This document shows positions 1 through 64,000 of a DNA stretch of 64,000 nt, in pieces. How positions within the stretch are numbered: the stretch's first letter is position 1; each line of letters opens with the position of its first letter. Position numbers and translations under genes: made by a program. The notes below the pieces were generated by a model, which saw nothing but the letters and a program-made list of their open reading frames with translations, was not told where the DNA came from and made no database searches. Source of the DNA: Phyllobacterium sp. YR531 (GTDB taxonomy: Bacteria; Pseudomonadota; Alphaproteobacteria; Rhizobiales; Rhizobiaceae); contig NZ_AKIZ01000013.1 of NCBI RefSeq assembly GCF_000282595.1, positions 124,001 to 188,000 on the forward strand, given 5' to 3'.

Positions 1-1
1 G

Positions 2-1036
2 ACCTATGATGCGGCTATTTCCGGCTGGTTTGCCGAAGCATTGATGACGGAAACACCTTCGCGCCGCGCCATTGGCGGACATCTCCATTCTGTCATGCGT
101 TATGGTGAAAACCCGCATCAGTCCGCTGGCTTTTATCTTACCGGCGAAAAGCGCCCCGGCGTCGCCACTGCTACCCAGCTTCAGGGCAAGCAGCTTTCCT
201 ACAACAACATCAATGATACCGACGCGGCTTTCGAACTGGTGGCCGAGTTCGATCCTGAACGCACATCAGCCGTCGCAATCATCAAGCATGCCAATCCTTG
301 CGGCGTCGCTGAGGGGGCAACTCTCAAGGAGGCCTATCTCAAGGCGCTTGCTTGCGATCCTGTCTCGGCATTTGGCGGTATTGTCGCGCTCAATAAAACG
401 CTGGATGCGGATGCTGCGGAAGAAATCGTAAAGACCTTCACCGAGGTCATTATTGCTCCGGATGCTACGCCGGAAGCACAGGCCATCGTCGCTGCCAAGA
501 AAAACCTGCGCCTGCTCGTAACGGGCGGCCTGCCTGATCCGCGCGCAGGTGGTATCAGCGCCAAGACAGTTGCTGGTGGTATTCTCGTTCAGTCCCGCGA
601 CAGCGGCGTCGTCGATGATCTGGACTTGAAGGTCGTCACCAAACGCGCGCCGACCGAAGCCGAAATGTCTGATCTCAAGCTGGCCTTCCGCATCGCCAAG
701 CACGTGAAGTCCAACGCCATTGTCTATGTCAAGGATGGCGCGGCGGTCGGCATCGGCGCCGGTCAGATGAGCCGCGTTGACAGTGCCCGCATCGCTGCCC
801 GCAAGGCGGAAGATGCCGCCGAGGCTGCTGGGCAATCAACGCCGCTTACCAAGGGTTCTGTCGTCGCTTCCGACGCATTCTTCCCGTTTGCCGATGGCCT
901 GCTTTCAGCCGTTGCAGCGGGCGCCACGGCTGTCATCCAACCGGGCGGATCAATGCGCGATGATGACGTGATTGCCGCGGCCGACGAACATGGCATTGCC
1001 ATGGTCTTCACCGGCATGCGCCATTTCAGGCACTGA
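2..1036 (+). CDS. purH: Bifunctional AICAR transformylase/IMP cyclohydrolase, 3' part
   Basis: This is the C-terminal part of PurH, which performs the last two steps of IMP synthesis in the cytoplasm: formylation of AICAR by 10-formyl-THF, then ring closure. The reading frame is open from base 2, so the start and the N-terminal IMP cyclohydrolase domain lie outside the window. What is visible is mainly the transformylase: RYGENPHQ near the beginning, then [11 protein letters not shown] and [13 protein letters not shown], all typical of the family. The end reads GMRHFRH, the usual PurH C-terminus. The stop overlaps the 3' end of the convergent permease gene by 11 bases. Identification is firm; only the 5' boundary is artificial. 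Confidence 0.97.
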
Positions 1037-2387
1037 TTTTTGCGGCCGGGTATGGCGTCCTTGCGAGGATCGCCAGACCGACAAGCAGGAAGATAAGGAT
1101 CATCGCCATGCCAAGGCGTGGCGATCCACTTAATGCCGTGACTGTTGCCACCATGAAGGGCGCAAGGAAGCTCGTCGCCCTTCCCGACAACGCATAGAGG
1201 CCGAAGTAGCGGCCTGCCTCATCGGACGCGATGCTCCGCGCCATATAGGAGCGTGATGAAGCCTGAACCGGCCCGAACGCAATGCCTATAAGCAGGCCGA
1301 AGCCGATATAGGCTTTTTCCGCCGGTGTACCGAACAGGCTGCCGCTATCCGCGCCCGGCAATTGCAGCAATCCGAAAAGCGTATAGCCCGGCCCGGTCGA
1401 GACAATCCCCAGCGTTGCAATAATCAGCAGGACCAGCGAGACAACAACCACGACCTTTGAGCCGAGCAGCGTATCGAATTTGCTGGCGGCAAGGCATCCG
1501 AAAATAGCAACGACATTGAGTATGATGCCGAAAATGCCTATCTCGGTTGTTACCCACCCGAACATGGTTGCGGCAAAGGCACCGCCCAAGGCGATAAGCG
1601 CGTTAACGCCGTCCTGATAGATCATGCGCCCGACGAGAAACCGCACGATACCCGGCCTTTGCCTCGCCTCCCCTATGGTGGATTTGAGTTCGGCCAATCC
1701 TGCACGTACAGCCTTGCCAACCGGCAGTCCCTTCGTGCCATCAGGCGTGAAGAAGAACATCGGCAGGATGAAGACCAGATACCACAATGCCGACAAAGGA
1801 CCTGTCGCGCGGTCACCTTCGGAGAGGGTCGGGTCCAGCCCGAAAAGCGGATTGGCACCAAGCAGCGTCTTGCCGGTTTCCGGCGATGCCGCCAGAAAGG
1901 CCACGACAAAGATCAGCACGATCATGCCACCGAGATAGCCAAGACCCCATGCAATATTGGATATGCGGCCAATATCTTTTGGCGCAACAAGCCGCGGCAT
2001 CATGGAATCGTTGAACACGATGGAAAACTCAGCCGCGATCGATGCGAGAGAAAAGAAGATCAATGGTGCGATCAGGCCTGAACCCGGTTCAGCAAACCAC
2101 AACATGCAAAGCGACAGGATTTTGATAAGGGCAAAGAAACCGATCCAGGGTTTGCGCCGTCCCGTCTGATCGGCAATGGAACCAAGCACCGGCGATAATA
2201 TGGCGATGAACAAGCCTGATACCGCAATGCCATATCCCCATGCCGCCTGTCCCATCGCAGGGTCACTTACCATGCGCGAAACGAAATAAGGCCCGAAGAT
2301 GAAGGTGGTAACAACCGTGAAAAATGGCTGCGCCGCCCAGTCAAAAAACATCCAACCCCAGATGCCGCGTTTTGGTGCTTGTTGCAT
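1026..2387 (-). CDS. MFS permease, UMF1/Atg22-like family
   Basis: A 453-residue inner-membrane transporter with about 12 hydrophobic segments. The N-terminus ([19 protein letters not shown]) and the loop [13 protein letters not shown] after the third helix match the UMF1 branch of the major facilitator superfamily, which is related to the yeast vacuolar effluxer Atg22. The substrate cannot be told from sequence. It is convergent with purH and shares 11 bases with it. Upstream lies a palindromic repeat element that separates it from the glutamate dehydrogenase gene, so it is probably transcribed alone. Confidence 0.85.
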
Positions 2388-2432
2388 GCAGACTCCATAT
2401 TCATGGGTACTGTAAGTCAGATAAACATTGCT

Positions 2433-2555
2433 GTGCGTGGTTCGACGGGGCTCACCATGAGGGAAGTTGAGGATCAGAAATCCGTTTTACAGAGGTAACT
2501 CTTTCTCCGCGAAGCACCTAACTTTCCTCATGGTGAGCCCCGTCGAACCACGCAC
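2433..2555. repeat. Dispersed palindromic repeat, copy 1
   Basis: The left arm begins GTGCGTGGTTCGACGGGGCT at 2433. The right arm ends with its reverse complement at 2555, giving arms of about 30 bases around a roughly 60-base centre. Related arms occur near 21501-21642 and 33239-33283, and a diverged one at 32099-32258. It lies between two genes transcribed on the minus strand. Size, intergenic position and palindromic form recall the Bru-RS repeats of Brucella, but identity was not tested. Confidence 0.8.
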
Positions 2556-2594
2556 GGCACTATCTGCCAAACACCTATTCGCTACTCATTCAGA

Positions 2595-5500
2595 TCACGA
2601 GAGATCAGACAATAACCCCGCAGCGACAGCCAGTCGCGACACGGTCAGATCACCTGTCTCGACAATGTTTGCCATGCGCTGACGCACCTCTTCGAGACGT
2701 GAACCACGGCTTGCCAGCCATTCTTTGGCCGGGTCGGATTTCTTCCCATGCTGGGTCAATGCTGCCACCGCAATACCGCGCCGCGCCTGACTGATCAGAT
2801 CGGTGGCGCGGGCAAGCGCCAGCCCATCATAGTAATCAGCCACGGAAACACCGCGAGCAGCATCTTCGATACGCCCGATTCGGAAGGCTTCGGAAATGTC
2901 GAAATAGGCCTTTGCTGCTCCAGTAATATCGACATTGGCGGCCTGCGCCACCGCAGCGATATCTGGAATGATCGGAGCAATTTCCAGACGCGCCATCTGC
3001 TCGGCCAAGCCCTGCGGTGCGCCAAGCGCCACATTGTTGGTCGTGTCCTCGCGGATAAGTGCTGTCATGGTCGCTGGCAGGAGCTTGTCGAGACGTGGCA
3101 GCAACGCATTGCGCGCCGCCTTTATTTCAGCAATTGCCGCACCAAGATCGGTATTTTTGCTATTGCGCAATACCCAAGCCGTCGTCCAGTTCAACATCTG
3201 CGCAACCTTGGCGTAGAGCCCGTTCTGAACATCACCCGGCATTGTATTGTCCAGCCGGTCAATTGCATCGAACAAACCGTCCACCTCAAAGCCATCACGG
3301 ACGATAATATAGGCGCGGACTATTTCCGGTCCCGATTGTCCCGTCAGGTCCGAAAGCCTGCTGACGAATGTCGGCCCGCCCCTGTTGATTACGTCATTGG
3401 CAAGCTGGGTTGCAATGATTTCACGGCGAAGACGATGGCTGCGAAGTTCGTCCGCAAACCCCTCTTTCATCTGAATGGGGAAATATTCCATCAGTTCGCG
3501 CTCGAAATAGGGATCATCCGGCAGATCGCTCGCCAGAAGCTGATCCGACAGAACGATCTTGGCATAGGCCAGAAGCACGCCAAGCTCGGCGCGGGTCAGC
3601 GGAATGCCTTCAATCTGGCGCTCCTGCAATGCCTTGTCATCCGGCAGGGTCTCTACCTTGCGGTTAAGCAGCTTCTGCGTTTCAAGGTCGCTGATAAAAC
3701 GCGCCTGATAGGCAAGGTCGGCAACACCGCGTCTTTGCGCAAGCGAAAGCGCAAGTGTTTGCAGATAGTTGTTGCGCAGGACGAGCGCGCCAACTTCTTC
3801 GGTCATTGATTCCAGCACCTTGTCACGCTTGTCGCGTTTCAGCTTGCCACTGCGCATGGCCTGAGCCAAAGCAATCTTGATATTGACCTCAACGTCAGAC
3901 GTATTGACGCCAGCCGAATTATCAATGGCGTCGGAATTACACCTGCCACCCAGAAGGCCGAATTCTATACGCGCTTTCTGCGTCACGCCGAGATTTGCAC
4001 CTTCACCGATTACCTTTGCCCGCACATCGCTGCCGGTAATACGGATGGCATCATTGGAGCGATCACCAGCCTCCGCATCGGTTTCGAGCGAAGAACGGAT
4101 ATACGTGCCGATACCGCCAAACCACAGAAGATCGACGGGCGCTTTGAGAATTGCCGTCATGATCTCGAATGGCGTTGCAGTTGTCTTGCTTAGGCCTATC
4201 GCCTTTGCCGCTTCTTTCGATAGCGTGATCGACTTCTGCGAGCGTGAGAAGACACCGCCACCTGCGGAAATCTTCGACTTGTCGAAGTCCTGCCAGCTGG
4301 AACGCGGAAGGTCGAACAGACGCTGCCGCTCTTTCAATGTGGACTTCACATTGGGTTCAGGGTCGATGAAGATATCGCGATGGTCAAAAGCCGCGATCAG
4401 CTTGGTCTGTGGCGACAACAGCATGCCATTGCCGAACACATCGCCGGACATGTCGCCCACACCAACAGCGGTGAATGGCGTCGTCTGGATATCAGTTCCG
4501 ATCTCTCGGAAATGACGTTTGACGGCCTCCCAGGCACCGCGAGCGGTAATGCCCATTTTCTTGTGGTCATAACCAACCGAGCCGCCAGAAGCGAAAGCAT
4601 CGTCCAGCCAGAAATCATGGGCCTGACTGATGGCGTTGGCCGTATCCGAGAATGTGGCTGTGCCCTTATCCGCAGCGACGACGAAATAGGGGTCGTCACC
4701 ATCAAGCCGGATGACATTCTCGGGCGGAACAATATTCTCCCCGTGCAGATTGTCCGTCACAGACAGCAACGTGGAAATGAAAGTGATATAGGCGGCGCGA
4801 CCTGCTTCGAAAATCGCATTCCGGTCGGTGCCTGTCGGAAGCCGCTTCGGATAGAAGCCGCCCTTCGCGCCCACTGGCACGATAACGGCATTCTTCACCT
4901 GCTGAGCCTTGACCAGACCCAGAACCTCGGTGCGATAATCCTGCGCTCGATCCGACCAGCGCAGACCACCACGCGCAACAGGGCCAAAACGCAGATGTAC
5001 GCCCTCGACCTCGGGACCATAAACGAAAATTTCGCGATATGGACGCGGTGCAGGCAATTCGTCCAAAGCCCGCGGGTCTAGCTTGAAGGCCAGTGTAATA
5101 CGCTCGCTGCCATCCTCTTCCGGGGCAAAGGCGTTGGTGCGCAAAGTCGATTCGATAAGGTTAAGGAAGCGGCGGAGAATGCGGTCGTCATCGAGACTCG
5201 GCACACCTTGCAACGCTTCCTCGATCTTCGCGCGTAGCTTCTGCTGTGCAGTTTGCGACTTCGCCTCTCCCGCCTTGTTCCTTGCCGGATTGAGGCGTTG
5301 GTCGAACAGATCGAAAATCTGCTTTGCTATTGCCGGATAGCGGTTCAGCGTCGCGGCAATGAAATCCTGCGAATAGGGAATACCCGCCTGCTGCAGATAA
5401 CGGCCATAGGCACGCAGAATGATAATCTGCCGCGATGCAAGCTGACCCGTAAGCGCCAGTGCATTATAGCCGTCATTGTCCGAAGCACCGTTCCAGATAC

Positions 5501-7388
5501 TGCGGAAAACTTCCTCGAACAGGTCGCCATCATCGGCAAGACCGATGGGAGTTCCAGACGTACTGGTCAGCTCCATGTCATGCACGAAAAGCGGGCTGCC
5601 ATCTGCCGCCGGCAGAGCAAATGTCTGCTCGCTGATAACGCGGAAGCCCATATTTTCCAGTAAAGGAACGCGCTGCGAAAGCGCAACCGCCGAGCCGTAA
5701 TGATAAATCTTCAGGGATGCGGCACCCGGACCGTCAGTGTGATGGCGATAAAAATCGACAAAGAGGGGATTATTGCGTGTCAGACCTGCAATACGTCCGG
5801 CATCGACCAGCGCCTCGTCAGGCGAAAAGTTTTCGCGGTAACTGTCAGGGAAAGCGGCAGCAAGCGCCGTGAATTCCGCCGAGCCGGTGCGGTCGCCAAC
5901 TTCTGCGACAGCATCCTCCCAAGTGCGGACAATGGCGCGGACATTCTCTTCAAGCGCCTCACGCTTGACCTTGGGGAAATCATTCTCCGCATGGCCTATA
6001 ATGAAATGCACGCGGGCGAGATTTCCTTCCGGAAACGCCGGATAATAGGCTGATACGTGTCCATCATAGACCGAAGCGAAATACGATCCCATCTTCTCCC
6101 GTACAACGGAATCGTAACGCTCGCGCGGAACATAGACGATGATCGAAGCAAACCGGCCGAATGGATCAATGCGCGGCAGGACACGCACACGCGGGCGCTC
6201 GCCCAAGGCGAGGATGATCTCGGCATTGCGCGTCAATGTCTTGACGTCAATCTGGAAAAGATCGTCGCGAGGATAGCCCTCCAGAACCTTGATGAGCTGC
6301 TTGCCGGAATGATCTTCGCGGTTGAAGCCAAGACGGCTGATGACACTCTCGGTCTTTGAGCGGAGATAAGGAATTTTCAGCACTGAACGTGTATAAGCGC
6401 CCGACGTAAACAGGCCGACAAACCGCAGCTCGCCGCTGACTTTCCCTGCCGCGTCATAAGTTTTAACGCCGATATAATCCATATAGCCGCGACGATGCAC
6501 CAGCGACTTGGTATTGGCCTTGGTGACGATCAGAGGCTCTGGCCCTGTAAGAAACGCGATAATCTGCGGCGTTGTCGTCACGCCCTGATTGCCACGCTTG
6601 AGAACGCGCACATCGGGATCGCGCAGAATGCCGAGACCGGGCTTGCCCGAACGTTCAAGCTCACCCTGATTGCCATCGCCCTGATAGTCATACTCACGGA
6701 CGCCAAGGAAGGTGAAATTATTGTCACGCAGCCATTCAAGGAATTCCACCGCTTCATCTGCGGCAGCTTTCTTCATTGGTGTTTTGCCGGACTTGTAGGC
6801 CTCAATGGCATCATCAAGACGGGCAGACATTGCCGCGCGATCATTGACAGCTTCGCGGACCTGTTTGAGCACAAGATTAAGCGCTGCCAGCATGATTTCA
6901 CGCGAGGGAGCATCCAGCGCAGGCACATGGATCTGCATCACGGAAACGCGTGCTTCATCTTTCCCGGGCTTATCGGGACCGGCTGCACCGATGACCGCGC
7001 CGCTCTTTTTATCTATATCCATCACCGGGTGCAGCACCAGATAGACTGAACTGACGCGTTCGCTGATCTCGCCCAGAACCGAGTCGAGCAGGAATGGCAT
7101 ATTGTCGTTGATGAGGGTAACAACGGTTATCGGTCTGCCATCGCGGGAGATTGCACTGCCATCGGAAAGATCGATCAGCGGCTTGCCCGATTTGAACCGG
7201 CTAAGCGCATCTTCGGCAAGCTTGGCGGAAGCGCTCAGCGCTCCAGCATCATAGACCGCCAAATCCTCTTCTGGAGCGCGCGCAAACAGCAGTTCCTCGA
7301 AGAGCCGGACCTTGGTTTTTGTGGTTGCAGTCTTTGTGGCTTTTGTCGCCGGTTTGGCTTTCTTCTCGGAATTTTTGCTGGAAACCAT
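2595..7388 (-). CDS. gdhB: NAD-specific glutamate dehydrogenase, large (about 180 kDa) type
   Basis: A 1597-residue enzyme that oxidises glutamate to 2-oxoglutarate and ammonia with NAD, feeding amino-acid carbon into the TCA cycle. Length and sequence fit the large GDH class known from Streptomyces, Pseudomonas and Caulobacter. The N-terminal half carries ACT-like regulatory regions. The catalytic core is marked by GPVARGGLRWSDRAQDYRTE and PVGAKGGFYPKRLP, and the nucleotide-binding part by VKVIGEGANLGVTQ-like sequence. The start was set at 7388 because AGGGGGGA lies just upstream; a longer in-frame reading of 34 residues has no such site. The N-terminus is a Lys/Ala/Thr-rich tail. The gene symbol follows usage in other bacteria and is not certain here. 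Confidence 0.95.
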   Translation of the reverse strand: MVSSKNSEKKAKPATKATKTATTKTKVRLFEELLFARAPEEDLAVYDAGALSASAKLAEDALSRFKSGKPLIDLSDGSAISRDGRPITVVTLINDNMPFLLDSVLGEISERVSSVYLVLHPVMDIDKKSGAVIGAAGPDKPGKDEARVSVMQIHVPALDAPSREIMLAALNLVLKQVREAVNDRAAMSARLDDAIEAYKSGKTPMKKAAADEAVEFLEWLRDNNFTFLGVREYDYQGDGNQGELERSGKPGLGILRDPDVRVLKRGNQGVTTTPQIIAFLTGPEPLIVTKANTKSLVHRRGYMDYIGVKTYDAAGKVSGELRFVGLFTSGAYTRSVLKIPYLRSKTESVISRLGFNREDHSGKQLIKVLEGYPRDDLFQIDVKTLTRNAEIILALGERPRVRVLPRIDPFGRFASIIVYVPRERYDSVVREKMGSYFASVYDGHVSAYYPAFPEGNLARVHFIIGHAENDFPKVKREALEENVRAIVRTWEDAVAEVGDRTGSAEFTALAAAFPDSYRENFSPDEALVDAGRIAGLTRNNPLFVDFYRHHTDGPGAASLKIYHYGSAVALSQRVPLLENMGFRVISEQTFALPAADGSPLFVHDMELTSTSGTPIGLADDGDLFEEVFRSIWNGASDNDGYNALALTGQLASRQIIILRAYGRYLQQAGIPYSQDFIAATLNRYPAIAKQIFDLFDQRLNPARNKAGEAKSQTAQQKLRAKIEEALQGVPSLDDDRILRRFLNLIESTLRTNAFAPEEDGSERITLAFKLDPRALDELPAPRPYREIFVYGPEVEGVHLRFGPVARGGLRWSDRAQDYRTEVLGLVKAQQVKNAVIVPVGAKGGFYPKRLPTGTDRNAIFEAGRAAYITFISTLLSVTDNLHGENIVPPENVIRLDGDDPYFVVAADKGTATFSDTANAISQAHDFWLDDAFASGGSVGYDHKKMGITARGAWEAVKRHFREIGTDIQTTPFTAVGVGDMSGDVFGNGMLLSPQTKLIAAFDHRDIFIDPEPNVKSTLKERQRLFDLPRSSWQDFDKSKISAGGGVFSRSQKSITLSKEAAKAIGLSKTTATPFEIMTAILKAPVDLLWFGGIGTYIRSSLETDAEAGDRSNDAIRITGSDVRAKVIGEGANLGVTQKARIEFGLLGGRCNSDAIDNSAGVNTSDVEVNIKIALAQAMRSGKLKRDKRDKVLESMTEEVGALVLRNNYLQTLALSLAQRRGVADLAYQARFISDLETQKLLNRKVETLPDDKALQERQIEGIPLTRAELGVLLAYAKIVLSDQLLASDLPDDPYFERELMEYFPIQMKEGFADELRSHRLRREIIATQLANDVINRGGPTFVSRLSDLTGQSGPEIVRAYIIVRDGFEVDGLFDAIDRLDNTMPGDVQNGLYAKVAQMLNWTTAWVLRNSKNTDLGAAIAEIKAARNALLPRLDKLLPATMTALIREDTTNNVALGAPQGLAEQMARLEIAPIIPDIAAVAQAANVDITGAAKAYFDISEAFRIGRIEDAARGVSVADYYDGLALARATDLISQARRGIAVAALTQHGKKSDPAKEWLASRGSRLEEVRQRMANIVETGDLTVSRLAVAAGLLSDLS

Positions 7389-7495
7389 AAAATATCCCCC
7401 CTGAATCCTCAAAACTGACCGATCATAGCCATTAAATAAGGCTTTTCGACCCCAAATTGCACGTGGACGTGAAAATAGCGTGACACGCAAGAAAA

Positions 7496-8128
7496 TTACA
7501 ATTCGACGAGATGATCATCGAGTTCATTGATGTCTCCGGGGCTGACGGGGAAATGTTCCTCCAGCAGCAATCCGGCTTTTTCTATCGCCAGCAGGAAACC
7601 GGACGCGAGTTCGCCTTTTTTGGCATGGTGGGTTAGCAAACTTACAATTCCATTCCACTCGTCCTGGTGTACTTTGGCATTGATTCCCGCATCGGCAATC
7701 ACTTCGGCATATTGTTCTGCCAGCGAAACGAAAAGCAGTATCCCGGTACGCTCGCTCGTCAGATGAACATTGCGTGCAAGAAATTGCTGAACCGCATTCT
7801 GATGTGCCCGGCGATATCGAACACGCCGCGGCACAAGCAGCATTGTCACTCCCGGCATCAGCCACAGTAAAAGTATCGCAGTCAGGAAGGCTGCCAGAAT
7901 TGCCAGCCCGAAAGTCGGAAGCGGGATCGTGAACCAATACCAATGTGCTGCCAGCGCTACGATGACGCTCGCGAGCAGAATTCCGCAGGCGGCTGCAAAA
8001 CCGGCCACAAAGAAATAGCTGTCGCTCCGCCGCGCCACCACCGCATATATTTCGCCGCTGGTACGGCTTTCAGCTGCGCGGATAGCCTCAGCGACACGTT
8101 TATGATCATCATTCGTAATCAGTGACAT
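7496..8128 (-). CDS. TPM-domain membrane protein
   Basis: A 210-residue protein with a TPM (TLP18.3/Psb32/MOLO-1) domain. The N-terminal part (residues 1-35) resembles the beginning of a TPM fold (RTSGEIYAVVARRSDSY). Two membrane segments follow at about 38-60 and 70-95, then a second conserved part containing ILLFVSLAEQYAEVIAD. It is the third gene of a lemA-TPM-TPM operon, with the ATG two bases after the upstream stop. Proteins of this group are linked to envelope maintenance; no enzymatic function can be stated from sequence. Confidence 0.8.
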   Translation of the reverse strand: MSLITNDDHKRVAEAIRAAESRTSGEIYAVVARRSDSYFFVAGFAAACGILLASVIVALAAHWYWFTIPLPTFGLAILAAFLTAILLLWLMPGVTMLLVPRRVRYRRAHQNAVQQFLARNVHLTSERTGILLFVSLAEQYAEVIADAGINAKVHQDEWNGIVSLLTHHAKKGELASGFLLAIEKAGLLLEEHFPVSPGDINELDDHLVEL

Positions 8129-8130
8129 GG

Positions 8131-8973
8131 CTACCAGCTCCCCGATGCGCCGCCGCCGCCGGAAGAACCGCCGCCGCCCGAAAATCCACCACCGCCGCCT
8201 CCACCAGACGACCAGCCACCACCGCCGGAGGACCAGCCGCCGCTATTGCTGCCACTGCCGCCCTTTTTTGGCCTTGTGTCGATATTCATCCCCAGCCAGC
8301 GATATTGTCCTGGCCCGATCTTCTGCCCGAAAATCGGCGCGAGAACCGCTATGCCGAACCCGCCGAAGAAGATGATCACCCAAATGGTGATGAAGATCAC
8401 CATGAACCAGTCAACCTCGCTGCCCGGCTCTTTTATATTGCGCTTGGCGCGCGCTTCCAGCTCTGCAGCATCGCCGGAGAGCACGCTCAGTATGTCGTCC
8501 ACCCCCCGCGATATGCCGCCGGAATAGTCGCCCGAGCGAAACCCCGGAATGATGGCGTTTTCAATGATGAGTTTTGACAAAAGATCAGTCAGCGTGCCTT
8601 CAAGTCCATAGCCAACCTCGATGCGCACCTTGCGATCATTGGGGGCGACCACCAGAAGAACACCATTGTTTTCCTGCTGCTGTCCAAGCGCCCAGCTGCG
8701 GTAGAGCCGATTCGAATATGGCTCTATCGCTTCACCATCCAGATCCGGCACCGTTACCACAACCACCTGATCGGAGGATTTTGCCTCGAAAGCCTCGAGC
8801 TTTTGCGTAATTGCCTGACGTGTCGCCGCATCGATAACATTGGCACCGTCCACGACACGGCCCGTCAATGCCGGCAACTCTGCAGCAAACGCATGAACAG
8901 AGAAGACAGCGAGCATCACCAAAGTCAGCCAAAAGCGGCTGACACCGGCAGCTATTGGATGCAGTGCTTTCAC
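8131..8973 (-). CDS. Exported TPM-domain protein with Gly/Ser-rich tail (YgcG-like)
   Basis: A 280-residue protein with an N-terminal signal peptide (cleavage probably after HAFA, about residue 30), a periplasmic TPM domain (about 35-160, with GRVVDGANVID and VGYGLEGTLTD), one membrane helix (about 192-215), and a C-terminal tail of glycine, serine and tryptophan repeats. This matches the YgcG group, normally found beside lemA as here. The start is a GTG nine bases after the lemA stop, which suggests translational coupling. The low-complexity tail is typical of the family. Function in the envelope is not established. Confidence 0.85.
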   Translation of the reverse strand: MKALHPIAAGVSRFWLTLVMLAVFSVHAFAAELPALTGRVVDGANVIDAATRQAITQKLEAFEAKSSDQVVVVTVPDLDGEAIEPYSNRLYRSWALGQQQENNGVLLVVAPNDRKVRIEVGYGLEGTLTDLLSKLIIENAIIPGFRSGDYSGGISRGVDDILSVLSGDAAELEARAKRNIKEPGSEVDWFMVIFITIWVIIFFGGFGIAVLAPIFGQKIGPGQYRWLGMNIDTRPKKGGSGSNSGGWSSGGGGWSSGGGGGGGFSGGGGSSGGGGASGSW

Positions 8974-8982
8974 ATCAAATGC

Positions 8983-9609
8983 CTAGAACTTCACCTGCGG
9001 CGTCTGCTTGGCTGATTCTTCGATATTGAATGTCTGGTAAGGCTCATTGCCTGTGAACCAGATCCACGCCCAGATCATGGTCGGCATGGTTTTCAGTGCT
9101 GTATTATAGACCCTCACCGCCTCGATATAATCGCGGCGCGCCACGGCAATGCGGTTTTCCGTGCCCTCTAGTTGCGACTGCAAGGCGAGGAAGTTCTGGT
9201 TGGACTTCAAATCCGGATAATTCTCGACCACAGCCAGCAATCGCGACAGGGCGCCAGTCAACTGCGCCTGATTCTCCTGAAACACCTTCATTGCATTGGG
9301 GTCAGTCAATGTTTCAGGCGAAACCTGTACGGAAGTCGCCTTGGCACGCGCTTCAACTACCGATGTCAGCACGTCTTTTTCCTGTGCTGCATAACCTTTG
9401 ACGGTTTCAACCAGATTGGGAATAAGGTCTGCACGGCGCTGATATTGGTTCAGAACCTCGCTCCATGCCGCCTTGGCGCGCTCTTCATTGGTTGGGATCG
9501 TGTTGAATCCGCAAGCTGATAGCAGCGGGACAAGCAAGGTCAGCGCAAGAACAGAAAGTACGCGGCTCGAGGGCCAGCGGCGCCCGGTTGAAAAAATGGT
9601 GGTCTGCAT
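8983..9609 (-). CDS. lemA: LemA family lipoprotein
   Basis: A 208-residue LemA-type protein. The N-terminus has a signal sequence ending in a lipobox, LLSAC (Cys about residue 33), so it is probably an inner-membrane lipoprotein; many LemA proteins are instead anchored by a helix. The helical LemA domain follows: WSEVLNQYQRRADLIPNLVETVKGY and LTGALSRLLAVVENYPDLKSN-type motifs are diagnostic. It is first in the operon with the two TPM proteins, preceded by GGAGAG. LemA-TPM operons are widespread, and the molecular role is unknown. Confidence 0.92.
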   Translation of the reverse strand: MQTTIFSTGRRWPSSRVLSVLALTLLVPLLSACGFNTIPTNEERAKAAWSEVLNQYQRRADLIPNLVETVKGYAAQEKDVLTSVVEARAKATSVQVSPETLTDPNAMKVFQENQAQLTGALSRLLAVVENYPDLKSNQNFLALQSQLEGTENRIAVARRDYIEAVRVYNTALKTMPTMIWAWIWFTGNEPYQTFNIEESAKQTPQVKF

Positions 9610-9644
9610 AATCCGCTCTCCAGTTTTCTACTCGTCCCATCCGG

Positions 9645-9814
9645 CTAGTGGCCTGATTCTAACATTCGTATCCCATTTCGATTAGGCTCACACGACGAAT
9701 TTTAGAATCAAAAGGACCACTAGCAAGTATATACTTCTAGTGGAGTTTACGAGTTTGACATTTGCCCACAGCTTGCGACCGGAAGAGATGCAAATGTCAA
9801 ATTCACTCCACTAG
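9645..9814. repeat. Two adjacent intergenic palindromes
   Basis: The first palindrome runs 9645-9723, with CTAGTGG and CCACTAG at its ends and GATTCTAA/TTAGAATC inside. The second runs 9737-9814, with outer arms CTAGTGGAGT/ACTCCACTAG and inner arms TTTGACATTTGC/GCAAATGTCAAA. Both ends share the CTAGTGG motif, so the two units look like one family placed side by side. They fill most of the gap between lemA and the small membrane-protein gene. Size and symmetry resemble a Bru-RS- or MITE-like element, and no coding potential is visible. Confidence 0.75.
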
Positions 9815-9899
9815 TGCCGAATATGCGCGAGCCTAGCTATTTTTTATTCCAAAAGGAACCGGCAAAGCGCTATGCTGGACGCGAAGCAATGGGGCCACC

Positions 9900-10148
9900 A
9901 TGACAGGCAGCAACAGAGACGATCGGCAAGACAAGGAAGCGCAGCGCATACTGCAACGTGTGGGCGACGAAAATGTTTCGAGCGGGCTTTCCTTTACTGA
10001 CCGTACGAAAGGCCATTTTTCCGCCAAGGATACTGATGCAGCGGATCCTATCGAGGTTCTCGGCACGCGTATCGGCAGGGGCTTGGGATTGCTTGTCGTC
10101 ATCGCCATGTTTATCTGGTTCGTGATTTCCTTCTTCGGCCTGGGTTAG
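9900..10148 (+). CDS. Small single-pass membrane protein, unknown function
   Basis: An 82-residue protein. The first 55 residues are hydrophilic and charged (DDRQDKEAQRILQRV), and one membrane helix occupies about residues 60-80 (LGLLVVIAMFIWFVISFF). No known domain is recognised. The segment GRGLGLLVV loosely recalls the beginning of AtpI-like helices, but the protein is too short for that. Codon use is like that of its neighbours. A 16-bp perfect palindrome (10146-10161, centre TCCGGA) covers the stop region but has no T-run. Confidence 0.6.
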   Translation: MTGSNRDDRQDKEAQRILQRVGDENVSSGLSFTDRTKGHFSAKDTDAADPIEVLGTRIGRGLGLLVVIAMFIWFVISFFGLG

Positions 10149-10197
10149 GGTCCGGACCCTAGAGTCAAAACCCTAATCTTTGCCTTCTCCCACTCGC

Positions 10198-11091
10198 ATG
10201 AGTACCCCGATGAGTAACCCCGCCATCTCTTCCAATGCTGTTATCGTCATCTCCAGCCATGTCGTGCGCGGCTCGGTCGGCAATCGTGCCGCCGTCTTTG
10301 CGCTCGAAACGCTCGGACATCCCGTCTGGGCGGTCCCCACTGTCATTTTGCCGTGGCATCCGGGACATGGGCCGGCAAAGCGTATCGTTCCGCCGGTTGA
10401 ACAGTTTGACGATCTTATCGCGGACCTTGAACGTGCGCCTTGGCTTGGTGAAATCAGCGGCATCATGACGGGTTATCTTGGCAATGCAGCGCAAGCGTCA
10501 GCAGTGGCGCGCCTCGTCAAAACAATAAAGGCTAAGAACAAGAACGTTCTCTATCTTTGCGATCCAGTCATTGGCGACGAAAAGGGCCTCTACGTTCCGG
10601 AAGCAACGGCCACCGCAATAAGAGACGAGTTGATGCCGCTTGCCGATATCTCGACTCCCAACCGTTTCGAGCTTGCCTGGCTGGCAGGTGCCGACCTGCC
10701 CGACAACAAAGCGGTCATGCAGGCGGCGCTTCATGCAGGTCCGGCAACAATGCTCGTCACCTCTGCCCATCCAATGCTGGCAGGTGGCACGGGCAATCTT
10801 CTGGTCAATCACACACTTGCGCTGCTTGCCGAACATCGCCTCGTTACCGGGCCAACCAATGGCCTTGGCGATCTGACATCCGCCCTGTTCCTTGCGCGCA
10901 TGCTTTCCGGAATTGAACTGGAACAAGTTCTGCAACGCACCACTGCTTCAGTCTTTGAAATAATGGCGCGGTCTGCCAAGCGCGGCGCCGATGAACTGAT
11001 GCTCGAAGCTGACGCCTCCAGCCTTTCAACGCCCATGGCAATGGTGCAGATGCGGCACTTGACCCACCCAACCAAAGGCATCAGGGCCTGA
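10198..11091 (+). CDS. pdxY: Pyridoxal kinase
   Basis: About 297 residues of the ribokinase-like PdxK/PdxY family, which phosphorylates pyridoxal to PLP in the B6 salvage pathway. SSHVVRGSVGNRAAVFALE at the N-terminus and WAVPTVILPWHPGHGP are typical. CDPVIGD in the middle and TGPTNGLGDLTSALFLARML near the C-terminus provide the anion hole and the catalytic-aspartate region. Start choice is uncertain among ATGs at 10198 and 10210 (or further upstream); none has a clear ribosome binding site. The downstream acetyltransferase begins four bases after the stop, so the two are probably co-transcribed. Confidence 0.9.
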   Translation: MSTPMSNPAISSNAVIVISSHVVRGSVGNRAAVFALETLGHPVWAVPTVILPWHPGHGPAKRIVPPVEQFDDLIADLERAPWLGEISGIMTGYLGNAAQASAVARLVKTIKAKNKNVLYLCDPVIGDEKGLYVPEATATAIRDELMPLADISTPNRFELAWLAGADLPDNKAVMQAALHAGPATMLVTSAHPMLAGGTGNLLVNHTLALLAEHRLVTGPTNGLGDLTSALFLARMLSGIELEQVLQRTTASVFEIMARSAKRGADELMLEADASSLSTPMAMVQMRHLTHPTKGIRA

Positions 11092-11095
11092 TATA

Positions 11096-11632
11096 ATGGC
11101 AGTCGTCCTGAAACAACTCACGACGGAGCTTGTCGACGATGCGGATGTGATCGATGGATCGTTCCAGGTAGATTCCTGCTTGGTGCTCTCTGCTGTAAAC
11201 GGCAATGTTGATTTTTCAATTGCCCCCACAGAGCCGCGCATCAAAACCTATGAGCGTGACGATCAGGATGACCTTGCCAGCTATATTGAAACAGATTCAA
11301 AGCTTGCCATGATCGCCTATGAGAAGGAAAAGCCGGCCGGATTGCTGCTCGTCAGCGAAAACTGGAATGGTTACGCCCTGATCGATAATATCAAGGTGGA
11401 TATTCACCACCGCAAAGCGGGCATCGGACGGATGCTGATCGACGCGGCCGCCGGTTGGGCGAAGACACGCGGCCTCCCGGGGATTATGCTGGAAACGCAG
11501 GACAACAACGTCAATGCCTGCCTTTTCTACCAACGCTATGGATTCATCCTGCGGGGATTCGACACAGGCATATATTCTGCAATTCCTGCCACTCGCCATG
11601 AAACTGCATTATTCTGGTATCTGACTTTCTGA
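11096..11632 (+). CDS. GNAT acetyltransferase, streptothricin-acetyltransferase-like
   Basis: A 178-residue GNAT protein. The acetyl-CoA site is in HHRKAGIGRMLIDAAAGWA (about residues 102-120). The block ENWNGYALIDNIKV before it and GIMLETQDNNVNACLFYQRYGF after it strongly resemble the streptothricin N-acetyltransferase family (SatA/Nat), including the aromatic C-terminal end LFWYLTF. Members of this family inactivate streptothricin by acetylating the beta-lysine amino group. Housekeeping acetyltransferases of unknown substrate also fall close by, so resistance is only a possibility. It follows pdxY with a 4-base gap. Confidence 0.75.
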   Translation: MAVVLKQLTTELVDDADVIDGSFQVDSCLVLSAVNGNVDFSIAPTEPRIKTYERDDQDDLASYIETDSKLAMIAYEKEKPAGLLLVSENWNGYALIDNIKVDIHHRKAGIGRMLIDAAAGWAKTRGLPGIMLETQDNNVNACLFYQRYGFILRGFDTGIYSAIPATRHETALFWYLTF

Positions 11633-11693
11633 GCGGCAAACCCTTGCTGCCAAGCCGATTGAATTTCCAAGCAATCAGTATTAGAGCAAACTC

Positions 11694-12365
11694 ATGACAC
11701 TGCTTCCCGAGAGACTCCTCACCGGTTATCGCAACTTCATGGCACACCGCTTCTCGAATGAGACGCTGCGCTACAAGCAATTGGCCGAACAGGGTCAGAC
11801 GCCGGAAACCTTGGTTATTGCCTGCTGCGATTCCAGATCCGCCCCTGAAATCATCTTCGATACGGCACCCGGCGAAATCTTCGTGGTTCGTAACGTTGCC
11901 AATCTTGTACCGCCCTATTCACCTGACGGCGAATATCATTCCACTTCGGCAGCACTTGAATTCGCAGTGCAGAGCCTCAAGGTCAAACATATTGTTGTCA
12001 TGGGTCACGGCCGTTGCGGCGGCATCAAAGCCGCGCTGAGCCCGGACAGCGCACCCTTGTCGCCCGGCGACTTCATCGGCAAGTGGATGAGCCTTGTGGC
12101 CCCCGCTGCGGAAGCTGTCGCGGCAAACGAACTGATGACGCCATTCGAGCGCCAGACCGCGCTGGAGCGTATCTCCATCCGTTATTCCCTGAAGAACCTG
12201 CGCAGTTTCCCCTGCGTCGATATTCTGGAAAAGAAGGGGCGGCTGTCGCTCCATGGCGCTTGGTTCGATATTTCAACGGGTGAATTATGGATCATGAACC
12301 CGGAAACAGGCGATTTCCTGCGGCCTGATCCCGAAGGCAATCCGGCCGCCGAAAAGTCTGCTTGA
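11694..12365 (+). CDS. Beta-class carbonic anhydrase
   Basis: A 223-residue cytoplasmic zinc enzyme interconverting CO2 and bicarbonate. The zinc ligands are visible in CCDSR (first Cys and the Asp-Arg dyad, about residues 43-47) and GHGRCGG (His and Cys, about 102-108). Length and the C-terminal LHGAWFDISTGELWIM are normal for the family. It follows the GNAT gene after 61 bases and is closed by an intrinsic terminator at 12386. Confidence 0.95.
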   Translation: MTLLPERLLTGYRNFMAHRFSNETLRYKQLAEQGQTPETLVIACCDSRSAPEIIFDTAPGEIFVVRNVANLVPPYSPDGEYHSTSAALEFAVQSLKVKHIVVMGHGRCGGIKAALSPDSAPLSPGDFIGKWMSLVAPAAEAVAANELMTPFERQTALERISIRYSLKNLRSFPCVDILEKKGRLSLHGAWFDISTGELWIMNPETGDFLRPDPEGNPAAEKSA

Positions 12366-12385
12366 GCTGTTCAATTTGAGCTGAC

Positions 12386-12414
12386 AAAAAAGCGGCCTTG
12401 TGAGCCGCTTTTTT
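12386..12414. terminator. Bidirectional intrinsic terminator
   Basis: The stem AAAAAAGCGGC / GCCGCTTTTTT has a seven-base loop. Each strand ends in a T-run, so it can serve the carbonic anhydrase gene on the plus strand and the BA14K-like gene on the minus strand. Confidence 0.85.
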
Positions 12415-12424
12415 CTTTTACTTT

Positions 12425-12793
12425 TTAATGATCCGTCGAACGCTTCATAATCTGGATTTCACCAAAAGCCGCCCGGGGGTACCACCAGCCATCATGACCG
12501 CGGCGATAGCCGGCTCGCTTTTCCCGATAGCCACGATGGCCGTTCCAGCGACGTTCGCGTTCACGTCTGTTTTCGACATGCGAGCGGCGATCATATCGCT
12601 CATATCGGTCCCGGCGGTCATGCCGCTTTTCAGCACGGTGCTTGCGCTTCTCGCGATATTGCGCCTTTTCAACACTTGAAGTGACCTGTACCTGCAGGGC
12701 TGTAACCGGTGCTGCATAAGACGAGACAACCGAAGTTAACCCGATAATAACGGCGACAATACCCGCACCAATTGCTGAAATTACACGTTTCAT
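12425..12793 (-). CDS. Small exported BA14K-like protein
   Basis: A 122-residue protein with a signal peptide (hydrophobic core IGAGIVAVIIGLTSVVSSYA). A strongly basic Arg/Lys/His/Tyr-rich mid section follows, then the ending GYRRGHDGWWYPRAAFG, which resembles the BA14K family (a Brucella immunoreactive protein with lectin-like properties). The start was chosen at 12793 because AGGAG lies seven bases upstream; a longer in-frame reading adds eight residues ahead of the signal peptide. It is probably periplasmic or surface-bound. Family membership rests on the C-terminal motif only. Confidence 0.65.
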   Translation of the reverse strand: MKRVISAIGAGIVAVIIGLTSVVSSYAAPVTALQVQVTSSVEKAQYREKRKHRAEKRHDRRDRYERYDRRSHVENRRERERRWNGHRGYREKRAGYRRGHDGWWYPRAAFGEIQIMKRSTDH

Positions 12794-12882
12794 GAAATGC
12801 TCCTTTAAAGTCTGCAACCCATGGGTGCGCCTTTATCGATGAACAGAGAGTGAATGAAAGAGTTACTATTTGACAATCGTGC

Positions 12883-13065
12883 TCAACGCTTCTTCTTGCG
12901 CTTTTGGGTTCCAGACCTGTTTTCGAAAAGATCGGCACCGCCATCGGTCGCGTTAACTTCAGGCGTTGCGGCCTTTGCTGTTTCTGGTGCTTTTGTCTTC
13001 ACCGAAACCTTGTCCGCCGGAGGAGTTTTCGTGTCACCTGTCTTCTGTGCGAATTTTATCGCCAT
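12883..13065 (-). CDS. Small basic protein, unknown function
   Basis: A 60-residue lysine- and threonine-rich protein (MAIKFAQKTGDTKTPPADK...), predicted to be disordered and ending in a basic run (KRKKKR). AGGAG precedes the ATG at 13065 by an ordinary spacing, which favours this start over a longer in-frame one. No family is recognised. It stands alone between the BA14K-like gene and the sRNA candidate. Confidence 0.5.
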   Translation of the reverse strand: MAIKFAQKTGDTKTPPADKVSVKTKAPETAKAATPEVNATDGGADLFENRSGTQKRKKKR

Positions 13066-13250
13066 TTTGCGGGCTCCTTGCCGTGTATCGGGACGTGATG
13101 TGCGGTGCCTATCACGCAACAGGCTGCGGATCGCGTTAAATCGCAATCTTTCAGCAGCTTTGTTGGATAACCATGCTGCACCTGCTCACAAATGCGCCTG
13201 GCTTGTCTATATTTTCACCGTTTTGCATAGCAGCTATGCAATTATAGCGA

Positions 13251-13279
13251 TTGCTGCGCTGCAAAAAGAGGCCTATGTT
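13251..13279 (+). promoter_or_regulatory. Sigma-70-type promoter of the candidate sRNA
   Basis: TTGCTG at 13251-13256 and TATGTT at 13274-13279 are separated by exactly 17 bases. This would place a transcription start near 13285, just ahead of the first hairpin of the RNA candidate. Both boxes are imperfect. Confidence 0.45.
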
Positions 13280-13283
13280 ATCG

Positions 13284-13390
13284 TCAGTCGTCGCGGTACT
13301 CCTCCCATTTTGCCGCGATGGCTGTTCCCCTCTGGAGGTTTTTTAACCTTCACAATTCAGGCCGGGCTTTTTAGTCCGGCTCTTTTTTTT
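13284..13390 (+). ncRNA. Candidate trans-acting sRNA with CU-rich loop
   Basis: About 107 nt between the promoter above and a strong intrinsic terminator. Hairpin 1 (13292-13317, stem CGCGG/CCGCG) presents ACTCCTCCC in its loop, complementary to Shine-Dalgarno sequences. A short hairpin CCTC-TG-GAGG follows at about 13329-13338, then a TTTTTTAACC single-stranded stretch. The RNA ends with the stem GCCGGGCT/AGTCCGGC (13361-13380) and eight T. This layout recalls the alphaproteobacterial suhB/MmgR-type (alpha-r8) sRNAs, but the assignment comes from memory of their structure and was not searched. No ORF is convincing in this gap. Confidence 0.5.
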
Positions 13391-13497
13391 GCCTGTTATT
13401 CAAAACCTGAATTAGAATCAGGACTTGTTCACCTTATTTCGGAAAGATTTTTTCATTCCCAAAGCATATGCTTGCCTATGAATGCTGGAAGGTGGAA

Positions 13498-14250
13498 ATG
13501 AATCTATACAACCACTGGTCGACGAGATTCGCGAGTCTGTCGCCGGTTATGCAAGTTCTGATTATGGTGAGCCTTGGTGCCGTGTTGGCGGACGCCATGG
13601 CTGCGGCATTCTTCATGCTTGGCGGATATACCCGGCTTGATCGAACAATCTACCTGACAACGATTATCGTATTCACGGTTGGGGGCCCTCTATGCGCCTT
13701 TCTCGTCAGCTGGAACTACCGGCTGAAACAGATGACCGGCGAGCTGGATATTGCTTTTCGCAAAGACGGAATGACCGGGCTCTACACCCGCCATGAATTC
13801 TATCTCCGCGTCAGTCATTTCATTCAGGCCAGCAATCCTGTTCTGAGCGCGGGCGCCGTACTCTACGTGGATGTTGATCATCTGAAACAGATCAATGACC
13901 GGTACGGGCATGCGGTGGGAGACGATATTGTGCTTGATATCGGGATCTTGATACGTGAAATGATGGGGCGCCGCGATGTAGGTGCACGCTTTGGCGGCGA
14001 GGAATTTGCAGTTTTTCTTGCCGACGCCGATTATGGCCAAGCCGCATGGGTTGCCAACAGAATACTTGCTGGCTGCAGGGCAGTTACGAGACGCGCTGGT
14101 GACCGCGATGTTTCGATAACTGTCAGCATCGGTGTTGCTTTTCACGCTCCGGGCCAAAAACTGGAACAGTTGGTGGATAGCGCTGATCAATGTCTTTATC
14201 TGGCAAAAAATCAGGGGCGTGACCGCATCATCTTCGGGCCTGCCAGCTAA
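13498..14250 (+). CDS. Membrane-bound GGDEF diguanylate cyclase
   Basis: A 250-residue protein. Two membrane helices lie at about 16-42 and 50-75, followed by a complete GGDEF domain making cyclic di-GMP from two GTP. The active-site loop reads RFGGEEFAVFLAD, a GGEEF variant that is normally active. VDVDHLKQINDRYGHAVGDDI supplies the metal and guanine contacts. No inhibitory-site RxxD is evident just before the loop (RRDVGARFGGEEF). The start at 13498 is preceded by AAGGTGG; another ATG 30 bases upstream is possible. Confidence 0.9.
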   Translation: MNLYNHWSTRFASLSPVMQVLIMVSLGAVLADAMAAAFFMLGGYTRLDRTIYLTTIIVFTVGGPLCAFLVSWNYRLKQMTGELDIAFRKDGMTGLYTRHEFYLRVSHFIQASNPVLSAGAVLYVDVDHLKQINDRYGHAVGDDIVLDIGILIREMMGRRDVGARFGGEEFAVFLADADYGQAAWVANRILAGCRAVTRRAGDRDVSITVSIGVAFHAPGQKLEQLVDSADQCLYLAKNQGRDRIIFGPAS

Positions 14251-14340
14251 AGGGCAGCGCCAGCTGGCTTGAATTGCCTGCAGACTCCCTTCATCTTGCC
14301 AACAACAGTTCCTCTCCCATGAATCCCCCGAGGTCCAATC

Positions 14341-15444
14341 ATGAGCCATTTATTTCAGCCATTGCGTTTGGGTACGCTAGACCTGCCAAATCGTATTATC
14401 ATCGCCCCCATGTGCCAATATTCGGCTGAAGGCGGCAGCGCGACGGACTGGCATATGATGCATCTTGGCAATCTGGCCCTTTCAGGTGCCGGTCTGCTGA
14501 TCACTGAAGCAACTGCAGTGACACCTGAAGGCCGGATATCCTACAAGGATCTCGGACTTTACAATGACGAGAATGAAGCAGCGCTTGCCCGCGTCGTGAA
14601 AGCAATCCGCGATCACTCCCCCATGCCGATTGCAATACAGCTGGCACATGCAGGACGTAAAGCTTCAACTGACCTACCCTGGAAGGGGGGCGGGCAGATC
14701 GCGCCCGGCCATTCGGACGGGTGGGAAACGGAAGCGCCTTCCGCAATTCCCTACCTCAATGAATATGATGCCCCTACAGAACTCGATAAAACGGGGCTTG
14801 TGCGCATTCGGGATGCCTTTGCAGCAGCCGCTGAACGCTCCGCTCGGCTAGGGATAGACGGCATTGAAGTGCATGGGGCCCACGGTTATCTCTTGCATGA
14901 GTTTCTTTCGCCACTGTCGAACAAGCGCAAGGACGAGTATGGCGGCAGCCTGGAAAACCGCATGCGCTTTCCCCTCGAAGTGTTTGAAGCTGTGCGCGCA
15001 GCTTTCCCGGCGGACAAGCCGGTATGGATACGGGTATCAGCCACGGATTGGGTTGAGGGCGGCTGGGACGTCGATATGACGATTGCCTTTGCCAAGGCGC
15101 TGGAGAAGCTCGGTTGCACAGCAATCCATGTCTCCAGCGGTGGTCTTTCACCCTTGCAGCAAATGCAACTGAGCCCCGGCTATCAAGTTAATCTCGCTCG
15201 CAAAATCAAGGCAGAAACCGGGATGACGACGATTGCCGTAGGCCTGATCAATGAGCCGGAACATGCCGAGGCAATTATCGCCAACGGTGATGCCGATGCC
15301 ATCGGACTTGCGCGCGCAATTCTTTATAATCCACGGTGGCCGTGGCATGCGGCAGCTGCACTCGGCGCAAAAACGTTCGCGCCGCCGCAATATTTGCGAT
15401 GTCAGCCTCGCGCTCATCCAAAGCTTTTCGCCCACACCGATTGA
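14341..15444 (+). CDS. Old Yellow Enzyme family NADH:flavin oxidoreductase (YqjM/NamA-like)
   Basis: A 367-residue FMN enzyme with a TIM-barrel fold that reduces activated C=C bonds using NAD(P)H. Family signs are PMCQYSAEGG (including the YqjM-type FMN-contacting Cys), QLAHAGRKAS, GIEVHGAHGYLLHEFLSP with the two substrate-binding His residues, and ANGDADAIGLARAILYNPRWP near the end. Length is normal for the YqjM class. Physiological substrates are unknown; such enzymes often handle electrophiles. It stands alone on the plus strand between two GGDEF genes. Confidence 0.93.
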   Translation: MSHLFQPLRLGTLDLPNRIIIAPMCQYSAEGGSATDWHMMHLGNLALSGAGLLITEATAVTPEGRISYKDLGLYNDENEAALARVVKAIRDHSPMPIAIQLAHAGRKASTDLPWKGGGQIAPGHSDGWETEAPSAIPYLNEYDAPTELDKTGLVRIRDAFAAAAERSARLGIDGIEVHGAHGYLLHEFLSPLSNKRKDEYGGSLENRMRFPLEVFEAVRAAFPADKPVWIRVSATDWVEGGWDVDMTIAFAKALEKLGCTAIHVSSGGLSPLQQMQLSPGYQVNLARKIKAETGMTTIAVGLINEPEHAEAIIANGDADAIGLARAILYNPRWPWHAAAALGAKTFAPPQYLRCQPRAHPKLFAHTD

Positions 15445-15468
15445 ACGCCGAAAAGGACCCGAAGGGGA

Positions 15469-16926
15469 TCAGCCGTGGTGGCTGTTCCCTGCTCTGGTGT
15501 AATGCTGGTGCTTATCCTCATACATCAGAAGGTCAGCACGTTTTGCAACCGCCTCCAGCTTTTCACCGGCAGCACTCGTCGCCCAGCCAATTGAAACATT
15601 CAGGACGATGTTCGAGTAATACTGGTTGTTGATCTCGATCAGGCTGCGGATTTCATCAACCATGCTGGCAACACCCAGCTCATCGATTGACGGCAACAGC
15701 ACAGCAAACTCATCGCCGCCGATGCGCGCCGCATAGGATGGGGGCTTGACCGCTTCACCGAGCACCTCACCCATACGTCGCAACAGACCATCGCCAACAC
15801 CATGGCCCCACTGATCATTGATGGCCTTCAAGCCATTGAGGTCCAGTATGATGATGGATACCGGAAAGAACTCTCGACGTTCAAGCCTGTTCAGTTCGTC
15901 CACGTAGAAGGCACGGTTGTGCAGTTTCGTCAGTACATCATGCTTGCCGAGATATTCCAGATAGGCTTCGGCTTTCTTACGCGCCGTAATATCCGTCAAA
16001 GAAATCTGGACCAGCGACCAATCCTGCTCATGTCCCGGCAGCACTGAGAACTGCAGCAGAACATGACGCTCTGTACCGTCGAGCGCATAATTCACCGTTT
16101 CGCGGGTGTGGAACAGATTACCATTCCAAAGCTCGATCAGCTGCTCCCGGAAATGCGTGTTCATGACATCGCGGAAAACATCGGGCAAACGGCGCAGCAA
16201 TGTCATCTTGTCCGGTGCAAGGAAAAGCTTGAGAGTTTCCTTGTTGACATCGATAACGCGGATTTCACTGGCGCATTGGCCAACAAACTCCGGGTGGACA
16301 TCGGTAAACACCCGGAAATCGGTTATGCCACGCTCCCGTACCTCATCAAGCAGCCTTTTGATGCGGCTAAAATCCTCCACCCACAAGGATACGGGCGAAT
16401 GCTCGAACAGACCTTCGGCATATTGCTTGCTTTCAATCTGCTGTCGGCGCGCATCCTCACGCTCGGTCACGTCTTCAATGGAGAGCAATACGCGCTCCCA
16501 TGTATTTTCATAACCGGGCAGAACCGTGCCACGCAGCTGAATGTCGAGACGGCCGCCGGACAACGTGTAGTTCACTGTATCGCTGGAGAACTCGGTTTCA
16601 CCATTCCACAGCGCGGCAAGCTCCTGCACATGGGATAAAAGCATGTCATCGCGAAAGATCGTGTCAAGATTGGCTGTCAGGTTTTCAAAGCTTTCCGCCT
16701 GAAAAAGCGAAAGTGTCTTCTTGTTGACTTTGAGAACGCGGATCAGGCGCGAGCATTCCCGGATGCGGGTAACATCCTCCAGAAGATAGGATTTGACATC
16801 TGTAACACCAGCCTTGCGCCAGGTTTCAAAGAGGGACCGCACATCGCTGAAATCTTCCAGCCACAATGAAATAGGCGCGAGATCGAAGGTATCGCTCTCG
16901 GTCCGTTGATCAATTCGGTCGTTCAT
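15469..16926 (-). CDS. PAS-PAS-GGDEF diguanylate cyclase
   Basis: 485 residues with no membrane helix. Two similar PAS-type sensor modules (about 15-150 and 165-300) each start with a related pattern (ISLWLEDFSDVRSLF and VSLWVEDFSRIKRLL), so they look like an internal duplication. A GGDEF domain occupies about 325-480 with RIGGDEFAVLLPS. It probably makes c-di-GMP in response to a cytosolic signal. The start was placed at 16926, downstream of the hairpin at 16969-16993. A start 60 bases earlier is open but would translate through the hairpin. No strong ribosome binding site is seen. Confidence 0.88.
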   Translation of the reverse strand: MNDRIDQRTESDTFDLAPISLWLEDFSDVRSLFETWRKAGVTDVKSYLLEDVTRIRECSRLIRVLKVNKKTLSLFQAESFENLTANLDTIFRDDMLLSHVQELAALWNGETEFSSDTVNYTLSGGRLDIQLRGTVLPGYENTWERVLLSIEDVTEREDARRQQIESKQYAEGLFEHSPVSLWVEDFSRIKRLLDEVRERGITDFRVFTDVHPEFVGQCASEIRVIDVNKETLKLFLAPDKMTLLRRLPDVFRDVMNTHFREQLIELWNGNLFHTRETVNYALDGTERHVLLQFSVLPGHEQDWSLVQISLTDITARKKAEAYLEYLGKHDVLTKLHNRAFYVDELNRLERREFFPVSIIILDLNGLKAINDQWGHGVGDGLLRRMGEVLGEAVKPPSYAARIGGDEFAVLLPSIDELGVASMVDEIRSLIEINNQYYSNIVLNVSIGWATSAAGEKLEAVAKRADLLMYEDKHQHYTRAGNSHHG

Positions 16927-16968
16927 CGAAACTTTGAACTCTTGGCTTGGAGGAGCATTCGGTTTGGC

Positions 16969-16993
16969 GGGTCCGGCGCATTGCACCGGACCC
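16969..16993 (-). terminator. Hairpin after the lytic transglycosylase gene
   Basis: GGGTCCGG at 16969-16976 pairs with CCGGACCC at 16986-16993. It lies just past the stop of the minus-strand transglycosylase gene and before the next minus-strand start. It has no T-run, so it may only attenuate transcription or stabilise the message. Confidence 0.45.
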
Positions 16994-17010
16994 TTAATGC
17001 CGGACGGATA

Positions 17011-17832
17011 TTACTGGCCGTCGATCTGTGCGCCCATGATGGCGATCGCCTGCTGATAGACGCTTGCAGCATTCCAGCCCTGGATGGCTGCATAATTGGG
17101 CTGTCCCGGCTGATATCCGGCACCCGGTTGCCAGCCATGGCCACGCAGGAAGTTTGCCGTTGAAGCCAGCGCATCAGCCTTGGAACGCACCATATCGATG
17201 CGGCCATTGCCGTCACCATCAGCGCCATACTTCAATACGTTCAGCGGAAGGAACTGTGTCTGGCCAATTTCGCCATGCATGGCGCCTTTGGCATCGGGAG
17301 AAAGAGTGCCGTTGTCGACCAGCTGGAGCGCCGCATTCAGATGCGGGCGGAAATAGGCGGGACGGCGGCAATCATAGGCCAGCGTTGCAACTGCAGAAAG
17401 TGTATTCTGGCTGCCCAGATACGCGCCGAATCCGGTTTCCATGCCCCATATGGCCAGGAGTGGACCAGCAGGCACACCATAACGCTGCTCGATACGGTCA
17501 AACAGTGCCGCATTCTGCGCTTTCTGCTTCTTGCCGCGGGAAATGATCGTCTGTGCGCCACGAACCTGCATGAACTTATCGAGCGAATATTTGAAGCTCT
17601 TCATATTCCGGTCGGCATTGATGGTCTTGCTGGCATAAGTCACACCATCCAGAGCCTTGAGACCCCGGCTGCCAATGCCCTGCGCCTGTGCTTCCTGCTT
17701 GTACTGTTGAATCCATTCGGGGAACCCAGCAGAATTGTTGCCACATTGACCAGCTGCATGTGCAGTGCCGGCCAAGCCGAGAATAGCGGCCGCGACGCCC
17801 GCAAAAAATCTGCCTTTGGCAACAAATGCCAT
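17011..17832 (-). CDS. Lytic murein transglycosylase, MltB/SLT_2 family
   Basis: A 273-residue periplasmic enzyme cleaving the MurNAc-GlcNAc bond of peptidoglycan with anhydro-muropeptide formation. A signal peptide ends near AGTAHA. The catalytic Glu is in IWGMETGFGAYLGSQNTLSAVATLAYD. AMHGEIGQTQFLPLNVLKYGADGDGNGRIDM is typical of the MltB fold, including the calcium-loop-like DGDGNG. AAGGAGATATCC precedes the ATG. No lipobox is present, so it is soluble or only loosely attached. Confidence 0.92.
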   Translation of the reverse strand: MAFVAKGRFFAGVAAAILGLAGTAHAAGQCGNNSAGFPEWIQQYKQEAQAQGIGSRGLKALDGVTYASKTINADRNMKSFKYSLDKFMQVRGAQTIISRGKKQKAQNAALFDRIEQRYGVPAGPLLAIWGMETGFGAYLGSQNTLSAVATLAYDCRRPAYFRPHLNAALQLVDNGTLSPDAKGAMHGEIGQTQFLPLNVLKYGADGDGNGRIDMVRSKADALASTANFLRGHGWQPGAGYQPGQPNYAAIQGWNAASVYQQAIAIMGAQIDGQ

Positions 17833-18127
17833 GGATATCTCCTTAAAAGTTGAATCGTCTTGTGCCTATCTGCCACTTTTCGCGTGTCCTGTCATCTGGC
17901 TGAATCGTGCTAAAGCCCTCAAAACGGCGCTAATTCGGGCAGTTTTGGACTTGTTATGGCAGTTGGGAGACAGGTTGCCCCGCTTGAGTGCTCATCCAAC
18001 ATTGCAATCCTCGGTTGCTCACCACGCTAGTTTCCACCCGAGCAACCCTATTCGACTAATTGATGAGAGCGCCGGTCGATCTTTTCGTCGTACCTTATGA
18101 CACGCGCATATAAACGCATGAATATTT
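17833..18127. other. Intergenic region with no gene seen
   Basis: The roughly 295 bases between the divergently transcribed transglycosylase gene and brnT contain no convincing reading frame or RNA. The part next to brnT becomes AT-rich (from about 18100) and must hold its promoter. Confidence 0.5.
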
Positions 18128-18139
18128 TTGTATATACAA
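18128..18139. promoter_or_regulatory. Perfect palindrome upstream of brnT, candidate BrnA operator
   Basis: TTGTATATACAA is a perfect 12-bp palindrome 24 bases before the brnT ATG, in an AT-rich promoter stretch. BrnA antitoxins are ribbon-helix-helix-like DNA binders that repress their own operon, so this is the obvious site. The link to BrnA is inferred from position. Confidence 0.5.
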
Positions 18140-18163
18140 TAATTATTGACCAGAGCAGTTTTT

Positions 18164-18451
18164 ATGAGTAAGTTTGAATGGGATGAGGAAAAGGCAAAAC
18201 GCAATCTGCGCAAGCACGGTGTGGCTTTTGAAATACTGGACCAATTTGAATTTGATACCGCGATCGAGTGGATTGATGATCGATACGATTATGGCGAAGA
18301 ACGGATAATCGCGACGGCATTCGCCGGAAACAAGCTTTATAGACTTGTTTACACAATGCGAGGTTTTGCCCCACGGGCTATTTCTTTGCGGGAGGCCAAT
18401 CGAAAGGAGGTAGATGAGTATGTGCGCGCAAAAAAACAGAACATGGACTAA
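18164..18451 (+). CDS. brnT: BrnT family toxin (type II toxin-antitoxin)
   Basis: A 95-residue RelE-fold ribonuclease toxin of the BrnT family (DUF497), a family first characterised in Brucella abortus. The beginning, FEWDEEKAKRNLRKHGVAFE, and the end, RAISLREANRKEVDEY, are diagnostic. They include the basic residues and the Arg-Ile-Ile segment (EERIIATAF) tied to RNA cleavage. The ATG at 18164 is preferred over an upstream TTG because family proteins begin at this point. The antitoxin gene overlaps its 3' end by 32 bases, ensuring co-expression. Confidence 0.93.
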   Translation: MSKFEWDEEKAKRNLRKHGVAFEILDQFEFDTAIEWIDDRYDYGEERIIATAFAGNKLYRLVYTMRGFAPRAISLREANRKEVDEYVRAKKQNMD

Positions 18452-18731
18452 TGCAGAGCTTATTGAACGCGCGTTGGCTTACCGCGCAACGATAACTGAT
18501 GAACAGGATGCGGCCATCACCAAGGCTGCCATGGAAGACCCTGATACGGTTCTGGCTGATGTTTTGACCAAGCGTCGCCCCGGCCGTCCTGTTGCCGATG
18601 CGCCAAAGAAACCTGTCTCCATTCGCCTCAGCCCTGATGTGCTGGATTACTACCGCTCGACCGGCCCCGGCTGGCAAGGCCGCATTGATGAGACCTTGCG
18701 GGATGCTGCTGGCCTGAAAAAGCGGGCGTGA
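18420..18731 (+). CDS. brnA: BrnA family antitoxin
   Basis: A 103-residue antitoxin. The C-terminal half, KKPVSIRLSPDVLDYYRSTGPGWQGRIDETLRDA, is the conserved BrnA DNA-binding and dimerisation region. The N-terminal half should wrap and block BrnT. AAAGGAGG ends at 18410, giving a nine-base spacing to the ATG at 18420 and only three to the ATG at 18414, so 18420 is favoured. The gene overlaps brnT and is followed by a gap with a hairpin before ffh. Confidence 0.92.
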   Translation: MCAQKNRTWTNAELIERALAYRATITDEQDAAITKAAMEDPDTVLADVLTKRRPGRPVADAPKKPVSIRLSPDVLDYYRSTGPGWQGRIDETLRDAAGLKKRA

Positions 18732-18851
18732 GGCCACACATCTTGACTCCACGCTGCATTTCCTGTTTAAGCCGCTCATCAATCCGCGACGAGCAATAAA
18801 CTCCGAGCAGCCAACCGGGACCCCGCAAGGGTCAAACGATCCCGGAGGTCA

Positions 18852-18882
18852 ACACCCGACAGCGCGATGCGCCCTCGGGTGT
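18852..18882 (+). terminator. Hairpin upstream of ffh
   Basis: ACACCCGA at 18852-18859 pairs with TCGGGTGT at 18875-18882, with further GC pairing inside the loop, followed by CATTTTG. It could end brnTA transcription or be part of the ffh leader. A weaker GC-rich stem sits just upstream (about 18814-18845). Nothing here matches the conserved core of SRP RNA. Confidence 0.5.
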
Positions 18883-18966
18883 CATTTTGCTTTGTGCTCA
18901 TTGCCTTGGCGCGGTTGGTACTTATCTTTCGGGGAACGGTCTTCGAAGGGATAAAGGAAAGTTTGG

Positions 18967-20553
18967 ATGTTCGAGAGCTTACAGGAACGGCTAGGTACTA
19001 TTTTGAACGGCCTCACAGGCCGTGGCGCGCTGTCGGATGCCGATGTCTCGGCAGCCCTGCGCGAGATACGCCGTGCGCTGCTTGAAGCTGACGTTGCGCT
19101 GGATGTTGTCCGCTCCTTCACCGACAAGGTGCGCGCCAAAGCTGTCGGCGCTGACATTCTGAAAAGCATCAAGCCCGGCCAGATGGTCGTCAAGATCGTG
19201 CATGACGAGCTGGTGGATATGCTCGGCGCTGAAGGCGTCACCATTGATCTGAATGCGCCCGCGCCCGTTGTCATCATGATGGTCGGTCTGCAGGGTTCCG
19301 GTAAAACCACGACCACCGGCAAGATCGGCAAGCGCCTCACCGAACGCTCCAAGAAGAAAGTACTTCTTGCTTCGCTCGATACGCGCCGTCCCGCTGCGCA
19401 GGAACAGCTGCGCCAGCTTGGTGTGCAGACCGGCGTTGACACACTGCCCATTATTGCAGGCCAGACACCCGTTGAGATCGCCGCCCGTGCCGTACAGGCT
19501 GCCAAGCTCGGTGGCCATGATGTTGTTATTCTCGATACTGCCGGCCGCACCCATATTGACGAGCCACTCATGCTCGAAATGGCCGACATCAAGAAGAAGG
19601 CCAATCCGCACGAAATCCTGCTCGTTGCCGATGCGCTGACAGGTCAGGACGCTGTCAATCTCGCACGCTCCTTTGATGAGCGCGTCGGCATTACCGGTCT
19701 TGTCCTTACCCGTATGGATGGCGATGGACGCGGTGGTGCCGCTCTTTCCATGCGTGCCGTTACCGGCAAGCCGATCAAGCTTATCGCCACCGGCGAAAAA
19801 ATGGATGCGCTGGAGGAGTTCTATCCCCGCCGTATCGCTGACCGCATTCTCGGCATGGGCGATATTGTTTCGCTGGTTGAGAAGGCTGCTGAAAACATCG
19901 ATGCGGAAAAAGCCGCGGCGATGGCCAAGAAGATGCAGTCCGGCAAGTTCGATCTGAACGATCTTGCTGACCAGATCGGCCAGATGCAGAAGATGGGCGG
20001 CATGGGCGGCATCATGGGAATGATGCCCGGCATGGGCAAGATGAAGGATCAGATGGCCGCTGCCGGTCTTGATGATTCCATCTTCAAGCGCCAGCTCGCA
20101 ATTATCTCGTCAATGACCAAAGCCGAACGCAGCAATCCCGATGTGCTCAAGCATTCGCGCAAGCAGCGTATTGCCAAGGGTTCCGGTACCAATGCCGCCG
20201 ACATCAATAAGCTTCTGAAAATGCATCGCCAGATGGCGGACATGATGAAGTCGATGGGCAAGGGCAAAGGCGGCATGATGAAACAGATGATGGGCGGCCT
20301 TGGTGCCAAGATGGGCCTTGGCGGGCTCGGCGGCCCCGGAGGTTTTGGCGGAGGTATGCCTGACCTGTCGAAGATGGACCCGAAGCAGCTTGAAGCTCTG
20401 CAGAAACAGGCAGAAGCAGCCGGGTTCGGCAAGGGCGGCGGTCTGCCCGGCGGACTTGGTGGTCTTCCTGGTGGTCTCGGTGGCCCGGGCGGTCTCCCAC
20501 GCCTTCCAGGTCTGGGCGGCGGCCTTCCCGGCTTTCCCAAGAAGAAAGGCTGA
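18967..20553 (+). CDS. ffh: Signal recognition particle GTPase
   Basis: A 528-residue SRP54 homologue that binds signal peptides of nascent membrane proteins and, with the SRP RNA and FtsY, delivers them to the translocon. It has an N domain (about 1-90), then a G domain with GLQGSGKTTTTGKIG (P-loop), DTAGRT and TRMDGDGRGGA. The methionine-rich M domain starts near 325 (KMGGMGGIMGMMPGMGKM). The C-terminus is an unusually long Gly/Leu/Pro/Met-rich tail. The ATG at 18967 follows GGATAAAGGAAAG. Chorismate mutase follows after two bases. Confidence 0.97.
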   Translation: MFESLQERLGTILNGLTGRGALSDADVSAALREIRRALLEADVALDVVRSFTDKVRAKAVGADILKSIKPGQMVVKIVHDELVDMLGAEGVTIDLNAPAPVVIMMVGLQGSGKTTTTGKIGKRLTERSKKKVLLASLDTRRPAAQEQLRQLGVQTGVDTLPIIAGQTPVEIAARAVQAAKLGGHDVVILDTAGRTHIDEPLMLEMADIKKKANPHEILLVADALTGQDAVNLARSFDERVGITGLVLTRMDGDGRGGAALSMRAVTGKPIKLIATGEKMDALEEFYPRRIADRILGMGDIVSLVEKAAENIDAEKAAAMAKKMQSGKFDLNDLADQIGQMQKMGGMGGIMGMMPGMGKMKDQMAAAGLDDSIFKRQLAIISSMTKAERSNPDVLKHSRKQRIAKGSGTNAADINKLLKMHRQMADMMKSMGKGKGGMMKQMMGGLGAKMGLGGLGGPGGFGGGMPDLSKMDPKQLEALQKQAEAAGFGKGGGLPGGLGGLPGGLGGPGGLPRLPGLGGGLPGFPKKKG

Positions 20554-20555
20554 TC

Positions 20556-20864
20556 ATGAGCTCGTCATCCCTGCCAAAAGAATTGCTCGAACTGCGCGCC
20601 TCCATCGACAATATCGATGCCGCGCTCATTCACATGCTCGCAGAGCGCTTCCGCTGCACCAAGGCGGTCGGCGTTCTCAAGGCGAAGAACGGTCTGGCAC
20701 CTGCCGACCCGAACCGCGAAAAACTTCAGGTTGAACGCCTGCGCTCACTGGCGCTGTCCGCCGACCTCGACCCCGATTTTGCCGAGAAGTTCCTGAACTT
20801 CATCGTCAAGGAAGTGATCAGGCATCACGAAACAACCGCTGCCAAAGAAAACGGCACGCAATAA
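20556..20864 (+). CDS. Chorismate mutase, AroQ class
   Basis: A 102-residue all-helical chorismate mutase converting chorismate to prephenate for Phe/Tyr synthesis. The pattern ELRASIDNIDAALIHMLAERFRCTKAVGVLKAKNG, with its Arg and Lys residues, is the AroQ active site. No regulatory domain is attached. It sits between ffh and rpsP, two bases after the ffh stop, and is clearly part of the same transcript. Confidence 0.93.
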   Translation: MSSSSLPKELLELRASIDNIDAALIHMLAERFRCTKAVGVLKAKNGLAPADPNREKLQVERLRSLALSADLDPDFAEKFLNFIVKEVIRHHETTAAKENGTQ

Positions 20865-20882
20865 TTAGCTAGGAGACTACCA

Positions 20883-21296
20883 ATGCCATTAAAAATCCGT
20901 CTGGCCCGTGCGGGCTCAAAGAAGCGCCCTTACTACCACGTCGTTGTTGCTGACGTCCGTTCGCCTCGCGACGGCCGTTTCATCGAAACCGTTGGTGCAT
21001 GGAACCCAATGCTTCCTAAGGATGGCGACCGCGTCAAGCTTGATGCAGAACGCATCAACTACTGGATCGGTCACGGCGCACAGCCAACAGACCGCGTTCT
21101 TCGCTTCCTTGATCAGGCTGGTATCGCCAAGCGCGACACCCGCAACAACCCTGAAAAGGCACTGCCAGGCAAAAAGGCGCAGGAACGCGTTGCCATGGCC
21201 AAGCAGGCTGAAGAAGATGCGAAGGCAAAGGCTGCTGCTGAAGCAGAAGCTGCAAAGGCTGCAGAAGCACCGGCTGAAGAAGAAGCTGCCAGCTAA
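20883..21296 (+). CDS. rpsP: 30S ribosomal protein S16
   Basis: A 137-residue S16, recognised by [32 protein letters not shown] and [20 protein letters not shown]. About 40 residues at the C-terminus form an Ala/Glu/Lys-rich extension, common in Rhizobiales. TAGGAG precedes the ATG. In many bacteria rpsP is followed by rimM-trmD-rplS; here a strong terminator follows at once and those genes are not in the window. Confidence 0.97.
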
Positions 21297-21319
21297 TCGG
21301 CACTTTCATCTATTGAATG

Positions 21320-21355
21320 CAAAACGGGTGGCCATGTGCCGCCCGTTTTGTTTTT
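21320..21355 (+). terminator. Strong intrinsic terminator after rpsP
   Basis: The stem CAAAACGGGTGGC pairs with GCCGCCCGTTTTG around a short loop, ending at 21350 and followed by TTTTT. It closes the ffh-chorismate mutase-rpsP unit. Confidence 0.9.
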
Positions 21356-21500
21356 AGCTATAGATTCAGAGTTTAGATAACCGACAAAATATTTTACCAC
21401 GCCCGCGAAGGCTACAATCCAAAAGACGAGACTATGGGTCGAATTTTGTGCCACCTTTGATAGCAGCGCCACGTTTTGAAAGATAAATTGCAAAACAGCA

Positions 21501-21642
21501 GTGCGTGGTTCGCCCTTAGACAAACTCAGGAGGGCTCACCATGAGGAAAGTCGTGACCGGCCATGTAGTTGCGAGGTGGCAAATCACCTCATTTCTGCGG
21601 TACACCCATCTTCCTCATGGTGAGCCTCGTCGAACCACGCAC
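21501..21642. repeat. Dispersed palindromic repeat, copy 2
   Basis: The left arm starts GTGCGTGGTTCGCCC at 21501 and reaches CTCACCATGAGG. The right arm (about 21613-21642) reads CCTCATGGTGAGCCTCGTCG and then AACCACGCAC. It is the same family as 2433-2555, with a variant left arm that matches the copy at 33239. It lies at the boundary between the core rpsP operon and the accessory segment. Confidence 0.8.
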
Positions 21643-21858
21643 TACTGTTTTGCAGATACATTTACGAATGGCGGAAAACCGAAAGAATTTATACTTAGGC
21701 ACCCCCACCAAACCGCCTTTCAATTCTCAATCCACCTGTCATGATTGCCTGTGTCATCGGGCGCGCCAAAAATTCATGCGGGAAGCCGAGGTCTATTTTG
21801 CTCGCCTCCTCCAGTCGTTGCCGCTGAGCTTGTCCAGAACAACGCACCGAGATTTTCT

Positions 21859-23067
21859 TCAAGCTGCCATCTCCCGAACTCTTCGACGTGAAACATACCT
21901 GTAAAAGGCAGCTGCAAAAATGAGTCCGCCCAAGGCCAGCCCCAGGGCAACAATCGGTAGCCCGTTCTGGTCAACCGCCGCGCCGATAATGGTCGCGGAT
22001 ATTGCCATTCCTCCAAACGCACAACCGTAAAAAATCACCATCAGGCATGGAACATCATCCATCTTTGATCGCGTCAGAATGCTGTTCATCGACATCATGA
22101 AAATGATTTCAAAAACCATCATGAAAAGAAAATAAAACAGAAAACTGACGGTGACTGATCTGGTCGCGAATGGTGTGCATAGCAAGACCAGAGCGCAGAA
22201 AAATACCGTTGGAATATTCCAGTTGAGGCCTTTTGTGCCAGTCAGAAACCTGCTCACGAAGGCCAAGCCCGACACGACCCCGAGAACGCCGACAACTTCG
22301 CTTATGGCGCCTGAGGATGCCGGCAGTTGAAGCCATGCCAAAGGTATCCATAAACGCGCAACCTGGTTGAAACCCTGAAGAATAATGACGGTTGCAACCA
22401 GATATCCCATGGCTTCGAGTAACGCTGCGTCAGACAGCAAAGCATCACGTCCGCGCCGCCAGAGCGCCGCGTAACCGCCTTCGGCACTTTTGATGGCAGC
22501 GCGCCACGGAAGAAGGACGCACAGACCCGCCGACAGGACAAAGGTTACAGCATTGATGCTCGCAATCGACATCATGGGTTGTCTGGCAATAAGGAGGAAA
22601 CCGAGAAGCGCCCCAAATGCCTGCCCGGCATAGGAGGCAGCACTGATCATATTGTTCGCCCGCCCGATACTCTCTGGCAGAGCATACTGCTTGGTGGCGA
22701 CATTTCTTGCAGCTTTCGTGGTCATGTCAAAAAAGCCGCGTGCAAATATCAGCGCATATGCCAGCCAGAGATAACCACCGGCGACGGTCGCTCCCACCAG
22801 AATTGTCAGCAGTGCCGCTACCAACTCCAGTGATACAAGGGCCGTTCGCAGCGGCAAGCGATCGCAAATCCTCCACGCGAGCGGCATGAAAATGATGACC
22901 GGGGTAAACTGTGCAACATAAACACCAGCCGCGCCTAAGGCCGATCCGTTCAACTGAAAGAAATGAACTGACAAAGCAACGAGAATAAGATTCGTACCAA
23001 TCGAGCTGGCAAACATTGATAAAATTAACAGTCTAACCGGAGATATCTCCTTCAGGCCAAGCACCAT
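21859..23067 (-). CDS. MFS permease of the SHMT-like/ATP-grasp cassette
   Basis: A 402-residue inner-membrane protein with about 12 helices, belonging to the major facilitator superfamily. The loop ICDRLPLRTALVSLE after helix 2 is the degenerate MFS motif A. It is the last gene of a four-gene minus-strand operon, 14 bases after the ATP-grasp ligase, so it most likely exports the product or imports a precursor. Direction of transport is inferred from the layout of known dipeptide clusters such as bac. The start at 23067 has only a weak ribosome binding site. Confidence 0.82.
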   Translation of the reverse strand: MVLGLKEISPVRLLILSMFASSIGTNLILVALSVHFFQLNGSALGAAGVYVAQFTPVIIFMPLAWRICDRLPLRTALVSLELVAALLTILVGATVAGGYLWLAYALIFARGFFDMTTKAARNVATKQYALPESIGRANNMISAASYAGQAFGALLGFLLIARQPMMSIASINAVTFVLSAGLCVLLPWRAAIKSAEGGYAALWRRGRDALLSDAALLEAMGYLVATVIILQGFNQVARLWIPLAWLQLPASSGAISEVVGVLGVVSGLAFVSRFLTGTKGLNWNIPTVFFCALVLLCTPFATRSVTVSFLFYFLFMMVFEIIFMMSMNSILTRSKMDDVPCLMVIFYGCAFGGMAISATIIGAAVDQNGLPIVALGLALGGLIFAAAFYRYVSRRRVREMAA

Positions 23068-23081
23068 TCTTCACAAACTCT

Positions 23082-24341
23082 CTATCGAATAAGGGGAATA
23101 CCAATAGCCACTTCAAATCTGTCGAGCAGTTCGTCGGCAATCACGCCTGCATCATCAAGTGAGTTTCGACGGATTTGATAGCGGGCCAGAACCTGATTTG
23201 CCTTTACCTCTTGTCCAGGACGCAGAGCGTAGGGATCGAAATGTATGAGCCCCTCGGTTGCAGCGGCCCAACTCACATCAATCTGGCCTGCAAGTTGTCC
23301 GTTGTTACGCGGCATGAGCTTTCGTGATGTGATGAAATCACGCACATCAAGCTCAGGCGCTTCGACAGGTAGATCGAGATGGATATTGATCAGGTGTTTG
23401 GAGATATCGTCGCTGGTTAGATGCTTGTACATGCCGGGCATGACCCCTCCCATCAGTCGGGGATTGACCTCGACAAGCGTCGGACCCCGCTTTGTCAGAA
23501 TCATCTCTATGTGGAATATGCCTATATCCAACCCCAAAGCAGTCACGACACTCTCGGCATAAAAAAAGCACTCTTCGCGCAACTCGCTGGAGATATCCGC
23601 CGGCATTGTTGCGCCCATTTCGATACATTCGTTTTCCTTGGATCGGGGACGCCCGGAAACCATAAAACGATAGAATTTCCCGTCTTTCACACCCAGTTCG
23701 ACAGAAACGAGCTCGCCTACCAGCAGCTCCTCCACAAGCACGCCTTTTTGCAGTTGTGAATGTATCTGCCGTGGTGTGTCCTTGATGCCGTTCAATAGCG
23801 CATTCGTTGCAGACGCTGCCTGCTCGGGGGAATGAGCTGGGTATGCCAACAGGCTATCGTAGCCCGTCTGAGGTTTGACAATGACAGGGCAGCCAAATTC
23901 TGCAGTCACCTGCGCCGCTTCGTCCGGCGTAGAGACGATCCTGCAACGCGCAGATCTGATGCCGACTGCCTCGATAAGCTCACGCGCCTTTGCCTTATCC
24001 CTGGCATTTGCTACAGCGCGCGCATTTGTAAATCTGATGCCAAGATCGGCACAGGCTTGTGCAACGACATCCACACAAGCCTCCAACTGAGTAATCACAC
24101 CATCTACTGGCAACAAATTGTGAATGGCAGACATCGCCTTTTTGACCTGATCCAGACTTGTCGGATCATCAATCGAAATCACATTGGCAACGCCATACAC
24201 TGTCCTGATCACGTTTTCCGTTACGGTGTAAAGGCGATAATTGGAGCGTATGAACGAAACAATTATGCCAGCGTCCGAGGCATTTTGAATAGTGTCGAAT
24301 CCCGGCACATTTGAATCAACGATCAGAAGATGCTTGCTCAT
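23082..24341 (-). CDS. ATP-grasp carboxylate-amine ligase
   Basis: A 419-residue ATP-grasp enzyme. It has an N-terminal Rossmann-like part (HLLIVDSNVPGFDTI) and a central part with CPVIVKPQTGYDSLL (ATP lysine and glycine-rich loop). FHIEMILTKRGPTLVEVNPRLMGG carries the metal-binding Glu and Asn residues. This layout is that of the L-amino-acid ligases (BacD-like) and related enzymes that join a carboxylate to an amine through an acyl phosphate. Its ribosome binding site GGAGG overlaps the 3' end of the preceding gene, so translation is coupled. The substrates cannot be inferred. Confidence 0.88.
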   Translation of the reverse strand: MSKHLLIVDSNVPGFDTIQNASDAGIIVSFIRSNYRLYTVTENVIRTVYGVANVISIDDPTSLDQVKKAMSAIHNLLPVDGVITQLEACVDVVAQACADLGIRFTNARAVANARDKAKARELIEAVGIRSARCRIVSTPDEAAQVTAEFGCPVIVKPQTGYDSLLAYPAHSPEQAASATNALLNGIKDTPRQIHSQLQKGVLVEELLVGELVSVELGVKDGKFYRFMVSGRPRSKENECIEMGATMPADISSELREECFFYAESVVTALGLDIGIFHIEMILTKRGPTLVEVNPRLMGGVMPGMYKHLTSDDISKHLINIHLDLPVEAPELDVRDFITSRKLMPRNNGQLAGQIDVSWAAATEGLIHFDPYALRPGQEVKANQVLARYQIRRNSLDDAGVIADELLDRFEVAIGIPLIR

Positions 24342-24347
24342 GATGCT

Positions 24348-24752
24348 CTATCCTCCATGCATGGCGAGTTCGCACTGAATCGCTTGCAGCTGAACATTGG
24401 CCCTGACGCTTGACTGAATACTCAGAACGGCATCACTCACCCGCTTGAAGAATTGTGGAAGCAGGGTTTCGTTCGATTCTGCCTGTTCAATCTGACCAAG
24501 AACCCCGATCAGGAGAACAGCACAGTTCAAATCTGCCTGTGCGCAAAATAAAAGCGACCCTGCTTCTGTTGGTTCCTCAACGAGAAAGGCATCCTCCGAG
24601 CTGAGGTTGGGGATTACCTCATAAGCAACCAGCAATCGCTGTCGAATGGTGCTGTAATCCTCAGACGTGTGCAAACGCCCGTTAATCGCCAAATAGGGCG
24701 TACGGGAATGGGTTTTGAGCCAAACCCGGGAACCATCGGCTTTCTCATACAT
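24348..24752 (-). CDS. Unknown 134-residue protein of the cassette
   Basis: No family is recognised. The protein is acidic and soluble, with no signal or membrane segment. Its N-terminal half (YEKADGSRVWLKTHSRTPYLAING) could form beta strands, and the C-terminal half looks helical. The start was taken at 24752 because AAGGAT precedes it and it lies ten bases after the SHMT-like stop; an in-frame extension upstream would overlap that gene. Being locked between an SHMT-like enzyme and an ATP-grasp ligase, it may be an accessory or carrier-like partner, but nothing in the sequence proves this. Confidence 0.65.
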   Translation of the reverse strand: MYEKADGSRVWLKTHSRTPYLAINGRLHTSEDYSTIRQRLLVAYEVIPNLSSEDAFLVEEPTEAGSLLFCAQADLNCAVLLIGVLGQIEQAESNETLLPQFFKRVSDAVLSIQSSVRANVQLQAIQCELAMHGG

Positions 24753-24762
24753 GGCAGTATCC

Positions 24763-26055
24763 TTAATGAGGATAAATCGGGAAGCTCCGCGATAGCTCTT
24801 TGACTGCGATGAGTGTTTCCGGTGTGGAAGCATCTGCACCGCGCGCGCCGGACACAACCTTGTCCAGCACGTCGGATAAAAGACCCGCAATTATGTCGGC
24901 CTCTTCTGTTTTCATGCCTCTTGTCGTGATGGCGGACGTGCCGATACGCAGGCCTGATGTAATGTTCGGCTTTTCAGGATCGTATGGAACAAGATTTCGA
25001 TTACATGTCAGTCCGGCGGCTTCCAATGCTTCCTGCGCAATGTCGCCGGTCACTCGTTTGGCACGAAGATCGATCATGACAAGTGGCGTGTCGGTCCCGC
25101 CCGTTACAATTTCATATCCCCGTTTTTGAAGACCAGCCGCTATCGTTCTCGCATTGGCCAGAACATGCCGGGCATATTCAGAAAACTCCGAATCCAGAGC
25201 CTCTCCGAAACATACTGCTTTTGCCGTTATCATTTCAGGAAGGGGACCACCCTGTATTCCCGGGAACACTGCTGAATCAATCAACTTGCCCAGATCCGCA
25301 TCTCTTGAAAGTATCAGACCGCCTCTGGGACCACGGAGATTTTTGTTTGTGGTCGTGGTGATGATGTCGACATGGGGAAAGGGATGAGAATACTGGCCGC
25401 CAACAATCAATCCAGAAAAATGCGCAACATCGGCAAGAACCTTCGCACCAACACTTTTTGCAATGGATGCTACTTTCTCAAATTCAATTGTGCGGGGATA
25501 TGATGAGCCACCCACTATGATCAGTTTTGGCCGATGCTGCAGGGCCTGCTCCTGCATGTCTTCATAATCAATTAGCCCTGCGGTATCTGTCCTGTAGAAA
25601 ACGGTTTTGAACCATTTGCCTGACAGGTTTGATTTCTGGCCATGACTCAAATGTCCGCCGGCTGACAGTTCCATGCTTAGTACCGTGTCTCCCAACTGCA
25701 GGAGAGCAAAATAGATGGCCTGGTTTGCTTGCGTTCCGGAATGGGGTTGGACATTGGCGTGCCCCGCATTGAACATGGCCCTTGCTCTGGCAATGGCAAT
25801 ACGTTCGATTTCATCAATATTGCCTACCCCAGCATGATATCTGCGACCCGGATAGCCCTCGACGGAGGTGAACGCCATCATCGATGCAACCGCCTGTCTG
25901 CTAGCCACACTCAAATAATTCTTCGGGGCGATAAGCTCGATCTGATCCTGTTGCCGCCCTTCCTCACTTCTGACTGAGCGACTTATCGCCGGGTCGACTT
26001 GGTCCAGGGATTTTATAAAAAACGGCAGGGAAGGCTGCAAATTGCGCAAATGCAT
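24763..26055 (-). CDS. Divergent serine hydroxymethyltransferase-like PLP enzyme
   Basis: A 430-residue fold-type I PLP enzyme related to GlyA. The PLP lysine is K238 in TTTTNKNLRGPRGG, and the substrate carboxylate arginine is in TSGLRIGTSAITTRGM. Compared with standard GlyA, the usual TTTTHK is TTTTNK, the ASEN box is APKN, the Tyr two before EGYPG is Ser (TSVEGYPG), RYYGG is RYHAG, and GGPLMH is GGPLPE. These positions lie in the amino-acid and folate pocket, so it may act on another substrate (transaldolase, aldolase or alpha-methylserine type). GGAG eight bases upstream fixes the start at 26055. It is first in the operon. Confidence 0.88.
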   Translation of the reverse strand: MHLRNLQPSLPFFIKSLDQVDPAISRSVRSEEGRQQDQIELIAPKNYLSVASRQAVASMMAFTSVEGYPGRRYHAGVGNIDEIERIAIARARAMFNAGHANVQPHSGTQANQAIYFALLQLGDTVLSMELSAGGHLSHGQKSNLSGKWFKTVFYRTDTAGLIDYEDMQEQALQHRPKLIIVGGSSYPRTIEFEKVASIAKSVGAKVLADVAHFSGLIVGGQYSHPFPHVDIITTTTNKNLRGPRGGLILSRDADLGKLIDSAVFPGIQGGPLPEMITAKAVCFGEALDSEFSEYARHVLANARTIAAGLQKRGYEIVTGGTDTPLVMIDLRAKRVTGDIAQEALEAAGLTCNRNLVPYDPEKPNITSGLRIGTSAITTRGMKTEEADIIAGLLSDVLDKVVSGARGADASTPETLIAVKELSRSFPIYPH

Positions 26056-26333
26056 ATCAATATCTCCGAACAAAAATCAGCCAGAGTGCTCTTTAAATAT
26101 CGGTCGTCGTTTTAAAAATTTTAATATCAGTATCGCTACAATTGCATATGATTATGTATAATTACAACCAGACATACAGGTAAAGCATACTTTAAAAGCA
26201 CGTGGACAGGAAATAAATTCCATTATAAGGCATTTGCAGATACTATTTTCTATTTGTTTGCAAATATAACTTTTTAAATTAGCCGGGTAAATTATTTTTC
26301 ACGGCGGCTTTTATCGCGAAAGATGCAGCCATA
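26056..26333. other. AT-rich spacer with the cassette promoter
   Basis: About 280 bases, strikingly richer in A and T than the surrounding genes. No gene is seen. It must contain the minus-strand promoter of the SHMT-like operon, but no single -35/-10 pair stands out. The abrupt change in composition fits acquired DNA. Confidence 0.6.
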
Positions 26334-26588
26334 TTAAACCGAAAAGCGTTGGCGGTAGGTTTGGGGATTGGTGCCCAAGCTTCGCATGAATGCCCGGCGC
26401 ATGGTCTCTTCCGATCCAAAGCCGCAGCGCCGCGAAACGCGGGCAACTGTCAGCCCTTCCTCCAGCAGGCGGCGGGCGGTTTCAATCCGGATATCTTCGA
26501 TGGCGCGGGCTGGTGTCCGCCCGGTTTTCTGTCGGTAATGGCGCGAGAAACTGCGCGGGCTCATATGCACCTGCGCAGCCAGCACCTG
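26334..26588 (-). pseudogene. Truncated 3' copy of the GlxA-type regulator gene
   Basis: The last 80 or so codons of an AraC-type helix-turn-helix domain (MSPRSFSRHYRQKTGRTPARA ... NPQTYRQRFSV). They match almost residue for residue the C-terminus of the complete regulator 1005 bases further on (27339-28292). The DNA copies differ at roughly ten or more sites, mostly third positions, so this is a diverged allele and not a fresh duplication. The DJ-1-like N-terminal two thirds are missing. Homology ends near 26588. It is best read as a remnant left by insertion or recombination. Confidence 0.85.
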
Positions 26589-26689
26589 AGTTCAACAGTT
26601 TGATCATGCGTATTCAACTAAGGTCTGGGTTATCCGATTACGCAAGTGAATATACATTTCAGCGGCATGTAATTTAGGGTGCGATTATA

Positions 26690-26926
26690 TTGAGCCGAAT
26701 CTGGATAGTGCTATGCGCATCGAGCGCAATTATAAATATTCTGGCGCTGACATCGCCACTTTTCATGTTGCAGGTCTATGACCGCATGCTGACCTTCCAT
26801 TTTGATTCCAGCACCCATCGCACAACCATGGCAGAAGGTTTGACAACTGTGGGCAGTCTTTTCTCTAGGACTCCTTACGCGATCGATATCCCAGATTCTA
26901 TTCCCGTCTCATGGAGTGGTGATTAA
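26690..26926 (+). pseudogene. Remnant of a type I secretion ABC transporter N-terminus
   Basis: The first 35 or so residues (IINILALTSPLFMLQVYDRML) match the conserved N-terminal membrane segment of PrtD/HlyB-type secretion ATPases. After this the sequence loses resemblance and stops at 78 residues, where a full gene has over 550. It opens with TTG and has no clear ribosome binding site. It is probably a decayed fragment brought in with the accessory DNA. Confidence 0.6.
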
Positions 26927-27294
26927 TGTTAAAATGTATTGCAATAGGTTTCGGCACTTTCGTTGCCATTATATTTATCATTGTCGGCGCGCTTTTTTTC
27001 AAGCCTTTATGGTACACTGTACCACAATGTGGTGACACTCCCATCGAGACCGTGAGAGCCGACATACTCTCCGTCGTTTCTCGACCGGGGTTCTTCAAGT
27101 ATATTGACGCTGAATATGACGGTTTCGAGCCTGTTGAAGATATCGGTTATACCGATCCAGCAACGCTTTGGTCCCAGACTTTTTATGTGACCAAATCTGG
27201 GCGGAAAATCGCTAGAATTTTCGGAATGCTAATATGTGACGGATCATTCGAGATGTCTGTAGATCAAACATTTATACCGGAGCCGCCAAAGTAA
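26926..27294 (+). CDS. Small membrane-anchored protein, unknown function
   Basis: 122 residues: an N-terminal membrane helix (about 5-27, IAIGFGTFVAIIFIIVGALFF), then a soluble domain with two cysteines and many aromatics, probably periplasmic. GGAG lies nine bases before the ATG. AT-rich codon use is unlike the flanking core genes. No family is recognised. It sits between the secretion remnant and the intact GlxA-type regulator gene, inside the region bounded by the two araC 3' ends. Confidence 0.6.
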   Translation: MLKCIAIGFGTFVAIIFIIVGALFFKPLWYTVPQCGDTPIETVRADILSVVSRPGFFKYIDAEYDGFEPVEDIGYTDPATLWSQTFYVTKSGRKIARIFGMLICDGSFEMSVDQTFIPEPPK

Positions 27295-27338
27295 TTATCA
27301 ATCACGGCTTATAAAACTATACAGTGCCAACGCAAAAC

Positions 27339-28292
27339 TTAGACCGAAAAGCGTTGGCGGTAGGTTTGGGGATTGGTGCCCAAGCTTCGCATGAATGCGC
27401 GGCGCATGGTCTCTTCCGATCCAAAGCCGCAGCGCCGCGAAACGCGGGCAACTGTCAGCCCCTCTTCCAGCAGGCGGCGGGCTGTTTCAATCCGTATATC
27501 TTCGATGGCGCGGGCTGGTGTCCGCCCGGTTTTCTGCCGGTAATGGCGCGAGAAACTGCGCGGACTCATGCATGCCTGCTCAGCCAGTACCTCAAGCGAT
27601 AGTGTCTTGCTCAAGTTCTCCATGATCCAGCCATGAAGTCGGTCGAAATGCCGGTCGCCCTCCTGCAGGGTCAGTGCAGCGCTGAACTGCGTCTGTCCAC
27701 CGGGGCGCTTGAGGAACACCACGAGCTGCCTTGCGACAGCCAGCGCCATATCGCGCCCGAGATCTGCTTCCACCAGCGCAAGTGCCAGATCAATTCCAGC
27801 TGTCACACCTGCTGATGTCCAGATATTGCCATCCTGCACAAAGATCGGGTCCGGATCGAGGAGCACCAGAGGGTAGCGTTTGGCGAATTCATCACAGCGC
27901 TGCCAGTGTGTCACCGCCCGCTTTCCATTCAGCAACCCCGTTTCAGCCAGAAGCAGGGCCCCGCTGCAAACCGAGGCAGTGCGCCCTGCCAGCTTGGCAC
28001 GATCCTTCACCCATTTAACCAGCGTCACATTTTCGCAAGCAGCATTGACGCCTCGCCCACCCGCCACGATCAGCGTATCGGGAATACTTTCATTGCCCGG
28101 CAAAGGCACCGCCGTCAGCTCCAACCCGGATGTGGTGAGTACGGGTGTCTTCTCGGCCATGACCACCATTTGATAAGGCAGCGCAATGCCCTTGGCTGCG
28201 GCTAGATCATTGGCCGAGGCAAAAACCTGCAAAGGCCCTGCCACATCCAGCAGCTGGGCCTGATCAAAGGTCAATATCTCGATACGGCGCAT
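27339..28292 (-). CDS. GlxA-type transcriptional regulator (DJ-1/PfpI plus AraC HTH)
   Basis: A 317-residue regulator. An N-terminal DJ-1/PfpI-like sensor (about 1-190) includes VAGGRGVNAACEN and SVCSGALLLAETGLLNGKRAVTHW, which retains the nucleophile-like Cys. An AraC-type double helix-turn-helix occupies the last 100 residues. Such proteins often control the adjacent divergent gene, here the DJ-1-like hydratase 84 bases away. The start at 28292 gives the usual MRRIEILTFDQAQLLDVAGP opening; a longer reading of 14 residues exists. Confidence 0.9.
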   Translation of the reverse strand: MRRIEILTFDQAQLLDVAGPLQVFASANDLAAAKGIALPYQMVVMAEKTPVLTTSGLELTAVPLPGNESIPDTLIVAGGRGVNAACENVTLVKWVKDRAKLAGRTASVCSGALLLAETGLLNGKRAVTHWQRCDEFAKRYPLVLLDPDPIFVQDGNIWTSAGVTAGIDLALALVEADLGRDMALAVARQLVVFLKRPGGQTQFSAALTLQEGDRHFDRLHGWIMENLSKTLSLEVLAEQACMSPRSFSRHYRQKTGRTPARAIEDIRIETARRLLEEGLTVARVSRRCGFGSEETMRRAFMRSLGTNPQTYRQRFSV

Positions 28293-28376
28293 GGCACTTG
28301 GCTTGAAACGAGGGTTGATTGGCAATCTTGCCAAGTTCTATTCCTGTACATTGCCAGCGTCAACAGGAGTACCCTT

Positions 28377-29042
28377 ATGCCCTTAACCTTTGGAATACTC
28401 GCATTTCCCCGCGTTCAACAACTCGACCTCACGGGCCCCTATGAGGTGTTTGCATCAGCCCCTGACACACAGGTTCACCTTATCTGGAAGGATCTCGAGC
28501 CCTTGACGTCCGCGACCGGCCTCAAGCTGACCCCCACAATGACGTTCAAGGACTGTCCGCAACTTGATGTCATTTGCGTTCCCGGTGGCGGCGGTATCAA
28601 CGCGTTACTGCGCGACGAAGAGGTGCTGGCATTTATCCGCAAGCAGGCGGATCAAGCGCGCTTCATCACCTCCGTTTGCACCGGATCTTTGGTGCTTGGT
28701 GCAGCAGGCCTGCTCAAGGGCAAGCGTGCGGCAACCCATTGGAACGCGTTGGATTTTCTGCCGCATTTCGGTGCAATCCCCGTTGAGGAACGTGTCGTGC
28801 AGGATGGCAATCTGATTACAGCGGGCGGTGTAACATCAGGAATAGATTTCGGCCTGACTGTACTGGCAGAATTGATCGGGCAGACAGAAGCGGAGATTGT
28901 CCAGCTATCGCTGGAATATGCGCCAGCCCCTCCGTTCAAATCGGGAACGCCGAAGGAAGCATCTGCAGAGATTCTGGCGCATGCCAGACAGCGCCTTGCG
29001 AAAGCCCGCACTGAACGAGAAGCGATCCTTGGTCTAGGCTGA
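28377..29042 (+). CDS. DJ-1/PfpI family protein, isonitrile hydratase-like
   Basis: 221 residues of the DJ-1/PfpI superfamily. The nucleophile elbow SVCTGSLVLGAAGLLKGKRAATHW and the N-terminal LTGPYEVF closely resemble Pseudomonas isonitrile hydratase (InhA), which hydrates isonitriles to N-formamides. The Cys of VCTGS would be the nucleophile. Whether the substrate is conserved is unknown; related proteins are annotated only as DJ-1-like. It diverges from the GlxA-type regulator and overlaps the stop of the TetR gene by nine bases. Confidence 0.8.
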   Translation: MPLTFGILAFPRVQQLDLTGPYEVFASAPDTQVHLIWKDLEPLTSATGLKLTPTMTFKDCPQLDVICVPGGGGINALLRDEEVLAFIRKQADQARFITSVCTGSLVLGAAGLLKGKRAATHWNALDFLPHFGAIPVEERVVQDGNLITAGGVTSGIDFGLTVLAELIGQTEAEIVQLSLEYAPAPPFKSGTPKEASAEILAHARQRLAKARTEREAILGLG

Positions 29043-29639
29043 AACCAGTTCATCCCACGCGGCCATGGCCGCGCGGGCAGTCTTGGTCAGCTGCTCCAAT
29101 GTCGCTCCATCGCGTGCGGTGATCGACATGCCATGCTGTACGGTGACATAGAACTCAGCCACCTGCTGGAGATCGACGGCGTCCGCAATCTCGCCATCGC
29201 GTACCCCGCGCTCCAGTCGCCCGCGCAACAGCTCCACATTGTCCAACCTGCGATCCCGCAGCAAAGCGCACGGCGTGTTCTCCGCATCATCTCCATGCAG
29301 GGCGCCCAGGACCACCATGCAGCCATGCGGCTGGTCAGGGCTGGTATGCGAGATGGCGGTTTGCATCAGAAAATCGGCAATGCCTTCCTTGGCGGTGACC
29401 GCATTCGGGAGCGAGTTCTTGATGCGTTGCCCTACCTTGCCCGTGTAAAGCGCCACCGCCTCCCTGAACAGATCGGCCTTGCTGCCGAATGCAGCGTACA
29501 GGCTGGGCGCGTTGATCTGCATCGCAGCGGTAAGATCCGCCATCGAAGCGCTATCATAACCCTTTTTCCAGAATATCCACATGGCGCGTTCCAGCGCCGC
29601 ATCACGGTCGAATGCACGCGGACGACCTTTCGAAGACAT
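29034..29639 (-). CDS. TetR/AcrR family repressor
   Basis: 201 residues. The N-terminal HTH is clear (RDAALERAMWIFWKKGYDSASMADL, then INAPSLYAAFGSKADLF). The C-terminal ligand domain is of the type seen in regulators of short-chain dehydrogenases. It is divergent from the SDR gene, and a pair of mirror-image operators lies between them. It probably represses both genes and is released by an unknown small molecule. Confidence 0.92.
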   Translation of the reverse strand: MSSKGRPRAFDRDAALERAMWIFWKKGYDSASMADLTAAMQINAPSLYAAFGSKADLFREAVALYTGKVGQRIKNSLPNAVTAKEGIADFLMQTAISHTSPDQPHGCMVVLGALHGDDAENTPCALLRDRRLDNVELLRGRLERGVRDGEIADAVDLQQVAEFYVTVQHGMSITARDGATLEQLTKTARAAMAAWDELVSA

Positions 29640-29655
29640 GGCTAAGTCCTTTCTT

Positions 29656-29723
29656 TAATGATCGATACATAAATCACTTGACGCCCCGTTGCAACAGTGC
29701 CATCAATTATGTATCGATCATTA
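29656..29723. promoter_or_regulatory. Paired inverted operators between tetR-type gene and SDR
   Basis: TAATGATCGATACATAA at 29656-29672 and its perfect reverse complement TTATGTATCGATCATTA at 29707-29723 face each other across 34 bases. One copy lies beside each start codon. Each contains the palindromic core ATCGAT. This is the layout expected for a TetR protein controlling two divergent promoters. Confidence 0.75.
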
Positions 29724-29739
29724 CATAAAAGGAAATATG

Positions 29740-30480
29740 ATGTCCCGTCTTGAAAACAAGGTTGCCTTTATTACCGGCGGAAGCCGTGGAATGGGTGCCG
29801 CCATTGCACTGAAACTTGCTGAAGATGGCGCCGATATCGCCATCACCTATACCAGTGCGGCATCCAAGGCCGATGAAACAGTCAAGGCGATAGAAAAGCT
29901 TGGCCGCCGCGCCGTTGCCATCAAGGCTGACAATCTCGACGCCGCCGCTGTTGAAAGCGCTGTCAATGAAGCGCACACCAAGTTTGGCCGCCTCGACATC
30001 CTTGTCAATAATGCGGGCGTCTATACGATGGACACAGTTGATCAGCTTGAACTGGCGGAGTTTGACCGCGTTATGTCGATCCACGTTCGTGCCAGCTTTG
30101 TCGCTTCGAAAACCGCTGCTGCACATATGAGCGCTGGCGGTCGTATCATTACCATTGGCAGCAATCTCGCTGAGATTGTCCCCTTCAGCGGAATTCTTGC
30201 CTATGCCACCAGCAAGGCAGCGCTCATCGGCCTGACAAAAGCCCTTGCCCGCGACCTCGGCCCGCGGGAAATCACTGCAAACATCGTCCATCCCGGCTCT
30301 ACGGATACGGATATGAATCCTGCCAATGGCGATCATGCCGATGGGCAGCGCGCCCGCATGGCCATTCCGAAATTTGGTGAGGCCAGGGATATTGCCGGAC
30401 TTGTCGCATTTCTTGCCAGTGAAGAAAGCCGCTTTATCACCGGCTCAGGCTTTGTCATTGATGGCGGTGCCAACGCCTAG
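29740..30480 (+). CDS. Short-chain dehydrogenase/reductase
   Basis: A 246-residue Rossmann oxidoreductase. The cofactor motif TGGSRGMG (classical TGxxxGxG, with Arg suggesting NADPH), NNAG, catalytic Ser in IGSN, and YATSK (the YxxxK pair) are all present. The C-terminal FITGSGFVIDGGANA is typical of 3-oxoacyl-ACP-reductase-like SDRs. The substrate is unknown. Of two adjacent ATGs (29737 and 29740), the second has the better spacing from AAAAGGA. Expression is probably under the divergent TetR-type repressor. Confidence 0.9.
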   Translation: MSRLENKVAFITGGSRGMGAAIALKLAEDGADIAITYTSAASKADETVKAIEKLGRRAVAIKADNLDAAAVESAVNEAHTKFGRLDILVNNAGVYTMDTVDQLELAEFDRVMSIHVRASFVASKTAAAHMSAGGRIITIGSNLAEIVPFSGILAYATSKAALIGLTKALARDLGPREITANIVHPGSTDTDMNPANGDHADGQRARMAIPKFGEARDIAGLVAFLASEESRFITGSGFVIDGGANA

Positions 30481-30504
30481 GATTTCACGCTGATTGCCGA
30501 TGAT

Positions 30505-30533
30505 CCCTATCTCCCCATCATGGGGAGATAGGG
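30505..30533. terminator. Perfect 13-bp hairpin between convergent genes
   Basis: CCCTATCTCCCCA and TGGGGAGATAGGG pair perfectly around a three-base loop, between the SDR and ogt stops. No T-run follows on either strand, so it may act as a 3'-end stabiliser more than as a classical terminator. Confidence 0.5.
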
Positions 30534-30544
30534 GCATTGCGATC

Positions 30545-31114
30545 CTAGAACATGCTGCTTTGCGCAGTAATCGGATGGTACACCGGGCTTTCAGAAATAC
30601 CCGCCGCGACGCGATGTTCGAGGTCGAGCAAATAACGTTTGCGGTGTTTGCCGCCGCCATAACCAGTCAGCGCACCATCAGCCCCGATCACCCGGTGACA
30701 GGGAATTACGATCGCTATGCGATTCTGGCCATTGGCCGCGCCAACAGCCCGGCTTGAGTTGGGCTTACCGAGATCACGCGCTATGCCGCCATAGGTACGG
30801 GTTTCCCCATAGGGAATTTCTTGCAGCACAGACCATATCTGCTTTTGAAAAGGCATTGCCGGCAGCGCAAGTGGTGTTTCAAATCTGGTCAGCTTTCCCT
30901 CGAAATAAGCGTCTAGTTCTGCCTGTATACTGTCAAGCACGCCATTACTTCCCGCCTCTATCTTGTAGCCATAGCGCTGCTGCAATTCTTTCAGCTCATA
31001 TTCAAGGATTGTACGGTCGTGAAATTCCAGCAGCACCAGAGCTTCGCTGGTGGCCATGGCGATCATCGGACCAATTTTGGTCTGGATGGATTTGCTGAGC
31101 AATAATTTGGACAC
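30545..31114 (-). CDS. ogt: Methylated-DNA-protein-cysteine methyltransferase
   Basis: A 189-residue suicide repair protein that removes methyl groups from O6-methylguanine in DNA. The active-site motif VIPCHRVIG is present with its Cys acceptor, and SSRAVGAANGQNRIAIVIP before it contains the arginine finger. The N-terminal ribonuclease-H-like domain is intact. No Ada metal domain is attached. It is convergent with the SDR gene. Confidence 0.95.
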   Translation of the reverse strand: MSKLLLSKSIQTKIGPMIAMATSEALVLLEFHDRTILEYELKELQQRYGYKIEAGSNGVLDSIQAELDAYFEGKLTRFETPLALPAMPFQKQIWSVLQEIPYGETRTYGGIARDLGKPNSSRAVGAANGQNRIAIVIPCHRVIGADGALTGYGGGKHRKRYLLDLEHRVAAGISESPVYHPITAQSSMF

Positions 31115-31192
31115 GTCTTTTCTCCGACTCGTGCCTAGAATAGCCTTGATTATTTCCGCGCCAATCCTTTTCTTGCTCTGTGGAACTCTATT

Positions 31193-31957
31193 TTATTGCC
31201 GCGTGGCGATCGTCAACAGCGCACCTGCTTCACCCAGAGCTTGCCTTATATCCGCAGGTGGGTCCTGATCCGTCACCAACTCATCAAAGCCATCAAAGCC
31301 GCAAACCTTCACCAGCCCGCGACGGCCAAATTTCGTAGCATCGGTTATGGCCAGTTTGCGGGCTCCCCGCGACAATACAGTGCGGGCAAATTCCGCCTCT
31401 TCAAGATCATAATCCATCACCCCCCCCGATGCGTCTATGGCACCGATGGAAATGACAGCGTGGTTCACGCTGAACCGGCTGACAAATTCGATTGCCGAAA
31501 CGCCAAAGGCGGCACCGCTGTCACTACGCAACTCTCCACCTGCCATGAAAACCCTGTTGCCATTCACAGTCGAAAGGGTGCGGGCGATATCAGATGAATT
31601 GGTTATCACTGTCAGGTTGCGATGCTGCAAAAGTTCGCGGGCAAGGAAACTCGTTGTCGTACCCGTATCAAGCATGATGGATTCGCCATTCCTGATCGTA
31701 CGCGCCGCATATTCGCCTATTAGCCTTTTCGCATCGGCATTCTCACGCATGCGAAGTTCAAACGGCGCTTCTCCAAGATGCTGCGGAAGTCCGATGGCGC
31801 CGTGCACGCGGGTAATCGCACCCTCGTCATATAAGGGCTTGACGTCGCGCCGGATGGTTTCGAGAGAAACGCCCAGTTTCATCGCCAGGTCAGCAATCGA
31901 AATCGTTCCTTCATCCTGTAAAAGGCGCTTGATATCACCGCGGCGCTTCGAACTCAT
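31193..31957 (-). CDS. DeoR/GlpR family transcriptional regulator
   Basis: 254 residues. The N-terminal winged HTH reads SSKRRGDIKRLLQDEGTISIADLAMKLGVSLETIRRD, the DeoR signature. The C-terminal DeoRC sugar-phosphate isomerase-like domain contains MLDTGTTTSFLARELL. The start at 31957 is preferred, with AAAGG upstream. It is divergent from a phosphotransferase gene and two direct repeats lie in its promoter, so it probably controls the phosphotransferase-dehydrogenase unit in response to a phosphorylated ligand. Confidence 0.92.
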   Translation of the reverse strand: MSSKRRGDIKRLLQDEGTISIADLAMKLGVSLETIRRDVKPLYDEGAITRVHGAIGLPQHLGEAPFELRMRENADAKRLIGEYAARTIRNGESIMLDTGTTTSFLARELLQHRNLTVITNSSDIARTLSTVNGNRVFMAGGELRSDSGAAFGVSAIEFVSRFSVNHAVISIGAIDASGGVMDYDLEEAEFARTVLSRGARKLAITDATKFGRRGLVKVCGFDGFDELVTDQDPPADIRQALGEAGALLTIATRQ

Positions 31958-31997
31958 GACCGAACCTTTGACCAAACCGTAAGATAACGGGCATAAC

Positions 31998-32051
31998 TAC
32001 CACATAATTCGATGTAATCAGGCATAAAAACCACAAAATACCACATAATTC
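31998..32051. promoter_or_regulatory. Direct repeats upstream of the DeoR-type gene
   Basis: TACCACATAATTC occurs at 31998-32010 and again at 32039-32051, 41 bases apart (about four helical turns). A weaker match (ACCACAAAATACC) lies just before the second. DeoR-family regulators often bind such tandem sites, so these are candidate operators. Confidence 0.5.
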
Positions 32052-32098
32052 TGTTGACAGACGTCACAGGATGCAGGAACCTCACATCATAATAAGAA

Positions 32099-32258
32099 GC
32101 GTGGTTAGACAGGCTCATCGTGAGGGGAATCCTCGAATAACAAGAAGCATGTATGGGGATGCTACGCAGCAAGTCTTGAATAATCGTTCTGTTCCATGGA
32201 GAGCTCACACCCTCGTGAAACATGTTCGTTGCTCATGGTGAGTCTGTCTGACTGCGCT
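32099..32258. repeat. Diverged palindromic repeat
   Basis: The left arm AGCGTGGTTAGACAGGCTCA starts at 32099, and an imperfect reverse complement lies at 32231-32258. The arms share the CTCATGGTGAG core with the copies at 2433 and 21501 but have changed more. It occupies most of the gap before the phosphotransferase gene. Confidence 0.55.
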
Positions 32259-32310
32259 TCATGCCAGCGTCCTGAAATATTGGCCCCGCAGTGAGGAGCG
32301 GACGCGTCGC

Positions 32311-33216
32311 ATGACTACTGCAATACCTCCTGCTGATAATGGGATTGTGCAATCGCGCATTGCCAGCCTGCCACTGTGGAAAGGCAATATAAGCGTAGCC
32401 CTTTTAAAGGGCGGCATCAGCAATGAAAGCTATGTGGTCGAGGACAATGCAGGCAAATATGTTGTCCGCTTCGGCACAGATTATCCCTTTCATCACGTAT
32501 TCCGTGCCCGCGAGGCAATGACGGCCCGGGCCGCACATCGCGCCGGATTCGCGCCTGAGCTTTTTCACGCTGAAGATGGAGTCATGGTCACTGCTTTTCT
32601 TGGCGCAAAAACTTGGGACGCAGACGATGTGCGTGCAAATATTCCGCGTGTCGCAAAGCTCATCCGGCAGTTCCACACCAGCATGCCTCAGCATATTCTC
32701 GGGCCGGGCTTCATGTTCTGGGTTTTCCACGTGATCCGGGATTATGCCCGCACACTTGAAGCGGGCAAAAGCCGCTTTGTGTCCAAACTTCCTTCCTATC
32801 TGGCTATCGCCGAAGAAATGGAAACGGTGCAGAAACCGCTGCCCATCATCTTCAGCCATAATGACCTTCTGCCCGCCAATATTCTTGACGATGGGGAGCG
32901 GCTCTGGCTGATCGATTTCGAGTATGCGGGGTTCTCGACAGCCATGTTTGATCTGGCGGGTCTGGCGTCAAATGCCGGCCTCAGCACGGCAGAGTCGCAA
33001 ACCCTTCTGGAATCATATTTTGGTGGTCTGCCCGACCCTGATCTCCAGCGTTCCCATGCCGCAATGCAGTGCGCCTCCCTCTTGCGCGAAGCCATGTGGA
33101 GCATGGTTTCAGAGCTTCATCTCAATGCACCGGGTGTCGATTATGCAGCCTATACCGCTGAGAATTTGCTTCGGCTGGATCAGGCATTGGAGAGTTATCG
33201 GGCTGTGTATGGATAA
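32311..33216 (+). CDS. Phosphotransferase, choline-kinase/APH fold
   Basis: 301 residues of the aminoglycoside phosphotransferase/choline kinase fold. The catalytic loop is FSHNDLLPANIL (HxDxxxxN) and the metal motif is LIDFEYAG (DFE). GGISNESYVVEDNAGKYVVRF is the nucleotide loop with its lysine position changed to YVVRF. The arrangement resembles choline or ethanolamine kinases, and the next gene is a dimethylglycine/sarcosine dehydrogenase-like enzyme, which supports a role with a methylated amine alcohol. Antibiotic resistance is not indicated. GAGGAG lies a little far upstream. Confidence 0.8.
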   Translation: MTTAIPPADNGIVQSRIASLPLWKGNISVALLKGGISNESYVVEDNAGKYVVRFGTDYPFHHVFRAREAMTARAAHRAGFAPELFHAEDGVMVTAFLGAKTWDADDVRANIPRVAKLIRQFHTSMPQHILGPGFMFWVFHVIRDYARTLEAGKSRFVSKLPSYLAIAEEMETVQKPLPIIFSHNDLLPANILDDGERLWLIDFEYAGFSTAMFDLAGLASNAGLSTAESQTLLESYFGGLPDPDLQRSHAAMQCASLLREAMWSMVSELHLNAPGVDYAAYTAENLLRLDQALESYRAVYG

Positions 33217-33238
33217 TTTTCCAAACTGCAATCCCATT

Positions 33239-33283
33239 GTGCGTGGTTCGCCCTTCGACAGGCTCAGGAGGGCGAACCACGCA
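33239..33283. repeat. Short palindromic repeat, copy 3
   Basis: The GTGCGTGGTTCGCCC arm at 33239 and its mirror GGGCGAACCACGCA, ending at 33283, enclose about 16 bases. It is a compact member of the same family as 2433 and 21501, lying between the phosphotransferase and dehydrogenase genes. Confidence 0.75.
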
Positions 33284-33320
33284 ATAGTGAAATACAAACA
33301 ACCGTTAGAGTAACGTAATC

Positions 33321-35762
33321 ATGACCCTTCCTTCCCACGCTCAGATCGTTGTTATTGGTGGTGGCATTATCGGTTGCTCCACCGCCTATCACCTCGCCAA
33401 GGATCACAAGGCGGATGTTGTGCTGCTTGACATGGGCCAATTGACATCAGGCTCCACCTGGCATGCGGCTGGTCTTGTGGGCCAGCTCCGCTCTTCCGCC
33501 TCCATCACCCGCGTGCTCAAATATTCCGTTGAACTGTACAAACGGCTTGCCGCCGAAACCGGCCTTGAGACCGGATGGAAAATGACTGGCTGTCTACGTC
33601 TGGCGACCAATCAGGATCGCTGGACGGAATATAAGCGACTGAAAACAACTGCTGGCAGCTTCGGCATGGATATGGAGCTTTTGTCGCCCAAGGAAGTAAA
33701 GGCGATGTGGCCACTCCTGAACGTCGATGATCTTGTCGGCGCAAGCTGGCTGCCCACTGACGGCCAGGCAAGCCCTTCCGACATCACCCAGTCGCTTGCC
33801 AAGGGCGCACGGATGAATGGCGCAAAGCTTATCGAAAATATTCGGGTGACCGGCTTTGAAATGGAAGCGGGCAGGATCATCAAGGTCAAGACAGACCAAG
33901 GCGACATTGCCTGCGAAAAAGTTGTCAACTGCGCCGGACAATGGGCAAGGCAGGTCGGCGACATGGCGGGCATCAATGTGCCGCTGCAGCCGGTTAAGCA
34001 CCAATACATCATCACTGAGAAAATCGAAGGGCTCGCAGCCGATGCCCCGACCTTACGCGATCCTGACCGGCGCACCTACTTCAAGGAAGAAGTTGGCGGG
34101 CTGGTCATGGGCGGCTATGAACCCAATCCGCAAAGCTGGATGACAGGCGATGTGCCGAACGATTGGCAATTCCGCCTGTTCGATGATGATTTTGATCATT
34201 TCGAGCAGCATATGGTTCAGGCCATCGAACGTATTCCGGCGCTGGAAACGGCGGGGGTCAAGCAGATGATCAACGGACCGGAAAGCTTCACGCCCGATGG
34301 CAACTTCATTCTGGGTGTAGCGCCCGAATGTTCCAACATGTTCGTCGGAGCTGGGTTTAATGCATTTGGTATTGCCTCCGGGGGTGGTGCCGGTTGGGTT
34401 CTGGCGCAGTGGGCCATTGATGGGGAAGCACCCCTTGATTTGTGGAGCGTCGATATTCGCCGCTTCTCCAACCTCCACCGCAATCGCGATTGGGTGCGCG
34501 ACAGAACCCTTGAAGCCTATGGCAAGCATTACACAATTGGTTTCCCGCATGAGGAATATGCCTCAGGCCGCCCTGCCATTGTTTCACCCCTCTACGAGCG
34601 CTTGAAAAAGCATCGGGCCGTCTTCGGCTCCAAGCTTGGCTGGGAAAGGCCAAACTGGTTCGCACCGGAAGGCACGCTTGCCGAAGACGTTTATTCGATG
34701 GGTCGCCAGAACTGGTTCGATGCCGTTGGCGAAGACCACCGGCTGGTGCGCGAGAAGGTCGGCATTTTCGATCAGTCATCCTTTGCCAAGTTTGAGCTGT
34801 CCGGCAAGGATGCCGCCAAAGCCCTCGACTACATCTGCGCCAATGATGTTTCCAAACCTGCAGGCCGTCTGACCTATACCCAGCTTCTCAATACAAGAGG
34901 CGGCATTGAATGCGACCTTACGGTTGCGCGCCTTTCCGATGATAAATTCTACATTGTCACCGGCACTGGTTTTCGCACTCATGACTTTGCCTGGATCAGA
35001 GATCACATCACGGATGATCTCGACGCCCAGCTCATCGATATTACCGAGAATTATGGCACGCTCTCACTCATGGGGCCGAAGTCCCGGAGCGTGCTGGAGA
35101 AGGTCACCAGCTCCGATGTCAGTAACAGCAATTTCCCCTTCGGCCATGTTCGGGAAGTTGAGATCGCCGGAATAATCGTTCGCGCGTTGCGTATCACCTA
35201 TGTCGGTGAACTCGGCTGGGAGTTGCATGTCCCGATTGATGCAACCGGCACGGTCTTTGATGCACTTATGTCGGCAGGCGAAGAATTCGAAATCCGTCCC
35301 GTTGGTTATCGCGCCATTGAATCGCTTCGCCTGGAAAAAGGCTACCGGGCCTGGGGCTCTGATATCACGCCAAATGACTCGCCATTCGAGGCGGGCCTCG
35401 GCTGGGCGGTCAAGCTTCGCAAAAATACGGATTTCATCGGCCGTGGCCCGAGTGAAGCTATCAATGCCAAACCGCTGAAAAAACGTCTGGCGGGTTTCAC
35501 CGTAACTAATAGCGATGTCGTGCTGCTCGGGCGTGAAACGATTTTGCGCAACGGCGTCTTTGCCGGATATCTCACGAGCGGCGGCTTCGGTTACACGATC
35601 GGCAAACCGGTCGGCTATGGGTATGTCCGAAACGAAGATGGCGTCAGCGACGACTTCCTGCGCGAGGGAAAGTATGAGCTCATAGTCGCCAATGAACGGT
35701 TCGCAACAAAGTTGCATATGGAGCCACTTTACGACCCGCAGAATGAAAAAGTGAAAGCCTGA
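33321..35762 (+). CDS. FAD-dependent dimethylglycine/sarcosine dehydrogenase-like enzyme
   Basis: 813 residues in two parts. An N-terminal FAD amine-oxidase (DAO) domain (about 1-380) has VVIGGGIIGCSTAYHLA and GSTWHAAGLVGQLRSS, with the His position that carries covalent FAD in the family. A C-terminal GcvT-like folate-binding domain (about 430-800) has LEKGYRAWGSDITPNDSPFEAGLGW. Such enzymes demethylate dimethylglycine or sarcosine and pass the C1 unit to THF. The upstream kinase-like gene and the DeoR-type regulator suggest one catabolic unit. The exact substrate cannot be fixed. Confidence 0.9.
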   Translation: MTLPSHAQIVVIGGGIIGCSTAYHLAKDHKADVVLLDMGQLTSGSTWHAAGLVGQLRSSASITRVLKYSVELYKRLAAETGLETGWKMTGCLRLATNQDRWTEYKRLKTTAGSFGMDMELLSPKEVKAMWPLLNVDDLVGASWLPTDGQASPSDITQSLAKGARMNGAKLIENIRVTGFEMEAGRIIKVKTDQGDIACEKVVNCAGQWARQVGDMAGINVPLQPVKHQYIITEKIEGLAADAPTLRDPDRRTYFKEEVGGLVMGGYEPNPQSWMTGDVPNDWQFRLFDDDFDHFEQHMVQAIERIPALETAGVKQMINGPESFTPDGNFILGVAPECSNMFVGAGFNAFGIASGGGAGWVLAQWAIDGEAPLDLWSVDIRRFSNLHRNRDWVRDRTLEAYGKHYTIGFPHEEYASGRPAIVSPLYERLKKHRAVFGSKLGWERPNWFAPEGTLAEDVYSMGRQNWFDAVGEDHRLVREKVGIFDQSSFAKFELSGKDAAKALDYICANDVSKPAGRLTYTQLLNTRGGIECDLTVARLSDDKFYIVTGTGFRTHDFAWIRDHITDDLDAQLIDITENYGTLSLMGPKSRSVLEKVTSSDVSNSNFPFGHVREVEIAGIIVRALRITYVGELGWELHVPIDATGTVFDALMSAGEEFEIRPVGYRAIESLRLEKGYRAWGSDITPNDSPFEAGLGWAVKLRKNTDFIGRGPSEAINAKPLKKRLAGFTVTNSDVVLLGRETILRNGVFAGYLTSGGFGYTIGKPVGYGYVRNEDGVSDDFLREGKYELIVANERFATKLHMEPLYDPQNEKVKA

Positions 35763-36065
35763 GCATTTTTCAGCGGGTTTTGGCAGCGCGGAAAAACTCT
35801 TTATCAGGAATGAAAGGGCCTTTCCGCGATTTGGCAAAAGGTTTGCTCGGAATTTCCAGATTTTGCGAGCGAATTAGCCAATTTTGGGAGCATTTTTGCA
35901 ATCTTGACATGCAATTTGGTTGTACTTGATTGAGCGACTTTGCAGGGGGTTGACTTTATAGCGCCGCGGAGCCAAATGACCTCCATGCAGCCCGCATTCC
36001 GCGCCTGCTCAATTCAACCAGGAATCTATTTCCATGCCCAACGACGACAGTAGTCGATTGTTTGC
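35763..36065. other. Intergenic region upstream of mgtE
   Basis: About 300 bases with no convincing gene. TTGACA occurs near 35904 and TTGACT near 35950, either of which could be part of the mgtE promoter, but the matching -10 boxes are poor. Confidence 0.4.
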
Positions 36066-36124
36066 GCCGTCAGCGGTGATCCTGGCCTGATTTGAATCAG
36101 CTCGCCTTGATCCCCCTTGACGGC
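36066..36124 (+). promoter_or_regulatory. Structured leader of mgtE
   Basis: GCCGTCA at 36066-36072 pairs with TGACGGC at 36118-36124, GGTGATC inside pairs partly with GATCCCCC, and an inner hairpin CTGATTTGAATCAG lies at 36087-36100. The branched element ends 23 bases before the mgtE start. Leaders of Mg transporter genes are often metal-responsive, but no known riboswitch class is recognised here. Confidence 0.4.
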
Positions 36125-36147
36125 GGATCGACGGAAAGGCGAGTAAA

Positions 36148-37521
36148 ATGAACAACATCCTCGTAAATCAGGATGCGCTGGCCGCAGACCTGAATATCGC
36201 TCAGCGCCTTGCATCCATGCATGCCGCAGATGCAATCGAGCTTCTAAACGAGCTTGAACTAACTGATATCATTGATATTTTCATCGACATGCCGCTTGAG
36301 CATGCCGTGCTGATTTTCGATCAGCCCGAGCTACATTCAGCATCGGAAATCATTCAAAAACTCCCAGCGGCAAAGGCTCGCGACATTCTCGACGAGATGT
36401 CGATCGACCGTGTTACAGATATCTTTCAAGAATTTGACCCTGAAACTCGAACCCGGCTTGCTGCCGGTCTTGGCCCTGAAACCACCGCTGCGCTTCGCAA
36501 ACTTTTGCGTTATCCGCCCCATACTGCGGGCAGCCTCATGACAACTGAGTTTGTCAGCGTGCCGTCGGATTGGAACGTCGGGCAAACCCTGCAACACATC
36601 CGTGAGGTCGAGCGGTCCCGCGAGACCATATACGCAATCTATGTCATTGATCCTGCTTCGAAAATTCTGCTTCGGACTGTGACATTGCGGCGCCTTATTA
36701 CCAGCGAACCGGAGGCCTCTATCCTCAGCGTCGGCCGCGATGTTGCACCTGTGGTGGTTAGCCCGCTGACCGATCAGGAGGATGTTGCCCGCCTTTTCCG
36801 CAAGCACGATCTTCTGGCTGTTCCGGTCGTGACTGACAAAAACCAAGTCATTGGAATCGTTACGGTTGATGATGTTATCGATGCCATGACTCAGGAAATG
36901 ACCGAGGACACACTGAAGTTCGGCGGCATGGAGGCCTTGAACAAGCCCTATATGCAGATCGGTTTCTTCCAGATGATCCATAAGCGCGCTGGTTGGCTCG
37001 GAATCCTGCTTCTGGGCGAGATGCTGACTGCAAGCGCCATGCAGCATTTTGAAGGAGAGTTGGAGAAAGCCGTTGTTTTAACACTGTTTATCCCTCTCAT
37101 CATGAGCTCTGGTGGCAATTCCGGCTCGCAAGCTACCTCCCTGCTTATCCGTGCCTTGGCCCTTCAGGACCTAAGGCTGAAAGACTGGTGGAAGGTTGCT
37201 TTGCGCGAAATTCCAACGGGACTGGTGCTTGGTTCGTTTTTAGGAGCAATCGGCATTGCCCGTATCGCCGTCTGGCAAATGCTTGGTCTTTATGATTATG
37301 GCCAGCATTGGGAATTGGTTGCCGCGACTGTTGGCGCTGCTCTGGTCGGCATAGTGACCTTCGGCTCGCTGGTCGGGTCCATGCTGCCGTTCGCCATGCA
37401 GCGTTTGGGTTTTGATCCGGCAAGTGCCTCTGCACCATTTGTCGCAACGCTTGTCGATGTGACCGGATTGGTGATTTATTTCAGCATTGCACTGGTTATC
37501 CTCTCGGGAACCTTGCTCTGA
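36148..37521 (+). CDS. mgtE: Magnesium channel/transporter MgtE
   Basis: 457 residues. The MgtE N domain (helical superhelix, about 1-125) is followed by two CBS domains (about 130-255, with AGSLMTTEFVSVP and VVTDKNQVIGIVTVDDVIDAM). The membrane part has five helices (about 285-455), including the selectivity sequence SSGGNSGSQATSLLIRALAL. Mg2+ binding to the cytosolic part gates the channel. AAAGGCGAG precedes the ATG. A structured leader and a 300-base upstream region suggest its own regulation. Confidence 0.95.
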   Translation: MNNILVNQDALAADLNIAQRLASMHAADAIELLNELELTDIIDIFIDMPLEHAVLIFDQPELHSASEIIQKLPAAKARDILDEMSIDRVTDIFQEFDPETRTRLAAGLGPETTAALRKLLRYPPHTAGSLMTTEFVSVPSDWNVGQTLQHIREVERSRETIYAIYVIDPASKILLRTVTLRRLITSEPEASILSVGRDVAPVVVSPLTDQEDVARLFRKHDLLAVPVVTDKNQVIGIVTVDDVIDAMTQEMTEDTLKFGGMEALNKPYMQIGFFQMIHKRAGWLGILLLGEMLTASAMQHFEGELEKAVVLTLFIPLIMSSGGNSGSQATSLLIRALALQDLRLKDWWKVALREIPTGLVLGSFLGAIGIARIAVWQMLGLYDYGQHWELVAATVGAALVGIVTFGSLVGSMLPFAMQRLGFDPASASAPFVATLVDVTGLVIYFSIALVILSGTLL

Positions 37522-37657
37522 GCCACGCTTTCAAAGCCATGTGGGCGGCATATTCCTCTGCCGCCCCCTTTCGCAATTGCGAAAAAACATGTATGGAGCG
37601 CGCAAATGTAAAGCGTCGCATGCAATTTTGCGTCCACAATCCTCCAAAGAGAACCTT

Positions 37658-39487
37658 ATGAAACTGCGCAACATCGCGATCATCGCACACGTTGACCATG
37701 GCAAAACCACGCTTGTTGACGAACTATTGAAACAGTCCGGCAATTTCCGCGATAATCAGCGCGTTGCCGAAAGAATGATGGATTCCAACGACATCGAAAA
37801 GGAACGCGGGATTACCATTCTCGCCAAAGCCACTTCTGTTGTCTGGAAGGATGCCCGCATCAACATCGTCGATACACCAGGCCACGCCGATTTCGGCGGT
37901 GAAGTTGAGCGTATCCTTTCGATGGTTGACGGCGCAATCGTTCTGGTTGACGCGGCTGAAGGCCCGATGCCGCAGACAAAGTTCGTCGTTGGCAAGGCTT
38001 TGAAAGTCGGTCTTCGTCCAATCGTTGCAATCAACAAGATTGATCGTCCTGACGCGCGTCACGAAGAAGTAGTGAACGAGGTCTTTGACCTATTTGCCGC
38101 TCTCGACGCTACCGACGAACAGCTCGATTTTCCGATCCTTTACGGTTCAGGTCGTAATGGCTGGATGGCAAAGAACCCGGAGGGTCCTCAGGACCAAGGC
38201 TTGGCCGCTTTGTTCGACATGGTTCTTGATCATGTGCCTGCGCCAACCGTTGGCGAAGGCGCATTCAAGATGATCGGAACGATCCTTGAAGCTGACCCAT
38301 TCCTCGGACGTATCATCACTGGCCGTATTCATTCAGGCACCGTGAAAGCTAACCAGCCCGTCAAGGTTCTGCATGGCGACGGCACACAGATTGAAACTGG
38401 CCGTATCTCGAAGATCCTTACGTTCCGTGGTCTTGAGCGCCAGTCGATCGACGAAGCCCATGCAGGCGATATCGTTGCCATCGCTGGTCTGCAAAAAGGC
38501 ACTGTTGCCGACACGTTCTGCGCCCTCGACGTGACCGAGCCACTGCATGCGCAGCCTATTGATCCGCCAACAGTTACAATGTCCTTCATTGTCAATGACA
38601 GTCCGCTTGCAGGTACTGAAGGTGACAAGGTTACCAGCCGCGTCATTCGTGACCGCCTGATGAAAGAAGCTGAAGGCAATGTCGCGCTCAAGGTTGAAGA
38701 ATCCGGCGACAAGGACTCTTTCTTCGTGTCCGGTCGCGGCGAATTGCAGCTCGCTGTTCTTATCGAAAACATGCGCCGTGAAGGCTTCGAACTTGGTGTA
38801 TCGCGCCCACGCGTTGTGATGCAGAAGGACGATGCAGGCAATCTGCTTGAGCCAATAGAAGAAGTTCTGATCGACGTTGATGAAGAGTATTCCGGCACGG
38901 TCGTCCAGAAAATGTCCGAGCGCAAGGCCGAAATGGTCGAGCTTCGTCCGTCCGGCGGTAATCGTGTCCGCATGGTGTTCTATGCACCGACACGCGGCCT
39001 TATCGGTTATCAGTCAGAGCTTTTGACGGATACACGCGGTACTGCAATCATGAACCGTCTGTTCCGCGCCTATGAGCCATTCCGTGGTGAAATTGCAGGT
39101 CGTAACAACGGCGTTCTGATTTCCAACGATCAGGGTGAATCCGTAGCATTTGCGATGTGGAACCTTGAAGAACGCGGTCAGATGATCATTGAAGCCGGCG
39201 TCAAGGTCTATGCAGGCATGATCATCGGCATTCACTCACGCGACAATGATCTTGAAGTGAACATTCTCAAGGGCAAGAAGCTCACCAACATCCGCGCCGC
39301 AGGCAAAGATGAAGCAGTGAAGCTTACACCACCAATCCGTATGACACTCGAGCGCGCGCTTTCGTGGATTCAGGACGACGAACTCATGGAAGTTACGCCA
39401 AAGTCCATTCGTCTGCGCAAGCTTTACCTCGACTCGAATGAGCGTAAGCGTTTTGAGAAGAGCAACAAGGCTGTAGGCGCAGCATAG
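37658..39487 (+). CDS. typA: Ribosome-associated GTPase TypA/BipA
   Basis: A 609-residue translational GTPase acting on ribosome assembly and stress responses. [17 protein letters not shown] (P-loop), [19 protein letters not shown] and NKIDR form the G domain. EF-G-like domains follow, then the TypA-specific C-terminus with [22 protein letters not shown]. The start at 37658 matches the family; an in-frame extension reaching into mgtE is not used. Followed by a strong terminator. Confidence 0.97.
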
Positions 39488-39512
39488 GCCCCACCTCAAC
39501 CTGATACTTTCG

Positions 39513-39545
39513 AAAAGCGGCGATTTTCGCCGCTTTTCTTTTTTG
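39513..39545 (+). terminator. Intrinsic terminator after typA
   Basis: AAAAGCGGCGA pairs with TCGCCGCTTTT around TTT, followed by CTTTTTT. A clear rho-independent terminator. Confidence 0.9.
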
Positions 39546-39603
39546 TACAAAAAACGCTGCCGTCCCGTTGCGAAATCGCGTGTCTCAGGTTTATGCTCTT
39601 GCC

Positions 39604-40110
39604 ATGAGCACGTACGTAACCGAGATCAGAAAAGCCGGTTTGGCCGATGCAGTGGCAATTTCAGCCATTCATCTGGAGGCATGGCGTGGTGCTTATTCCG
39701 GCATAATTCCCCATCGTGCACTCAACACAATGCTGGAGCGCAGGGGCGCTGACTGGTGGACACGAGCAATCAAACGCTCTACGCAGATACTGGTGGCCGA
39801 TATAGGTGGCATCGTGGCCGGCTACGCTACATTAGGACCAAACCGCGCACGCCAGTTGCCGGAAAAAGGTGAAGTTTACGAACTTTATATCCGTCCTGAA
39901 TATCAGGGCTGCGGGCTGGGCTCCCGCCTGCTTGGTGCTGCAAGACGCAGTCTTGGCGACCAAGGACTGAAGGGCATGGTCATCTGGGTACTCGAAGAGA
40001 ATGATCTCGCTGTCTCCTTCTATCATGGTGCTGGTGGCCGTGACGTTGCCGAAGGCGTCGAGAGCTTTGATGGCAAGATGCTCAAGAAGCGTGCTTTCGT
40101 CTGGAATTGA
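39604..40110 (+). CDS. GNAT family N-acetyltransferase
   Basis: 168 residues. The acetyl-CoA motif is in YIRPEYQGCGLGSRLLGAARRSL (QGCGLG). The opening, EIRKAGLADAVAISAIHLEAWRGAYSGIIP, is common among uncharacterised GNATs of the RimI-like group. The C-terminus VSFYHGAGGRDVAEG is standard. The substrate is unknown. The ATG at 39604 was chosen over an upstream in-frame TTG; no good ribosome binding site is visible for either. Confidence 0.85.
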   Translation: MSTYVTEIRKAGLADAVAISAIHLEAWRGAYSGIIPHRALNTMLERRGADWWTRAIKRSTQILVADIGGIVAGYATLGPNRARQLPEKGEVYELYIRPEYQGCGLGSRLLGAARRSLGDQGLKGMVIWVLEENDLAVSFYHGAGGRDVAEGVESFDGKMLKKRAFVWN

Positions 40111-40264
40111 CAATCCACTCCTCACCAATCAACCCCGACATAAGCTGATTTTGCGCCTAATCGTCGCAAGAATAGGTCGGATATCGGCCTAAAAGGCGAC
40201 GCGTTGTTGCGCAAAGGGCCAAAAATCAGTACAGCACTCCCAAACCAACAAGGACTCTTAGAAT

Positions 40265-40807
40265 ATGCGCATCGATGCCATTCCTGTCGGCAACAATCCT
40301 CCTGAAGACGTTAACGTGATCATCGAAGTCCCGGTCGGCGGTCAACCAATTAAATATGAGCTGGATAAGGATTCCGGCGCCCTTTTCGTCGATCGCTTTC
40401 TGCACACGCCAATGACTTATCCGGGCAACTACGGTTTCGTGCCGCACACATTGTCGGATGATGGCGACCCTATCGACGTCCTGATCTGCAACACCCGCGC
40501 ATTGATGCCTACGAGTGTTATCAACGTTCGTCCTATTGGCGTTCTAGTCATGGAAGACAATAAGGGCCAGGACGAAAAGATCATCGCCGTGCCTTCACCG
40601 CACCTGACGTTGCGTTACGAGAAGGTTCACAATTACACGGACCTGCCGGAGATCACGTTAAAGCAGATTCAGCATTTCTTTGAGCACTACAAGGATCTGG
40701 AGCCCGGCAAATGGGTGAAGATCGGCGATTGGGGCGATGAAGATGCTGCGCGCCAGTTGATCACGGAAGCCATTGAGCGCCATAACGCCAAAGTTGGCGC
40801 TGCATAA
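40265..40807 (+). CDS. ppa: Inorganic pyrophosphatase, family I
   Basis: A 180-residue soluble PPase hydrolysing pyrophosphate released by biosynthesis. Active-site sequence: [33 protein letters not shown] and DGDPIDVLI, holding the Asp metal ligands. [10 protein letters not shown] and [17 protein letters not shown] follow. Length and order are typical of bacterial family I enzymes. Convergent with the DUF167 gene, three bases apart. Confidence 0.97.
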
Positions 40808-40810
40808 CCC

Positions 40811-41128
40811 TTATAATTTCAGTAATCCGGATAGTCTGGCGATCAGAGTGTCCGGATCACCCTGGACCTTGATCTGTTTAAGCCGCGACGTTGCTCCAGC
40901 AACAATTGTGATACTCCGTGGCGGCACATCCAGCCATCGACCGAGCAGCTTTACAAGCGCCGCAATTGCCTTCCCATCCTCAGGAACCGCACGCACGCGT
41001 GCTTTTACACGCTGGTGGCTATCATCCACCGCTTCCACACCTTCAATCGCATCTTTTGCAGACTTTGGCGTCAAACGCACAAAGAGAGTAAGTCCGTGAT
41101 CATCGGTGCGAAAATAAGAACCAACCAC
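40811..41128 (-). CDS. DUF167/YggU family protein
   Basis: A 105-residue protein of the YggU family. LTPKSAKDAIEG at the start and VPEDGKAIAALVKLLGRWLDVPPRSITIVAGATSRLKQIKV are characteristic. The function is unknown. It follows a yggT-family gene after three bases, the common yggT-yggU pairing, so the two are co-transcribed. Confidence 0.88.
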   Translation of the reverse strand: MVGSYFRTDDHGLTLFVRLTPKSAKDAIEGVEAVDDSHQRVKARVRAVPEDGKAIAALVKLLGRWLDVPPRSITIVAGATSRLKQIKVQGDPDTLIARLSGLLKL

Positions 41129-41131
41129 TTC

Positions 41132-41422
41132 CTAGAGAAGAATTGGCGCGATTGTTGTCCACAACAGCTGACGAACGAAGAAGATAATGAGCAGCAGGAT
41201 GATCGGCGAAATATCGATGCCCCCAAGATCAGGGAGAAAACGTCTGATAGGCCGCAGGGCTGGCTCAGTCACCTTATAAAGAAACTCGCCGATGGAAGCC
41301 ACGAACCTGTTGCTCGAGTTGATCACGTTGAAGGCGTAGAGCCATGAAAAGATCGCACTGGCAATGAGTATCCAGGTATAAATATCAAGGGCAAGATCTA
41401 TGGTGCGGATGATAGCGAGCAT
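41132..41422 (-). CDS. YggT family membrane protein
   Basis: 96 residues with two membrane helices (about 10-32 and 68-92) and the family motif [31 protein letters not shown] lies before the ATG at 41422; a longer in-frame reading is not supported. YggT proteins are implicated in osmotic or ion homeostasis in some bacteria and in envelope biology in others. Divergent from the aquaporin gene. Confidence 0.9.
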
Positions 41423-41678
41423 CTGTTTCTCCTGAAAGTCTCCGATTATGTAGCGATTGGCTGGCTCACGGGCAAGGGGCCAACAGCCGGGCACACTACT
41501 TACCTTCATTGCGAAGGTCGCTCGTAGTATTCCCACGTCGTATACTGTCTCGAAAATACTAGACTATGGTAGTACGCCGTAAGAAACCACTACATATTGT
41601 TGAACCCTCAAAACAGGAATAAATATAAGCCTTGTGATTCGGGCTATCCCGGCCCGTTTTTCATCTAGGGGGTTTATC

Positions 41679-42365
41679 ATGTTAAACAAACTATCAGCTG
41701 AATTCTTCGGCACATTCTGGCTTGTGCTCGGTGGCTGTGGCAGTGCTGTCCTTGCTGCCGGACTTCCCGATGTTGGCATTGGTTATCTTGGTGTTGCGTT
41801 GGCTTTTGGCCTGACTGTTCTCACAATGGCCTATGCGGTTGGTGGCATATCCGGCGGGCATTTCAATCCAGCAGTATCGCTCGGTCTGGCAGTTGCGGGA
41901 CGCTTTGACTTCAAGGAACTGATCCCATACTGGATCGCACAGGTTGTCGGGGCCATTGCTGCGGCGGCTGTGCTTTATCTTGTTGCATCAGGCAAGGCCG
42001 GCTTTGCTGCTGGAGGCTTTGCATCAAACGGCTACGATACGCTTTCCCCGGGTGGTTATGGTTTGACAGCAGTACTCGTCGCCGAAGTCGTCCTCACCGC
42101 TTTCTTCCTGATTATCATTCTTGGAGCAACCTCGGCCTCTGTACCGGCTGGTTTTGCGCCAATTCCGATTGGTCTCGGTCTGACGCTGATCCATCTGGTA
42201 TCAATCCCCGTCAGCAACACCTCAGTCAATCCGGCTCGCTCCACTGGCGTGGCGCTGTTTGCTGAAACCGCCGCTCTTGGCCAGCTTTGGTTGTTCTGGG
42301 TCGCACCTCTCGTCGGTGCTGCTATTGGCGCAATCATCTGGAAGGCTTTGCTCGGCAAAGACTAA
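41679..42365 (+). CDS. aqpZ: Aquaporin Z
   Basis: A 228-residue six-helix MIP channel. Both NPA boxes are present ([14 protein letters not shown] and [15 protein letters not shown]), with the selectivity Arg directly after the second. The beginning, [24 protein letters not shown], is typical of water-specific AqpZ and not of glycerol facilitators. AGGGGG precedes the ATG. Divergent from the yggT gene, ended by a strong hairpin. Confidence 0.95.
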
Positions 42366-42373
42366 TCGACTTT

Positions 42374-42401
42374 GGAGCGAGCCGGAATGCCGGCTCGCTC
42401 C
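42374..42401 (+). terminator. Terminator hairpin after aqpZ
   Basis: GGAGCGAGCCGG and CCGGCTCGCTCC form a perfect 12-bp stem with a four-base loop, followed by CCTTGGTTTT. Confidence 0.75.
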
Positions 42402-42501
42402 CCTTGGTTTTCAAGCTGTAATATAAAGTGCCGCTTTTCGCTCTACTTCTGCGGGAAACTGTTCTAGAAGAAATCTCCATCTTCCGGAGCTTTCCACCGA
42501 A

Positions 42502-43743
42502 ATGACTATTCCCGAAACGGACGCGGCGCATGATCGCTATGCCGCCTTTCGCCATTCCTCTTTCACACTTTACTGGCTTTCACGGTTTTTTGGCTCGTTC
42601 GCCATCCAGATTATCAGCGTTTCAGTCGGCTGGCAGATTTACGATCAGACACGTGATCCATTTTATCTGGGCATTGTAGGCCTTGTGCAGTTTGCTCCGG
42701 CACTTCTGCTCGTCCTGGTCACTGGCGCAGCGTCGGATCGTTTTGGCCGCAGGCTTATCATGGGATTATCAATCGGCGTGGAGCTGATTTGCGCAGCAAT
42801 GCTGCTGATCCTGACCGTTACACATAGTTTCAGCCCTGTGCATGTATTCATCGTGCTGGCAGGATTTGGTATAGGGCGGGCATTTCTCGGCCCGGCATCA
42901 TCATCACTGGTAGTCAATCTTGTTCCGGCAGAGATTTTTTCAAATGCAGTGTCGTGGAACTCTTCCGCCTGGCAAATTGCTACTCTGGTAGGGCCTGTTG
43001 CAGGCGGCTTGCTCTACGGCATCTCTCCGGTAGCAGCTTACGGCGTTGCATGCCTTATGCTCCTCATTGCAGCAATAGCCATTTTCTCCATCCCAAAACC
43101 CACTCAACATACGTTGAATGAAAAGAAATCCCTGCAGACGTTACTTGCGGGCTTCCACTACATCTGGAAAGAAAAAGTCGTTCTAGGAGCGATATCGCTT
43201 GATCTTTTTGCCGTACTATTGGGCGGTGCCGTAGCACTTTTGCCTGTCTATGCACGCGACATTCTGGAGCTTGGGCCATGGGGACTTGGCATGCTGCGTG
43301 CGGCACCCGGTGTAGGAGCTATCCTGACCGCTGTCTGGCTAACCGGCCACCCCATCCGCGACCATGCCGGCCTCATCATGTTCGCCTTTGTTGCGTTGTT
43401 CGGCCTACTTACCATCATGTTCGGCGTATCGAACCTCGCCTGGCTTTCAATTGTTGTCCTCGCACTGATGGGCGCAGCTGACATGGTAAGCGTCTATATT
43501 CGTGAGACACTGCTTCAGCTCTGGACACCAGACAATGTGCGTGGCCGCGTCAATGCGGTGAACATGGTATTCGTCGGTGCCTCGAATGAATTGGGTGAAT
43601 TCCGCGCTGGCATCATGGCTTCAATGATCGGAACCGTTCCTGCGGTCGTGTTTGGCGGTCTTGGAACAGTTGCCGTCGCAGGGTTATGGGCGTGGTGGTT
43701 CCCGCAGCTACGCAAGGCACGCAACCTGCAGGGAAGAACCTAG
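42502..43743 (+). CDS. MFS transporter, EntS/MFS_3-like
   Basis: A 413-residue permease with 12 helices. ASDRFGRRLIMGLSIGVELI is motif A. The layout and IRETLLQLWTPDNVRGRVNAVNMVFVGASNELGEFRAG near the C-terminus are typical of the MFS_3 group, which includes the enterobactin exporter EntS. The substrate is unknown and no siderophore genes are nearby. The stop overlaps the convergent amidotransferase by four bases. Confidence 0.88.
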   Translation: MTIPETDAAHDRYAAFRHSSFTLYWLSRFFGSFAIQIISVSVGWQIYDQTRDPFYLGIVGLVQFAPALLLVLVTGAASDRFGRRLIMGLSIGVELICAAMLLILTVTHSFSPVHVFIVLAGFGIGRAFLGPASSSLVVNLVPAEIFSNAVSWNSSAWQIATLVGPVAGGLLYGISPVAAYGVACLMLLIAAIAIFSIPKPTQHTLNEKKSLQTLLAGFHYIWKEKVVLGAISLDLFAVLLGGAVALLPVYARDILELGPWGLGMLRAAPGVGAILTAVWLTGHPIRDHAGLIMFAFVALFGLLTIMFGVSNLAWLSIVVLALMGAADMVSVYIRETLLQLWTPDNVRGRVNAVNMVFVGASNELGEFRAGIMASMIGTVPAVVFGGLGTVAVAGLWAWWFPQLRKARNLQGRT

Positions 43744-44474
43744 GCAGTAACGGGAGCGCCGAACACTATTCCGAGAAAGCGCTGCAGCCATGCTTTGAGA
43801 ATGGCGTCGTGGATCATCCGGCCTTCCAGATGATCTCGGCCTTGCTGGGCACCGCTTAGGGAGAACCGTTCCGATCCACGGACCACCCAACGCTGCATCA
43901 TGGCTCGCGTCAATTCTGCATGAAACTGTACGCCCCAAGCATTCTTGCCATAGCGAAAAGCCTGATTGGCATAAGTATTGCCCGTCGCCAGCAAGGTCGC
44001 TGATTCCGGCAGGTCAAAGCCTTCACGATGAAAGTGATAGACCATTGACGGCCAGTCCATAAGCGCCTTGCCGGCGTCGGTTGGCTCCAGAGGGTACCAG
44101 CCTATTTCGACCAACCCATCGGGATGCGGTGAGACCTTTCCACCCAGATGACTGGACAGCATTTGTGCGCCAAGGCAAATGCCGAGGAATGGCTTGTCTT
44201 CGGCCAGCGGGACTGAAAGCCAATCCGTTTCACGGCCTATGAATTCTTCAGGATCATTGGCACTCATTGGTCCGCCAAAGATGACAGCACCCGCGTGATC
44301 TTCGAGCGTCTCCGGCAATACATCGCCAAGCGGCGGACGGCGTATATCCAGTGAAAATCCCGCCTCAAGGAGCAATTGTCCAACGCGGCCGGTGCTTGAC
44401 CTTTCCTGATGGAGAACTGCAAGGATTTTCGGGCGTTCTATCTTGTTCCCGTCCATCCATTCTGTCTGGAACAT
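43740..44474 (-). CDS. Class I glutamine amidotransferase-like protein
   Basis: A 244-residue single-domain GATase. The nucleophile elbow is FLGICLGAQMLSSHLGG with its Cys, and the partner His is in WGVQFHAELTRAMM. VIFGGPMSANDPEEF is the usual oxyanion region. It resembles the stand-alone GMP-synthase-like amidotransferases (GuaA N-terminal type), whose acceptor enzymes are unknown. AGGA precedes the ATG at 44474. It probably shares an operon with the TerB-like gene upstream (12-base gap). Confidence 0.88.
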   Translation of the reverse strand: MFQTEWMDGNKIERPKILAVLHQERSSTGRVGQLLLEAGFSLDIRRPPLGDVLPETLEDHAGAVIFGGPMSANDPEEFIGRETDWLSVPLAEDKPFLGICLGAQMLSSHLGGKVSPHPDGLVEIGWYPLEPTDAGKALMDWPSMVYHFHREGFDLPESATLLATGNTYANQAFRYGKNAWGVQFHAELTRAMMQRWVVRGSERFSLSGAQQGRDHLEGRMIHDAILKAWLQRFLGIVFGAPVTA

Positions 44475-44486
44475 ACGTTTTTGGTC

Positions 44487-44963
44487 CTATTCTTCGGGCA
44501 CTTCTCGTTCAGCTCGAACGGCGGCCCTCTGCTTCATCGTGACCCGGTCACGTGTGGATACGCCGATCAGTTCGGCCACCCGCCAGACAACATTGTCCTC
44601 AAGCTCATGAGCGACACCGTCGGCAAAAACCACTTCCCACATGAGTTCAATGAACCTGATACGGGCTTCTTCGTCAAGATTGCGCTTGATAATGCTGGTG
44701 AAGCTATAGAGATCGACGGCTTCCTGATCCGCCTGCTCACCTTCGTTCAAAAGCCGCTTTAACGCCTCGCCTTTCAAACCATAGGCATCGGATATGAGTT
44801 GCGAAATACGTTTGCGCTCCTCTTTGCCACTGGAGCCATCAGCGTCCATCACGTGGAAAAGCAGGGCAGCAGCTGCAAGCCGCGGATCGGACTTTGAAAA
44901 ATGCTCTGAACCACCTTCGCCAGATGGCAGCGTTTTGAAAAAAGTAACAAGACGATCAAGCAT
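44487..44963 (-). CDS. TerB-like domain protein
   Basis: 158 residues, soluble and helical. RLAAAALLFHVMDADGSSGKEERKRISQLI and IELMWEVVFADGVAHELEDNVVWRVAELIGVS are the two metal-binding-like repeats of the TerB fold (conserved D-x-x or E in each). Despite the name, such single-domain proteins have no shown link to tellurite in most bacteria and no other ter gene is present. Likely co-transcribed with the amidotransferase. Confidence 0.85.
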   Translation of the reverse strand: MLDRLVTFFKTLPSGEGGSEHFSKSDPRLAAAALLFHVMDADGSSGKEERKRISQLISDAYGLKGEALKRLLNEGEQADQEAVDLYSFTSIIKRNLDEEARIRFIELMWEVVFADGVAHELEDNVVWRVAELIGVSTRDRVTMKQRAAVRAEREVPEE

Positions 44964-45072
44964 TTATCGAAGTCTTCCAGCTTCAAGGGTTATCATATCC
45001 ACTGATAGCCCGAGTCGATATTCCTCGCTACTGTGCATCTTGCCGCAAAGCATCCCTGATCGTTTGCCGGCA

Positions 45073-46755
45073 CTAGAACAGCTTGAACTTCTTGTTGATC
45101 TGCGGCGACTTATATTCAGGCTTTACCCCGGGGTCATCCGGAACAGGCCCGAAAAATGGCTCGCTGCTGTCTTCTTGCACCTTCTCCGTAAGAGGAGGCA
45201 GAACTGACGCTCTCATTTGAGAAATATCTTTCTCGGCTGCAGGCTTGTCCTCCGCCACTTTTGCAGGTTTTGGTGCCAGCGGTTCAAACGGCACAATCTC
45301 TGCATCCACGACATCCGTGTCATCAATGGTTTGTTCAGGTTGCGGCTTTGTCTCCTGTTTGCGCGGAGGTAAAACTGGCTTCGCTTCGATTGTCTCCGGC
45401 GTCTGTTTTGACTGCGCTGTTGCCAGTGCGCTGTCAAAATCATCACCCGCATCGATTACAGGGCCAATTTGTTCAACCGGAACCTTCCATGTAAAAGCGT
45501 CAAGTTTACCTGTAACAGGCGAGGCCGGTGCCCAGCGTTCCGATACATAGCCATCGGCTGTCCAAGCGGGATCGCGCGGCGCTTTGACAGCCCGTGACAA
45601 CCATTGACGGACACGTCCTTGATCGCCTGTCTGTGCTTCTTCGATATCTGCCAACAGCAGATAGGCGCTTTCACGCGGCGTGCTGCGTAACACAGCCTCT
45701 GCGGCTTCGCGCGCTTCTTTCAACTCTCCAGCGCTGAGTGCAGCATGGCCTATAGCCAGACTGGACTCGGCGTGATGTGGATAGAGCCCGGCCAGATGAC
45801 GTGCGCGCTTCAAACGGTCAACGGGTGAATCACCAACTCTTGCGTGAATGTAGGTTTCTGCCACATCCGGATGTGGCTCTCGCTTCCAGGTATATTCAAG
45901 GATCTTTGATCCTTTGCGCAAATCTCCCTGAGCGAACAGTGCTTTTGCAGCTACGATTGCTGCCGGTACCAGATCAGGAGCGAGTTTATTGGCTTCAATA
46001 GCGAGCGGTTTTGCATTTACCGGATCGCTTTCATAGGTTTCAATGGCTTTTGCTGTAAGGATAACAGCCCGCTCACGCTTGGCTTTCTCCTTGTCGATCT
46101 GTTTGGTCGCTTTCTGCTTGTCCAATAGCAGCAAAGCGCCATCCCAATCGCCATGGGTGGTTTTCTGGCCAAGGGCCGCAGAAGCTGCCCACTCTACATT
46201 CGGTGCCAGCAGAGCAGCTTCCTCGGCATAATGGCGGGATGCATCGCGAGCACCCAATCTCTGGGCTTCGAGATAAAGACCGCGCAGACCGAGCAGCTTT
46301 GTTTCAGGGTCGTCCAGCATGGCTTCAAATTTGGCACGGGCGTCGTCAGTGCGCCCCTCAAGCATCGCAGCTTGCGCATCAAGCAGTTTGATCAGCGGCT
46401 CCTGATCAACATTCAATAGCTTTTCTGCCTGCTTGATCATCAAGCGTGCTGTTTGCCCATCACCCGCTCCGGCAGCAATCAGACCAGTGGAAAGCGATTG
46501 ATACCCACGATCCCGCTTGCGCGCACGAAAATGCCTGCGAAGGGCGTAAGGCGATGTGATGATACTCTTCACCAGCCACCAGGTCAGCATGACAGCCGCG
46601 ACAATAGCTACAATGCTTGATGCCGCCACCATGAGGCTGACTTTGTACTGCATGCCGGCGAAGGTCAGGACGAGATCACCGGGACGGTCCGCAAGCCAGG
46701 CAAAGCCAACACCAAGCAGCAAGACGACGATAAAGAAGAACAGAATACGCGTCAT
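45073..46755 (-). CDS. HemY N-terminal domain protein (TPR)
   Basis: 560 residues. Two membrane helices at about 1-20 and 40-65 are followed by TPR-like repeats to about 400 and a Pro/Glu/Lys-rich, probably disordered C-terminal tail. The beginning matches the HemY_N family of the haem gene cluster; this is not the protoporphyrinogen oxidase also named HemY. It may scaffold membrane-associated enzymes. It follows the mitofilin-like gene after seven bases in the hemC-hemD cluster. Confidence 0.88.
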   Translation of the reverse strand: MTRILFFFIVVLLLGVGFAWLADRPGDLVLTFAGMQYKVSLMVAASSIVAIVAAVMLTWWLVKSIITSPYALRRHFRARKRDRGYQSLSTGLIAAGAGDGQTARLMIKQAEKLLNVDQEPLIKLLDAQAAMLEGRTDDARAKFEAMLDDPETKLLGLRGLYLEAQRLGARDASRHYAEEAALLAPNVEWAASAALGQKTTHGDWDGALLLLDKQKATKQIDKEKAKRERAVILTAKAIETYESDPVNAKPLAIEANKLAPDLVPAAIVAAKALFAQGDLRKGSKILEYTWKREPHPDVAETYIHARVGDSPVDRLKRARHLAGLYPHHAESSLAIGHAALSAGELKEAREAAEAVLRSTPRESAYLLLADIEEAQTGDQGRVRQWLSRAVKAPRDPAWTADGYVSERWAPASPVTGKLDAFTWKVPVEQIGPVIDAGDDFDSALATAQSKQTPETIEAKPVLPPRKQETKPQPEQTIDDTDVVDAEIVPFEPLAPKPAKVAEDKPAAEKDISQMRASVLPPLTEKVQEDSSEPFFGPVPDDPGVKPEYKSPQINKKFKLF

Positions 46756-46762
46756 GATCTTC

Positions 46763-48058
46763 TTACTCCTGACCGGCTGGTGTCTTGATGCCGCTCAAAG
46801 CATCTGAAAGAGCCTTGGAGACAACTGCGCTGGCGTTTTGACGCGCCTTCATGGCGTTGCCAAAGTCGACAGAGGCCGCTTTTGCAGTGTCTGGAAGTTT
46901 TTCCCATTCCGCAATCGCGGCACTCAGGTCACCTGCATTCAAATGGGTCTCAATACGGGCAGCAATGGCATCAGCACCCTCGCCTTCAACCATTCCGACA
47001 GGACGTGCTTCGACCAGACCGGATGCGCTGGCCCAAAGCCTGTCAAGAATCCCGGCGTCGGGATCGACAGTGCGGGTGCTGGCTATGATGCGCGCTGCGA
47101 CATCGCCGAACTCACTCGCCAACGTGTTTACAGTAGGCACACCTTTTGTTTCGGCCGAGCGCAATGTTTCAAGATCGCCCGCAGCGGGGGCAACAGCAAT
47201 GTAAGTATCCAGTTCAGCCTTATAGGGCTCACCTCGATCAACCGCCGCCTTCAGGCCAGTCGCTGCCATTGCAAGCGCCATATTGGCCTGACCGGACGTA
47301 TCATTCACCTTGGCTTCGAGCGCATCAAGCCGCGTCGTCGCACCTGCCGCAGCACCATCTGCCTGGGCAACCTGCTGCTTGCTGGCATTTAACTGTTCTT
47401 CCAGAGAGGCTATCCGCGCATCAATGGCACTTGTATCCACGGACGCGCCGGAATTTGACGCATTGCTTTGGATATCTGCAATACTCTGTTTTACAGAACT
47501 CAACGCCGCCGCAAATCCGGCTACCTGATCAGACGCTTGCTTGGCGGTTGTAGTCGCGTTGTTCAGTGCTGCCTGACTGCCTTCATCGAGCGGTTTTGCA
47601 GGAGCTTCCCGCAGTTGCGCTATTTGTTGCTCCAATGCGGAAACATCCGCCTTTGGGGATGGCAAAACACCAGCCCATTGCAGTGCCGCCGCGCCAACAA
47701 GCACAACCACGCCTCCAACAAGGCCAGAGACCAAACGTCCAAATGAGTCGTGCGCCTTTTGCGGAGTTGCCCGCACACTGCCACTGGGGATGCTTGTACC
47801 GGCAGGTTTTTTATCTGATTCCGGATTACCACGGCCAAAATTCGGAGATGAGCGAGTTGGCTCAGCCTCTACAGTTTGTTCTGCGCTTATACTTGTCGGA
47901 GCGGTGGCTGCTTTAGTTGCAGGGTCGAAACCAACCGGCTCGGGTTCCGGTACATTTTTGGACGCTTCTGCATTCTTTGTTATCGAAGTTGGCTCCAGTT
48001 CGATCGTCATCGATTTGCGGGTCGTTTTGGAATGACGCGGAACGGTTGATTTGGCCAT
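46763..48058 (-). CDS. Mitofilin/Mic60-like membrane protein
   Basis: 431 residues: a basic, Pro/Thr-rich cytosolic N-terminus (about 1-110), one membrane helix (about 115-135, LVGGVVVLVGAAALQWAGVL), a long coiled coil (about 145-270, Gln/Ala/Ser-rich), and a conserved C-terminal helical part (GDLSAAIAEWEKLPDTAKAA). This is the alphaproteobacterial form of Mic60, placed as usual between hemD and HemY_N, and is thought to shape inner membranes. GAGAG before the ATG at 48058 supports this start over a longer one. Confidence 0.82.
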   Translation of the reverse strand: MAKSTVPRHSKTTRKSMTIELEPTSITKNAEASKNVPEPEPVGFDPATKAATAPTSISAEQTVEAEPTRSSPNFGRGNPESDKKPAGTSIPSGSVRATPQKAHDSFGRLVSGLVGGVVVLVGAAALQWAGVLPSPKADVSALEQQIAQLREAPAKPLDEGSQAALNNATTTAKQASDQVAGFAAALSSVKQSIADIQSNASNSGASVDTSAIDARIASLEEQLNASKQQVAQADGAAAGATTRLDALEAKVNDTSGQANMALAMAATGLKAAVDRGEPYKAELDTYIAVAPAAGDLETLRSAETKGVPTVNTLASEFGDVAARIIASTRTVDPDAGILDRLWASASGLVEARPVGMVEGEGADAIAARIETHLNAGDLSAAIAEWEKLPDTAKAASVDFGNAMKARQNASAVVSKALSDALSGIKTPAGQE

Positions 48059-48164
48059 GGAAACTCTCTTTTGGAACAGATGCTTCGATTGAACTCTAAA
48101 GCTAGCAAGGAAGTTCCTCATATGAAACCACCCGTCGAGCCGGCTTGTTGATTACCAGATGGTG

Positions 48165-48872
48165 TCAGGCCTTCAGTAATTCGAGTAATGCTGTCTCATC
48201 CGGTAAGCTCGCAGTGGCAATGTAGCCAAATCCCTGTCCGGAAACGACCGCCGCGATACCATCAGAAAGGCATAAAAACTCTGTTTTTTCAAATAGGTAT
48301 TGAATTTGAGTTTGCCTTATTGCCCCCATCAGGGCTTCAGCGCCTTTTGTTGAATATAATAGGCATGCATCAACGAGAAACCGCTTTAACAGGGCAACCA
48401 AATAATCGGTTTCGTAACTCTTCAAAATCGTGTCATAGACCGCAATCGATGTAACGGCGCGGCCAGTCCGACCAACGATATCCTCGAATTTGGATGATCT
48501 CACACGTCCGGTGAGATACAGCAAATGGGTTTTTACGGGTGTTGAACTGTTGACTTTACCTGCCAGTGATATGCCATCACCATTTCCTGTATTGACCTTT
48601 TTGAAACCTGTACTCCGCGCAATTTCTGCTGTTGTTTCGCCGACAACAAAACACGGCAAGTGGTAAAGTGGTGTCAGAATTTCCCTTGGGGCATGCCGCA
48701 ACGCATTGGCGCTGGTAATTGCCACGGCATCAAATTTTCCACTCGGCGCTTTCACGTACAACGGCTGAATTTCGGTCAGCGGCAAAATGATTGGGTTGAA
48801 ACCCCGGGCGGACAACCGTTTGGCCGTTCTGGTTGCGCCGGGCTCAGGCCGTGTAACCAAAACAGTCTTCAT
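48165..48872 (-). CDS. hemD: Uroporphyrinogen-III synthase
   Basis: A 235-residue enzyme closing hydroxymethylbilane to uroporphyrinogen III with inversion of ring D. The family is poorly conserved. Recognition rests on LVTRPEPGATRTAKRLSARGFNPIILPLTEI, AITSANALRH and the position directly after hemC (2-base gap). Length is normal. Confidence 0.9.
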   Translation of the reverse strand: MKTVLVTRPEPGATRTAKRLSARGFNPIILPLTEIQPLYVKAPSGKFDAVAITSANALRHAPREILTPLYHLPCFVVGETTAEIARSTGFKKVNTGNGDGISLAGKVNSSTPVKTHLLYLTGRVRSSKFEDIVGRTGRAVTSIAVYDTILKSYETDYLVALLKRFLVDACLLYSTKGAEALMGAIRQTQIQYLFEKTEFLCLSDGIAAVVSGQGFGYIATASLPDETALLELLKA

Positions 48873-48874
48873 GG

Positions 48875-49804
48875 TCAGAGCCAGTCTGTAAAGAAGTGAG
48901 CGCCAGCCTTTTCCCTCACCCGCAATGCAGCGTCCCTACCGATCGCAGCAGCATCCGCTATAGATCCTTCCCCGGTCACTTCGTGGACCTCGCTGCCATC
49001 GGGCAAGAGGATCATGCCGTGGAACTGTAACATTTCGCCGGAGATTGTTGCCAGACCCGCCAGCGGAGTGCGGCAAGAACCATCAAGGGTGGCAAGAAAC
49101 GCGCGCTCGCATGCAAGGGCCGTAGACGTTGGCAGGTGATTGATCGGAGCAAGAAGATTGTCGATCCGATCATCACCAATCCGGCTTTCCACTGTAATGG
49201 CACCCTGCCCCGGTGCTGGCGGAAATGCCTTGGCATCCATGAGCTCGGTTACGACATGGCCAAGGTCAAGGCGCTTCAAACCGGCAAAAGCCAGAAATGT
49301 TGCATCAACATCACCTTCAGCAAGTTTACGCAGACGCGTCTGCACATTGCCGCGAAAATTGACAACCTCAAGGTCCGGGCGAACGCGCTTGATCAATGCC
49401 TGACGGCGCAGTGAAGCCGAACCAACAACTGCCCCCAAAGGCAGATCGGTGAGCGTTTTTACCTCACGCCCAATAAATGCATCCCGCGGGTCTTCGCGCT
49501 CCAGAAAGACTGACAAATGCAAACCTTCCGGTAAAAATGTCGGCATGTCCTTCGACGAATGAACTGCAAGATCAATACGGCCATCGGCAAGCTGCTCCTC
49601 GATTTCCAAGGTGAAAAGACCTTTGCCTCCCACTTCGGCCAATGACTTGTCCTGTATCCGGTCGCCACTGGTAGAGATTGCAACAATTTCAATATCTTCT
49701 TCACGCAAACCGTGCGCCTTGATCAGCCGATCCCGTGTCTCTCGGGCTTGTACAAGCGCAAGCGCACTCCCACGTGTACCGATCTTGAGCGTTTTTGTTT
49801 GCAT
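48875..49804 (-). CDS. hemC: Hydroxymethylbilane synthase (porphobilinogen deaminase)
   Basis: A 309-residue enzyme polymerising four porphobilinogens. [21 protein letters not shown] and [12 protein letters not shown] include the catalytic Asp and Arg residues. The Cys holding the dipyrromethane cofactor is in [11 protein letters not shown]. First gene of a minus-strand run hemC-hemD-mitofilin-HemY_N. Divergent from tsaD with an 87-base shared promoter region. Confidence 0.96.
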
Positions 49805-49891
49805 TGGCCGCAGTCCGTGTTACGCGAGTTTCATATTCATGGCCTCTACTAACGGGGTTTTATTCGACGGGCAATGCGACGAAGGATATCG

Positions 49892-50971
49892 ATGCGGGTT
49901 CTGGGTATTGAAACGAGCTGTGACGAGACGGCGGCGGCTGTTGTCGAACGCGATGAGTATGGTCATGGCACCATTCTTTCGAACGTCGTCCTCAGCCAGA
50001 TCGAGGAACATGCGCCCTATGGCGGTGTGGTGCCAGAGATCGCTGCGCGCGCCCATGTGGAAGTTCTCGATCGTTTGATCGGTCAGGCACTGCATGAAGC
50101 ACATTTGACGCTTGAAGAAGTGGATGCCATTGCTGCTACAGCAGGTCCCGGTCTCGTCGGTGGTTTGATCGTCGGGTTGATGACCGGCAAAGCCATCGCC
50201 ATGGCAAGCCAAAAGCCATTCTATGCGATCAATCATCTTGAAGGTCACGCACTGACGCCCCGCTTGACTGATCGCATCGAGTTTCCTTATCTTTTGCTGC
50301 TAGTTTCCGGCGGACATACGCAGATGGTGCTAGTTAAAGGGCTCGGCGATTATGAGCGGCTGGGCACAACAATTGACGATGCACTCGGCGAAGCTTTCGA
50401 TAAAACCGCAAAAATGCTTGGCCTCCCTTACCCGGGTGGACCGGAAGTCGAAAAAGCGGCGATGCTGGGTGATTCAACACGTTTTAATCTGCCGCGCCCT
50501 CTGAAAGGTGAAGAGCGCCTCGACTTTTCTTTCTCAGGCCTCAAGACTGCTGTCCGGCAGTTGGCGACCAGCCTTGAACCTCTGTCCCAAACGGATGTGA
50601 ACGATATTTGCGCGGCTTTCCAAACTGCTGTGGCCGACACATTGGATGACCGCGTCGCTCGCTCTCTCGCACGATTCCGCGAAACATTCCCGTCCGTTGC
50701 CAATCCTGCATTGGTCGTGGCCGGTGGAGTTGCCGCAAACAAGGTTCTGCGAAGTGTACTTCAGCGCCTTTGTGACAAGAACGGTTTCGACTTCATTGCG
50801 CCGCCAATGGTATTATGCACCGATAATGCGGCCATGATCGCATGGGCTGGCGCTGAACGTGCAGGGAGCACACCTCCGGATTCTCTCGATATAGCACCTC
50901 GATCCCGTTGGCCCCTGGACATGCATTCCGCGCCTCTTATCGGCGCAGGCCGCCGTGGAGCGAAAGCATGA
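49892..50971 (+). CDS. tsaD: tRNA N6-threonylcarbamoyladenosine transferase TsaD
   Basis: A 359-residue ASKHA-fold enzyme that, with TsaB and TsaE, transfers the threonylcarbamoyl group to A37 of ANN-decoding tRNAs. [14 protein letters not shown] opens the protein. The metal-binding motif is [19 protein letters not shown] and [13 protein letters not shown] are family blocks. The start was set at 49892 with GAAGGA upstream; an earlier in-frame start lacks this. It overlaps gpsA by four bases (ATGA). Confidence 0.96.
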
Positions 50972-51954
50972 GCAAGAGACCACCGATCACCATAATGGGC
51001 GGTGGTGCTTACGGGACAGCGCTGGGAACCATGGCTGCATCAAATGGCAGCTCTGTTGTGCTGTACGCCAGAGATACGGCAACAGTTTCGTCGATAAATG
51101 AGACACATCGCAATGATGCCTATCTGCCTGGGATCGACCTTCACGCCTCTCTAAAGGCGAGCGCAGACGCCAAGACTGCCCTTATGCATGGCAAGTTCAT
51201 CCTATGTGTCATCCCTGCACAAGCACTGTCATCGGCACTGCAGGAGCTCAAGGACCATATACCCGTATCAACGCCACTAATCATCTGCGCCAAAGGTATC
51301 GAGCGATCCACCGGTCGGCTTATGTCGGAAGTCGCTCACTATATTCTGCCTGATCATCAGTTGGGCATATTATCGGGCCCAAGCTTTGCTACAGATGTTG
51401 CGCGCGGGCTGCCCACAGCAGTTACCGTCGCGTCCCGTAATCAGGTGTTGGCAGACCAGATCGCTCTGGTCCTTTCGGGCTCAACATTCCGCTGTTATTC
51501 CACCGACGATGCGACCGGTGTCGAGATCGGTGGAGCGTTGAAAAACGTGCTTGCCATTGCAGCAGGTGCTGCCATCGGCAGGGGTTATGGAGCCAGTGCA
51601 CAAGCTGCTCTGGTTACGCGCGGATTTGTCGAATTGCGCCGCATAGGCCACGCTCTGGGAGCCAGATCAGAGACAATCATGGGACTTTCCGGGCTTGGCG
51701 ATTTGATGTTGACATGCTCCACGCCACAATCACGCAATTATTCGTACGGCCTTGCACTTGGCAAAGGTGAAGACCTGACCGGGCGTCCGCTGGCGGAAGG
51801 CGTTGCCACCGCCTCCATTGCAGTAGAACTGGCCGCGCGTCATGATATAGATGTGCCAATCATTTCGGCTGTTTCACGAATACTGGATAATGAGATTACT
51901 GTTGATCAGGCCATGGAAGCATTGCTTTCCCGACCGCTGAAGAACGAAGACTAG
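50968..51954 (+). CDS. gpsA: Glycerol-3-phosphate dehydrogenase [NAD(P)+]
   Basis: A 328-residue enzyme reducing dihydroxyacetone phosphate for phospholipid synthesis. The Rossmann motif is [17 protein letters not shown] and SGPSFA are the GpsA-specific blocks, and the catalytic Lys is in [13 protein letters not shown]. The GAG of the usual GxGxxG is slightly changed (GGGAYG), a common variant. Overlaps the tsaD stop, so translation is coupled. Confidence 0.95.
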
Positions 51955-51963
51955 GAGAATAGA

Positions 51964-52254
51964 ATGCTTTTTGCGCTTTTATGCAACGACAAGCCTGACA
52001 GCCTGCAGCTACGTCTTGATACCAGGACTTCTCATCTCGAATATCTGAATGGTCTGGGCGATCAGCTTAAATTTGCAGGCCCGTTCCTTGGTGATGATGC
52101 AAAGCCGAATGGCAGTCTGGTTGTTGTCGAGGCGGTTGATTTGGCTGCAGCAAAGCAAATCGCGGCCAATGACCCCTACGCCAAGGCTGGGCTTTTCGCC
52201 TCTGTTGACATTCGCCCGTGGAATTGGGCAATCAAGAACCCGGACAATAAATAG
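51964..52254 (+). CDS. YciI family protein
   Basis: A 96-residue dimeric alpha/beta-barrel protein of the YciI family. The opening LFALLCNDKPDSLQLRLDTRTSHLEYL, GDDAKPNGSLVVVEAVDLAAAKQIAANDPYAKAGLFASVDIRPW and the conserved His-Asp pair are typical. The function is unknown in general (hydrolase or EthD-like activity has been proposed for members). Part of the tsaD-gpsA operon, nine bases after gpsA. Confidence 0.88.
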   Translation: MLFALLCNDKPDSLQLRLDTRTSHLEYLNGLGDQLKFAGPFLGDDAKPNGSLVVVEAVDLAAAKQIAANDPYAKAGLFASVDIRPWNWAIKNPDNK

Positions 52255-52262
52255 GCTTCAAC

Positions 52263-52691
52263 ATGGCATACTGGCTATATAAATCCGAACCCGACGCATG
52301 GTCGTGGGAAAAACAGAAAGCTGCTGGTGCCAAAGGCACGGAATGGACGGGTGTTCGCAACTATCTTGCCCGAAACAATATGCGCGCCATGAAAATTGGC
52401 GACAAAGGCTTCTTCTACCATTCGAATGAAGGATTGGAAGTCGTAGGAATTGTTGAGGTCTGTGCCCTGAGCCACCCCGATTCGACCACGGATGATCCTC
52501 GCTGGGACTGCGTTGATATCCGCGCTGTCAGGGACATGCCAAAGCCCGTTACCCTGAAAGACGTAAAAGCAAATCCGAAGCTCGAGAAAATGGCTCTTGT
52601 CACATCAATGCGCCTTTCCGTTCAGCCGGTTACAGAAGATGAATGGGAAGAAGTTTGCCGTATGGGCAATCTCCTTCCTGCTCCCAAGTGA
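52263..52691 (+). CDS. EVE domain protein
   Basis: 142 residues, a single EVE domain (PUA-like fold) as in human THYN1. WLYKSEPDAWSW at the start, GVRNYLARNNMRAMKIGDKGFFYHS and the C-terminal RLSVQPVTEDEWEEVCRMG are diagnostic. EVE domains bind modified bases in nucleic acids. The operon location with tsaD, a tRNA modification gene, is suggestive but also found for unrelated neighbours. Confidence 0.92.
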   Translation: MAYWLYKSEPDAWSWEKQKAAGAKGTEWTGVRNYLARNNMRAMKIGDKGFFYHSNEGLEVVGIVEVCALSHPDSTTDDPRWDCVDIRAVRDMPKPVTLKDVKANPKLEKMALVTSMRLSVQPVTEDEWEEVCRMGNLLPAPK

Positions 52692-52700
52692 TCGTCTATT

Positions 52701-53372
52701 TTGGTTGAGCTTACGCTGGACCCTGCCAGCGAACGTTTCCGGCAATTCGTTCTCGCAAATACGTCTTTACAATCGCCGCCGCATGTTCCGGAGATCAAGC
52801 TTCATCTTGCCGATGAAGCTCATGAGCTATGGCAGCGCACCGAAGACGAGCTTGCGACTATCGGCCTTCCACCACCTTTCTGGGCCTTTGCCTGGGCTGG
52901 TGGTCAGGGCGTCGCGCGCTACCTGCTTGACCACCCCGAAGTGGTAAAGGGCCGCTCGGTGCTTGATTTTGCGTCAGGTTCAGGTCTCGTCGGCATAGCC
53001 GCTGCGATGGCAAAGGCAAAGCAGGTTCAGTGCTGCGACATCGATCCTTTTACAGCGCCAGCAATCCGTCTTAATGCCGATGTCAATGCTGTGAAGCTCG
53101 ACGTGCGCATAGCTGATCTGATTGGCAAAGATGAAGGTTGGGACGTCGTTCTTGCGGGCGATGTCTTCTATGACAAGCCTTTGGCAGATCAACTCATTCC
53201 CTGGTTTACCGAACTGGCTTTACGTGGAGCCGACGTGATTATTGGCGATCCCGGGCGATCCTATTTCCCCAAAAACCTGTTGGAGCAGCTGGCGGTTTAT
53301 TCAGTTCCCGTTACCCGCGTTCTCGAAGATGCAGAAATCAAGAAAACAACTGTCTGGCGCTTCCCGAACTAA
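52701..53372 (+). CDS. Class I SAM-dependent methyltransferase (ETFB-KMT-like)
   Basis: 223 residues. The SAM site is VLDFASGSGLVGIAAAMAKA, and the post-II motif is VVLAGDVFYDKPLADQL. FWAFAWAGGQGVARYLLDHP before the SAM site is characteristic of the group containing human ETFBKMT and its alphaproteobacterial counterpart, which methylate lysines in the electron-transfer flavoprotein beta subunit. The only plausible start is TTG at 52701. It ends four bases inside the convergent YkuD gene. Confidence 0.8.
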   Translation: MVELTLDPASERFRQFVLANTSLQSPPHVPEIKLHLADEAHELWQRTEDELATIGLPPPFWAFAWAGGQGVARYLLDHPEVVKGRSVLDFASGSGLVGIAAAMAKAKQVQCCDIDPFTAPAIRLNADVNAVKLDVRIADLIGKDEGWDVVLAGDVFYDKPLADQLIPWFTELALRGADVIIGDPGRSYFPKNLLEQLAVYSVPVTRVLEDAEIKKTTVWRFPN

Positions 53373-53902
53373 CGCAGCACGCGGATCACTGTTTTATCCG
53401 AAAGATGCGGCAGGAGCCTGTTCATATCAGCCCGATTTAGGGCAATACATCCCTCTGTTGGGGTGTATTGCGGCCTAGCCAGATGGAAGAAGATCGCGCT
53501 GCCACCCGCCCTTCTGCGTGGCCGGATATTCCAATCCAAAACGATGCAGATATCGTAGAGATCATCTTTGCGCCACATGGTTTCGTGGCTGGCATTATAG
53601 GGTATTTGAACCTGGCGATTATAATTGCGATCATTGCTGACTTCGCACCAGCCATCATTAGTTTTCAGCGGGTTAAGCCTTAACAATCGCGTTGCCCTTA
53701 CCTGCTTGTCTGGTCTTTTGAACCCATAGAGGAGGCGCATTGATGCCAGCGGGGTGCCACCGTCACCTTCGCGTTTTCTGGAGATTATGCCACCTTTACC
53801 CAGCGCACAGCGCAGGACAATTCCACCCGCAATGAGCTGTCCCTGGCTTTTATGACCGGGACGCGGGCGAACATCTATATATTTCAAGGAGCTTCGTGGC
53901 AT
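53369..53902 (-). CDS. L,D-transpeptidase family (YkuD) protein
   Basis: 177 residues with a YkuD domain. The catalytic motif is HLARPQYTPTEGCIAL (His, then S/T-x-G-C with Cys nucleophile, Glu replacing the usual His in SHGC). LDWNIRPRRRAGGSAIFFH precedes it. No signal peptide is visible, unlike secreted L,D-transpeptidases, so this belongs to the shorter group whose role is unclear. Convergent with the methyltransferase, four bases shared. Confidence 0.82.
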   Translation of the reverse strand: MPRSSLKYIDVRPRPGHKSQGQLIAGGIVLRCALGKGGIISRKREGDGGTPLASMRLLYGFKRPDKQVRATRLLRLNPLKTNDGWCEVSNDRNYNRQVQIPYNASHETMWRKDDLYDICIVLDWNIRPRRRAGGSAIFFHLARPQYTPTEGCIALNRADMNRLLPHLSDKTVIRVLR

Positions 53903-54031
53903 GCTTGCCTCATAAAAAGCATTTTTATGGCAGAGTGATGCGCCGCATAAGCAATATCAAGTCGATGCTCTTTCTTTCCTGTAGAATTCGACTTAAATTC
54001 CAACGACTTCTTTCCATCTGCGGGAGATCCG

Positions 54032-54715
54032 ATGACAGCACGTACCATTCTAATCGTCGACGACGATGCAGACCTGCGAGCCATTCTTGTTGAGCAGCTG
54101 AGCCTTTATGAAGAGTTCCAGATTGTTCAGGAAGACAATGCGACCAAGGGCATACAGGCCGCACGGAACGGTGTTGTCGACCTTTTGATCATGGATGTCG
54201 GCTTGCCGGACATGGATGGTCGCGAAGCCATCAAGCTTTTGCGCAAAGGCGGGTTCAAGGCTCCGGTCATCATGCTTACCGGCCATGATACTGATTCCGA
54301 TACGATTCTTGGTCTTGAGTCGGGCGCTAATGACTATGTCACCAAGCCGTTCCGCTTCGCTGTATTGCTGGCACGTATTCGCGCCCAGCTTCGTCAGCAT
54401 GAGCAGAGCGAAGACGCAACATTCGTCGTTGGCCCTTATACATTCAAGCCCGGCCAGAAGATGCTGATCGATGCCAAGGGCGGCAAGATCAGGCTGACCG
54501 AAAAGGAAGTCGCTATCATAAAATACCTGTACCGCGCTGGCGGTAAGGTCATTACTCGCGATATTCTTCTGGAAGAGGTCTGGGGCTACAACTCTGGCGT
54601 GACAACTCACACGCTTGAGACGCATGTTTACAGGCTTCGGCAGAAAATCGAGCAGGATCCATCGAATTCAACCATACTTGTCACGGAAAGCGGGGGATAC
54701 AAGCTCATTCCTTGA
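54032..54715 (+). CDS. cenR: OmpR/PhoB-type response regulator, CenR-like
   Basis: 227 residues. Receiver domain (about 1-120) with acidic pocket DDD, phospho-acceptor Asp in LLIMDVGLPDMDG and Lys in ANDYVTKPFR. Winged helix C-terminal domain (about 130-227) with VWGYNSGVTTHTLETHVYRLRQKIE. The block RKGGFKAPVIMLTGHDTDSDTILGLESGANDYV resembles CenR, the cell-envelope regulator of Caulobacter and Brucella. No sensor kinase gene is next to it. The symbol is a probable, not proven, assignment. Confidence 0.75.
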   Translation: MTARTILIVDDDADLRAILVEQLSLYEEFQIVQEDNATKGIQAARNGVVDLLIMDVGLPDMDGREAIKLLRKGGFKAPVIMLTGHDTDSDTILGLESGANDYVTKPFRFAVLLARIRAQLRQHEQSEDATFVVGPYTFKPGQKMLIDAKGGKIRLTEKEVAIIKYLYRAGGKVITRDILLEEVWGYNSGVTTHTLETHVYRLRQKIEQDPSNSTILVTESGGYKLIP

Positions 54716-54753
54716 TGCCGATTTGGTCAATCTAGGTATATGTCTGTAATTGC

Positions 54754-55209
54754 ATGGCAATTGAAGATGATATTCGCATTCTGGAGACGGTGGGACTGTT
54801 CGGCACATTTACGCGCGACCAGTTGCGGCTGCTTGCCTTCGGGACAGAGCGACTGGTTCTTCGGGAAGGGCGTGAGCTTTACCGCGAAGGTCAGTCGGCA
54901 GATTGCGCCTATGTCATTGATCGCGGTACGATTTCCCTGTTCCGCGAAGGTCCTTCCGGCCGGATAGCCCTTAAAACAGTCGGGCCTGGAGCCGTTCTTG
55001 GTGAAATGGCGATTATCGCCCAAACCAAACGCCTTACCAGCGCAATGGCTGACACGGAAACCGAAGTCATACGCCTGAACCGCTCATTGTTCAGGCGTAT
55101 TCTCGAAGAATATCCTGAAATCGCGGCCGCATTGCATGACCAGATTTCGGAGGACCTGAGCGAGATGATCGCAGAGATTTCGAAGTACGAAAAACTGTTT
55201 GGCGAATAG
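54754..55209 (+). CDS. Cyclic nucleotide-binding domain protein, no HTH
   Basis: 151 residues: a Crp-like beta-barrel (about 15-125, with REGQSADCAYVIDRGTISLFREG and GPGAVLGEMAII) and a short helical tail, but no DNA-binding domain. It could be a stand-alone effector-binding module. It follows the response regulator after 38 bases and may be co-transcribed. A weak hairpin lies after its stop. Confidence 0.85.
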   Translation: MAIEDDIRILETVGLFGTFTRDQLRLLAFGTERLVLREGRELYREGQSADCAYVIDRGTISLFREGPSGRIALKTVGPGAVLGEMAIIAQTKRLTSAMADTETEVIRLNRSLFRRILEEYPEIAAALHDQISEDLSEMIAEISKYEKLFGE

Positions 55210-55224
55210 CCAACTCGCGTAATC

Positions 55225-55255
55225 ACAACCAAATTTCCCGCACTGGTTGTAATTT
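55225..55255 (+). terminator. Weak terminator after the cyclic-nucleotide-domain gene
   Basis: ACAACCA at 55225-55231 pairs with TGGTTGT at 55244-55250, followed by AATTTTG. Confidence 0.4.
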
Positions 55256-55344
55256 TGCTCCCCGAATCGATGTTTTTGCTTTCAAAACGTGCGATTTTTG
55301 CGCGTAACAGCTCCGGTTTACGGAAAACCCCTTACAGGTTGCGA

Positions 55345-56151
55345 TCAATCCAGATCAAACCGTGCGATGACCGGAACATGGTCGGACGGACGCTCCCAGC
55401 CGCGTGCTTCGCGCAGGATTATTATGTCTCTCAAATCGGCTTCGAGGTCTGGCGATCCCCAGATGTGGTCCAGCCGCCGCCCGCGGTCTGCTGCAGCCCA
55501 ATCCGCCGCCCGATAACTCCACCAGGTGTAAATCTTTTCGGATGGCGGAATGTGGTGACGCATAAGATCGCTCCAGCCACCGTTCTTGCGCAAATTTTCC
55601 AGCCCTTCAGTTTCTATTGGCGTGTGGCTTACAACCTTCAGCAACTGCTTGTGCGACCAAACGTCGGTTTCAAGTGGAGCAATGTTGAGATCACCAACCA
55701 GCAGCGAGGCATGGCCATCGCCATATACTGCATTCATGGCTTTCATCTCATCAAGGAAACCAAGCTTGTGTTTGAATTTGGGATTGATCACCGGGTCAGG
55801 TTCATCGCCGCCAGCCGGAACGTAGAAATTATGGATACGCATCCGCTTTGAACCAGCGGTGACAATCGTGCTCAGATGGCGGCAATCAGCGATATCGCAA
55901 AAGCCGACACGCGCCGGTTCTGTCAAAGGCCGACGTGAAAGCGTTGCGACGCCGTGATAACCCTTCTGGCCGCTGATCTCGATATGTTCATAACCGGCCA
56001 TATGAAATGCTTCACGCGGAAACAGGTCATCGGGACATTTGGTTTCCTGCAAACATAATACATCCGGCTGATAATCGCGCAGGAATTGCAGGACCAGCGG
56101 CAAGCGCAAGCGCACCGAATTGATGTTCCAGGTAGCAACGGAAAAAGGCAT
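55345..56151 (-). CDS. xthA: Exodeoxyribonuclease III / AP endonuclease
   Basis: 268 residues of the EEP superfamily, cleaving DNA at abasic sites in base-excision repair. Family motifs: ATWNINSVRLRL, LCLQETKCPDDLFP (metal Glu), VGDLNIAPLETDVW and the C-terminal RLDHIWGSPDLEADL with WERPSDHVPVIARFDLD (catalytic His-Asp). Convergent with the cyclic-nucleotide-domain gene. Confidence 0.95.
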   Translation of the reverse strand: MPFSVATWNINSVRLRLPLVLQFLRDYQPDVLCLQETKCPDDLFPREAFHMAGYEHIEISGQKGYHGVATLSRRPLTEPARVGFCDIADCRHLSTIVTAGSKRMRIHNFYVPAGGDEPDPVINPKFKHKLGFLDEMKAMNAVYGDGHASLLVGDLNIAPLETDVWSHKQLLKVVSHTPIETEGLENLRKNGGWSDLMRHHIPPSEKIYTWWSYRAADWAAADRGRRLDHIWGSPDLEADLRDIIILREARGWERPSDHVPVIARFDLD

Positions 56152-56250
56152 GAAGAAAAAGTCTCGCGGGTGATGATGAAGCCGCGAGACTAAAACAAGT
56201 TCAAGATGATTGAAACCGGATAACGCTACGCGAACACCACTGTCCTCGCT

Positions 56251-56898
56251 TTATCTGCCCTTCATGGCGATACGCGTATAGTCGATGGTGAACATATCCT
56301 TGGCGAATTTGACGCCGGTACGCACATTGGTGATCATAACGGTGGTGTCGAGGCCCTGTGCATCGGTGATGGTCCATTGACGCAGTTCAAAAGTCTTGGG
56401 GTCGAACATCATGGTAATGGTCGAATTGCCGAAGATCGACTTGTCGCCAAGAACGATGGTTGTCATGTCCGGCTCTTCCTTGACCGATTTGACCGTATTG
56501 CCGGTAAGGTTGATCTGGTCACTCAGGAGAAGCTTCAAGGGCGTTTTCGACAGCGGAACAAGATCCCATGTATCGAGCTTGCGATTATTGATGACGACGG
56601 AATCGCCATCCGAAATAACGCGGATAGGCGAAGGCTTATTATAGTTGAAGCGAATCTTGCCCGGACGCTCAATATAGAACGTGCCTTCGGTCTGTTCGCC
56701 GCGCGGACCGAACTGGACAAAATCACCCGTCAGGGTCTTTACGCTCGAAAACTGGTTGGCAATCTGCTGGGCAGCACCCGGTACCGCATTCTGCGCTATT
56801 GCCGGTACCGCCAGGAGGCCCATGCCAATAATCGAAGCAGCTACGACGCGCCGAGCAAACGGGCTTGCAACGCGAAATAAGGCTGTCATGGTTTTCAT
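56251..56898 (-). CDS. lolA: Outer-membrane lipoprotein carrier protein LolA-like
   Basis: 215 residues with a signal peptide (cleavage after AIAQ, near residue 36). The LolA domain follows: QIANQFSSVKTLTGDFVQFGPRGEQTEGTFYIERPGKIRFNY. It should carry lipoproteins across the periplasm from LolCDE to the outer membrane. The start at 56898 is preferred; an AGGAG lies about 12 bases upstream. It follows ftsK on the same strand with about 230 bases between, so it may have its own promoter. Confidence 0.9.
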   Translation of the reverse strand: MKTMTALFRVASPFARRVVAASIIGMGLLAVPAIAQNAVPGAAQQIANQFSSVKTLTGDFVQFGPRGEQTEGTFYIERPGKIRFNYNKPSPIRVISDGDSVVINNRKLDTWDLVPLSKTPLKLLLSDQINLTGNTVKSVKEEPDMTTIVLGDKSIFGNSTITMMFDPKTFELRQWTITDAQGLDTTVMITNVRTGVKFAKDMFTIDYTRIAMKGR

Positions 56899-57126
56899 GG
56901 GTCTACGGTCTCCTGTCATATTATCTTAGGCCTACTCGATCAGTTTGGCTTGAGTATGGCCAAGAAACGGCGGGCTGCGTAATCCGGTTCCACGTTTCCG
57001 TCACGTAACAACCGCAAAACACATATAGGAATTGGGCTTACCCAGTTCCATAACGTTCGTAACAGCCCGTTACGTCACGCTTAGTCTTACAAGCAATTTC
57101 AAATCGTTAGATGTGCTTGCCTGAAT

Positions 57127-59757
57127 CTAGAAATCATCGTCCTGCGTCGGCACAAGAATATCACGCTTGCCCGCATGGTTGGCGGGGCCAACAAGCCCCT
57201 CTTCTTCCATGCGTTCAATAATCGAGGCAGCACGGTTGTAGCCAATACCGAGACGGCGCTGAATGTAACTCGTCGAAGCCTTCTTGTCGCGCAACACAAC
57301 GGCAACGGCCTGATCATATGGATCGTCCGAATCTTCCAGATTGGATGTTCCGGCAGGCCCGCCGCCACTGTCGTCCTCATCATCTTCCTCGGTGATCGAA
57401 TCAAGATATTCGGGCACACCCTGCATCTTGAGATGCTGGACAATCTTTTCAACTTCATCGTCGCCAACAAAGGGTCCGTGTACACGCTGGATGCGTCCAC
57501 CGCCTGCCATGTAAAGCATATCGCCCATACCAAGCAGTTGCTCACCACCCTGTTCACCAAGAATAGTGCGCGAGTCGATCTTGGACGTAACCTGGAATGA
57601 AATACGCGTTGGGAAATTCGCCTTGATCGTACCGGTGATAACATCCACCGAAGGACGCTGCGTCGCCATGATCACATGAATGCCAGCGGCGCGTGCCATC
57701 TGTGCCAGACGCTGCACCGCGCCTTCAATATCCTTGCCGGCCACCATCATGAGATCGGCCATTTCGTCGATGATCACCACGATATAAGGCATCGCGGTCA
57801 AATCGAGCTCCTCGGTCTCATAAACCGCTTCGCCCGTGGCACGGTCAAAGCCGGTTTGCACAGTGCGGGCAATACGTTCACCCTTTTGCCGGGCCTGTTC
57901 AACACGCTGGTTGAAGCCGTCAATATTGCGGACGCCCACTTTCGACATCTTGCGATAACGGTCTTCCATCTCCTTGACTGTCCATTTCAGCGCGACGACG
58001 GCTTTCTTGGGATCAGTTACGACGGGCGTCAGCAGATGCGGAATCCCATCATAGATGGAGAGTTCCAGCATTTTCGGATCGATCATGATCAGCCGGCACT
58101 GTTCCGGCGTCATCCGGTAGACCAATGACAGGATCATCGTATTGATGGCAACGGACTTGCCCGAGCCGGTTGTACCGGCAACGAGCAAATGTGGCATCTT
58201 CGCCAGATCGGCAATAACAGGCTCGCCATTGATGGTCTTGCCCAGCGCCAGCGCCAGTTTGGTCTTTGTCTGCTCAAAATCACGGCTTGCAAGCAGCTCA
58301 CGCAGATAGACCATTTCACGCGTCTGATTGGGCAATTCGATACCAATGGCATTGCGACCAGGCACGACAGCAACACGTGCTGCGATAGCACTCATTGAGC
58401 GGGCAATATCGTCCGCGAGTGTTATGACACGCGAGGATTTGATGCCCGGTGCCGGTTCAAGCTCGTAAAGCGTAACAACGGGTCCCGGCCGGACGTGGAT
58501 GATCTCGCCGCGAACGCCGAAGTCTTCCAGAACACCCTCCAGCAAACGTGCGTTCTGCTCCAGCGCTTCCTTGGAAAGGCTCGGATTGCGTACAACATTT
58601 TTTGGCTCGCTGAGGAAATGCAGCGGCGGCATTTCAAACCCGTCGGACTTGATCAATGAAGCCTGAGCTTCACGTTGAATACGGACACCGGCCTTGGGTG
58701 CCGGAGCAGGCGTTGAAACACGAGCTGCTGGTTTTGCCGCCGGGCGTGCTGGTGCAGCCTGTGGCGCCCAGTCATCGACGGCCTCATCCTCATCACTGAA
58801 AGCGACAGGATCAAAGCGGTCGCTCTGGCTGTCAAAATCATCATCATCGATTTCGATTGATGGAGCCTCAATGCGGGGAGATTCATTATGGAAGCCCGGC
58901 TCCCGCCGCTCACCGCTGTTACCCGCCTTCTGGCGTGACACAGGAACATCGCCGAAGCCATCATCATTGCGAGCACCAAGACTGCGTGCGCTGTTGTAAA
59001 TTCCGGCACCCCTGCCGGAAAGACGGCGGAATAGAGCGCGCGTGCTGTAGAAAAAATGAGTTACCGCACCAAGTGCGAGCAAACCACCGCCCTCGCGGTC
59101 ATCATCCTCATCTTCGTCATCCTCGAAATCATCCGGCTCAGCCACATGGCGGGTTGTCTTCTTGGCAATGGCAGGCTCGCTACCGCGATAGGTAAGGCCG
59201 CTGGCGAAGGCGAAAATCCATAGTGTTGGAACAGCAAGGACGCCGACCAAGATCATGGCAAGGCCACCGCGCGGGAAAGTGCCGGTGAAAATTGCCGGAA
59301 TTTTCAGCACCATATCGCCCAGTACGCCGCCGAGACCAATCGGCATCGGCCAACTTTCCGGTATCGCAAAGCATCCTGCCATGGCCGCCGCGAGCAGAGA
59401 CGCACAGAACCATGCAACGGTGCGACGCATCATGCGGTCAACGCCACGCCCAGTCATGAAAAGCCCGCCCCAGAACACGGCTGGCATCAGCGCAACGACT
59501 GTGGAAAGGCCAAAAAACTGCATTCCAAGGTCGGAAAACACTGCTCCGGCATAACCAAGGGCATTATGTGTGGGGTTGGATGTGGCGTGGCTAAAGCTTG
59601 GATCAAGCACATTCCAGGTTGCCAGACTGCCGATAGCAAGCGCGACGAGGCAAAGGATTGCCAGACCGATCAGGATGTTTATCTGCCTGCGGAACAGGTT
59701 ATAAAAACCTGTCCTGTCGTCGTCGATGGCATAAGAGGCTGAATATCCTTGACGCAT
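57127..59757 (-). CDS. ftsK: DNA translocase FtsK
   Basis: 876 residues. Four membrane helices lie in the first 200 residues, an acidic Pro/Ala-rich linker at about 200-390, then the RecA-like motor. [14 protein letters not shown] is Walker [17 protein letters not shown] is Walker B. A C-terminal winged-helix gamma domain ([27 protein letters not shown]) reads KOPS. It couples division with chromosome segregation. The start at 59757 (ATG) is favoured over a GTG 15 bases earlier. A CtrA-type box lies about 80 bases upstream. Confidence 0.96.
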
Positions 59758-59835
59758 GAAATCCGGTCCCACGTGAATCTATGCCCTGTGGCTGTGCATT
59801 CCACGGAGCTGATTCCAAACTTACGTGGTGGATGG

Positions 59836-59850
59836 TTAAGGGGCCATTAA
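59836..59850 (-). promoter_or_regulatory. CtrA-type box in the ftsK promoter
   Basis: TTAA-N7-TTAA at 59836-59850 inside a longer palindrome (ATGGTTAA ... TTAACCAT). The spacing is exactly that of the alphaproteobacterial CtrA recognition sequence, and it reads the same on both strands. It is placed 80-95 bases before the ftsK start, in line with cell-cycle control of division genes by CtrA. Confidence 0.6.
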
Positions 59851-60028
59851 CCATGGGCACTGTGTAGGAAATTAGCTGGTTTTATCGGATTCTTGCCTGC
59901 CACTAGTACAGAAATTTGCTACCCATAATGGAACGTGAGGACCTGAAGCTCGACCCTAAAAGCGCAAAAGCCCCCGGCAACCGTAACATTGTTGCAATGT
60001 TGAAGCTCAATTTCTGTGTCTCCAAAAA

Positions 60029-60472
60029 ATGGAGATAGCCTTGACCACAACAATTTTCCGTACGATCCAGCTTGCCGTCATTGGCAGCCTGATGATCACT
60101 ACCGTGCCCGCTGGCGCACAGCAGCAATATCCAACCGGCAGTTATCAAGTTGCGCAATGGGATGGCAACAGGTCTTGCCGTGATTCTGACCGTTGGGAAC
60201 GCGACCGCTGCTGGCGACAGAAGGACAAATGGCGTGACGAGAGGCGGCATGATGAGAGAAAGCGCGAACGCCGTCGCGAAAAGAAAGAAAAGGATGCTGC
60301 AATCGCTGCCGGAATCATCGGTTTGACGCTCGGTGCGGTGGCAATCGGAGCCGCAAACCAGGCGGCAAAGAAACGCGATGCCGACCGTGAACGGCGTGCC
60401 CGTTGCTCCGACCGTTACGGCGAAGGATATGGAACATATATAGGCCGCGATGGCCGCCGCTACCGTTGCTGA
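60029..60472 (+). CDS. Small exported Arg-rich protein
   Basis: About 147 residues. Signal peptide (cleavage near PAGAQ), then a highly basic, Arg/Asp/Lys-rich middle (DSDRWERDRCWRQKDKW, RKRERRREKKEK), a hydrophobic glycine-rich segment (about 88-108, AAIAAGIIGLTLGAVAIGAA), and the ending GYGTYIGRDGRRYRC, reminiscent of small surface proteins of Rhizobiales. A TTG at 60041 has GGAGA in front and may be the true start. The function is unknown. Confidence 0.6.
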   Translation: MEIALTTTIFRTIQLAVIGSLMITTVPAGAQQQYPTGSYQVAQWDGNRSCRDSDRWERDRCWRQKDKWRDERRHDERKRERRREKKEKDAAIAAGIIGLTLGAVAIGAANQAAKKRDADRERRARCSDRYGEGYGTYIGRDGRRYRC

Positions 60473-60484
60473 TCAGTTAAACAG

Positions 60485-60510
60485 AAAAGGCCCGGAAAAC
60501 CGGGCCTTTT
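60485..60510. terminator. Bidirectional terminator between the exported protein and amtB
   Basis: AAAAGGCCCGG and CCGGGCCTTTT form an 11-bp stem with a four-base loop. T-runs exist on both strands, so both convergent genes can use it. Confidence 0.85.
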
Positions 60511-60529
60511 GATTCTCGCAAGAATGCTA

Positions 60530-61909
60530 TCAATTGTGATAGGCAGCTTCGCCGTGTGACGTGAGATCGAGACCGATGGACTCGTTTTCTGCAGTTGGAC
60601 GCAGGCCGACAATCACATCCACGATCTTGTAGAGGATGAACGACCCGATACCGCTCCAGACGATGGTAACGGCAACGGCCTTGATCTGCGTAACAACCTG
60701 CGCGCCCAATGTGACGCCTTCTGCAAAGCCAACGCCACCAAGAGCCGCGCTGGTGAAGATGCCGGTGCCGATAGCACCAACGATGCCGCCAATACCATGC
60801 ACGCCAAACACATCGAGGCTGTCATCATAGCCGAGCTTCGGCTTGACCACTGCAACCATGTAGTAGCAGATCGCGCTGGCAATCGCGCCAAGGACGATAG
60901 CGCCGATTGGACCGACAGTACCCGCAGCAGGAGTGACGGCAACCAGACCGGCAACAATACCCGATGCGGCACCCAGCATGGACGCGGTCTTGCGGGCGAA
61001 GGCTTCGATAACAACCCAGGCGATGATCGCACCGGCAGTCGCGGTAAATGTGTTGATCATGGCAAGAGCCGCAGTGCCATTGGCTTCCAGTGCAGAACCG
61101 GCATTGAAGCCGAACCAGCCAACCCAGAGAATTGCAGCACCGATCATGGTGAGCGGCATGGAATGCGGCGCCATCATATCGCGGCCAAGGCCTTTGCGCT
61201 TGCCGATAACAATAGCACCGACCAGACCGGCAACACCCGCATTGATGTGAACGACGGTACCACCGGCGAAATCAAGCGCGCCCCAACCGAAGATCAGGCC
61301 GTTTGCGTCCCAGACCATGTGGGCAATCGGGAAATACACGAAGGTTACCCAGAGAGCTACAAACAGGATCGTTGCCGAGAATTTGATGCGCTCTGCGAAA
61401 GCACCGACGATAAGCGCTGGTGTGATGCAGGCGAATGTCATCTGGAAGCAGATGAAGACGAGTTCAGGAATCTGGACGCCATCGGTAAAGGTGGCGGCTG
61501 CAGAATCAGGCGTTACGCCAGCAAGGAAAAGCTTGCCGAGACCGCCCCAATAAGGGCTGGTGCTGCCACCAAATGCGAACGAATAACCATAGACGACCCA
61601 GATGACCATGACGACGGCGGTGATGCCGGTGCACTGCATGAGCACAGAAAGAACGTTCTTGGCGCGGACCAGACCGCCATAGAACAGGGCAAGACCCGGA
61701 AGGATCATGAACAGGACGAGGATGGTAGCGACCATCATCCAGGCAGTGTCGCCCTTGTTGATCGTTGCCACCGCCGCTGCCGCGGCTTCAGGCGCAGCAG
61801 CCGGAGCTGCTTCCTGCGCAAAAGCGGCTAGTGAGCCGAATGCGGTTAAAGCCAGCGACCCGAGAAGGGTACTGCCTACCGCTGTTGTCAATCTGCTTGG
61901 AATTTTCAT
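60530..61909 (-). CDS. amtB: Ammonium transporter AmtB
   Basis: 459 residues with a cleavable signal peptide (to about AFAQ), an Ala/Pro-rich spacer and 11 membrane helices. IGGIVGAIGTGIFTS and HMVWDANGLIFGWGALDFAGGTVVHINAG hold the conduction-pore His pair. It imports ammonium under nitrogen limitation and is gated by GlnK. AAGGAG precedes the ATG. 25 bases downstream of glnK in the same operon. Confidence 0.95.
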   Translation of the reverse strand: MKIPSRLTTAVGSTLLGSLALTAFGSLAAFAQEAAPAAAPEAAAAAVATINKGDTAWMMVATILVLFMILPGLALFYGGLVRAKNVLSVLMQCTGITAVVMVIWVVYGYSFAFGGSTSPYWGGLGKLFLAGVTPDSAAATFTDGVQIPELVFICFQMTFACITPALIVGAFAERIKFSATILFVALWVTFVYFPIAHMVWDANGLIFGWGALDFAGGTVVHINAGVAGLVGAIVIGKRKGLGRDMMAPHSMPLTMIGAAILWVGWFGFNAGSALEANGTAALAMINTFTATAGAIIAWVVIEAFARKTASMLGAASGIVAGLVAVTPAAGTVGPIGAIVLGAIASAICYYMVAVVKPKLGYDDSLDVFGVHGIGGIVGAIGTGIFTSAALGGVGFAEGVTLGAQVVTQIKAVAVTIVWSGIGSFILYKIVDVIVGLRPTAENESIGLDLTSHGEAAYHN

Positions 61910-61934
61910 TATGCTCTCCTTGAACCCCAATTAC

Positions 61935-62273
61935 TTACAGCGCTTCGGTATCGGTCTCGCCCGTACGGATACGGACGGCCTGCTCGATGCTGAGAACGAA
62001 AATCTTGCCGTCACCGATCTGGCCGGTCTTGGCGGCGGCTGTGATGGCCTCAACGGCGGTATCGACGAGATCCGACGCGACGGCGACTTCAACCTTCAAT
62101 TTTGGAAGGAAGCTGACAGCATATTCCGCGCCACGATAAATCTCGGTGTGTCCCTTTTGGCGGCCATAACCCTTCACCTCGGTGACGGTCAGGCCCTGAA
62201 TGCCGACAGCGGTGAGTGCTTCGCGCACTTCGTCCAGCTTGAACGGCTTGATGATGGCCATCACAATTTTCAT
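61935..62273 (-). CDS. glnK: Nitrogen regulatory protein PII
   Basis: 112 residues. The T-loop GYGRQKGHTEIYRGAEYAVSFLPK has Tyr51, the uridylylation site. MKIVMAIIKPFKLDEVREAL and the C-terminal block GDGKIFVLSIEQAVRIRTGETDTEAL are standard PII sequences. Pairing with amtB identifies it as GlnK and not GlnB. CAGGGG precedes the ATG. Confidence 0.96.
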   Translation of the reverse strand: MKIVMAIIKPFKLDEVREALTAVGIQGLTVTEVKGYGRQKGHTEIYRGAEYAVSFLPKLKVEVAVASDLVDTAVEAITAAAKTGQIGDGKIFVLSIEQAVRIRTGETDTEAL

Positions 62274-62389
62274 TGACTATACCCCTGCGCTTTGCGCGGT
62301 GCCCGTCAGATGGAATTATCTGAACTCTCAGCAACCGCGTTGAACCCATCGCCTCAGGCCGAGAGACCCTTGGTGACTGAGAAGGAGCA

Positions 62390-62405
62390 TTCAAGTTCCG
62401 TGCCA
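62390..62405 (-). promoter_or_regulatory. Sigma-54-like promoter of glnK-amtB
   Basis: On the minus strand TGGCAC-N5-TTGAA: the -24 box is perfect and the -12 box has one change (TTGC to TTGA). It lies about 120 bases before glnK, an ordinary distance. Nitrogen control by NtrC-sigma-54 is expected for this operon. A weak NtrC-like site (TGCACT..) is near 62472. Confidence 0.55.
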
Positions 62406-62527
62406 GATTCGAAAATTACTTCTAATACTTTGAAATTAAATGGATATTTTTTATAAAGGCATTCAAGCTTATGTGCACTGCAGCAATATGCCTAAAATTT
62501 AGGCGATAATGGACAGTCGCTCAAGTT

Positions 62528-63412
62528 TCACTCTGTACTATGCACACGAATTAGGCCCTCCTGCGCAGTCGAGGCGATTAAAGTACCGTCCCGGCTATAA
62601 AGCGCGCCACGATTGAAGCCCCGCGCACCCGAAGTGCTTGGACTGTCGGCCGTATAGAGTATCCAGTCATCAAAGCTGAAGGGCCGGTGGAACCACATGG
62701 CATGATCGAGGCTGGCAACCTGCAGATCGCGATCAAAAATATTGCGGCCATGAGCGTAGAGCGATGTATCGAGCAAAGTCATATCCGACAGATAGGCCAG
62801 AATCGCGGCCTGTATGGCGCGATCTTCCGGCACGGGACCGGTCGCCTTTATCCAGACGCTTTGCTCAGGCGGAAGCTTGTCCCGTGTCAGATAATGCCGA
62901 AGCGACAGCGGCTTGATCTCGATTGGCCGATCCTGCTCCCAGTACTGCCGGATGATCTTGGGCGCATTTTGCAGATACTGCTCTTTCATGTCCTTGTCGG
63001 AGATGAGGCTTTCTGGCGCGGGAATATCCAAAGGCTTTGGCTTTTGATGCTCCAGCCCCTCTTCCTCAATCTGGAATGAGGCTTCCAGTGAGAAAATGGC
63101 GTGACCATGCTGTATGGCAACGACGCGGCGGGTGGTGAAACTTGAGCCGTCGCGAATACGATCAACTTCATAGATGATCGGCACTTTGGGATCGCCTGCC
63201 CGCATGAAATAGCCATGGAGCGAGTGCACATGCCGCAGCGGGTCTACTGTCCGCTGGGCCGCAACCAGCGCCTGACCAATAACTTGCCCGCCGAAAACCC
63301 GTTGCCAGCCGACCTGAGGGCTGCGACCTCTAAACAGGTTGTGTTCAAGCGTCTCAAGGTCGAGTATGGACAAAAGCTCGGTCATTGCTGTTGACTTGGG
63401 CGCTTCAGACAT
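62528..63412 (-). CDS. tesB: Acyl-CoA thioesterase II
   Basis: A 294-residue double-hotdog thioesterase hydrolysing medium- and long-chain acyl-CoA. NLFRGRSPQVGWQRVFGGQVIGQALVAA at the beginning and SLDHAMWFHRPFSFDDWILY near the end hold the catalytic Asp-Thr-Gln network. The start at 63412 (ATG) is preferred over an upstream in-frame TTG. Divergent from a ubiH-type gene, 85 bases apart. Confidence 0.94.
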   Translation of the reverse strand: MSEAPKSTAMTELLSILDLETLEHNLFRGRSPQVGWQRVFGGQVIGQALVAAQRTVDPLRHVHSLHGYFMRAGDPKVPIIYEVDRIRDGSSFTTRRVVAIQHGHAIFSLEASFQIEEEGLEHQKPKPLDIPAPESLISDKDMKEQYLQNAPKIIRQYWEQDRPIEIKPLSLRHYLTRDKLPPEQSVWIKATGPVPEDRAIQAAILAYLSDMTLLDTSLYAHGRNIFDRDLQVASLDHAMWFHRPFSFDDWILYTADSPSTSGARGFNRGALYSRDGTLIASTAQEGLIRVHSTE

Positions 63413-63497
63413 GATCGACAAATCTCCTGTTCATCTGTGTCATCGCTTGCAACAGGAACAGGCCGACAAGTCAAGTATAGTCAACCCGGAGACCATC

Positions 63498-64000
63498 ATG
63501 AACGCACCCCGCACAGACATCATCATCGCCGGCGCAGGTTATGTTGGCATGGCGACTGCGGTTGCGCTGAAGTCATCTGCGCCGCATCTTGGAGTGACTG
63601 TCATCGATGCTGCACCCGCCGGTGTATGGCGCAATGATACGCGTGCATCGGCCATCGCGGCGGCAGCAAGCCGTATGCTGGACCAGCTTGGATGCTGGCA
63701 GTCGATTCTCCCAGATGCCCAACCTATCAACGAGATGATTGTCACCGATTCGCGTACATCCGATCCGGTACGCCCGGTCTTCCTGACTTTTGACGGCGAA
63801 ATCGAGCCCGGCGAGCCGTTTGCGCATATGGTGGAAAACCGCCTGATGAATGCCTCGTTGCGGGAAAAGGCCGACAAGCTCGGTGTGGTTTTCATTGAGG
63901 GTGCGCCAGTGCATGGTTTCGATCAAGGCGATAATAGTCTGACTGTGCGCTATGGCGATGACAAGTCTTTACAGGCCCGCCTGCTGATAGCGGCGGATGG
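63498..64000 (+). CDS. UbiH/UbiF/VisC family FAD monooxygenase, 5' part
   Basis: The first 167 codons of a flavin-dependent monooxygenase, cut by the end of the window. The dinucleotide motif is IIIAGAGYVGMATAVALK (GxGxxG), followed by RASAIAAAASRMLDQLG with the Arg that begins the second FAD contact. The family hydroxylates the aromatic ring in ubiquinone synthesis; other members act on different phenols. GGAGACC precedes the ATG at 63498. Confidence 0.88.
   Translation, partial: MNAPRTDIIIAGAGYVGMATAVALKSSAPHLGVTVIDAAPAGVWRNDTRASAIAAAASRMLDQLGCWQSILPDAQPINEMIVTDSRTSDPVRPVFLTFDGEIEPGEPFAHMVENRLMNASLREKADKLGVVFIEGAPVHGFDQGDNSLTVRYGDDKSLQARLLIAAD

What the first reader, a model, noticed from the sequence alone, without database searches (positions are those of the whole stretch)
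21859..26055. Four-gene SHMT-like / unknown / ATP-grasp / MFS operon, possibly an undescribed small-molecule cassette
Seen: four minus-strand genes with gaps of 10, 6 and 14 bases, one ribosome binding site overlapping the preceding stop, in a segment bounded by a repeat and an AT-rich spacer. Known: ATP-grasp ligases of the BacD type form dipeptides, SHMT-like PLP enzymes make beta-hydroxy or alpha-substituted amino acids, and both occur with an MFS exporter in peptide antibiotic clusters such as bacilysin. Inference: this operon makes and exports a modified amino acid, dipeptide or amide. No known cluster with this exact set is recognised, and the 134-residue protein is unassigned.
Basis: partly seen in the sequence, partly recalled or inferred. 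Interest (0 to 1): 0.78.

Follow-up and report, generated by a model that had tools for sequence, protein, structure and literature searches.

The report
Amino-acid coupling and export cassette
A block of four genes, apparently gained from elsewhere, probably makes an unusual amino acid, couples it to a second small molecule and exports the product; two of the genes have their nearest kin in legume-nodule bacteria, where in two cases the related genes carry nitrogen-fixation switches.

Summary
The four genes are real, tightly packed and exactly where stated, in an islet of about 7.7 kb that six fetched relatives lack at this site. The SHMT-like enzyme is not the housekeeping GlyA (a separate gene, 48% identical). 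It belongs to a fully supported clade with changed active-site positions, three of which are also changed in the methylserine-type SHMT of TRIS degradation; other members were seen only in three rhizobia. The 134-residue protein belongs to a small family otherwise found only in genera of legume symbionts: 14 loci in a pattern scan of about 85,000 species genomes, and 11 plasmid records. In Sinorhizobium meliloti AK83 and Rhizobium sullae the SHMT-like gene stands with the 134-residue gene behind a NifA/RpoN-type promoter, and a second clade member (86% identical in AK83) lies on the same plasmid with importers, peptidase or purU genes: the make-it/eat-it layout of rhizopines. The window operon has neither feature, but has an ATP-grasp/MFS pair. 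Best reading: synthesis of an alpha-hydroxymethyl-type amino acid, ATP-dependent coupling, export. The four-gene set was found nowhere else and the product is unknown. New variant of a known kind; the link to a candidate amino-acid rhizopine is the interesting part.

The parts
24763..26055 (-). SHMT-like PLP enzyme of a separate clade (APKN for ASEN, S/T for the Tyr of KYAE, RYHAG, TTNK), first gene of the operon
   Evidence: PF00464 432 bits; 48% to own GlyA; 61-64% to the AK83, R. sullae and M. carmichaelinearum genes compared; clade support 100/100 in a 14-row tree
24348..24752 (-). 134-aa protein (P134), unassigned; predicted beta-alpha-beta(3)-alpha-beta fold
   Evidence: no Pfam or NCBIfam hit; other homologues found only in genera of legume symbionts; model pLDDT 72.5, no clear PDB match
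23082..24341 (-). ATP-grasp ligase of the L-amino-acid-ligase / BacD fold group, unknown substrates
   Evidence: ATP-grasp_4; BacD and BL00235 in PDB at 4e-12 and 4e-10; nearest full relative 38%
21859..23067 (-). MFS permease, likely exporter, last gene
   Evidence: PF07690 just over, TIGR00900 below its cut-off; 33% to the MFS beside the nearest ATP-grasp relative in L020
26056..26330 (-). AT-rich upstream region; no NifA/RpoN pair; one sigma-70-like match at 26291-26263, no better than chance
21358..29052 (.). islet without counterpart at the same site in six fetched relatives; holds the operon, a partial and an intact GlxA-type regulator gene and small ORFs (outer limits from blastn pieces)
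26334..26587 (-). partial copy of the 3' end of the regulator gene at 27339-28334 (254 bp, 94%)

Best explanation
A horizontally gained biosynthesis-and-export cassette. Proposed steps: (1) the SHMT-like enzyme moves a one-carbon unit between methylene-tetrahydrofolate and the alpha carbon of an amino acid, giving an alpha-hydroxymethyl-type, alpha,alpha-disubstituted amino acid (for example alpha-methylserine from D-alanine); (2) the ATP-grasp enzyme activates a carboxylate as acyl phosphate and couples it to the amine of a second amino acid, giving a dipeptide or amide; (3) the 134-aa protein assists one of these steps (role unknown); (4) the MFS protein exports the product. Shown: genes, operon form, separate SHMT clade with intact PLP lysine and changed positions, ligase family, frequent presence of ATP-grasp and amino-acid-tailoring genes near the 134-aa family. 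Inferred: every reaction, the order, the product and its release. Probable role: a mediator or nutrient-like compound; in two rhizobia the related synthesis genes have NifA/RpoN-type promoters and share their plasmid with uptake and breakdown genes.
For: Tight four-gene unit and islet. Second SHMT beside a normal GlyA. Clade-wide APKN for ASEN, S or T for the Tyr of KYAE, RYH for RYY, TTNK for TTHK, PLP lysine kept; the last three positions are also changed (T, H, T) in the TRIS-pathway mSHMT, proposed to act on 2-hydroxymethylserine (PMC10848231, abstract and passages seen). In R. sullae a clade member is followed by purU, as purU also lies in the mSHMT operons of Teo1 and in an Ensifer adhaerens one, pointing to folate-dependent one-carbon transfer. 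ATP-grasp of the L-amino-acid-ligase group. ATP-grasp and related MFS genes adjacent in L020 (38% and 33%) and on Tistrella pTM3 (35% and 27%). Of 22 loci with the 134-aa gene outside the window (8 of the 11 plasmid records, all 14 genome loci), 13 hold an ATP-grasp relative or its remnant, 10 a KamA relative (two weak), 3 the SHMT-like gene (several loci are cut by contig ends and L030/L041 and L038/L039 are near-duplicates).
Against: No product known. None of the 22 loci has a relative of this MFS at E 1e-6. The ATP-grasp near the 134-aa gene in L028, L030 and L034 is only 24-27% identical to the window's. The SHMT clade does not group with the mSHMTs in the tree, so the shared changes may be parallel. 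APKN removes a Ser and a Glu kept by the other eight rows, so the substrate may differ altogether. Within the searches run, the full set is in one genome only.
Confidence: 0.5

Rival explanations
1. A dipeptide or amide antibiotic cassette of the bacilysin / dapdiamide kind: the SHMT-like enzyme makes a warhead amino acid (beta-hydroxy or transaldol type), the ligase couples it, the MFS gives self-protection.
For: Ligase matches BacD and dapdiamide synthase models (46 and 55 bits). Related ATP-grasp genes on Pantoea and Klebsiella plasmids stand with oxygenase-type genes, MFS and LysE exporters. Export gene in the operon.
Against: Those ligase models are far below their cut-offs of 850 and 840. 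Fluorothreonine-transaldolase model 102 of 650 bits. No oxygenase or other warhead gene in the operon. The SHMT clade's nearest kin were seen in rhizobia, two of them behind NifA/RpoN-type promoters.
Confidence: 0.25
2. A catabolic or salvage operon: the SHMT-like enzyme cleaves an imported alpha-substituted serine and the MFS is an importer.
For: The AK83 and R. sullae second copies lie with ABC importers, peptidase or purU genes; SHMT reactions are reversible (general knowledge).
Against: The window operon has no peptidase, ABC importer, purU or folD, and it has an ATP-consuming ligase; the 134-aa gene accompanies the synthesis-side copies in AK83 and R. sullae and was not seen in the stretches read around the uptake-side copies.
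Confidence: 0.12
3. A metabolite supply or modifying operon of primary metabolism (extra SHMT for one-carbon supply, ligase for peptidoglycan or cofactor).
For: The SHMT and ATP-grasp superfamilies serve mostly primary metabolism (general knowledge).
Against: Own GlyA present; separate clade with altered active site; ATP-grasp gene in 1 of 20 held genus genomes, its own, i.e. accessory.
Confidence: 0.08

Closest known systems
Synthesis block of S. meliloti AK83 pSINME01 (NC_015597) and R. sullae pWSM1592_3 (NZ_CP104146)
   Same: SHMT-like enzyme of the same clade (62-63%) and the 134-aa protein (36-38%) within 4 kb
   Different: NifA UAS plus RpoN-type promoter, a Ddl-like ligase, DapF; LysA and ornithine-cyclodeaminase-like genes beside it in AK83 and elsewhere on the plasmid in R. 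sullae; AK83 has an ATP-grasp of another subfamily (27%); no relative of the MFS found; a second clade SHMT in an uptake block on the same plasmid
Mesorhizobium carmichaelinearum locus (L040)
   Same: 134-aa gene followed by SHMT-like gene, 64%; nearest SHMT in the tree, support 81/64
   Different: order reversed, followed by a threonine-synthase-like PLP enzyme, no ATP-grasp or MFS relative found in the 14.4 kb held, no NifA/RpoN pair at the SHMT start
Methylserine / 2-hydroxymethylserine SHMT (mSHMT) of the TRIS pathway, P. hunanensis Teo1
   Same: changed at the KYAE Tyr, at the second Tyr of RYY (H in both) and at the His of TTHK; LSHG
   Different: keeps ASEN; separate branch in the tree; catabolic operon with dsdA, folD, purU
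BacD (alanine-anticapsin ligase) and BL00235 L-amino-acid ligase
   Same: ATP-grasp ligase fold, E 4e-12 and 4e-10
   Different: BacD model far below its curated cut-off; no other bac-type gene in the operon
Rhizopine systems (mos/moc)
   Same: for AK83 and R. sullae only: NifA-type promoter on synthesis genes, uptake/breakdown genes on the same plasmid
   Different: the rhizopines in the passages seen are inositol derivatives; the window operon lacks the NifA site and a second clade SHMT
HiVir and pgb clusters of Pantoea ananatis
   Same: HiVir: ATP-grasp and MFS genes; pgb: glyA and MFS genes (PMC9933511, two passages seen)
   Different: larger clusters with many further genes, of which only these kinds are shared with the operon

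Membership tests
Housekeeping SHMT (GlyA) | SHMT fold family with PLP lysine in TTT-K | tested here: met
   PF00464 432 bits; lysine kept
Housekeeping SHMT (GlyA) | only or main SHMT gene of the genome | tested here: not met
   another gene, 48% identical, at G000:C38:16379-17647
Housekeeping SHMT (GlyA) | ASEN, KYAEGYPG, RYYGG, TTHK residues | tested here: not met
   APKN, SVEGYPG, RYHAG, TTNK
Methylserine SHMT (mSHMT) | active-site pattern KT[VL]E, RFH, TTTK | tested here: inconclusive
   changed at the same positions, only partly to the same residues
Methylserine SHMT (mSHMT) | groups with known mSHMT in a tree | tested here: not met
   six-row clade 100/100 apart from the Teo1 and E. adhaerens rows (14 rows)
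Methylserine SHMT (mSHMT) | activity on alpha-methylserine or 2-hydroxymethylserine | not testable with these tools
   needs enzyme assay
Fluorothreonine transaldolase | TIGR04506 cut-off 650 bits | tested here: not met
   101.9 bits
BacD-type alanine-anticapsin ligase | NF053745 cut-off 850 bits | tested here: not met
   46 bits
L-amino-acid ligase group of ATP-grasp enzymes | ATP-grasp domain with relatives among solved L-amino-acid ligases | tested here: met
   ATP-grasp_4 53.8 bits, cut-off 27; 3wo1, 3vot, 30vh
L-amino-acid ligase group of ATP-grasp enzymes | forms a dipeptide or amide | not testable with these tools
   needs enzyme assay
Rhizopine system | synthesis genes under NifA control | tested here: not met
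   no UAS + -24/-12 pair at the window operon (the only pair in the window is a 9-of-12 match at 48576); sequence-level sites present in AK83 and R. sullae relatives
Rhizopine system | linked uptake/catabolism genes for the same compound | tested here: inconclusive
   own genome has no second member of the SHMT clade; other catabolic genes not searched; candidates present in AK83 and R. sullae
Rhizopine system | host forms nitrogen-fixing nodules | tested here: not met
   no nifH or nodC over cut-off in the 99.91% complete genome
Known fold for the 134-aa protein | clear structural match in the PDB | tested here: inconclusive

The most novel reading that the evidence does not exclude
The SHMT-like clade and the 134-aa family mark a second, amino-acid-based chemical class of rhizopine: an alpha-hydroxymethyl amino acid, probably amide-coupled, made in nodules under NifA control and eaten by free-living kin through a closely related SHMT (86% in AK83) working backwards. 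The window operon is a free-standing branch that makes and exports a related compound in a bacterium without nodulation genes.
Probability: 0.25. Interest if true: 0.85.

Novelty: new variant of a known kind. Interest (0 to 1): 0.6.

Why it matters
The rhizopines named in the passages seen here are inositol derivatives. If the AK83 and R. sullae blocks are what they look like, nodule bacteria also feed their kin with an unusual amino acid made by a modified SHMT, and the window operon offers a compact four-gene version for finding the product. Independently, a separate SHMT clade with changed active-site positions and a new small-protein family that recurs beside ATP-grasp and KamA genes are concrete targets for enzymology.

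Tried and rejected
Rejected: sole housekeeping GlyA; BacD, dapdiamide synthase and fluorothreonine transaldolase membership (all far below cut-off); host as a nodulating strain.

Literature: ten searches (lists capped at 8-15 rows). By titles and abstract starts, none of the listed papers treats this SHMT clade, the 134-aa family or an amino-acid rhizopine; 'rhizolotine' had no hit. Only open-licence PMC papers are in that library. One table passage (PMC8305402) lists an ATP-grasp gene of the P. phymatum symbiotic plasmid as up-regulated in a nifA mutant, i.e. not NifA-activated; its kinship to these genes was not tested. Nodule formation efficiency (nfe) genes came to mind as a NifA-driven plasmid parallel; the first 50 kb of pRmeGR4b was listed without them, so this stays recall. 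Host species: no 16S found in the assembly (whose control rang in 9 of 14 genomes); the genus has 20 held genomes of about 4.5-6.4 Mb; the name was not established.
Full report
Observation. The four minus-strand genes at 21859-26055 are as described, with gaps of 10, 6 and 14 bases. The operon region has 50-52% G+C against 58-59% at 18.5-21 kb and 54-60% beyond 28.5 kb, although 17.5-19 kb is also low at 49-51%. A 254-bp direct repeat of 94% identity, a partial copy of a regulator gene's 3' end, lies upstream. All 19 genus genomes searched hold the rpsP region. In the six whose matching site was fetched, the window segment from about 21.36 to 29.04 kb has no counterpart there, apart from short repeat pieces (21501-21655) that map elsewhere; in one, the two sides lie 15 bases apart, the others carry other DNA there and one also lacks the next gene. 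The operon is therefore accessory. The ATP-grasp gene occurs in 1 of 20 held genomes of the genus, the window's own.

Families. Pfam and NCBIfam give SHMT, ATP-grasp_4 and MFS, and nothing for the 134-residue protein. The ligase is nearest to solved L-amino-acid ligases, BacD first, but the 25 curated models shown of 40 matched are all below their cut-offs. The genome has a separate GlyA, 48% identical to the window SHMT.

The 134-residue protein. tblastn against 72,556 plasmid records found 11 records, all of Sinorhizobium, Rhizobium, Bradyrhizobium, Mesorhizobium or Microvirga; eight were read. A pattern scan of 84,980 species genomes with an alignment of nine members gave 14 loci out of 46 pattern stretches: Mesorhizobium 5, Microvirga 5, Rhizobium 2, Bradyrhizobium 2. 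That these strains nodulate is recalled, not tested. Of these 22 loci, 13 hold an ATP-grasp relative or remnant, 10 a KamA relative (two weak), 3 the SHMT-like gene and none a relative of the MFS; contig ends and near-duplicate strains make these counts rough. In six Microvirga records a truncated 134-aa gene is followed closely by the C-terminal part of an ATP-grasp gene (33-39% to the window's). In L042 and L047, read gene by gene, this remnant lies beside genes that I read as nifS, nifU or nifV and fixA and fixB, with an rpoN gene in L047 (names from recall). The predicted fold is a small alpha-beta one of moderate confidence with no clear match.

The SHMT clade. Window, AK83 (two genes), R. 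sullae (two genes used) and M. carmichaelinearum form one clade with 100/100 support in a tree of 14 rows. Identities to the window are 61-64% for the four clade members compared, against 47-51% for the four others. The clade has APKN for ASEN, S or T for the Tyr of KYAE, RYH for RYY and TTNK for TTHK, and keeps the PLP lysine. That the replaced residues contact substrate in ordinary SHMTs is recalled. The mSHMT of Pseudomonas hunanensis Teo1, proposed to convert 2-hydroxymethylserine in TRIS degradation (PMC10848231, abstract and passages), and an Ensifer adhaerens gene followed by folD and purU are changed at the last three of these positions (T, H, T), but form their own branch and keep ASEN. 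The parallel supports, but does not prove, an alpha-substituted substrate.

Rhizobial context. In AK83 and R. sullae the SHMT-like gene is followed by a Ddl-like ligase (in AK83 157 bits, below the 243 required) and the 134-aa gene within 4 kb. Upstream of it lies TGT-N10-ACA followed 90 or 114 bases later by a -24/-12 element matching 11 or 10 of 12 positions and starting 55-56 bases before the annotated start codon. R. sullae has this pair before both tandem copies. AK83 has a 12-of-12 pair 0.3 kb before its annotated ATP-grasp start, with a reading frame start that resembles NifH (from recall; no family hit for the 49-residue piece). Mononucleotide shuffles of three loci gave 3 pairs of 10 or more in 11 Mb. 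The real loci gave 21 rows at 9 or more, among them sites before the fixA-like genes of Microvirga L042 and L047, as expected; the only one in the window is at 48576, far from the operon. On the same AK83 plasmid a second SHMT, 86% identical to the first, follows an ehuBCD-annotated amino-acid importer and precedes a peptide importer and a C69-type dipeptidase (57 bits, cut-off 250). In R. sullae the matching SHMT is followed by purU, and the importer lies 2.9 kb away behind an insertion element. No NifA-type pair precedes the AK83 uptake copy. In rhizopine systems NifA-controlled synthesis genes and moc breakdown genes typically occur together (PMC10107442, introduction passage). The layout is the same; the chemistry would be new. 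No other plasmid record covers 80% of either AK83 block: R. sullae covers 40% and 42%, and S. meliloti NZ_CP021827, which also has a 134-aa gene, covers 57% of the uptake block, without the SHMT.

What the window operon does. It lacks the NifA site, a second clade SHMT and a nodulating host, but has a full ligase and an MFS gene. I conclude, at 0.5, synthesis of an unusual, probably alpha-hydroxymethyl-type amino acid, coupling by the ATP-grasp enzyme and export. Every reaction is inferred.

Against this reading: the four genes occur together only here among the genomes searched; no relative of the MFS was found in the 22 loci with the 134-aa gene; the ligases near the 134-aa gene in L028, L030 and L034 are only 24-27% identical; NifA-type promoters were found at 2 of the 3 rhizobial SHMT/134-aa loci and not directly before the 134-aa genes; and the APKN change is of unknown effect. 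An antibiotic dipeptide remains the main rival (0.25).

Noticed in passing
window 18146-18731, + strand: Two small overlapping ORFs (101 and 105 aa) that look like a BrnT/BrnA toxin-antitoxin pair by recall; no family search was run.
   Followed up: no
window 21501-21655: Short intergenic repeat whose pieces also occur elsewhere near the same site in four of six relatives (L078, L081, L082, L083), probably a genus-wide repeat.
   Followed up: no
L028 11169-11420 (AK83 plasmid): A perfect NifA/RpoN-type promoter with a NifH-like start in front of an ATP-grasp gene looks like a captured nifH promoter; DNA related to this block recurs at 2-9 places in the Sinorhizobium plasmid records listed.
   Followed up: partly
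L030, L032, L034, L039, L041, L043, L044, L046: A KamA (lysine 2,3-aminomutase-type) gene beside or near the 134-aa gene, in several with an ATP-grasp gene, near fix-type genes in L030: a second, beta-amino-acid version of the rhizobial loci.
   Followed up: partly
L035, L042, L047-L050 (Microvirga): The same kind of truncated 134-aa/ATP-grasp remnant is kept in six Microvirga records, beside nif genes in the two that were read.
   Followed up: partly
L029 4283-5601 (R. sullae plasmid): A first tandem SHMT copy is split over two frames while the second is intact; both have the same NifA/RpoN-type promoter.
   Followed up: partly
   Followed up: no
L017, L018 (Pantoea, Klebsiella plasmids): Shared cluster annotated as octopine/nopaline-dehydrogenase family, phytanoyl-CoA dioxygenase family, DapH-related, SDR, ATP-grasp, MFS and LysE genes.
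   Followed up: no
L037 45-8774 (Mesorhizobium tamadayense): Near the 134-aa gene: kinase-like, cysteine-synthase-like, ATP-grasp/lyase fusion (926 aa), aldolase-like and oxygenase-like ORFs, read from recall.
   Followed up: no
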